Shown here: piece by piece, positions 1 through 34,915 of the stretch
How positions within the stretch are numbered: position 1 is the stretch's first letter
Layout of the letters: each line of letters begins with the position of its first letter
Origin: Linderina pennispora
Lineage: Eukaryota; Kickxellomycota; Kickxellomycetes; Kickxellales; Kickxellaceae
DNA: 34,915 bases
Assembly (NCBI RefSeq): GCF_002104995.1
Contig: NW_024468351.1
Span: 1-34,915 of the forward strand
Reading direction: 5' to 3'
Notes under the pieces: generated by a model
Databases searched by the model: none
What the model saw: only the letters and a program-made list of their open reading frames with translations
Told to the model about the DNA's origin: nothing
Program-made: the position numbers and the translations under genes

Positions 1-642
1 GGTGCCGAACTATATACATGTCTGACGAAGCGCACAATCGACCAGACTACTGGATACCCGTTCCTGCGCAGCATCAATGTCTCAGTCTCCTGTTCGCTAC
101 GCTCGATGCAGGATCCACACGAGACAGGTCAGCTATTCCAGCGTGTGCTTCAAATGGCTCCGAAAGCCACGCACATCAGGTTCCCTGAAAGCCCGCTCAA
201 TGCATCGCATATTCTAACCAAGACCAACAATCTCAGCCATCTTCAGCGCTGTGACTGCCCTGAGCTGCGTCTCGCTCCAACTGAACTATTACAGCTGGCT
301 GAACGCTGTCCGGGCTTGCGCTCTGCCACATTCACACTGGTGCCTGAACCTGAAGCTCCTGATTTCAACTTTGAGACACAAGCCCTCACACGCTCCCGCA
401 TACACAAGCTTCAAATGTATGTACAGGACACCCACCCTGACAGCCTACACCACTTTGGTCGCTACTTCCTATGGTTCCGCCGCCTGATTCCTTCACTCAA
501 ACGAGCATCAATGTCGACCCTTGACGAAGCCGATGCTCAGAGAATTGCGGAAGGATTTGAGGAGGCCATTGGCCAGCCTGGAGGCAGTGACTACAAGTAT
601 GTCAAGGGACTTCACGTCGGCATCGGGATAAACCTGTTCTAA
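1..642 (+). CDS. 3' part of an unrecognised protein gene
   Basis: The frame is open from the first base of the window to the stop at 640-642, so the gene starts upstream; the first in-frame ATG (106) is probably internal. About 213 residues are visible. I do not recognise the family. The text has spaced leucines and short segments of the type found in leucine-rich or F-box-like fungal proteins (for example the stretch around LTKTNNLSHLQRC and LLQLAERCPGLRSATF), and it ends in a non-repetitive tail. There is no signal peptide or membrane segment in the visible part. No intron signal is needed. An LRR-type scaffold or F-box protein is a guess from the leucine spacing only. Confidence 0.6.
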   Translation, partial: GAELYTCLTKRTIDQTTGYPFLRSINVSVSCSLRSMQDPHETGQLFQRVLQMAPKATHIRFPESPLNASHILTKTNNLSHLQRCDCPELRLAPTELLQLAERCPGLRSATFTLVPEPEAPDFNFETQALTRSRIHKLQMYVQDTHPDSLHHFGRYFLWFRRLIPSLKRASMSTLDEADAQRIAEGFEEAIGQPGGSDYKYVKGLHVGIGINLF

Positions 643-2645
643 GTGATAATGTGACATACTTGCCTACACATTTCAAGCAAATAAGTCGAATGTCCACTTA
701 TCGTAAAAGACTGCTTGGCCGTTTTGCAGTTCCCTTACATTGAATCTATGTTGTGAACTACATGCTCGTAATTAGATGCACCACCAGTTCCTCCTGCTCG
801 GTGGATTGGCTCAGCCCCATGCCTGCCCAGCAGCAACTGGCTCTCACTGAGGCAAGCTTGCATCGCAAGCGCACGACAGCTAGCATTAATAATCGGAAGG
901 ACGGGGTTTGGGAGAGCCGAAATATGCAGGGCTGAATGGATGGGTGACGAAAAGATGATAGCACAGGAGGGGCCTTGTGTGTGTGGGTCATAAATGTAAA
1001 GCGTGGGCAAATGCGGACGGATGCAATGCAAGGCGCTGCGGGTGTGGAAATGAGCAGCGGTGCACAGAAAGAGAAGTACCCGCTGGGAGCCAAACTGATC
1101 CACTGAATGGGAAGGAAAAGGGGTGTGTCTAATGGCAAGCATGTGGTTGGCGCCACAGAAAGCATATACAACAAATTGTATCTGAAGGTATAGCTCCTGA
1201 GAGTACTTTATGAGTATATTTGTTATATACAGCGCCAGCTTTGTACACAACATCACAGGCAAATATTTCTCATAGCATGTTGCATATGTGGTATCTGGTT
1301 GTTCTATCCACTTAGTCGCTGGCAATCTACATGTCACCTTGATGCACAGTCTCATGGTCGCTGTACTGGCTTACGAATTATATAGTTGGTCAAGTGCTGG
1401 TAGACTACAAACTACCTGGTAGTTTTATCTACCAGCTAAATCTAACGTGCATTCAGGGTAAAAATCAATCTTCATCCGTGGTGCTGTATACACGGCTGAC
1501 GCTGGATGCAGCAAGTCTAGGTTGGAATACTCTGAAATGTACCTACCAAAAACAATTGAATACATATTACCAGAGTTTTAGTAACTTAGTGCAGAGACAG
1601 GGATCAATGAGCATAGTTACTCGACTAGTTCAAATAGAAGCCAGCAGAGAAGAAAATGCGGAGGAGCAAAGATGATTAGCCGAGTGTGTCGTGTACCTGC
1701 TGTATTCCGCTCCAGTCGCCTTCTGGCAGTGTCAAAGCAGTCATAGTCATTGCGGTATTTGTTGAATAATAGCAGATAGCTTGGTTACCATTCGGAGTGC
1801 AAGGTGAGTTGGTCCAATACTACAACCAACTGGGAATGTGTCAGTCCCGGTACACTTTTTTGATACATAACTCGTCAAACCACTCAAAATCTTCTCTGTT
1901 CTTTTTTGTTTCTTTGACCGGGATTTCCACCTGTCATTTCCTCACGCATATAGTACTAGTTTTCGTCAGTACATTATCTACTTCAATTCCTTTTACTTTG
2001 CTCTACGTGCCAGTTTACTTCAATCCATTCCATGCAATCCATTGGTGGCATCGAATACAATTGACCAGCATCAAAGCGATATCTGCTCCTTGATCAAATT
2101 CGAGCTGTGGCAATACACAGACCTGAGATCCTGTAAGCCTAATGGTGGATGATTCCACAATCAACCTTCAGTTTACAGATGCCAGCTAGCCTAATGTGCA
2201 AAAGCAATTGCTAATCATGACATAGCGCACATTAGTGCCAAGAGAGACAAAATATATTCCTGCTACTGTTTTAGTAATGTAAAGAGCAAGGTGGCTAGGT
2301 CCTATTTTAGCACAAACTAGTGCACAGTGGTTAAAGTTATTCATATTTCGGATATGCAGGCAAAGCGGGTCTGGGTTACACAGGGAATAGTGTAGAGTAC
2401 GATTCAAAGAAGCTGTGCAGAGAGCAGAAAAAGATAAACATCTAGACAAGAGACTGGGCAATCGTTATCACTAGCGGATGCCTAGGAATGTGCTAATGAT
2501 GCAAAAGCTCGATACCCTTTGCTACATAGAGCGATATGTATCCAACAAGCCTGCTCTATCGACATGGGGTTTTCAACTCTCACAAAGGTAGTGCCAGATG
2601 TGGTTTGATGTTTTTTGTAGTGTAAAAGCAGAAACGATCGAACAT
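643..2645. other. gene-free stretch between the partial gene and RRB1
   Basis: About 2 kb without a supportable gene. The longest open frame (206 codons, 735-1355, minus strand) has no recognisable domain and a cysteine/histidine-rich composition typical of chance translation. Base composition is lower in GC than the coding parts. The stretch presumably holds the 3' ends of both converging genes. I see no tRNA, repeat array or transposon end here. Confidence 0.5.
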
Positions 2646-4174
2646 TTAAACAGAGATGGTCTTGAAGATGTTGAAGCCGGTCAGAGCCGTCGACGACAAA
2701 GCACCTGGGATCTGAGGATGCCAGTGAAGCTCCTTGATATCGCGCTGGCCCTGGTGAATGAACAGCAGCTGCGGCGGCACCTCGCGCCGGGAGCCGTTGG
2801 GGCCGACCATAGCCGCCCGATGACGGGCCTCCTCCTCAGCATCCAGCTCGACAGCAAGATCCCACAGCGTGATCTGGTCGTCAGCACCCGAGACTGCCAG
2901 CACCGACTCCTCGGTCGGGCACCACTCGATCGAGGTGACGGCCTTCTTGTGCCAATGGAACTGGGCCGCGGGCGAGGAACGGCCGCTGGCATCGGTCCAC
3001 TTGCGCATGTCCCAGACCTTGAAATCGCCATTGTCGCCGCCACTAGCCATTAGGTACCGCGATTTGCGGTTCCAGCTGATCACATTGACGTCCGAGTCGT
3101 GGGCGTTAGGAACCTCGAGGGCATGGCCACGGGTCTTGGCGCGCACGTCCCAAATCTTGATTGTCTGGTCGACGGAGCAGGATGCAAACACTGACGACTC
3201 CTCGGGGCTCCACTGCAGATCCTCGGACTGAGCCCTGGTGGCCGGCGGAACGGCGTGTTCTCGGCAACAAAGCTGGCGCCCGTGTTGTTACGCCGCGTCG
3301 TCAGGTAGATCTTTCCAGCACAGTCGCCCGTGATCAGTCTGCCATCGGGATTCCAGTCCATCGCGTAGCCTTCGGTGCGGCCGTGCGAGGCAACCGTGAA
3401 CAGCGGCGTCTGCGCCGATGTGGGCACCTGCGATCCCGGGTTCTCAAACGCGTTCATGATCTTCTTGATGTCCCAGATGTGCACCTTACCCGTGTCAGCC
3501 CAGGTAGCAGCCGCCATCGAGTTGTAGTCCTGCAGCACGCGCACGCGGTTGACGCCGCCCATGTGCCGCATGGTCCTGGTCTCGAGAATCGGATCCTCGT
3601 CAAGATCGTTGATGTCGTCGTCAAGCTGCTCATCGCTGTCCTTGTCGTCGTTGATAGTGCGGTGAAGCTGGGTCCACTTCATAAACAGAACCTGGTTCTT
3701 GTAGTGGTTGTCCGCCTGCGTGCCCGCCACAGCGTACATTGTGTGCGGGAACGCCGAGCGGCTGGCGCCCATGGCATCGGGCACAAAGTCAAACGAGAGG
3801 CAGGGCCACTGGACAGTCATGTTGTGCAGCATGTGGTAGGCAGAGTTGTCGACCTGCAGCTCCTCGCCCTCAGCCAGGGCATCGCCGGGCAGATACACCT
3901 GGCGCCGCTGCTCGGCAGTGGCCTCGTCTTCGGACTCCTCCTCATCTTCTTCGTCCTCCATCATCTCCACCCCGTCCGAGTCCTCGGCACGCTCGACTAC
4001 ATCCTCCTCCTCGATCTCGTCCTCAAAGGCATCCTCGAACTCGCCCATGTCCGCATCCTGGTCCACCTCCATATCGGTTGCCCGCATGGGCTGGTTTGCC
4101 TGATCTGCACCTGCGACAGCCGACACCTTGGACCGCTCGTCCGATGTTATGCTGGAGACCTGGCGTTTTGACAT
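2646..4174 (-). CDS. RRB1: Ribosome assembly WD40 protein RRB1 / GRWD1, with two 1-base frameshifts
   Basis: Chaperone of ribosomal protein L3 (uL3) in 60S assembly, acting in the nucleus (family knowledge). The start is the ATG at 4174 (MSKRQVSS). A long acidic region, roughly residues 35-90, is followed by the family's N-terminal block (YHMLHNMTVQWPCLSFD) and WD repeats (VHIWDIKK, IKIWDVRA, FKVWDMRK, ITLWDLAV). It ends LSSTALTGFNIFKTISV, the expected GRWD1 C-terminus. The reading frame changes near 3225-3245. Removing one extra G at 3225-3226 and one at 3244-3245 (plus-strand positions) gives FRGHQGSVEDLQWSP, the normal family sequence. The corrected protein is about 508 residues, close to yeast Rrb1. 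The two shifts lie 19 bp apart, too close for an intron. They are either sequence errors or a recent lesion. The gene diverges from MPP10. Confidence 0.93.
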
Positions 4175-4590
4175 TATATGCTGTTTTTGGGTGTAGTGCT
4201 TTTTGGTTGTGGTGGTTTAAAATGTGAACGCAGGGCCCCTTCCCTTGGCTCTAATTGCTTGCTCCTCAATAAACGAAAGCGGAAAATACAGGGAGTCAAA
4301 AAGGCTGCTGTGCTCTGTGTCTGTCTGAAGGTGCATAGCCCGGCTCCAAATTTTTCTTCAGGCGCCGGCTAAAGGGTGGACCTGGCAAGCGTGCAGACTT
4401 TTTTTTATATCTAGATCACGCACTCATCGGCGGATCAGCAATATTTTCACCTTTCATGGGCTTTTTTTTTCAGGCAGGCCGGATCCGTGTCTTGCCAAAG
4501 CTGCCTACCTATTATTTTGCCTGCGTCTTTTTTTCTCCTCCATTTAGGCACGCTTAATTTGACACACGCAAAAACCCGCGCTTTACATAC
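4175..4590. promoter_or_regulatory. Divergent promoter of RRB1 and MPP10
   Basis: 416 bp separates two ribosome-biogenesis start codons that point away from each other. It contains CCAAATTTTTC at 4346-4356 (reverse complement GAAAAATTTGG, near the yeast RRPE core) and CTCATCG at 4423-4429 (seven bases of the yeast PAC core CTCATCGC), plus several T-tracts. In yeast PAC and RRPE co-regulate ribosome-biogenesis genes; whether they work in this fungus is inference. Confidence 0.5.
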
Positions 4591-6426
4591 ATGACCATGG
4601 GCAAGGGCGAGTTTGACAGCACGATCCCAGAGTCCTTCCTGGATGCCTTTGTGCGTCGCCCAGGCGCCTTTGTGGTTCCGACTGACGAAGCGCGCACAGC
4701 GGCGATGGAGGTTGTTGGACGCACCTACGATGCGGCAAATATTGCAGACAAGTTTGGCCTCTACGACGACTGGAAGTCGGTGACCGAGAGCGGGTTCGAT
4801 CCGAGCCTGCAGCTATGGGAGCTGATCAGCTTCCGCAACGAGCCGGTCTTGAAGCACACTGCCGATACCATGAAGGAGCTGTCGCTTCTCCTGGACTCTG
4901 CGGCAATCTCGGGTTCTGATTCGGAATCAGAATTGGCCAGCGATGAGGATATGGAGGATCAGGACATGAGTGCATCTGACTTGGAAGATAGCGATGCGGC
5001 TGATATGCAGTCCAGCGACGAAGAGATGGCGGCAGTATCTGGAGACGATGGGGAGGAGGAGGGTGAATCTGCCGTGGAGCAGAGTGCCTCAGAGGATGGC
5101 GACGATATCGAGTCGGAATCAGAGGGCGAAGGGGCGGAGCCGTCAATAATCGATGACGAGTTTTTCTCGCTTGCTGAAATGGAAAAGTTTGCCGACGATG
5201 CTGAAGAAGAGGACATGCGCGACCGAGCGATCCTAGCAGGCGACTACCCAAAGCCCACTGCCGAGGAAGAGAACGGTGAAGAGTCTGACGAGAGCGAGGA
5301 GGACGAGGATAACATTGACCTATTCCAGGATTTTTCGGATGCCGATGATGACGAGGAGGGTGAAGACGAGGAGAACCCCGACTCAATGATGTACGGCGAC
5401 TTCTTCAAGGCGCCGAAGGGATCAAAGCGTGCTGCGGCCAAGGCATCGCGTGAGAAGCATGCCAAGCGCGTGAAGTTTGACCCATCGGTTGAGATCCGCG
5501 ATCAGGACAAGTCGGACGAGGAGGAGGACAAGGAAGAGGAAGAGGACGAGGGCGAGGTTGGACGCACAACCAACCTATTCGATGACATGAGCGACAACGA
5601 TGAGGGGACTGGAGAGGACAGCGAAGGCAAATCCGAGTTTGAGAAGCGGCAAGAGAAGCTCCAGGGTCTGATCGCCAAGCTCGAGGACGAGGCAGTGGAG
5701 AAGAAGCACTGGACCATGACCGGTGAGGTCGATTCAAGCGCGCGTCCCAAGAACAGTCTGCTGGAGGAGGACGTTGACTTTGACCATGTGCAGAAGGCAG
5801 TCCCGGTTATTACCCAGGAGGCGACGCAGTCGCTTGAGGACATCATTAAGCGGCGCATCCTCAGCGAGGAGTGGGACGACGTCGAGCGCAAGAAGGATAT
5901 CCAGCAAAAGCCGTTCCGGCCGTCGGAACAGTTTGAGCTCAACGACAAGGCGCCGCAAAAGTCGCTGGCCGAGGAGTACGAGGACGCGTTTATGGCGCAA
6001 AAGGCCGGTGATGCCTATGTCCCCGAGAACGATGCCAAGGTACTGGCCGCGCACAAGGAGGTCGACGAGCTGTTCCGCAATCTGTTTGTGCAGCTCGACG
6101 CCATGAGCCACTTCCACTTTGCGCCGAAGCCAGCGTCGGCCGAGATCGAGATCCGGTCAAGCGCGCCAGCACTCGAGATGGAGGAGAAGCTGCCAACTAC
6201 TGTGTCGACTGCGCAGCAGCTTGCGCCTGAGGAGGTGTACGAGAAGGACAAGGGCCGCAACGGCCGCACAGGCGACTTGATGGGCAGCAGCGAGATGACG
6301 CGCGAGGACCGCAAGCGGAGACGCAACCACAAGAAGCATTTTGACAAGGCAAAGGCAAAGAAGGCTGCGGCGATCGGCCCGAAGCCCAAGACAGCCGAGT
6401 CCAATATCAAGGCGGCCCAGGAGTAG
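4591..6426 (+). CDS. MPP10: U3 snoRNP protein MPP10
   Basis: Component of the small-subunit processome, with Imp3 and Imp4, needed for early 18S rRNA cleavages in the nucleolus (family knowledge). 611 residues, in the range of yeast and human Mpp10. The N-terminal third has the conserved start (FLDAFVRRPGAFV, YDDWKSVTESGFDPSLQLWELI) followed by long acidic tracts at about residues 110-270. Then come the family blocks YGDFFKAP, MTGEVDSSARPKNSLLEEDVDF, IIKRRILSEEWDDVERKK, EEYEDAFMAQK and LFVQLDAMSHFHFAPKP, and a lysine/arginine-rich tail. A second ATG lies two codons in (4597), so the start could be either. The frame is intact throughout. It shares its promoter with RRB1 and converges on the transporter gene 55 bp downstream. 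Confidence 0.95.
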   Translation: MTMGKGEFDSTIPESFLDAFVRRPGAFVVPTDEARTAAMEVVGRTYDAANIADKFGLYDDWKSVTESGFDPSLQLWELISFRNEPVLKHTADTMKELSLLLDSAAISGSDSESELASDEDMEDQDMSASDLEDSDAADMQSSDEEMAAVSGDDGEEEGESAVEQSASEDGDDIESESEGEGAEPSIIDDEFFSLAEMEKFADDAEEEDMRDRAILAGDYPKPTAEEENGEESDESEEDEDNIDLFQDFSDADDDEEGEDEENPDSMMYGDFFKAPKGSKRAAAKASREKHAKRVKFDPSVEIRDQDKSDEEEDKEEEEDEGEVGRTTNLFDDMSDNDEGTGEDSEGKSEFEKRQEKLQGLIAKLEDEAVEKKHWTMTGEVDSSARPKNSLLEEDVDFDHVQKAVPVITQEATQSLEDIIKRRILSEEWDDVERKKDIQQKPFRPSEQFELNDKAPQKSLAEEYEDAFMAQKAGDAYVPENDAKVLAAHKEVDELFRNLFVQLDAMSHFHFAPKPASAEIEIRSSAPALEMEEKLPTTVSTAQQLAPEEVYEKDKGRNGRTGDLMGSSEMTREDRKRRRNHKKHFDKAKAKKAAAIGPKPKTAESNIKAAQE

Positions 6427-6481
6427 AGCAGCGTTAGCAAAATATTTATCGTACAATTAACTGAGAGGTCGAAGATTCTAG

Positions 6482-7771
6482 CTAGACCAGGTGCGCCGGG
6501 TCCTCTTCCTCCTCCTTGGAGTTGGGAGCGTCGGTCAGCGTTTGGTGGCTGTGGCGGGATTTGGGAGCTGCGACGGCGACAGGCGCGAACAGAGCGCCGC
6601 TCCACGCGTACCAGACGGTCTGAGCCATGACATAGATCCACAGGGCTAAGATGCCTGCAATCAGGATGGCATCCAGCACGCGGAAGAAGTCGTACCCAGA
6701 AATTGCGTACAGGCTGCCGGTAGCCGAGGTGAATGTGCCGACTGGGAAGATGAATGCCCACCAGCCGAGGTTGAAGGGGACGTGGGAGCGCTTGCGCGTG
6801 CACAGCACGCTGTAGATGGCGTGGGCAAGCCACCAGAGACCCAGGGACCAGATGAGCAGACCAGTGGCAAAGCCGAAGCAGTACATGAACTCGCCAGTGC
6901 CCGGCACCTTGGCTAGGGTCTCGGGAAACAGACGCCGTGCCTCGATGCCCAGCTGCTGGATGCCGTACGACGACTGGCCGAGCGGACCCAGGGGGATGAA
7001 GGCCGACACAATGGCCTCCTTGGCTGGCAGCTTGTAGAGCGCCAGGCGCAGCAGATAGATGGTCATCAGCATCATGGCAATGCCGACACCCATGGCCCAC
7101 ATTACGTATGATACGAGCACGATCGTGTTGGCGGTCCAGCCCGAATGGATCGATGCTACCAGGGCACCCGATGCCGCAGCAACCACGGGTGGCACGACAG
7201 GCAGAATCCATGTGGCATTCATGGTCTTGAGGGACTGCTTCTGGTGCGACGTCAGCAGGAACGGCACCGACAGGCAAGACAGCAGCGATAGCACCACGTC
7301 AATGCACCACAGGACAAGCACGAGCGTCGGGATCCATGGCGGGTGGTACGGCTTGAGCATCGATATCAGGCTGTTGATGATCGTGCACAGACCCATCGGG
7401 ATGGCTCCCAGCGGCATGCTGGCCTGCGGGTGGAGCATGATGCGGTGGAAATCGCGGTAGACGACTGTGCGCACGGTGAGCAGGGCGCTGAGCACGACGA
7501 ACAGCAGCACATTGAACAGCGCAATGCCCATTGAGATGTAGTGGATGGCTGCCGACTCGTAGGGGAATCCGTAGAATAGCACGCCTGTGATACCGGTGCC
7601 CATGGTGGCTGTGAACCACGCCGGGTTGAAGCCTCGCAGGATATCCCGGCAGTCATCCATTTCGCGCATGAATCGCCGGTGCTTCTGGGCAGTAGATGTG
7701 TGCGCCATGTCGGCCGACTGTGTCAGCGAGCCGGCAGCAGTGCTGTCATCAGTGCGGGGTGTGCCAGACAT
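6482..7771 (-). CDS. TDT/SLAC1-family anion transporter, SSU1/Mae1-like
   Basis: 429 residues with about ten hydrophobic segments. The first transmembrane segment carries the family signature (FNPAWFTATMGTGITGVLF, around residue 48), shared by the yeast sulfite pump Ssu1, the fission-yeast malate transporter Mae1, bacterial TehA and plant SLAC1. It should be a plasma-membrane exporter or importer of a small anion. Spacing and the FNPAWF start suit the Ssu1-like sulfite-efflux branch better than Mae1, but substrate cannot be settled by eye. Both tails are hydrophilic: residues 1-40 are Ser/Thr-rich, and the last 15 are acidic. Start ATG at 7771. The gene is intact and ends tail-to-tail with MPP10. 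Confidence 0.85.
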   Translation of the reverse strand: MSGTPRTDDSTAAGSLTQSADMAHTSTAQKHRRFMREMDDCRDILRGFNPAWFTATMGTGITGVLFYGFPYESAAIHYISMGIALFNVLLFVVLSALLTVRTVVYRDFHRIMLHPQASMPLGAIPMGLCTIINSLISMLKPYHPPWIPTLVLVLWCIDVVLSLLSCLSVPFLLTSHQKQSLKTMNATWILPVVPPVVAAASGALVASIHSGWTANTIVLVSYVMWAMGVGIAMMLMTIYLLRLALYKLPAKEAIVSAFIPLGPLGQSSYGIQQLGIEARRLFPETLAKVPGTGEFMYCFGFATGLLIWSLGLWWLAHAIYSVLCTRKRSHVPFNLGWWAFIFPVGTFTSATGSLYAISGYDFFRVLDAILIAGILALWIYVMAQTVWYAWSGALFAPVAVAAPKSRHSHQTLTDAPNSKEEEEDPAHLV

Positions 7772-9083
7772 GAAGAATATGGTACAATTAGTGGGAGTAG
7801 CAAAAAACGTAGAGCGGGGAAAGAGGAAATGACAAGTAAAAGCAGCGTTTGCGTGTAGATCGAGGTCTGCCAGTGGGAGTTTTTATCGCCGAGCTTCTGG
7901 CCTGGCTCGTTCCGCGTCCGCCGCTTGGGCTATTTATCAGGCTGGGAGAATTCGCTGGGCGGACGCTCCCCCCGCTCGCGCACGGAGCTTTCTTACATTT
8001 TCGTTTGCATGTCGCACTCAAACTCTGCTTCTGGATGGACTGTTCAGCAGGTCCGCCCAAAAATAACAGCCAGACCAGTGTTCGCTCCCCAATCTGCCGC
8101 AGCCTGCTGGGAAAGCCTCCCACGAAGCTCGCGGAGCGACAGCACCGCATGGCAGGGCCGTTAGATGAAAAAGGGGGTGGAGAGGGGTGGAGTTGATGCA
8201 GCACAGGACATCCACTCTCTAGCTTCTTGAGCCACTGGCCGTCGATCAGCCTTCATGCCTTTACCTGCACGTTGGTGAATGCGTTGCTACTACATCTGCA
8301 TGCAGCAGCGGGGTTTATTCTGTTTGTTAGGAATGCCGCACAGCCTCTCTGAGGAGCTTGGTGCCTGGCAGCTGACCGCTGAGGAACACTCGATGGCTGA
8401 GCACATGGAAGGAGTTCATTTCCCTTTTTGGGCACCAATTCCAGCGGATGGTGGGACAGGAAGAGCAGAAAAAGGGGTAGGGAGCGTCAGCGATAGGGGT
8501 GTAGGAGAGGAGCTCGTACCTGTTTCTGGCGCGGCGACTGTGCTTTCAGAGCGCGGGGCTGCTCACTGGACTGTAATAAAGCCTGTGGGAATTGCACCCC
8601 AGCGTTTGCCTGCCACTGTGCACACATTCTATGGCAATAGGGACTGATGCCAGGGCACTGCCCTTCTGCTTGCTGGCACCTTGCAGCCACAGCGTGTGCT
8701 GGTGTCACCGCAGGCCGGGGGTCTTTCCATAAAGACGAGCAGTGTTCTGTTTATCTGTGCCACGGCTACCTTGTCCTAAAAGACAAACGCCTTTCGTAGC
8801 TTGGCACACGCATGGAAGCTCACAGAGGCCACTAAAACAGGGAACGTCCGTTTCAAGCTGTGCTAGTGCTCATCGATATGTTCGCAGAAAGGACCTGGAG
8901 CCTGCATTGATCGAGAATCATTCGCAGTTCCTAATCAGTGCCCCTGCGATCGCAGAAAGGGACCTACTAACACTTTTTACCGCGCAAGAGGCCATGTTCT
9001 GAAACGTGAAAACAAGTCTGCACAGACGCAGGACCAGGCATAAAAGCTGTCGATATGTGGCAACGTGTGGCGGGCCCGCCACA

Positions 9084-9092
9084 TATAAATAG
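9084..9092 (+). promoter_or_regulatory. TATA box, probably for SF3B6
   Basis: TATAAATAG lies in GC-rich sequence 465 bp before the SF3B6 start codon, in the correct orientation. If it is used, the transcript has a leader of roughly 430 bases, or a leader intron. Confidence 0.45.
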
Positions 9093-9400
9093 GCTGCTGC
9101 TAGTGTGGCTTGTATGGCTCAGTCCATTTCGCTCCTCGCCCCTCCAACATCGCCGTTTTCCCTCCTATTCCCCCTCCCTCTTCATCCCCTCGTTTGCATT
9201 ACTCCGCACTGCAGCGTCCATAGTCTCTGCGTGCCAATCTCAAAAGGCCCTCTTCGTGAACCATGTCCCCTTGCGCCCTCAACAGAGATTACCCGGTTTT
9301 TGAGCCCTGCGGTGGGATCTCAACCCAAGACGCCCGCGACTACGGCTACTAACCAACCGACGAACCCCCGTGCATAGACATTTATACAGCTCACCTCTCC

Positions 9401-9462
9401 ACTCCCATCACTCCCCATCACTCCCATCACTCCCCTCCACTCCCCATCACTCCCCATCACCA
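9401..9462. repeat. Short tandem repeat, unit ACTCCCCATC
   Basis: About six 9-10 bp units of ACTCCC(C)ATC follow each other with small changes, forming a pyrimidine-rich tract in the SF3B6 leader or promoter. Confidence 0.8.
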
Positions 9463-9556
9463 TACTTTGCACAAGCGATGGATTTCTAATATATTCTGAG
9501 CAAGCGAAAAAACAATAAATCTCTCCACCGCCACAAAACTAGCTTCCACTCATATC

Positions 9557-9946
9557 ATGTCATTGGCCTATGGAAAGAACCGCACAGCGCAGCTGCCGCC
9601 CAACGTGAACCGGATCCTGCTGGTCAAAAACCTGCCGTTCAAGATCACTGCAGAGGAAATGTTTGACCTGTTTGGCAAATACGGCGCCATCCGCCAGATT
9701 CGCATGGGCACCGAGCCCACTACCAAAGGCACAGCATTTGTCGTCTACGAGGACATCTACGACGCGAAGGAAGCATGCGACCATCTGCAAGGGTTCAACG
9801 TGATGGGCCGGTATTTGATTGTGCTGTATTACCAGACAAACCACCGGTCAAAAAAGACCGACCTTGCCAAGGAGGAGGAGCGGATTGCCCAGCTCCGGCA
9901 GCGGTACAAGGAGATGAACCCAGACGGCGACGACGACCTGAGCTGA
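9557..9946 (+). CDS. SF3B6: Splicing factor 3B subunit 6 (p14)
   Basis: Small U2 snRNP protein that sits in the SF3B complex with SF3B1 and contacts the branch-point region (family knowledge). 129 residues, compared with about 125 in animals. A single RRM spans residues 17-95, with RNP2 as RILLVKNLP and RNP1 as KGTAFVVYED. The family-specific N-terminus (RTAQLPPNVNRILLVKNLPF) and the tail (EEERIAQLRQRYKEMNP) are present. The start ATG follows a leader with a four-codon upstream ORF at 9478-9489. It ends 51 bp from the stop of the convergent acyltransferase gene. The frame is intact and needs no intron. Confidence 0.96.
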   Translation: MSLAYGKNRTAQLPPNVNRILLVKNLPFKITAEEMFDLFGKYGAIRQIRMGTEPTTKGTAFVVYEDIYDAKEACDHLQGFNVMGRYLIVLYYQTNHRSKKTDLAKEEERIAQLRQRYKEMNPDGDDDLS

Positions 9947-9997
9947 GACGGCCGTGAACGAGTTGAGCAGTAGTATTTAAAAATAAACAGGGCATTA

Positions 9998-11194
9998 CTA
10001 TGCAACAAAGCGAATCTCTGAAGCCGCCGGCTCGTACCGGGGCTTGTACTTTTTGTAGATGCGGGTCAGTTCATCGACGTACTGACCGTGGTAGTGCTCG
10101 ACCTCCTCGTCGCTGGGGTCGTAGTTGCGACGCACGCGGATGGGCTTGCCGACCACTGACGTCAGCTGCGTACGGAACGGCGTGTAGAACACATTCTGGC
10201 CATGGAACAGCAGGATTGTGAACCCGTAGGCCCTGCGCAGAGCCATCTCGAACCGATGCACCAGGGTCCCCTTGTGGTTTTCGGCAAGCTGGTAGATCGA
10301 GTTCTCGTTAAAGTTGTATACCGGCACCAGGTCGCAGCCAGCCATCACAGCCTCACGCACGAACCCGCGTCGCTTCAGCAGCACCAGATCGGCCCGGTTG
10401 CCATGAGCTAGCATGCTCTCCTCGGCCCCGCCGACCACAATCAGCAGCGACTGGTGCGGGTGTGCATGGCGATCTGACAGAATGCGCCGGATCGAGTTGC
10501 GGTCGCACGACAAACAGCCCATTGCTAGCACATAGTCGCGGAAAAATGGCAGCATAAAGCTGAACGGCATGGTCACGCCGCGCACCACCAGGCCGGGGAA
10601 GTGTGACTCGAACCCAAGGCCTGTGCACCCGGCGATGATCTGCGACATGTAGCTGACGACGCCGTGCGGATGGCTGCCAAACACGTAGCGCTTGCGCGCG
10701 TCCAGCGGCTCCTCAAACACCATCTTTGGCTGGAAATATGCGTTTACATGCTGCCACACCGGCAGCTTTTGCAGCCCAGCGAACCGCCGCCCCACGCCAT
10801 TGTATGGAGCCGGGTCAAAGAAGCAAAACGCCATGTAGAGCGCCATGTAGGTCCGCAGGCTCGAGAACTGGTAGAAGAGGACCACAAACAGCACCAGCGT
10901 CCACAGCGGTGCTGTTGTCCACAGCGTAACCATTGCTGTGGTCTGGGCTTCCTGCAAGAACTCGCCCACGCGCGGCGCGTACGTCTCCCACTCTTCGCGC
11001 AGGCCCTTGGTGGGCACGCGGATGTAGTTGAGGAACGGCGGCTCAAAGTAGCTGCGTGATTGAAGCTGCTGCGGTGTGGCAGTATTGCTGCTGGTGGAGT
11101 CGGCTGCTGGGGCCATCTTGGACTCCCTACTGCTGCTGGTGTTGCTGGTGTTGCTGGTGCTGCCAGACTTGCCGGCTTGCTCGCTTGCTGCCAT
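9998..11194 (-). CDS. DGA1: DGAT2-family acyltransferase (diacylglycerol O-acyltransferase type 2)
   Basis: Probably transfers acyl-CoA to diacylglycerol in the last step of triacylglycerol synthesis, at the ER and lipid droplets. 398 residues. A Ser/Thr/Ala-rich head (1-48) is followed by a hydrophobic hairpin at about 88-127 that would anchor the protein. The catalytic-site block FGSHPHGV has HPHG at 175-178. The family motifs FPGLVVRGV, VVGGAEESM and RRGFVREAVMAGCDLVPVYNFNEN follow in the usual order, with the usual tail (YHGQYVDELTRIYKKYKPRY). Type-2 monoacylglycerol acyltransferases share these motifs, so that activity is possible, but in fungi DGAT is the usual one. Start ATG at 11194; intact; convergent with SF3B6. 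Confidence 0.92.
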   Translation of the reverse strand: MAASEQAGKSGSTSNTSNTSSSRESKMAPAADSTSSNTATPQQLQSRSYFEPPFLNYIRVPTKGLREEWETYAPRVGEFLQEAQTTAMVTLWTTAPLWTLVLFVVLFYQFSSLRTYMALYMAFCFFDPAPYNGVGRRFAGLQKLPVWQHVNAYFQPKMVFEEPLDARKRYVFGSHPHGVVSYMSQIIAGCTGLGFESHFPGLVVRGVTMPFSFMLPFFRDYVLAMGCLSCDRNSIRRILSDRHAHPHQSLLIVVGGAEESMLAHGNRADLVLLKRRGFVREAVMAGCDLVPVYNFNENSIYQLAENHKGTLVHRFEMALRRAYGFTILLFHGQNVFYTPFRTQLTSVVGKPIRVRRNYDPSDEEVEHYHGQYVDELTRIYKKYKPRYEPAASEIRFVA

Positions 11195-11589
11195 ATTTGC
11201 GCCCTTGTTTCAATCAGACACGTATCAAAAACAAACAAAAGGCAGAGGATTGGGTGAGAAAGTATTATTGATGCTAGGCGTAGGATTTAGGAGAGAGAAG
11301 GATGCGGGGCATGTTGCCAGCATGCGGTCTCCACGCCGCCTATTTATTCCGCCGAGGAAATCAAATGGGGGCTTTCACGTGATTCTGGCCCGCCTGCCCA
11401 AGCCTAAAATCTGGCAGTTCACAGTTCTGCCCAACGCATGGGCGATCTGTCGGACATCTGGCAGTGTGCAACAGCAGCATTTCTTTATAGCTTGAAGGCG
11501 GCAGCCCAACACAGCCCCGTTTATTGGCAGCAACAAGTTCGCTAGCTCCAGCGCCAAGGCCCAATCAATCCCCGCACCTGGCCAGGCAA

Positions 11590-13119
11590 TTACCTGAGCG
11601 CCTTCTTCAGGATCTTGCGCGCGTCCTCCCAGTCGTCGGTGGGGACCTTGATGATGTCACAGCCAAGCGTGTCCTGGATGGCCTTCATCTTCTCGTAGCT
11701 CTCCTCGTCGTGGGTAAAGTTGACGCTGGCTCCCGTGCGGCCGAAGCGCCCCGTGCGGCCAATGCGGTGCAGATACGTCTCGGGGTCGGGACGGTCGTTG
11801 CCGTCTGTCGGGATGTCGTAGTTGATAACCAAATTGACCTGCATGATGTCGATGCCGCGCGCAATGACGTTGGTGGTGATCAGAACCTTGATCTTGCCGT
11901 CGCGGAAATCGTCCATAACCTTGTCGCGCTGCTCCGACTCGAGCTTGCCGTGCAGATAAACGACAGAATGCCCGTCCTTGGTCATGCGCGCGGCGATGCG
12001 CTCGGCGGTGTGGCGCGTCTTGACAAAAATGATGCTCTGCCCGATCGTCATCAGCGAGTACAGCTCGGCCAGCACCTCGACCTTGTGCTCGACCGACTTG
12101 CAGTCCATGTAGAACTGCTTAATGCCGTCGACCGTCAGCTCGGTTGCCTTGAGCCGGATCTCGTTGGCCTGGGGAGCAAAGCGGTTAGCAAACGTGCGCA
12201 CCTTCTCCGGGAACGTCGCCGAGAACAGCACGACCTGGCAGTCCTTCGGGATGCTGTTCTTGACACGCAGACTCTGGTCACCGAGTCCCTGCTGGTCCAG
12301 CATGTTGTCTGCCTCGTCCAGCACAAACAGCTTCATGCTCCTCAGCGACAGCGAGCGCTTGCGCAGCAGGTCGCTCACAGTTCCAGGTGTGCCAACCACA
12401 ATGTGCGCGTCGATCGTTTCGCCCTTGCCCACCGAGTCCTTGATGGCAAACACTGCCTTCATTGGCGTGTACTTGCCCATCTGCTGGATCACGTCCATGA
12501 TCTGGCGGGCCAGTTCGCGCGACGGCGCCAGACACAGTGCCTGCGGCTGGTTCAGGTCGTAGTCCACGCGGCTCAGCATCGTCAGCACAAACGCAGCTGT
12601 CTTGCCGGTGCCCGACTGCGACTGCCCAATCATGTTGCGAGGCGGGTTGGCCAGCAGCAGCGGCAGTGCACGCTCCTGAATCTTTGAGGGCTTGGTGAAC
12701 CCCATGTCGTACACGCCCTTCAGCAGATTCGCATGCAGGCCCAGCTCCTCGAACGTCTTAGCCGAGTACAGCGGTGAGTTCGGGTCTGCCTGCAGGTCTG
12801 CCAGCCGCACCTCGACCTCACGCTCCGGCTCCGCCTTGGAGTCCTTCTCCGTCAGATCTGTTGATGTGCCAGGCTTGACTGCCGTCACAGCAGCTGCCGG
12901 GTGCGTGCTTTCCTTGTCCTCAGTACTAAGCTTATTAATACTGCTTGTAATAGCGCTAACATTGTCTACAGGGAAGAGGAAAGAGACGCAAATTCAGCTG
13001 CTGATGCTCGCCAGAAAGACTGCAGCTACTGTCGCCGCCTAGACACGCAGCCAATGCTTACCATTGTCATCGAGCGAAATGCTGAACTGGCCACGCGGCA
13101 CAACAGGAGTCTCGGACAT
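11590..13119 (-). CDS. DBP5: DEAD-box mRNA-export helicase DBP5 / DDX19 (one intron)
   Basis: ATP-dependent RNA helicase that removes export factors from mRNA at the cytoplasmic face of the nuclear pore (family knowledge). Exon 1 is 13062-13119 (ATG at 13119, MSETPVVPRG), the intron is 12966-13061 (96 bp; starts GTAAGC, ends CTGTAG), and exon 2 is 11590-12965. The splice keeps frame and gives 477 residues; yeast Dbp5 has 482. Helicase motifs are complete: Q motif (FTKPSKIQ), I (SQSGTGKTAAF), II (VLDEADNML), III (FSATF), V (TTNVIARGIDI) and VI (HRIGRTGRFGR). The DBP5-specific block ADLQADPNSPLYSAKTFEEL precedes the core. Calling the start inside exon 2 would lose the N-terminal regulatory region. 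The next gene upstream, the permease, is on the same strand 123 bp away. Confidence 0.94.
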
Positions 13120-13242
13120 TTGTGGAATGTTTTTGTCAGTAGAAATTTGTTTGTACTGAATTAAAAGTAAAATGCTGAGTCGAAACAGGAAACGCTGCGT
13201 CAGAAAATGCGTTTGTGCTGAACAAAAGACTGGTGGTGATTA

Positions 13243-14979
13243 TTACATGGTGATTGGCGCCTGATCAAATCTACGGGTGGAGTAGAACAAGTGAGCACCT
13301 ATGCACAAGCTTGCAAAGATGAAATAGCCGAGGCATGTCGACAGGAACCCGCGCGTGTCGAAGCCATCGTAGACAGACATGTACAGCTGGCACACCGACG
13401 CGACCGAAATAAACGCCAGGCAGTAGATGGGGCCCAGCGGGAAGACGATTGACTTGTAGGCCAGCTTTCGCGGCGGCTGGCGGCAATCTTGCAGCCGCAT
13501 TCTAGATGTGATGTGGATAACAGCTATGGCACCCCACGATATGAAGCCAGTGTATGCCGATACCCCACTGAGCACGATGAGCGATGAGCTCCTGCGAATC
13601 AAGCATACGCACCATATCATCAGTACCACCGCCATGGCGGCCAGGATGCACAGGACTGGCCCGCCACGGTACTGCAGCCGCAGCAGCCAGCGCGGGGCAA
13701 AGGAGTGACAGGAGAAGGTGAACAGCAGTCTCGATGCAATGAACAGACATGTGCACGCATTGAATAGACCCTCAACCAAAACGACTGTATTGATGGCGTG
13801 GGCAGCCGACATGACGCCGGATTCACTGAACATGACAGTCAACGGCGAATATGCCATATCCTCATCGCTGCGATCAAGCATACGCGTATCATCGTACGGT
13901 ACAATCAGCGAAGCAACAAATGTGGATGCAATAAAGAGCACCAGCAGCCCCAGAAGCACGATTAGCGATATGCGCCGGATGTTTTTCACAGGGTTCCGAG
14001 TGCCCGATATCATAACCGCCGCGACCTCTGTACCCTGGACCGGAAAGCTCGAAACCACACACGCAGACATGATGCCCAGTATACCGTTGCTGAATGCACC
14101 ACCAGGCGTATCGTCCATATTCGCTGTGCCGTATTCCTTGTCGTTGCCAATGCTACCACGCACAATGCTTACACCCATGACTATGCACACCACAAATGCA
14201 GCGATGGTGAGCGCAGAAACAGTAAGCTCGGCACAGTGGTAGATGCGCAGGCTGAACACAATGGCAACAAAACTGGCAAACAGTGCACAGAGGCCAAATA
14301 TACTGCTCGCATGGGACGACTGGGTGAACCAGAACCCAGCTGTCGTCCCCACTGCCGTAAAGTGGTATGTGGCTGCCGTCACCCAGGACAAAAAATAGTT
14401 CCACCGCAATGCAAATCCGATGGACTGGTTCTTAATAAATCCTGGGCCAAACGTAAACAGAACTTCCCCCGGCCGTGCCTGGCACACAATCTCCGCTAAT
14501 GACGTTATGACATAATACATGGCTAGTATCGACAAACCGTAGGCAACAAGCACTCCACCTGGTCCGGCAATGTCTAATGCATAGCCGCTCCCAACCATAA
14601 ATCCAGTGTTGATAGCCAGCCCAAGAGTAAACAGCACGATAACCAATGGTGAGGGGGTTGGCGGAAACAGCGGTGCCAGGAAATGGAGTGGCCACTCGGG
14701 ACCATCAGTACTGCACATTGTCTTATCGTCTGAAGCCGCATTGTCGTTGAAGCATACAGTTGTCGTCTGACTAATCGAGATGCTTTCCGTGTTTCGCGTC
14801 GCCCGGTGTCGTGGGGTTGATGTGCTGGTAGTGTCTTGGCAGCTAGCGCCTATGTCCGCAAACGGCCCCCACGTTTGCGGCGCCACGTCGCAGCCGATAA
14901 CCTCTGACTGTGTGTTGTAGTCTGGTTGCTTTAATGCATGTTTCGCAATTGCCTCCTTGAATGTTGACCACCATTTCAT
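13243..14979 (-). CDS. Amino acid permease, YAT family (APC superfamily)
   Basis: Plasma-membrane amino acid/proton symporter by family. From the ATG at 14979 (MKWWSTFKEAIAKH) it has 578 residues. The frame is open 58 codons further upstream, but that part is hydrophobic, lacks family similarity and runs into probable leader sequence. About twelve hydrophobic segments follow a roughly 100-residue hydrophilic head. Recognisable YAT features are the glycine-rich first helix (TGFMVGSGYALDIAGPGG), the block with ARPGEVLFTFGPGF and FALRWNYFLSWVT, and PVQGTEVAAVMISGTRNPVKNIRR in the middle. The FGPGF and RNP details match the family's substrate-helix regions; the substrate itself is not predictable. 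It is the last gene before the mobile-element island. Confidence 0.88.
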   Translation of the reverse strand: MKWWSTFKEAIAKHALKQPDYNTQSEVIGCDVAPQTWGPFADIGASCQDTTSTSTPRHRATRNTESISISQTTTVCFNDNAASDDKTMCSTDGPEWPLHFLAPLFPPTPSPLVIVLFTLGLAINTGFMVGSGYALDIAGPGGVLVAYGLSILAMYYVITSLAEIVCQARPGEVLFTFGPGFIKNQSIGFALRWNYFLSWVTAATYHFTAVGTTAGFWFTQSSHASSIFGLCALFASFVAIVFSLRIYHCAELTVSALTIAAFVVCIVMGVSIVRGSIGNDKEYGTANMDDTPGGAFSNGILGIMSACVVSSFPVQGTEVAAVMISGTRNPVKNIRRISLIVLLGLLVLFIASTFVASLIVPYDDTRMLDRSDEDMAYSPLTVMFSESGVMSAAHAINTVVLVEGLFNACTCLFIASRLLFTFSCHSFAPRWLLRLQYRGGPVLCILAAMAVVLMIWCVCLIRRSSSLIVLSGVSAYTGFISWGAIAVIHITSRMRLQDCRQPPRKLAYKSIVFPLGPIYCLAFISVASVCQLYMSVYDGFDTRGFLSTCLGYFIFASLCIGAHLFYSTRRFDQAPITM

Positions 14980-15615
14980 TATGCAGCCGCTGTGCGAAAG
15001 TGAAATTAAACAAATTGAACCGACCAAGTGAATGACAAAAAGAGCGGAGCTAGGCCATAAAAAAGGCTGTGAAGGTGGCAATCTAAAAGTAGGTAGCACA
15101 GTGCTCAGCCTCCTGCAGTGGAGGGAGAACTTTCCATACAGATCACCTCGCATACTCTAGCTGTCCTAGTTGCTATGAGAAATACACGTGCCTTGCAAGC
15201 AACAACACAGAGAACCTTTTGTGTTGGGCTATCTACCTTAGGTTTAGACATGATTAGTGACCATTTCATATAAAGCAATAAATAAGCAGCATACATGGCC
15301 GTTGGTATGCTTCGCAAGCATTTATGGCAAAAGAAATATAAATATCAGATATGAGAGTATTAGTCATCACAGCAGTGACTGCTGGTTGGGAACCTTTCTG
15401 TATTAAAGACCAAAATTAAGTTAGAAATTTAAAATAAAATTTTAGATGAAATCATAAATGAAATGTGGAGGGTGAGCTTCTGAGTATCACCCATCATATA
15501 TAAAAAGGGAGCTGGTACCTCTATGGGTGAGCTCCCTACCTTTCAATTTTTTTTTAGCAAAAATCACCAAATTTTCATTAAAGGCTACCCTATTTTCTTT
15601 AATTAGCTATTCATA
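14980..15615. other. Permease upstream region and left edge of the AT-rich island
   Basis: No gene is supported. Base composition drops to AT-rich from about 15.2 kb. An AGCAGT-G-ACTGCT palindrome sits at 15371-15383. From about 15469 the sequence looks like the leader of a retroelement: GGGTGAGCT occurs twice (near 15468 and 15525), a TATA-like ATATATAAAAAGG lies at about 15497-15508, and GGGAGCT (15507-15513) pairs with AGCTCCC (15530-15536). Confidence 0.45.
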
Positions 15616-16513
15616 ATGTCTGACATCCAAACCTGCATTCAACAACTTGAACATGCCCTAGCTGCTATGGGCATAACTCCTGGTGCTACACTATCACCAC
15701 TTAGCGCTGATTTCTCCTTTGATGAAGACATGCTATCTTCAGTCCCTGCAGCTACCCTCCCTGTCTACATATCACTACTAGAAGACTAATATTGCTATCA
15801 CCTGCTAGCTGCCACAGCAAGAAACTGAGACTGCTCCTTTGAAACTCCAGAATTTTGCATCCACTGGCCAGCTATATGTGACTAAGCCATGGATAAAGCC
15901 CTTACAGAAATCTAGTTTTGTATCTCAGGGATCTTTCATATCCTAGATAATGCCCTACTATGTGCCTCACATCGACAAGATGGTTTTCCCCTCAGCAACT
16001 TTGCATGCCTTGCCAACAACCTCTATTTGTTGGCAGCAGATGCAGCATCATTTGTCATAGCCCAGTGCATTAGGTGCATATATGTGGCTCATGGTTTGCC
16101 CTCACCATGCAACATTGACCTAGCTAAGGGCATAGCAGATGTCATCAAGGATATTCTCCACCAGAAAGAAGTGGCTTGAAAACTGGCATGCCCCATAGCA
16201 ACCTGCAGATATAAAACCTGCTTCCAGAGCCAGGGAAACATAGGTACCCTATCCCCTCCTATACATAGCTGACAACCAGCAGAACCTCAGTGCAACTGGA
16301 GCAATCATGGTACTAGCAATACCAACAGCCAACAGCACAACCAAAGAGCGCCACACCATCTAACCTAATACTAAATATTGGCAGATGCCTCTGACATTTT
16401 ACCAGCTCTTGGCAAAGAATATCATTGCTAGCTTTTATTTGATCTATTCTATACGCTGGTTTCCATATCTCCCTCTCTAAGCCTATCCAACCCAACTGCC
16501 CCCACTGCATATA
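15616..16513 (+). pseudogene. gag-like ORF remnant of the DIRS-type element
   Basis: A clean start at 15616 (MSDIQTCIQQLEHALAAMG) runs 57 codons to a stop at 15787-15789. The same or neighbouring frames then continue a gag-like text with several stops, for example FACLANNLYLLAADAASFVIAQ near 16000, which resembles the middle of DIRS-type gag proteins. The remnant ends at the first TIR element. Confidence 0.55.
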
Positions 16514-18091
16514 CACTGAGCGGCAAAATTGAGTCACAAAAATCAAAATCCTCGGAAATCTTAAATAATTTCTCAGAACGACGTTCATTGAATATGATAA
16601 GATTAAATCATGGTGTATGTCATGCACTAATCTATTTCATGTAGTTATGTGCTTATCACTCTTGAAATAAGCGAGAAATTGACTATTTAAAAATATAAAT
16701 TTTTGACTCAATTTTGCTCACAAAATTCGTCGATTTTTTCTCACTAACTAGCATAGACACCATAGGTTTTTTTGACCGCAGCGATACGCCCAGGCATCGG
16801 GTTCACTACCCATGAATAAACGGTTTCAATTACTTACGTATATATAATTTCCTAGGCCAACACAATGTAGGTGCCAAAAACGATGAATTTTGGCCTTTAT
16901 CTGATCATACTCATAGTGAAGCCCTATATGTGAGTAGCGCATCATATCTAGGGAACTACACTGATCATCATACAGTAGAAACAGTATTCATATCTAGCCA
17001 ACTGGTAGCCTAATTTGCCATTTATATGATGATGAATACTTTGGACATAATCTTTGCACTCTCCTACTGCTTATCATAGGTATGTAATCAAGGTATGTTT
17101 TATATCATCATATATACACTGGTCAGTATGTCGCATCCCCCTCTACTAAGGAAGCTATAGCCTTAGCTGTATAGAGACACACTACTCTAAACTCAGAATC
17201 TACTTTTTCTATTGTTCGTAGATTCTGGTTTTCTTCTTATTTTTGGCAGAATAGAGTATATTCATTCAGATATTTCATTCTCAGTGTCACCTGTGGGGCA
17301 TGTGCTTTGTATAGTAAGTATATTTGATTTGATCTATTATGTATTTGATTGGAAAGAGCTGCTTAAAGAAGGATCAAGAAAGTTGCAAAATTTGAGATTC
17401 AGATTAAATGGCTTATCATTAGGCACAGAGGTTACATATGGATATCTCATAACATAGAGCAGATAGCCACAGTAGTATCCTCTCTACCTATCTATATATT
17501 GTTACTATAAAAAATCATGTCATAGAATTACATTGCTTCAATAGAGAGCATAAGTGTAGTTGTGCATCATTTATAGTTGATTACTCCCTTAGTGAACTAG
17601 CTATCAAACTCATTTCTTGTCATCGTTGAGTACTAATCACGCGAATATCAACTATGCAATCAACATCCATAAGAGTGATGGCAGCGCTGAAGCGTTGATC
17701 ATTTCCTTCATAATTTTTCTTTGCATATTGAATACATGATAGTACTACGTGTAGTTAAGCAACGTTATGAATGAGATGTTAATATTGAAGAGCGAGTGCA
17801 GAAGAGTTATAGGTAGTGATTTCACACCATTCAAACAATGATAGGGTATAGAAATAGCGCTATGAAACCAAAGTGAGTCAAATTTTTGCCTCTCAAATTT
17901 TTCTAGTTTTTTACTCTTGAATCGATATCATACGAAGTACGATGTTTAAAGAACATCTAATGTCATACGTTTATACTATGTTAAGCCCCATCCAACATAT
18001 AATGAATAGAAGTATCTACGTTATCTGATGACAAATATATAGCATCAAAAAGTTGAAATAAATTTTTGTGACTCAATTTTGCCGCTCAGTG
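16514..18091. mobile_element. 1.58-kb TIR element, copy 1 (Tc1/mariner-like ends, no intact transposase)
   Basis: The ends are inverted copies of CACTGAGCGGCAAAATTGAG continuing to about 30 bp. They are flanked by TATA on both sides, consistent with a TA target. Each end also carries an inner, inverted version of the same core: TTGACTCAATTTTGCTCAC at 16703-16721 and GTGAGTCAAATTTTTGCC at 17873-17890. The longest forward frame is 81 codons (17212-17457), with no domain I recognise, so the element is non-autonomous or decayed. It lies between the gag and RT parts of the retroelement. Confidence 0.8.
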
Positions 18092-18833
18092 TATATTCAA
18101 ACAGTGACAGAGCACTGATCACTACTGAAGTTGCCTCTATTAAACAAGACTGCCATTTGCAAAGTCGACCCATCAACACCTGGTTTCTACTCCCCTCTCT
18201 TTACTGTCACCAAAAAGAATGGCAAATGCTGCCTAGTCCTTGATTTGAGACTCTTCGACAATCATATTACCCCCTGTCATTTAAAGATGGAGGGCATTAA
18301 GATAATATTTGACATAATGCAATAGAAGGATTAGATGATAAGTATCAACCTCTCCAATGCCTTTCTGCATATGCCTGTGGCTGCAGACTCCTGCTATTTG
18401 CTATGCTTTACTTAGGAAGGCACTTACTATGAGTTTCAATGCCTTCCTTTTGGTCTATCTCTTTCACTGCTTATTTTCACCAAGGTCATAGCCACCATAC
18501 TATGCCATCTGCACAGCAAGGGAATTTAAGTAACAGCATATATGGATGACCTCCTGATCATGGCCAAGACCAAACAGCAGGCCTCAGTAACATACTAACA
18601 GAGTTCTTCACATATGGCAAGACTTGGGATTCCTTATCAACCCAGACAAATCCACAATGCACCCACAACAAGTGATTGAGTCCTGGCTTTATGATCTGCT
18701 CATGGACAATGTCCATATATCTACCCTCAGCCAAATGCTGTGACCTATACTACAGTGCACAGAAACTCATCAATATAAGACATACCATACCTTGCCAGCT
18801 AGCATCATTTATTGGCAAAGCCTGTGCAACTAT
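18092..18833 (+). pseudogene. Reverse transcriptase remnant (DIRS type)
   Basis: From 18131 the frame reads a clear RT fingers/palm (TPGFYSPLFTVTKKNGK, VLDLRLFDNH, HLKMEGIKIIF). After a frame change and stops it continues with NLSNAFLHMPVAADS, YEFQCLPFGLSLS and the catalytic YMDD at 18539-18550. The RNase H connection follows (YLPSAKCCDLYYSAQKL, LASFIGKACAT). In-frame TAG and TAA codons interrupt it. It stops abruptly at 18833, where the 4.2-kb element begins. Confidence 0.85.
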
Positions 18834-19230
18834 GGAGATCAGTCAGAATTGGTTAACTATTTAATAATTATTAATATTTATATTATTTTCTTGTTCAGAT
18901 GCCAAATATGGTGCTTCTCTGAAACCCCCTTCGGCATCCTGAAAAATTTCAGTTGATACACAATTAATATGCTTCTACTGAGATAGAGGCTGCGTCCTGA
19001 GAAATCAACTGAAATTTTTCAGGATGCCGAAGGGGGTTTCGGAGAAGCACCATATTTGGCATCTTTGTTTATTTGTTAATCTAGTTGCTAGAATCTTTTT
19101 GGCCACTACTAAACATTCTGTATTTTAAAATATTTATCTACTGCTAGTAATTGATTTCTTATTTGTTAATTGGTTATTCTGCTAATAGATATTTAGTTTC
19201 TTTAACTATTTATATTTGTGAATGGCCTCC
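18834..19230 (+). repeat. Left 397-bp terminal direct repeat
   Basis: Starts GGAGATCAGTCAG and ends GAATGGCCTCC. It contains the hairpin at 18898-19063. Its last nine bases are the first three codons (Met-Ala-Ser) of ORF1, so the repeat must also hold the ORF1 promoter and leader. Outside the repeat on the left stands the retroelement RT sequence ending ACTAT. Confidence 0.9.
18898..19063. repeat. Long hairpin, 60-bp arms, left copy
   Basis: Arm 18898-18957 is the reverse complement of 19004-19063 with one mismatch; the loop is 46 bp. The arms begin GATGCCAAATATGGTGCTTC and are GC-richer than the sequence around them. Confidence 0.95.
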
Positions 19231-20865
19231 TTGGGAGTACATCTTAACTCCCTTTTGGGACTTCAGTTGAAGAATAGAGATAATATGCCTGATATATCTG
19301 ATGCAAGATATACTAGTAATGGCATTGAACAACAAGGATTTGTTCAGCAATCTGATATCTTTATGGATTCATGTGTTGTGGAGATACCTGAATCATATGC
19401 TCTTATAGATCAGATTAACAATATTACTCCATTTGTTAGATTGCATAGAGTTTTTGGTGATGGATACAGATTTAAGTACATGAAGTGTATGACAAGTGCA
19501 AGAAATGGTAAAGTCTCTGTTTACAAAGTATCTGCTCCAAATGTTGCAATAGCTGATCCTGCACTAACTGATATCTTTCTTAGGATGCATCAAGAACATG
19601 TATTTCTTCTGAACTATGATATTACAATGGATTGTCTAAACATATCTTCTAGGGCTGTGATTAAGGAATTTCTTCTTGATAATGAAATCAGTAGCAATGA
19701 TATTCTTGATGATGAAGATAAAGTTGGTGCAAACTGTATTAGCTGGTTTACTGAAGAAGATGAAATAAAAAATAGGAACAAGTTGTTTAATAAATTTGTT
19801 CAACTTCTAGAAAGTGGTGAGGTTCGCAATCAACTTACTTCTAAGCTATCAGAGCTAGTGATGCCAACTTCTCAGCAATTTGGTGAAACACTTGTTGCTT
19901 GTAGGAATGAAGGATTAATGAGGCTTGAGCTTACTGTTCACTCTCCTGAGTTGAAAGAAGTAGAATGGAACACAAACTTAATTGCTAGTACACTGGAGTT
20001 TCTTAGTAATTGTAGGACATTTGCAACATCTTATGAAAAGCAATGGATGGCACTAGTTGATCAGATTCATACCAAACATATGTTGTGTATTTACTTCCAT
20101 AAAGAACATACTCTTGGTTACTGCCATTGGTTCAATAGGACAACTATGAAGAAACAAGGAATAGCTAAAAAGTTGAAAGAGAATGAAGATATGATGACTG
20201 TTGTTTCCAATCTTACATTTAATGGACACCCAACTGTTCTTCTTACATATGCTACCAGTAGTGGTCCTCTTGAATCTGAAGTTGTTTTAAGAAGAGATAA
20301 CACAAACATCACTATTGTTCCAAGTCAGAAGAACTCTTTCTGGCCTGTTGCTTCAAGAGAAAGACAACAACACACATTTGCTGAGATGGGACTTGTAAAC
20401 TATCGTGGAATGCATATTGATTGGCTAACTGCTCAACAAGCAAGAGAGAAAGTTTGTCTCTCAACTCTCTCAAGTATTAGTGAGGATACTGATGACCTAG
20501 GAATAGATGATCTTATTGCTGATATCACCAACATTGAACTTGATGATCTAGAACCCACATACATAAGAGAAAATACTGATCTTAGGCCAGCTAGATACAA
20601 AGTTGCTTATAACATACTTCATGCTGGAGATGAGTTCCTAGTTAGTCATTATTTCTTATATACTTTTAGAGGGTTACCATTCTACTATCTAGATATCTAT
20701 ATGATTCACAATGAAGTAGTTAGCAATACTCACACTCATATCAAAATACAAGCAAGTAGTCCATTTGGAGAATATATTGCTTCTGTTATTGGCCAACCAA
20801 ATCAAGAAGTGGTGCTTAAAGTAACTAGAATTCATAATCGTATTATCCATATTGAGAGGATCTAG
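19222..20865 (+). CDS. ORF1 of the 4.2-kb element, unrecognised 547-aa protein
   Basis: The start codon at 19222 lies in the last 9 bp of the left terminal repeat. I cannot assign a family with confidence. Visible features are YDITMD (residues 132-137), FNKFVQLLESGEVR (189-202), MRLELTVHS (233-241), HMLCIYFHKEH (286-296), an acidic patch at 418-450 and a globular C-terminus. There is no signal peptide, membrane segment or zinc-finger cysteine pattern. The order D-x-T-x-D, then a YNK/FNK-type lysine motif, then R-x-E resembles rolling-circle replication initiators of the Rep_trans type, from memory. This is a weak inference, and no HUH pair is evident. It is intact, with AT-rich codon use unlike the neighbouring genes. 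Its stop is 2 bp from the stop of the opposing small ORF. As the partner of a DDE transposase it is the natural candidate for a DNA-binding or accessory protein. Confidence 0.8.
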   Translation: MASLGVHLNSLLGLQLKNRDNMPDISDARYTSNGIEQQGFVQQSDIFMDSCVVEIPESYALIDQINNITPFVRLHRVFGDGYRFKYMKCMTSARNGKVSVYKVSAPNVAIADPALTDIFLRMHQEHVFLLNYDITMDCLNISSRAVIKEFLLDNEISSNDILDDEDKVGANCISWFTEEDEIKNRNKLFNKFVQLLESGEVRNQLTSKLSELVMPTSQQFGETLVACRNEGLMRLELTVHSPELKEVEWNTNLIASTLEFLSNCRTFATSYEKQWMALVDQIHTKHMLCIYFHKEHTLGYCHWFNRTTMKKQGIAKKLKENEDMMTVVSNLTFNGHPTVLLTYATSSGPLESEVVLRRDNTNITIVPSQKNSFWPVASRERQQHTFAEMGLVNYRGMHIDWLTAQQAREKVCLSTLSSISEDTDDLGIDDLIADITNIELDDLEPTYIRENTDLRPARYKVAYNILHAGDEFLVSHYFLYTFRGLPFYYLDIYMIHNEVVSNTHTHIKIQASSPFGEYIASVIGQPNQEVVLKVTRIHNRIIHIERI

Positions 20866-20867
20866 TT

Positions 20868-21110
20868 TTAAAATGGGCAGTTAGCAACCATTACTTCCAT
20901 ATCTGCACAACTGTAGTTGCATACATCAAACACATGCTTAATAGTAACACCCTTATCTTCTGAAACACTCTCAATCCATGCTCTGATATATACTGACAAT
21001 TTCCTACTCATACTGAAATTCTTAGTTAGCAGTTGTGCAAGCTTTTCTCTCTTGCTCATCAAGGTCAGCAAGTTTTGTAGTGAAGAAAGTGTAGAATGGG
21101 CCCATTGCAA
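20868..21110 (-). CDS. Small antisense ORF of the 4.2-kb element, 80 aa, unrecognised
   Basis: It occupies almost the whole gap between ORF1 and the transposase gene, tail-to-tail with ORF1 (2 bp between stops) and head-to-head with the transposase (35 bp between starts). The start at 21110 gives MQWAHSTLSSLQNLL; an internal Met (MSKREKLAQLL) could be the true start, giving 63 residues. The protein is basic and helical-looking in the middle (KREKLAQLLTKNFSMSRKL) with three cysteines near the end. No domain is recognised. Support comes from position and from the lack of any other explanation for the gap. A chance ORF of this length in AT-rich sequence is possible. Confidence 0.5.
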   Translation of the reverse strand: MQWAHSTLSSLQNLLTLMSKREKLAQLLTKNFSMSRKLSVYIRAWIESVSEDKGVTIKHVFDVCNYSCADMEVMVANCPF

Positions 21111-21145
21111 TAAATGACAACTTTTAACTTTATGAGTGCCTCACA

Positions 21146-22375
21146 ATGATGAATCATCAATTACAAGAACTCAGAGAAAGGGAGTTTCATAAGCTGTACA
21201 CAAACAAATGGAAGTTTCTGAATGATGACTGGGTAATTTTAAAGCCCACAAAATATCACAGAAGTGAAGTTCGTGAAGTAAGAGAAATTAAGCATATAAA
21301 AGATACACTTCTTAAACATCTAGGGATGATTCCTGTTTTCTTCTTTCTGAATGTTTTGTTTGGTTGCACTCATTATCCATGTCCTTATAGAAGTGTAGAG
21401 AAAGGATTGCTCATCATATACCAACTTGTTGAAGGATTGTCTATCAATGAAATGGAAAGATTCATTCCAAGAAGCAGCTATCAAGCTATTCACAATATGT
21501 TCTATATCTCTGAAATGAAAGATTTGAATAAGAAGCTAACATACTATCTACAAACAATGTTTTCAACTCCAGAACTACGAGTCTTTGCAGCAAAGATACA
21601 GAATCCTCAAGGGTTTAAACATGTAACACTAATGTTAGATGGCCATGACTCAAGAGCACTACACAATGGAGCATACAAACCAGATCTCTATTCATTCAAA
21701 TTGAAAAAATCAGGATATCGCACACAAGTATGCATTGATGTGAATGGAATGGTTCTACTTGTTTCACCAACTGAAGACTGTAGAGATCACCCAGACTCAA
21801 GAATGATTAAGAACATGGGGCTGCTGAAGAACATATCACCTATTGATTGCATTGTGCTTGATGGTGGCTATCCACAAAGTATTTTGGAAGAGATGACTGA
21901 GGAAGAAGAGCAGGATACTTTTGGACTGCACAACTTTTGTTTACCAGTAAGAAAGCAGAGAGGAACAAGTTTATCAGAAACAGAAGCTGAATATAATTCC
22001 CATCTTGGATCATTCCGTTCAATGGTAGAAAATACATTTGGAGAATTAGGCAATACATTCAAAAGGCTGTCAAATAGGGAGATTGTTAGAGTAAAGAATA
22101 GGGATGTTTACAATGTGCAAATGAAGTTATGCTGCTTGCTCTATAATATGAAGAAGTTACTAGCAAACAGTGATGTACATATTGATCATCATCACTCACT
22201 CTGGGTTATGAGTAACTTTGATTACCCTGATACACATGATAGGTCAATACAAGTGGAACCAATACATATTTTGCCCCAAAAAGCAGAGTTAGAAGCATCT
22301 ATTGTTGAAATTCAAAATCGATTCCTTCAATCTAAAATTGATGACACATATGATTGCTTGGTGCATATTGATTAA
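21146..22375 (+). CDS. DDE transposase, DDE_Tnp_4 (IS5/Harbinger-like) type
   Basis: 409 residues, intact. A helix-turn-helix-like segment (GLSINEMERFIPRSSYQAI, 97-115) precedes an RNase H-fold catalytic core. D165 lies in LMLDGHDSR, D239 in CIVLDGGYP and E295 in SMVENTFGELGNTFKRL, spaced 74 and 55 residues apart. The YSFKLKKSGYRTQVCIDVNG and SETEAEYNSHLGSFRSMVE blocks match the general plan of DDE_Tnp_4 transposases, in which D-GY and R-x-x-V/I-E are typical (family knowledge). It should cut and join the ends of the 4.2-kb element. Codons MM begin at 21146 and 21149. The final 15 codons lie inside the first unit of a tandem repeat. There are no visible introns. Confidence 0.85.
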   Translation: MMNHQLQELREREFHKLYTNKWKFLNDDWVILKPTKYHRSEVREVREIKHIKDTLLKHLGMIPVFFFLNVLFGCTHYPCPYRSVEKGLLIIYQLVEGLSINEMERFIPRSSYQAIHNMFYISEMKDLNKKLTYYLQTMFSTPELRVFAAKIQNPQGFKHVTLMLDGHDSRALHNGAYKPDLYSFKLKKSGYRTQVCIDVNGMVLLVSPTEDCRDHPDSRMIKNMGLLKNISPIDCIVLDGGYPQSILEEMTEEEEQDTFGLHNFCLPVRKQRGTSLSETEAEYNSHLGSFRSMVENTFGELGNTFKRLSNREIVRVKNRDVYNVQMKLCCLLYNMKKLLANSDVHIDHHHSLWVMSNFDYPDTHDRSIQVEPIHILPQKAELEASIVEIQNRFLQSKIDDTYDCLVHID

Positions 22376-22669
22376 TTACAGATGGAGTACTAATGACTTG
22401 ATGATTTGAATTTGATGTTTTAAAATGGTGCAGTTTGAATATTTCTAAAATTGATTGTATATATGATTGCTTGGTGCATATCTATTTATTACAGATGGGG
22501 TTCTAACAACTTGATGAATTTATTATGATTTTTTAAAATGGCATAGTTTGATTATTTCTAAAATTGATGACATATATGATTGCTTGGTATTAGAAAAATA
22601 GTTATAAATAGGATGATAACGACTTGATGACTAGAACATGATGTTTTAAAATGGAAGCATTTGATTAAG
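22331..22669 (+). repeat. Three 113-bp tandem repeats at the 3' end of the transposase gene
   Basis: Units begin with TCTAAAATTGAT at 22331, 22444 and 22557. They share CATATATGATTGCTTGGTGC, the ACTTGATGA motif and ATGTTTTAAAATGG. Unit 1 encodes the end of the transposase; units 2 and 3 are non-coding and more diverged. They lie between the gene and the right terminal repeat, where transposase-binding sites would be expected. Confidence 0.85.
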
Positions 22670-22682
22670 TATAATTCTATAA

Positions 22683-23079
22683 GGAGATCAGTCGGAATTG
22701 GTTAACTATTTAATAATTATTAATATTTTTATTATTTTCTTGTTCAGATGCCAAATATGGTGCTTCTCCGAAACCCCCTTCGGCATCCTGAAAAATTTCA
22801 GTTGATACACAATTAATATGCTTCTACTGAGATAGAGGCTGCGTCCTGAGAAATCAACTGAAATTTTTCAGGATGCCGAAGGGGGTTTCGGAGAAGCACC
22901 ATATTTGGCATCTTTGTTTATTTGTTAATCTAGTTGCTAGAATCTTTTTGGCCACTACTAAACATTCTGTATTTTAAAATATTTATCTATTGCTAGTAAT
23001 TGATTTCTTATTTGTTAATTGGTTATTCTGATAATAGTTATTTAGTTTCTTTAAATTTTTATATTTGTGAATGGCCTCC
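22683..23079 (+). repeat. Right 397-bp terminal direct repeat
   Basis: Same length and orientation as the left repeat, with 8 substitutions and no indels. It ends GAATGGCCTCC and is followed by TATGCC of the interrupted retroelement. Confidence 0.9.
22747..22912. repeat. Long hairpin, 60-bp arms, right copy
   Basis: Arms 22747-22806 and 22853-22912 are perfect reverse complements around a 46-bp loop. The loop is identical to that of the left copy. Confidence 0.95.
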
Positions 23080-23171
23080 TATGCCTGCTATTCTACCCTC
23101 ACAACTCTTCACTCAGGCACTCCTTCATACCAAGAATGCAGCCCTAGGCCACCACTCCTGGGATACAACTA
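23080..23171 (+). pseudogene. RNase H-side fragment of the DIRS-type element
   Basis: Reads PAILPSQLFTQALLHTKN then AALGHHSWDTT, continuing directly from the GKACATM end at 18833 when the 4.2-kb element is taken out. This wording follows the FIGKA motif in DIRS-type elements (family knowledge). It is cut off at 23171 by the second TIR element. Confidence 0.75.
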
Positions 23172-24748
23172 CACTGAGCGGCAAAATTGAGTCACAAAAA
23201 TCAAAATCATCGAAAATCTTAAATAATTTCTCAGAACGACGTTCATTGAATGTGATAAAATTAAATAATGGTGTATGTCATTCACTAATCTATTTCATGT
23301 AGTTATGTGCTTATCACTCTTGAAGTAAGCGAGAAATTGACTTTTTAAAAATATAAATTTTGACTCAATTTTGTGAGCAAAATTCGTCGATTTTTTTCTC
23401 ACTAACTAGCATAGACACCATAGGTTTTTTTGACTGCAGCGATACGCACAGGCATCAAGTTCACTACCCATGAATATACGGTTTCATTTACTTACATATA
23501 TATAATTTCCTAAGCCAACGCAATGTAGGTGCCAATCATGATGAATTTTGGCCTTTATCTGATCATACTTATAGTGAAGCCCTATATGTGAGTAGCGCAT
23601 CATATCATAGGAACTACACTGATCATCATCCAGTAGAAACAGTATTCATATCTAGCCAACTGGTAGCCTAATTTGCTATTTATGTGATAATGAATACTTT
23701 GGACATAATCTTTGCACTCTCCTACTGCTTATCATAGGTATGTAATCAAGGTATGTTTTATATCATCATATACACACTGGTCAGTATGTCATATCCCCCT
23801 CTACTAAGGAAGCAATAGCTATAGCTGTATAGAGATACACTACTCTAAACTCAAAATCTACTTTTTCTATTGTTCATAGATTCTGGTTTTCTTCTTATTT
23901 TTGGCAGAATAGAGTATATTCATTCAGATATTTCATTCTCAGTGTCACCTGTGGGGCATGTGCTTTGTATAGCAAGTACATTTGATTTGATCTATTGTGT
24001 ATTTGATCAGAAGGAGCTGCTTAAAGAAGGATCAAGAAAGTTGTAAAATTTGAGATTCAGATTAAATGGCTTATCATTAGGCACAGAGGTTACATATGGA
24101 TATCTCATAGCATAGAGCAGATAGCCACAGTACTACCCTCTCTACCTATCTATATATTGTTACTATAAAAAATCATATCATAGAATTACATTGCTTCAAT
24201 AGAGAGCATAAGTGTAGTTGTGCATAATTTATAGTTGATTACTCCCTCAGTGAACTAGCTATCAAACTCATTTCTTGTCATCGTTGAGTACTAATCACGC
24301 GAATATCAACTATGCAATCAACATCCATAAGAGTGAAGGGAGTGCTGAAGCGTTGATCATTTCCTTCATAATTTTTCTTCGCATATTGAATACATGATAG
24401 TACTACGTATAGTTGAGCAACGATATGAATGAGATATTTATATGGAAGAGCGAGTGAAGAAGAGTTATAGGTAGTGATTTCACATTATTCGAATATTGAT
24501 ATGGTATAGAAATAACACTATGAAGTCAAAGTGAGTCAAATTTTTGCCTCTCCAATTTTTCTAGTTTTTTACTATTGCTTCGATATCATGCGAAGTACAA
24601 TAGTTAGAGAATATGCAACTACATACTTTTATACTATATCAAGCCCCATCGAACATATATCGAATGGAAGTATCTACGTTATCTGATGACGAAGATATAG
24701 CATCAAAAAGTTGAAAAATTTTTTGTGACTCAATTTTGCCGCTCAGTG
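23172..24748. mobile_element. 1.58-kb TIR element, copy 2
   Basis: Same ends and same orientation as copy 1 and nearly the same length (1577 against 1578 bp), with scattered substitutions. The 81-codon frame of copy 1 is closed here by a TAA near 24044, so that frame is unlikely to be a functional gene. TA stands on both sides, but the left flank is retroelement sequence and the right flank is another TIR-element fragment, so the duplication is only weak evidence of a simple insertion. Confidence 0.8.
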
Positions 24749-24904
24749 TATTTCAAGAGCGATAGGTATGCAACTATACGAAATAGATTAGTGCGTGGCA
24801 TACACCACGAATTAATTTTGTCAAGAGTAACGCATATCACTATGAGAAATTATTTATGATTTTTATTGATTTTCATTTTTGTGACTCAATTTTGCCGCCC
24901 AGTG
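24749..24904 (-). mobile_element. End fragment of a third, diverged TIR element
   Basis: Reverse-complement match to the first 160 or so bases of the 1.58-kb element, ending in GACTCAATTTTGCCGCCCAGTG with one change in the terminal core (CCCAGTG instead of CTCAGTG). It is clearly more diverged from copies 1 and 2 than they are from each other. The rest of this element is absent. Confidence 0.75.
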
Positions 24905-24988
24905 TATGAATAGCCTCCATTGTTGAACTGGATACATTAGCTATTTAGAGTTAGAAAGAAATAATCATTTCTACCACATTTATGTATC

Positions 24989-27628
24989 CTACTGCTGTGA
25001 CCTCCGCATCTGACCACCTCTAGAGCGTGATGTAGCTGCACCGATTCCTTCATCAACCTCAATTGAGAGATAGGGTGCCTCCTGGATGCCAATCGGGGAT
25101 GCAATGTCATCGTCATTTGGCCCCGTCTTGAATCTCCCGCTGCGCCTACCTACTGCCCCACGCCTCGACGATGCACCCATTGCACGTTCCGCATAACCGC
25201 CATCGATCATTGGCCATATGGGTATATCCACGCCGCCCATTCCGGGCCCAGTGCCCTTGTAGATGCCAATGATCCGGGACAGAATGGCATGTGTTTTCTG
25301 CTGAGTGACCAACGGCGGAAGTAGAAGATGGAGAACCCCTTCAGATGGGTCGATTGAGCGAACGACTCCATGTGCAATGAATGTCGTTGTCTGCGTGTTA
25401 GGCCTGCCATAAACAATTTGCGGATATGAATGACAACTTTCTGCGATGGCCTCTGCCTGTAGACCCTCGATTGAAGCACGCTGTAAAATGCGGGCCGAAG
25501 GTTCGCTCAGGTCAATTGCTGCCTGGTCGTTGGTACCCTTGTCGCCATTGTAGAGCGTTTTCAAGCTGCTAGCAGTCCATGCTTTGCCATCCGGGTGAGG
25601 CACATTGGCAACAGCAATCACGCCAACAAGGGTGCCATTCAGCGCACGCAAAGCCTGGCTAGGTGGAATATCCTCATCGCCAAACCAAATGAGCAGATCC
25701 GACCACGGCACAACGAGCGGGCGCTGCGTAGCCAACGGAATCGTCATATTCCATGCCGGGTCCGCTAGCTGCGCAAGCCCCTGGTTCCTTAGCTGAGAAT
25801 CCACGCTGCCGCCAGTCATATACAAGTGCGAGATGAACGCCAGCGTGCGCATATCGTACCCGGTATGTCTTGGTCCTTTGCGTGTAACCACCTCACTGTC
25901 AACCGTATCGCTTGAAGATAGTACGAATTCGGAGCCATTCCCGCCTTTGGATGATTTGGTGTACAGCGTGTGAACTGCCCGCTCGTGGTTCATCGCTGTG
26001 ATCCAGAGCTGCTGTGGTGCGCAACCTTCTATACTCCCAAAGTCGACAAGTGGTTCTGCTTCAGCGATCGAACCATCGGCACCGCGTGATCCATTGTCAA
26101 ATTGGTTGTATATCTGTATATACGATGTGGGACGGGCAGCCTCACAGATCGAGTAATGTAGATCCATACCAAGCCCAGTCAGCCAGCCATCGGTGTTCAC
26201 CACAAGCGGAATAGTAAGTTCGTCCAGCTCACCTACATCCGAACCTCCCGCTAGCTGCATCTCGTTGCGCTTTTCCACCAGCTGGCTAATGTAGCAGCGG
26301 TAGAGAGTAAGCAGCTCCTGAATCGCAAGCACATACTGATCAGGGTTGTTCCTCGGCGTGGTATCGCCCATGTACACAGCATGGTATGGTTCAACTTGGC
26401 TAGCGTGCGTGAACGGTGGGCCTAGCAGCGGAGCACTGATCATCGTCAATGTCAGAGCGCCTGGCGGCGCCAATTCCGACTGGCCCAAATCTGTTTCCAG
26501 ATAAAACAGCTTTCCGTAACGGCTAAGCAGTCTGTTGATCAGCATGCGAGAAAAAGTGGATTTGCCCTGGTTCTGGCCGCCGGCAACCACTAGTACTGGG
26601 GAGATCGGGTTAAACTCTTTGTCAAGCTGCGGCACCGCCGTAGAAACCAGCTCAAGGGTTTCCTGCCAGTCGCGCGGGGTCTGCAGCAGCTGCAAGTCTG
26701 GGGTCAGAAATGAAACCGGGTAAAAGTTTGGTAACCCAATCGCGGAGCCAAGCCCTTCTTCGATCCTTGCTGAGTCGTCTGTGTCGATAGGCGAGTCCTC
26801 GACAGTGCTTTCATCCGAGTCGTAGCCACCAGTGTCGACAGTAGCTGTCTCTGACTGCGCCATTGACACATCGCTGACCGAGCGCTTGAGCTTTGACACT
26901 GCTGCGTTGCCTGCTGCAAGTGCAAGCTTGCGTTTTGGCACGCGTTTTGGCCCTGAATCCAGCCTCCGGTCATCGTACGGTTTCAGCTTGAACAGATTGC
27001 GGAACGGCGGTGCGGCCGTACCGATGCACTCCAGCCCACAGTGAACCGACCGCACTGCAACCACAGCCGAATCCTTTGCTGACAGGCCATTTGTCGATTT
27101 CTCCCAAATGTCAGCAATCTGCTTGATATCTAAATCAACGGCGCCAAGTGCCAGAGTCGCCGCACTGCTATCCGGTTCGATGGAATGGATGGTCAGCAGT
27201 GGGTGGGAGGATGGAGAATATGCGCGTGTCCATCCACCACCAGGCACCACCACATGCTCACATACCGTAATAGATCCACGCAGCACGCACACGTCGGCGA
27301 TGCCCTGGAATGTAATGGTTTGGCCATATGGAATAGCAACCACCGCAGCATAGCGGTCCTTGATCAACTCATCGCCAGTGCCTTTGGCCAACACGCTTTT
27401 AGCCTCCGCGGTTTCAACAATAATCATATGCGTTCCGTCTGCGGGTGTCCATGTTGTAACACACGGCGGATTGGGCTGCCAGTTGATGGTTTGCGCAGGG
27501 GCTGGGGAGCGCGGCGATCTGGCTACCGGGCTTGCTGCACGGCTAGTGTGAGCCGAGGTGTTGCGTGAGGCGGACTTTGGCCGCGGTGTGAATATACTTG
27601 AGCTCCGCTTTGCCTGTGCTGACTTCAT
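24989..27628 (-). CDS. GRC3: Polynucleotide 5'-hydroxyl-kinase GRC3 / NOL9
   Basis: Nucleolar kinase that phosphorylates RNA 5' ends during ITS2 pre-rRNA processing with the Las1 nuclease (family knowledge). 879 residues from the ATG at 27628 (MKSAQAKRSSS); an in-frame TTG two codons upstream is not a likely start. A Ser/Pro/Ala-rich head (1-55) precedes a beta-rich N-domain (about 60-215). After a basic and then acidic linker comes the CLP1-type kinase: Walker A AGGQNQGKST at about 349-358, YLETDLGQSELAPPGAL, and NTDGWLTGLGMDLHYSI. A C-terminal domain and an Arg/Gly/Ser-rich tail end the protein. Intact. Its stop lies only 84 bp from the end of the mobile-element island, so its 3' UTR or terminator probably contains transposon sequence. 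It diverges from the NUDIX gene. Confidence 0.92.
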   Translation of the reverse strand: MKSAQAKRSSSIFTPRPKSASRNTSAHTSRAASPVARSPRSPAPAQTINWQPNPPCVTTWTPADGTHMIIVETAEAKSVLAKGTGDELIKDRYAAVVAIPYGQTITFQGIADVCVLRGSITVCEHVVVPGGGWTRAYSPSSHPLLTIHSIEPDSSAATLALGAVDLDIKQIADIWEKSTNGLSAKDSAVVAVRSVHCGLECIGTAAPPFRNLFKLKPYDDRRLDSGPKRVPKRKLALAAGNAAVSKLKRSVSDVSMAQSETATVDTGGYDSDESTVEDSPIDTDDSARIEEGLGSAIGLPNFYPVSFLTPDLQLLQTPRDWQETLELVSTAVPQLDKEFNPISPVLVVAGGQNQGKSTFSRMLINRLLSRYGKLFYLETDLGQSELAPPGALTLTMISAPLLGPPFTHASQVEPYHAVYMGDTTPRNNPDQYVLAIQELLTLYRCYISQLVEKRNEMQLAGGSDVGELDELTIPLVVNTDGWLTGLGMDLHYSICEAARPTSYIQIYNQFDNGSRGADGSIAEAEPLVDFGSIEGCAPQQLWITAMNHERAVHTLYTKSSKGGNGSEFVLSSSDTVDSEVVTRKGPRHTGYDMRTLAFISHLYMTGGSVDSQLRNQGLAQLADPAWNMTIPLATQRPLVVPWSDLLIWFGDEDIPPSQALRALNGTLVGVIAVANVPHPDGKAWTASSLKTLYNGDKGTNDQAAIDLSEPSARILQRASIEGLQAEAIAESCHSYPQIVYGRPNTQTTTFIAHGVVRSIDPSEGVLHLLLPPLVTQQKTHAILSRIIGIYKGTGPGMGGVDIPIWPMIDGGYAERAMGASSRRGAVGRRSGRFKTGPNDDDIASPIGIQEAPYLSIEVDEGIGAATSRSRGGQMRRSQQ

Positions 27629-27916
27629 TAGCAACGCTGGTGATAAAAGTTAGAGTAGGATATGCTGAGCCAAAGGATGAAAGAGAGAATGTGGTGATGG
27701 CAAAGTTTCAAGCAAGAAAAAGTGAACTGATCCAGATCAATCGATCTGTTTGATCGATATTCACATATTACTAGATCAAGAAATATGGCTGTGACGTTGT
27801 TTCGACAGCAGGATACAATCTGGCAATGGCCTGAGCCCCTAGTGGCATGGGAATCTTGCGCGCTGCCGCAGCAATCCTAGTCGGCACCACCTTTCCTTCA
27901 CTTGCAGGCATTAGCC
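27629..27916. promoter_or_regulatory. Divergent promoter of GRC3 and the NUDIX gene
   Basis: 288 bp between two start codons that point apart. It contains a cluster of five GATC tetranucleotides at 27729-27775, including CAGATC-4-GATCTG at 27733-27748. No clear TATA box. Confidence 0.4.
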
Positions 27917-28447
27917 ATGTCCCTCGCACACTTCAAGACTACCACTGCCGCCGCATTCATCGCCTCGTTTGCTGGCACCCCCAAGCCCCACCGCATCGTC
28001 ATCGGTGCGGCCCTTGCCAAGCCCACCACACCGCCAAGTCTGCTGATTGTGCAGCGCTCAGCTCATGAGCGGTCGTATCCCAATGAATGGGAGATCCCTG
28101 GCGGCCACGTTGACCCGGGCGAGAGCATTCTGGACACGGTTGTCAGGGAAGTTAGAGAGGAAACCGGAATCAAGGTGACTGAGGTTGTCAGACAGTTTGA
28201 GGGATTTCACTACTGGTCAACCAAGTACGAGGAGGGCGAATCGGAGAACAAGAAGGACGAGGAGAAGAGCGTGTGCACGCAGCAGCTGAACTTCATTGTG
28301 ACTGCTGAGGATGCCGCTACAGTGGTGCTGAATCCAGAGGAGCACCAGGCGTACGCGTGGTGCACCAAGGAGACGATTGACCAGTTCCAGATGACACCAA
28401 CCATGCGCAAGGTCGTCAGCGACGCACTGGACATTCTAGCCGAGTAA
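27917..28447 (+). CDS. NUDIX hydrolase
   Basis: 176 residues from ATG 27917 (MSLAHFKTTT); the frame is open five codons further up, but only from a TTG. The NUDIX box GGHVDPGESILDTVVREVREETGI (positions about 75-98, broken here only by notation: G-x5-E-x7-R-E-x-x-E-E-x-G) is complete, so it should hydrolyse a nucleoside diphosphate linked to another group in a Mg-dependent way. The segment before it (LLIVQRSAHERSYPNEWEIP) is the usual strand and loop. The lysine/glutamate-rich stretch KYEEGESENKKDEEKS is an insertion in a loop. Substrate is not predictable. No targeting signal is obvious. It ends 69 bp from the stop of STE24 across a T13 tract. Confidence 0.92.
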   Translation: MSLAHFKTTTAAAFIASFAGTPKPHRIVIGAALAKPTTPPSLLIVQRSAHERSYPNEWEIPGGHVDPGESILDTVVREVREETGIKVTEVVRQFEGFHYWSTKYEEGESENKKDEEKSVCTQQLNFIVTAEDAATVVLNPEEHQAYAWCTKETIDQFQMTPTMRKVVSDALDILAE

Positions 28448-28516
28448 GGCTTGCAGACACAGTGCAATATTTCATTCCTTTTTTTTTTTTTAAAGCATGG
28501 AGTTTCTTGAAATATG

Positions 28517-30172
28517 CTACTCGGTCTTGGGTGCCACATTCGGGTCGTTGAGGGCGTTCAGACGCTCAACCAGAGGCGGGTGCGAGTAGTGGTAGGCCGA
28601 GTACAGATAATCGGGGTTCATGTTGCCCTTGTTCTCAATCTGCAGCTTGATCAGTCCGGAGCGCAGCTGCTCGCCGTACCCGAGCTTCTTTGAGAAGGCA
28701 TCGGCCTCAAACTCGTTTGTGCGAGACAGCACGTTCGTGCAGAACGACAGGACGCTGTCCAGCGGCTGGTACAGATACTGGAACAGCATGAATCCGATCA
28801 GAACTGGCGTCGATGAGAATCCAAATGACTGGTACATGGCAACCTCGCCAATGAAGAGGCTGAAGGTGAAGAAGATGATGAACGTCTGGATCTGAATTGC
28901 CATGAGCATGCGCAGAATGTGGTTGCGCTTCCAATGGCCAAGCTCATGGCCGATGATGGCCACAATCTCCTCGGTTGTGCACTGGCTGATGAGGGTGTCA
29001 AACACCACGATGCGCTTGCTCTTGAAGAAACCAAACACGTAGGCGTTGCTGTGGCTCGACCGCTTGCTGCCATCAACCACATAGAGTTTCTTCAGCGGGA
29101 AGCCCAGGCGCGACGCCAGCGCCTCAATAGCAACGCGGAGCTCGCCCTCGGGCAGCGGGTCAAACTTGTTGAACAGCGGCTGGATGAAGGTCGGGTACAC
29201 CGCAATCACAATCAGCTGGACCACGGCGAGCAGGGCCCACGCGTACAGGTAGAACTGCGAGCCCGTCTTCCCGATCACCCACAGGAACAGCGCCAGCACA
29301 GGGCTGCCTAGCACCACCGTCAGCAGAAGCGTCTTGACGAGGTCGCTGACAAACAGGCCAATGGTTTGCTTGTTGAACCCGTGCTTGCGCTCAACAACAA
29401 ACGTCGAGTACATGTCGAATGGCAGGCTCATCACAGTAGAGATGAGGGTTGCAGCCACAAAGAACACCAGCGAGCGCGCAATCTCGCCACTATATCCAGT
29501 AGTGTTCTCCAGCAGACTGCCAGATACATTCCAGAGCCACGGAATCGCATCGTAAGCGATAATCAGCGATGTCTGGATCTGCGACACGAGGTTCTTCACC
29601 AGCTCAAGGCTGCTCTTGTCCAGGCCGTAGGCATTCGCCTCCAGGTACGCCTGGCGCGACACAAACGACGAAATGGCCAGGGGACGCCTCACCTCGTGCA
29701 ATCTGTCGCGCTGCCGCACATCCAGGTTAGCCTCCCACAGGTATGTCGCCCACGAGAAGAATAGCACACACTCCTTGTACGGAACCTCGTGCAGGCTCTG
29801 CCTGAAGGCCTCGGACATGCTAGCAAAGAGCTGCAGGGCAGCCTCGGGCGACGTCGGCAGGTTGTCCCAGACAGCGACCAGGAAGCCGGGAATGCCCAGG
29901 AAGAAGTCGGGGATGCCGACGACAAAGCTGTAGACTGGCTTGGTGACTGGGAAGATTATCGGCAGGCTCGAGCCCAGGATCGAGATGATGAAGAAGCTCA
30001 GGAGCAGAATCGTCACGCCGCCCAGCTGAATCCCGTCGATGGCGTCGTCCAGGAAGCTCTTCTTCATCACCAGCGCCGCCTGCGCATCCAGGGCCGCATT
30101 TGACCCATCTCCAAACCGTTCGGTCGGCTCATCTGCAACCTGCTGGGGCTGGTTCTTGTCAGCCTCGCTCAT
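28517..30172 (-). CDS. STE24: CAAX prenyl protease STE24 (zinc metalloprotease, M48)
   Basis: ER-membrane zinc protease that cleaves prenylated CAAX proteins such as fungal a-factor precursors and clears clogged translocons (family knowledge). 551 residues from the ATG at 30172 (MSEADKNQPQ); yeast Ste24 has 453. Zinc site: H409-E410-L-G-H413, with the third ligand Glu489 in NEFEADAF. The conserved block FDPLPEGELRVAIEALASRL and NAYVFGFFKSKRIVVFDTL are present, and at least seven hydrophobic segments are visible. The normal family start corresponds to FSWATYLWEANLDVRQ at about 139, so there are roughly 130 extra N-terminal residues with one or two more hydrophobic segments (51-76 and 80-102). 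The open frame continues upstream of 30172, but that part overlaps the mL53 gene and lacks similarity. Confidence 0.93.
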   Translation of the reverse strand: MSEADKNQPQQVADEPTERFGDGSNAALDAQAALVMKKSFLDDAIDGIQLGGVTILLLSFFIISILGSSLPIIFPVTKPVYSFVVGIPDFFLGIPGFLVAVWDNLPTSPEAALQLFASMSEAFRQSLHEVPYKECVLFFSWATYLWEANLDVRQRDRLHEVRRPLAISSFVSRQAYLEANAYGLDKSSLELVKNLVSQIQTSLIIAYDAIPWLWNVSGSLLENTTGYSGEIARSLVFFVAATLISTVMSLPFDMYSTFVVERKHGFNKQTIGLFVSDLVKTLLLTVVLGSPVLALFLWVIGKTGSQFYLYAWALLAVVQLIVIAVYPTFIQPLFNKFDPLPEGELRVAIEALASRLGFPLKKLYVVDGSKRSSHSNAYVFGFFKSKRIVVFDTLISQCTTEEIVAIIGHELGHWKRNHILRMLMAIQIQTFIIFFTFSLFIGEVAMYQSFGFSSTPVLIGFMLFQYLYQPLDSVLSFCTNVLSRTNEFEADAFSKKLGYGEQLRSGLIKLQIENKGNMNPDYLYSAYHYSHPPLVERLNALNDPNVAPKTE

Positions 30173-30431
30173 TTCGACAAAATATAAGAGGGGTGGTAGT
30201 TTGGCGGAAGGGAATGTCAGGGAGAAGGAATAAATAGGTGGTTGGGAAGAGGAGGAGCACTCGCAAAAAATGTCGCCAGCCACTCTTGCCGGACTGCCAG
30301 CCCAAGCGTCTGAGAAATGTGCCAGCCGCTGGTCGATCACAGCGAAATTCCGTAGCAAATCCTGCAAGATAAAAATCGCTCTTTTCTTTAGCCTGCTCGC
30401 ACTTTTTTTGGTTCCAATTATCTCGTTGAAA

Positions 30432-30804
30432 ATGCTGAAGCAAATCACCAGCGTCCGTGTCGCCTTCTGCCCGTTCTCCAAGCACGCGACCTCGTCAAAG
30501 TAAGAACTAGAACAGCGGCGATGGAGCAGCATGTAGCACCGTGCAGTAGCTAAATTCAAGCACACTCTGTAGGGTCTTTCTGAACCGGGTGTTTTCAAAG
30601 GAGAACAGCATCGCCAACCCCACATGCAAGATCGACGTTGTCACAACCAACTACGCCAAGGACCCGGCCACAGTCGACGTGGTCTTCAAGGACGGCAAGA
30701 AGCTCCAGATCAACGCCGGCGAGCTCACCGGTGACGATATCATCAGCCATGTGCAAAAGTACTCAAAGAAGCTGAGCCAGAAGGAGGACCTCCAAGGCCA
30801 ATAG
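30432..30804 (+). CDS. MRPL44: Mitochondrial large-subunit ribosomal protein mL53 (yeast Mrpl44), one intron
   Basis: Exon 1 is 30432-30499 (MLKQITSVRVAFCPFSKH), the intron is 30500-30572 (73 bp; starts GTAAGA, ends CTGTAG), and exon 2 is 30573-30804. The splice completes a lysine codon and gives a 99-residue protein; yeast Mrpl44 has 98. The FCPF/FNPF motif in exon 1, the FLNRVFSKE junction and the VDVVFKDGKKLQIN block are the shared features with mL53 proteins (from memory). It should be imported into mitochondria. Without exon 1 the coding sequence would begin at a GTG, so the exon matters. It diverges from STE24 (259 bp between starts) and ends 30 bp from the TRS120 stop, so the 3' UTRs must overlap. 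Confidence 0.9.
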
Positions 30805-30834
30805 ACGTTCCAATTTTTGCTTTAAACAACAGCC

Positions 30835-33800
30835 CTAAGCCTTGCACCCATTGATGATAAGCAGCCTACGCTCAACCACCTGCGCAGCCTGAGCGCCGTC
30901 GACCAGCTCGTATTCGATCCTATGCTGGCCCGGCTGTACAACATAGACCGGCAAAGCGACCTGGTGCGAGGAGCCTGGCGCGATCGGGGGCAACTTCATG
31001 CAATGCACACTGTCAAACACAATCGGCTGCGACGTCGGAGCAGCCCCAGGCATATTTGGCGGCAGTAATTCGAGCGGCATCGACGGCAACTCGGCGGTCG
31101 GCTGCGGCGTGAAAGGCAGTGCAAATCTGAACTTCTGGCCCTGCCGCGCATTTTGATCTGGCAGATGAGCAGCAAACGCAGTGTTAACGCTGGCAGCCGA
31201 CAGCAGTTGGACGCCCTGTGCCTTGTACTGCAGCGCATCGCTGGCCTCAAGCGCCAGCTCACTGTCCACCCCACTTTCTACGCCATACACTCCGTCCTTG
31301 CTGCCGACAGCCCGCGCGCTAATCTGCAGCTGCAGCATGCGATCCAGACCGTTCTCCACCACAACTTTCACCATGCTTTGTGCCTCTGTCGGGCAATTCA
31401 CCTCCGACACCAGCCGGTCCACGTATGCGGCTTGCTGCTCACCAACAAAGATGCGCGTCTGGAAGCCGCTCCGCAGCACAGTATCCATGTACACATCCTC
31501 GAGCGTAAACAAGGAGCGCGGATCCATGTGCCCGGACCGCCCGGATTGGTTGGACCGCCAGCGGATTCGGATCCGGCTGCATATTTCCTGCTGGTGCCAG
31601 AATAGCTGACGACGGTGCGCAACCTCTTTGCTGCCACCCTTTTGCGCCGCACGCTTCAGCACAAACTGACGATCCTTGTTGGTCCCGCTGCTGCTTCCTT
31701 TGAGCCAACCAGCCCCATCGTCCGAATCACCAGAGAGTCCGCAGTGCCATGGATACGCAACAGAGTTGTCAGCCTGCGCGTCGGCCTCGACACCGGGGAT
31801 TGGTGCCATCAGGATGCTGTTGCTGAGACGCACGCGCGGCAATGGCAAAAGCAGGCGCGACAGCTTGCGATGGCCCGGAATATGCATGTTGATAGTCTTT
31901 ACCAGCATGTCCTCCTTTCTGGCCCCAGTCACCAAAGCAGCTGGGTCACTATGCGTGGTCGGTGACAGGTCTACCTCAATCTCCAAGTCAATCGACGTAG
32001 CAATGTCGTTGCGGATGTTCGCTTCCGCCAGATAGAACGAAGCCTGCGGCGCTGATGATCCCGCCTGGGCCTCGCGCAGGACCCCGACAATGTCCTCGAC
32101 GTACTTTGCAGTTGAAACCTGCGGCAGTCTCCCGTCGCCGCTGCCCAGGGCCCGGGCAATGTAGGGAGGAAGATCAAAGTACTTGGCAGCAAGGCTGTCC
32201 GAGATAACTTGTGCTGGGGCCAGCAGTCGCGCGACCGTAATGCGCAGCGACCATTTCAGTTCGCGATACCACTCCATGTTGTCCGAACAACCGTACCGGA
32301 TCACAATGTCGCCGCCGACCCACCCGCTCAGACCGATCGCCTTTATCAGTAATGTGCACACCTGCCGGCTGGAAATACGCATGTCGCTGCCGTTTTCAAA
32401 GCGATAGCTCAAAGCCGCGTTGACAACATCGCGCTGCAGCGTCTCACCGTGCATGTCGTCCACCACGCGCTTCCCATTCGTTGTTAGCGGCTCGGAATCT
32501 GACGTCAATGGAGTCGATAGCGGTGGTCCCGCCATTCACTAGCGTGAATTGCACCTCGCGGCTCTCGCCTTCGAACAGGCTCAGTGACTCTTCACGCGCA
32601 ATGCTGCTTTCAAGTAGCCGCAGACTGGGCAGCGCAGGCACAACATGTGCCAACAACGTATGGCCTGCATTCATTACTGACAACTGCACGGTCTCGGCTG
32701 CAAGCTCGGACTCAGTCTGGCCGGCACTGGATGCCTAAAAGTTTGCTGCGCTCAGCCTCCAGTCGCTGCAGCAGCGGCTTCTCCTTTGCTCTGCGCTTTG
32801 CATCCGCCTCGTGCTCGTCTGCCAAGAGACATTGCACAGACAAGTGCTGGAACAGACAGATCTGGATGCCCACTACATGGACTTGGCCGGCAGCCTCAGG
32901 AGTAAACTCCAGGAGCACCTGCCCTGACCCATGGGCTGGAATCACGCACCGCGTCGGAGCACCAAACCTGATGCGGTCAGTAGGCTTGACCCGCACTACT
33001 AATGCAACATCGTTCAGCTCCAGCGCAAATGGGAACGGGTTTCTTCAGAGTAGCTACAAAGTGGGCGCGCTCGTGAGCAACCAGCAACGGAGGCATGTCG
33101 CCCTGCATCTGCACGCTGGGGTTGTGCAGGAACAGACTCGCCTCTTTGCTAGCCACCGATTCTGTTGCTGTCTTTATTGGCACAGCCGAGCCTGGGGAAC
33201 GTACACAGCTGAATAGCGCAGAGCATGTGTAGCAATGCCGGCCCACCACCGGCGCGTCCCTTCCAGAGACCCGCGGCTGGCTGTTCTCTTTCAACAGCCT
33301 CGCATCCTCCCTGGATCTGTCGCTCTCGCTGTGTGCTGGATCAAAATGGTACCGGCTGGTGGTACAGCGTGATGGTCCGCTGCAGATAGTTCTTCAGCGT
33401 ATGCTGCTCCTCGCGGATCCCATACAGCTGCGCCTCAGGCACGATGTTGGCCAGCTCGCTTAAACACGTCACCAGCCGGAACGCAGCAGAGATGGCAATG
33501 GGGGTAGCTAGGCAGTGCCTCTGCAATTGGACAGGCATCGCGGACAATGTCAGACTGCAGATAGAGCCACCCGTAGCGCTCGCTGGCGCGCAGCCGTCTG
33601 CTTGTGGTCAAATGAGTGAAGCAGGACATCCAGGCACGCAACCACCGCCCGCCGCAGATCCACCTTGGGCTTGGTGAACCACTCGCGCGTAATGGTTGCG
33701 GAGTCGTTTGGTTGCATAAAAGTCAAACAGGCTCTTGGCCCCACCACCACCCGGCGTCCTACTGTCGACGTCGATGGGGACGGTGAAAACGAGGGTCGCA

Positions 33801-34915
33801 CAACAGTCGATGTAACCGCAGCCGCTGCTGCTGCTGCCACGGCAGCGAATGCAGTCGACCCGTCAGCAAACGCACTGGAAGCGCCCTGCTCATGCCGCCC
33901 AGCCATACTGCCCCTTACTGGCGTTCCTGACATCGACCCGCTGTGACGATCCCGGCCAGCGGCTTTCTGCGCTGCTGAGCTGCTGCTGCGCAGCAATACT
34001 GGCACTGCCAGCAGCAGGAACTGCCGTAAAAAGAACACGACTTGCGCGAGTATCCGATGCTGTGGAATAGATGGCTTATCTCTGACGACGCGCTAAGCTG
34101 GTCCCCGACCCCCAGCTGCGTAAACGAGCTGCTCCACCCGCGCTCCAGCCATTCGTTGATTGTAGCCCGCAGCGGCACATTCTGCACCCCAGACACCACG
34201 TCACAGGTGGTCTGCGAAAGCCTGTTCTCGGAGCCGTAGCGCAGACTGTTGGTCCGCAGTAGTGCCTGCAGCGCGTTCTCAGGGTCGGCCAGATGCGACT
34301 CGCGCGTGGCACACAGGACCAGCGCCTGCCGGATGCACGCCTCCATATGCATCAGAGGTGCGAACGAGTAGCTGTGCTCATACAGCAACGGTACTTGACA
34401 GAACAGATCGCCGATTTGCGTCAGCGCCAACGCCAGGCTGCTATCAGTGCCGCTGCCTTCTCTCCAGCAGCCTTGGTCGATGCGCCTGAGCTCGATGCGC
34501 CCAGTGGCACGGTCCCACTGCCAGTCCGTGCCACTGCATTCTCTCTCAAGGTGGTTCTCGGCGCACACGACAGGAATGCGTGCAGCAGCTTCCGGTCGGC
34601 CGCCCGCTCACACAGCATCAGCAGCGCTGCACAGTACCCCTCCAGCGCCGTCGCCTGCCACAGGTAATCGTTGACTGTCCGGCTCGCCTCAACCGACGTG
34701 GTGTATGAAGAGAATGCATCGGAGAGCCGCCCTGCCATCAAGTACAGGTCGCCCTGCAGCTTCTTCAGCCGTCCGGTATTGGCCGATCCAGCACTCCGCT
34801 TCTCACGGGTTGCATGGAGCGACAGCCCGCCGCCCGAAGCAACCAGCGGTGACAGACCGCCAGTGCTAGCAGCACCACTGTGCTATCATCGGACGCCAGC
34901 ACCGACAATCCGTTC
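30835..34915 (-). CDS. TRS120: TRAPP II subunit TRS120 / TRAPPC9, partial and broken by about nine frameshifts
   Basis: TRAPPII is the Rab exchange factor of the late Golgi; TRS120 is essential in yeast (family knowledge). The 5' end lies beyond the window. Family text is continuous but hops frame: GRLKKLQGDLYLMAGRLSDA and DYLWQATALEGY (34.6-34.8 kb), SYSFAPLMHMEACIR (34.3 kb), VFFLRQFLLLAVPVLLRSS (34.0 kb), YGWLYLQSDIVRDACPIAEA (33.55 kb), FVATLK, then FTPEAAGQVHVVGIQ (32.9 kb). The last 566 codons (30835-32535) are one clean frame. Shifts fall near 34860, 34450, 34036, 33590, 33502, 33358, 33040, 32725 and 32500, each explained by a net change of one base or its equivalent. No in-frame nonsense substitutions are needed. 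Either the base sequence here is faulty or this is a very young pseudogene. Confidence 0.85.

Follow-up and report, generated by a model that had tools for sequence, protein, structure and literature searches.

A stretch of 34,915 nucleotides from Linderina pennispora (contig NW_024468351.1, hereafter the window) carries a DNA transposon with the layout R-INT-R, in which two direct repeats (R) of 397 bp flank an internal region (INT) of 3452 bp. Elements of this kind are a second lineage of the layout known from KolobokP, with another transposase class and in another kingdom. Comparison of R pairs across the genome suggests that both ends are made anew from a single R copy at each jump.

Structure and gene content of the element

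The element occupies positions 18834 to 23079. Its left R (18834-19230, plus strand), delimited by repeat and genome comparisons, and its right R (22683-23079, plus strand) are identical at 389 of 397 positions, so the eight differences given in the initial annotation are correct. Between them lies INT (19231-22682, plus strand). A TAT adjoins the element on both outer sides (18831-18833 and 23080-23082), the left one being recognized from the sequence and from a paralogous empty site with one TAT. The inner flanks (TATAA|GGAG vs CCTCC|TTGGG) lack such a duplication; they are the unmatched ends of INT, in agreement with the earlier claim that the repeats did not arrive as separate insertions. 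The outermost tips, also described previously, are short imperfect inverted repeats (GGAGATCAGTC / GGAGGCCATTC), each of which is part of a long direct repeat. The left tip, GGAGATCAGTC, is at 18834-18844 (plus strand), and the right tip of the left R (19220-19230, plus strand; reverse complement GGAGGCCATTC) contains the ATG of ORF1 at 19222. Within each R is a nearly perfect 61-nt inverted repeat with a 46-nt loop, which had been overlooked. Its arms (all plus strand) are at 18897-18957 and 19004-19064 in the left R (98% complementary) and at 22746-22806 and 22853-22913 in the right R (100% complementary), and the hairpin centre is found in either orientation, depending on the copy.

Three open reading frames had been predicted; the element has two large ones, ORF1 (19222-20865, plus strand), which encodes an orphan protein of 547 aa and starts within the last 9 bp of R, and the transposase gene (21146-22375, plus strand; 409 aa), and no further frame of at least 110 aa is present within it. 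The third candidate (63 aa, 20868-21059, minus strand, between the large frames) was rejected, as it is interrupted by stops in 14/14 of the other family-A copies that cover the region. A 113-bp tandem repeat of about three copies is located at 22331-22669 (plus strand).

The assignment of the transposase to DDE_Tnp_4 holds (Pfam PF13359, E 7.3e-14); its match to the NCBIfam IS5 model is below the cut-off of that model. The candidate catalytic residues D165, D168, D234, D239, and E295 are invariant in 25 aligned sequences, including that of the window. Ratios of dN/dS are 0.03-0.14 for the transposase (eight comparisons) and 0.18-0.33 for ORF1 (seven comparisons between copies and families, leaving out copy C2, which has no ORF1 frame of at least 300 aa), indicating that both genes are under purifying selection. 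In the PIF-Harbinger-ISL2EU-Spy superfamily, the second gene encodes a Myb/SANT DNA-binding protein. Neither ORF1 nor its relatives have a Pfam match, and structure models are of low confidence; a DNA-binding or replication accessory role would be a guess. Neither large frame matches a reverse transcriptase or polymerase in Pfam or NCBIfam.

Copies and target sites in the genome

At least 67 matches were listed in the L. pennispora genome, with 12 of 140 candidates scored; they include four more full-length copies of 4248 bp (94-97%), so that the layout is not due to chance. The genome contains three related families (A, B, and C) of R-INT-R layout, solo repeats, and tandem forms (C157:165802; C133, in which both genes are spaced 3678 bp). 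Each of the three families has R with GG..CC ends and inverted tips like those of transposons. Three related retroelement copies have the insertion site uninterrupted, with one TAT. These copies and the empty site support the proposal that the window element is a single mobile unit that inserted with duplication of TAT. Outer 3-bp duplications match in 9/14 readable complete elements of family A (5/14 unmatched) and in 9/10 delimited elements of family C (1/10 unmatched). These flank counts leave out C165, at a contig end, the tandem at C1:3296763, and two of the 12 family-C pairs, in which one side is not delimited (C146:164376 and C157:152095). An element nested inside another has the duplication TCT. 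R-INT-R therefore enters its target whole and duplicates 3 bp there. An assembly artefact is ruled out by the many sites at which flanks match and by the empty site.

R alone is also a discrete insertion with 3-bp duplications. Solo repeats with duplications of their own, which the initial annotation had proposed to look for, make up 9/10 of the full-length solos of family A, and matched duplications border 6/8 of the family-C solos (leaving out C1:3001534, interpreted as a degraded copy's right end). Rearranged or partial R, such as C112:888766, C1:3295081, and C79:228621, are outside the solo and pair counts.

The converse arrangement, a transposase region without R, had been named as evidence against a single unit and was not found. 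By an automatic rule, 83 of 86 matches to INT termini adjoin R, in a count in which many loci had been selected for containing R. Of the remaining three, two adjoin a mutated R tip, while the third is not a terminus but the internal 113-bp repeat. At the loci chosen by transposase (L022-L029), 8/8 INT termini adjoin R, so an INT terminus without R was seen neither among the 86 matches nor at these loci.

Concerted variation of paired repeats

Most elements whose flanks match have R that vary jointly, the pattern expected if both were copied from a single template. Eight matched pairs of family A have 11 differences in total between paired R, 26 concerted columns (two alleles, each of which fills both ends in at least one element), and not one difference fixed between left and right. 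Only 2/40320 pairings are as good as the observed one, and 2/720 when shuffled within subtype, in a permutation test that omits C158, whose right R is interrupted. The R of the two family-A subtypes differ at 17 of about 397 positions, to the same extent in left-left, right-right, and left-right comparisons. In family C, the first eight matched pairs have 6 differences in total, 48 concerted columns, and no fixed columns, and 25/20000 shuffles are as good as the observed pairing. Family B was checked for layout and two pairs only; in C212 (TAT flanks) the R are identical, with 0 differences.

Two elements are exceptions. The R of C196 (family C) are unlike at 38 columns despite matched flanks, and with this element included family C has 48 concerted, 25 discordant-only, and 0 fixed columns. 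The R of C201 (family B, matched AAT flanks) are 47 columns apart, with the orientation of the hairpin centre uncorrected. These exceptions aside, the near identity and joint variation usually seen in paired R indicate that each cycle probably includes a single-repeat stage.

Hairpin orientation agrees between paired R in 9/9 matched elements of family A, in 6/9 of family C, and in 2/5 unmatched family-A pairs. Orientation was therefore rejected as proof of a single-template origin and is not used as main evidence.

The divergence of family-A R pairs (11 differences observed vs 11.5 predicted from private INT changes) suggests that later homogenization is not needed. However, most of the signal in this clock comes from the window element. 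Its private coding changes comprise 13 nonsynonymous and 15 synonymous ones against a neutral expectation of 2.7:1, and some of them therefore predate insertion. Three of the R differences of the window element have the allele of the other subtype at one end.

Proposed mechanism and alternatives

On the evidence of the assembled genome, in which no circle was seen, we put at about even the chances that R-INT-R is a composite-like DNA transposon with a one-R stage and replicative insertion. Each cycle would go through a single-R molecule, in its simplest form a circle of R and INT that recombination within the R pair releases. Because the ORF1 start codon is within R, a circle with a single R would already contain its genes in full. 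The transposase would connect both tips of the single R to a target with a 3-bp stagger, and copying of R, as in a Shapiro-type cointegrate (a model also put forward for IS26 circles), would yield R-INT-R with a duplication outside only. Recombination between R would produce solo R and tandem arrays. Duplications are indeed found only outside, and R pairs fit one template except in C196 and C201. A one-R circle inserting replicatively would explain the R-pair pattern, and recombination into a resident solo R or repeat conversion, for example between the two ends shortly ahead of a cut-and-paste move, could do so as well. That the element is a eukaryotic DDE transposon with true replicative (cointegrate) transposition, whose one-R circle inserts by the R tips while R is copied, is a more tentative and somewhat doubtful proposal. 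If true, the LTR-like ends would arise directly from DNA transposition, with no reverse transcription involved.

Cut-and-paste is the simplest chemistry for a PIF/Harbinger-like transposase. A composite R-INT-R could be moved in this way by its outermost tips, with R kept alike by gene conversion, either in the active copy or at the donor site; both R and R-INT-R insert with 3-bp duplications, and C196 and C201 have unlike R despite matched flanks. Without conversion, however, the left R and the right R should diverge into separate lineages, and families A and C have no fixed left/right columns. Conversion after insertion would push R divergence below the INT rate, at odds with the 11 differences against 11.5 expected, an argument that carries the caveat of the window element given above. 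Excision should also leave INT without R as a footprint, and none was seen among the INT termini compared above. We consider this explanation unlikely.

Still less probable, in our judgment, is a circle that relies on homologous recombination, with R as a small non-autonomous transposon and an R+INT circle entering a solo R and inheriting its duplication. A route of this kind is among those depicted for KolobokP (PMC9587614). Families A and C have many solo R flanked by matched duplications, tandem forms occur, and the unlike R of C196 and C201 would fit. This route predicts frequent hybrids of target and circle with R unlike in subtype or orientation, but orientation agrees in all matched family-A elements, and the window element, the outer element of C146, and C35 have changes common to both ends that are absent from every other R read. 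Reverse transcription as in LTR elements, with a retroelement polymerase acting in trans, would account for the architecture, including the position of the start codon just inside the left repeat, and is very improbable given that the element has no recognized polymerase gene, GG..CC ends with transposon-like tips in all families, a transposase under purifying selection and, by eye, neither a purine tract preceding the right R nor a common primer-site-like INT start (TTGGGAG, TTAAGAG, TTCCAAAG). Of the two origins offered in the initial annotation, capture of LTR-like ends fits less well than movement through a form whose cargo is bracketed by the terminal unit.

Relationship to known mobile elements

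The architecture had been called unusual, which it is, although it is not unprecedented. KolobokP, reported from seven animal phyla, shares the composite-like layout and the long terminal direct repeats with inverted tips of their own (Kojima and Bao 2022, PMC9587614). It combines a Kolobok transposase with a His-Me finger nuclease, the gene for which is apparently missing in some families, according to the same paper. The Linderina element differs in having a DDE_Tnp_4 transposase (its best Pfam family) rather than one of Kolobok type, as judged by motif description: Kolobok-type transposases have a C/DxxH motif between the second D and the E and a CCHC zinc finger, whereas in the Linderina protein C/DxxH is absent between D239 and E295, and a CxxC pair is found nowhere. 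Its second protein is an orphan without a recognized domain (with two frames of at least 110 aa in the element and no Pfam match for ORF1, this bears on the question of a His-Me finger), its host is a fungus, its R holds a long hairpin, and no footprint of repeat excision was seen. Among the open-access papers listed, that on KolobokP is the only one whose title or abstract describes such elements, and those listed for Linderina or Kickxellomycotina have nothing on the R-INT-R layout. KolobokP was presented as unlike any other DNA transposon (PMC9587614). Recurrence of the layout in a second lineage, of a different class and kingdom, suggests that long direct ends are a solution that can arise repeatedly rather than an oddity. 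The matched-pair comparison, in which R are alike within and unlike between insertions, makes the upkeep of such ends testable, as well as the question whether a eukaryotic DDE transposase moves DNA replicatively via a one-repeat circle.

PIF/Harbinger, ISL2EU, and bacterial IS5 elements end in short inverted repeats. The Linderina element resembles them in its DDE_Tnp_4 domain, 3-bp duplication, and two genes, and differs from PIF-Harbinger-ISL2EU-Spy elements in its long direct terminal repeats. Target duplications in that superfamily are given as 0, 2, or 3 bp in PMC12730594, a range that includes the 3 bp of the Linderina element. No DDE_Tnp_4-type elements with long direct terminal repeats were found among the open-access papers listed.

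In IS26 pseudo-compound transposons, the transposase sits inside the repeated unit, whereas that of the Linderina element is in the cargo. The two are alike in having cargo between direct unit copies with their own inverted tips and in forming tandem arrays, and a one-copy circle with replicative insertion has been proposed for IS26, which is bacterial and has a duplication of 8 bp rather than 3 bp (PMC7986276). The same paper names IS903, a bacterial element of the IS5 family, as one of those that may transpose by alternative pathways, a point in favour of the one-R reading. Under the cointegrate reading, the Linderina element would be a eukaryotic counterpart of IS26 translocatable units.

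LTR retrotransposons have a direct repeat at each end, the two being identical when the element is new, and leave solo repeats. Both features recur in the Linderina element, which differs in its ends and in having a DNA transposase and no reverse transcriptase. Annotators should be aware that LTR-like pairs accompanied by solo copies are not necessarily retroelements.

Structure and insertion site of the element

The initial annotation described a DDE transposon with 397-bp direct terminal repeats, three ORFs, and TAT on both sides, and most of this description holds. At 18834-23079 of the window, two direct copies of a 397-bp repeat (R), in the same orientation and with 8 differences, bound a 3452-bp internal region (INT), forming a complete element (R-INT-R). 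TAT lies on both outer sides, and the inner flanks (TATAA and TTGGG) are unlike each other. Each R carries imperfect inverted tips of its own, starting with GGAGATCAGTC and ending with GAATGGCCTCC. INT contains ORF1 (547 aa), which starts at an ATG within the final 9 bp of R, and a transposase gene (409 aa) with a match to DDE_Tnp_4. The third ORF, a 63-aa frame between these two genes, is not retained, with stops in all 14 other family A copies that cover it. Three 113-bp tandem units (22331-22669) overlap the end of the transposase gene and continue past it; they are retained in family A copies and partly in family B, and are possibly transposase or regulatory sites.

By eye, the flanking sequences (18594-18833 and 23083-23242) resemble an old retroelement whose reading frame looks like that of a reverse transcriptase; the two halves of this frame rejoin when the element and one TAT are removed. 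The joined flanks match three other places in the genome at the same length (238 bp) and 89% identity (C195:11529-11766, C158:7637-7874, and C146:177975-178212). One of these uninterrupted copies was aligned and is gapless, with a single TAT where the element inserted, indicating a clean insertion with a 3-bp duplication. Just to the right of the element, CAAAATTGAGTCACAA and its near-complement form an inverted repeat of 16 nt at 23182-23197 and 23358-23373, with the two arms 160 nt apart.

Families and copies in the genome

The genome compared (26.2 Mb, 222 contigs) has three related families of these elements: A, which includes the window's, B, and C. Family A has at least 20 complete transposase genes at 96% or higher, the window's counted, with 40 of 117 candidates scored. 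The family B transposase gene is approximately 87% identical to that of family A, most of INT is 89% identical, and R is mostly 396-397 bp. The family C transposase has approximately 75% amino-acid identity, and its R is 462 bp with a 54-nt hairpin; in one nested copy the two 462-bp repeats are identical and the duplication is matched, that is, the same 3 bp stand on both outer flanks.

Full-length R examined with their flanks numbered 49 in family A and 36 in family C, one of the latter clipped by the edge of its stretch. The elements insert as a unit, as initially proposed: duplications are matched in 9 of the 14 complete family A elements with readable outer flanks (TAT in C6 and C35, ATT and TCT in the outer and inner elements of C146, TTT in C194, AGT in C178 and C2, ATG in C157, and ACT in C158) and in 9 of 10 delimited family C elements, the tenth being unmatched. 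Recombination between elements, or intramolecular replicative events, could account for the five unmatched family A elements (C1, C135, C212, C147, and C196). Solo R with their own matching duplications are also present (9 of 10 in family A, 6 of 8 in family C), as are tandem forms at C157:165802, C1:3296763, and C133, the last recognized from the 3678-bp spacing of both genes. At C196:6607-7003, R-INT-R is followed directly by INT from position 627, the R and INT sequence between is absent, and the flanks are unmatched; this looks like a deletion beside the element.

No INT terminus lacking R was found among 86 terminus matches in families A and C (83 adjoin R by an automatic rule, 2 adjoin an R whose tip is mutated, and the remaining match is the internal 113-bp repeat), a figure biased because many loci were picked for containing R. 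At loci picked by transposase (L022-L029), 8 of 8 INT termini of families A and B adjoin R. The termini examined give no sign of clean R excision, in a search blind to R loss that extends beyond about 12 bp into INT.

Joint variation of the terminal repeats

The left and right R do not have separate histories. Within eight matched family A elements, R pairs differ at 8 (the window's), 0, 0, 0, 0, 0, 1, and 2 positions, and R of the two family A subtypes differ by 17, equally in left-left, right-right, and left-right comparisons. These pairs have 26 concerted columns, with two alleles that each occur at both ends of some element, and no column fixed between left and right. A pairing as close as the real one arose in just 2 of 40320 rearrangements, and in 2 of 720 when R were exchanged solely within subtypes. 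Of the subtype-separating columns, 7 separate at both ends, 2 at the left only, and 1 at the right only, the last three being differences within the window's R pair. With unmatched flanks counted, 14 family A pairs average 1.1 differences within elements and 11 between them. Eight matched family C pairs have 6 differences in total, 48 concerted columns, and no left/right fixed columns, and 25 of 20000 shuffles were as close. Both R of the family B pair in C212 are identical.

Joint variation thus characterizes most matched elements, with two exceptions. The family C element at C196:7508-11662 has matched ATA flanks, R of two subtypes that differ at 38 columns, and INT ends from two subtypes; with it as a ninth matched pair, 1 of 20000 shuffles was as close. 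The family B element at C201:712344-717654 has matched AAT flanks and R of 397 and 405 bp, 47 columns apart when counted without correction for centre orientation.

Proposed mechanism and alternatives

We infer a single-R stage in every cycle. A circle of one R plus INT would have both tips of its R joined to the target, and R would be copied during insertion. This scheme predicts duplications outside only and repeats identical at birth, and the circle would have a complete gene set because R provides the ATG of ORF1. Two alternatives are possible, and both fit the C196 and C201 exceptions better than one-R replicative insertion does: cut-and-paste of R-INT-R after conversion of its ends, or recombination of a circle into a resident solo R.

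Private INT substitutions predict 11.5 R-pair differences in family A, assuming pairs identical at insertion and untouched thereafter, and 11 are observed; the window element accounts for 8 of these differences and for 40 of 50 private INT substitutions. This agreement supports, without proving, identity at insertion; frequent later conversion homogenizing both R should have left fewer than 11.5. Among the private coding changes of the window element, 13 are nonsynonymous and 15 synonymous, against a neutral ratio of 2.7, which shows that part of its private changes predate insertion. At 3 of its 8 R differences, one end has the allele of the other subtype. Movement by the outer tips without conversion predicts separate left and right histories, which are not seen.

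Comparison with known systems

The one-R circle with replicative insertion matches what has been proposed for IS26 translocatable units, in a review that also names IS903 (IS5 family) among elements possibly using alternative pathways (PMC7986276). The window transposase is weakly similar to the IS5 family.

The layout closely matches that of KolobokP, a published precedent (PMC9587614); the pair-identity test provides new evidence on how the ends stay alike. The elements here differ from KolobokP in transposase class, host kingdom, the hairpin in R, and a second gene (ORF1) without a recognized domain. One KolobokP family includes 46 copies from which one of the two repeats has been lost (PMC9587614, Table 3), whereas no such loss was seen among the INT termini here. 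The KolobokP paper does not settle on a molecular pathway, its main text never uses the terms homogenisation, replicative, or cointegrate, and no test of whether the repeats of one insertion match was evident in it (PMC9587614).

Hairpin and coding genes

Each window R contains an inverted repeat of 61 nt, 98-100% complementary, with a 46-nt loop (18897-19064 and 22746-22913). Folded as single-stranded DNA, the left R reaches -83.9 kcal/mol (shuffle mean -27.6). Arms are fully complementary in 32 of 49 family A R (58 positions) and 25 of 36 family C R (54 positions). The centre occurs in two orientations (38 and 11 in family A, n = 49; 14 and 22 in family C, n = 36), which agree between ends in all 9 matched family A elements, in 2 of the 5 unmatched ones, and in 6 of 9 matched family C elements. 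In C112 and C135, ends identical in sequence have opposite centres, indicating that the centre inverts readily.

Low dN/dS among copies and families indicates purifying selection on both ORF1 (0.18-0.33, seven comparisons) and the transposase (0.03-0.14, eight comparisons). A protein similarity search found ORF1 relatives in L. pennispora (94, 89, and 50% identity in C135, C112, and C147) and none outside Linderina. Transposase relatives occur in Coemansia, Mortierellomycota, and Mucorales; many related transposases (P0003-P0013 and others) carry a chromodomain (PF00385) that is absent from the window transposase.
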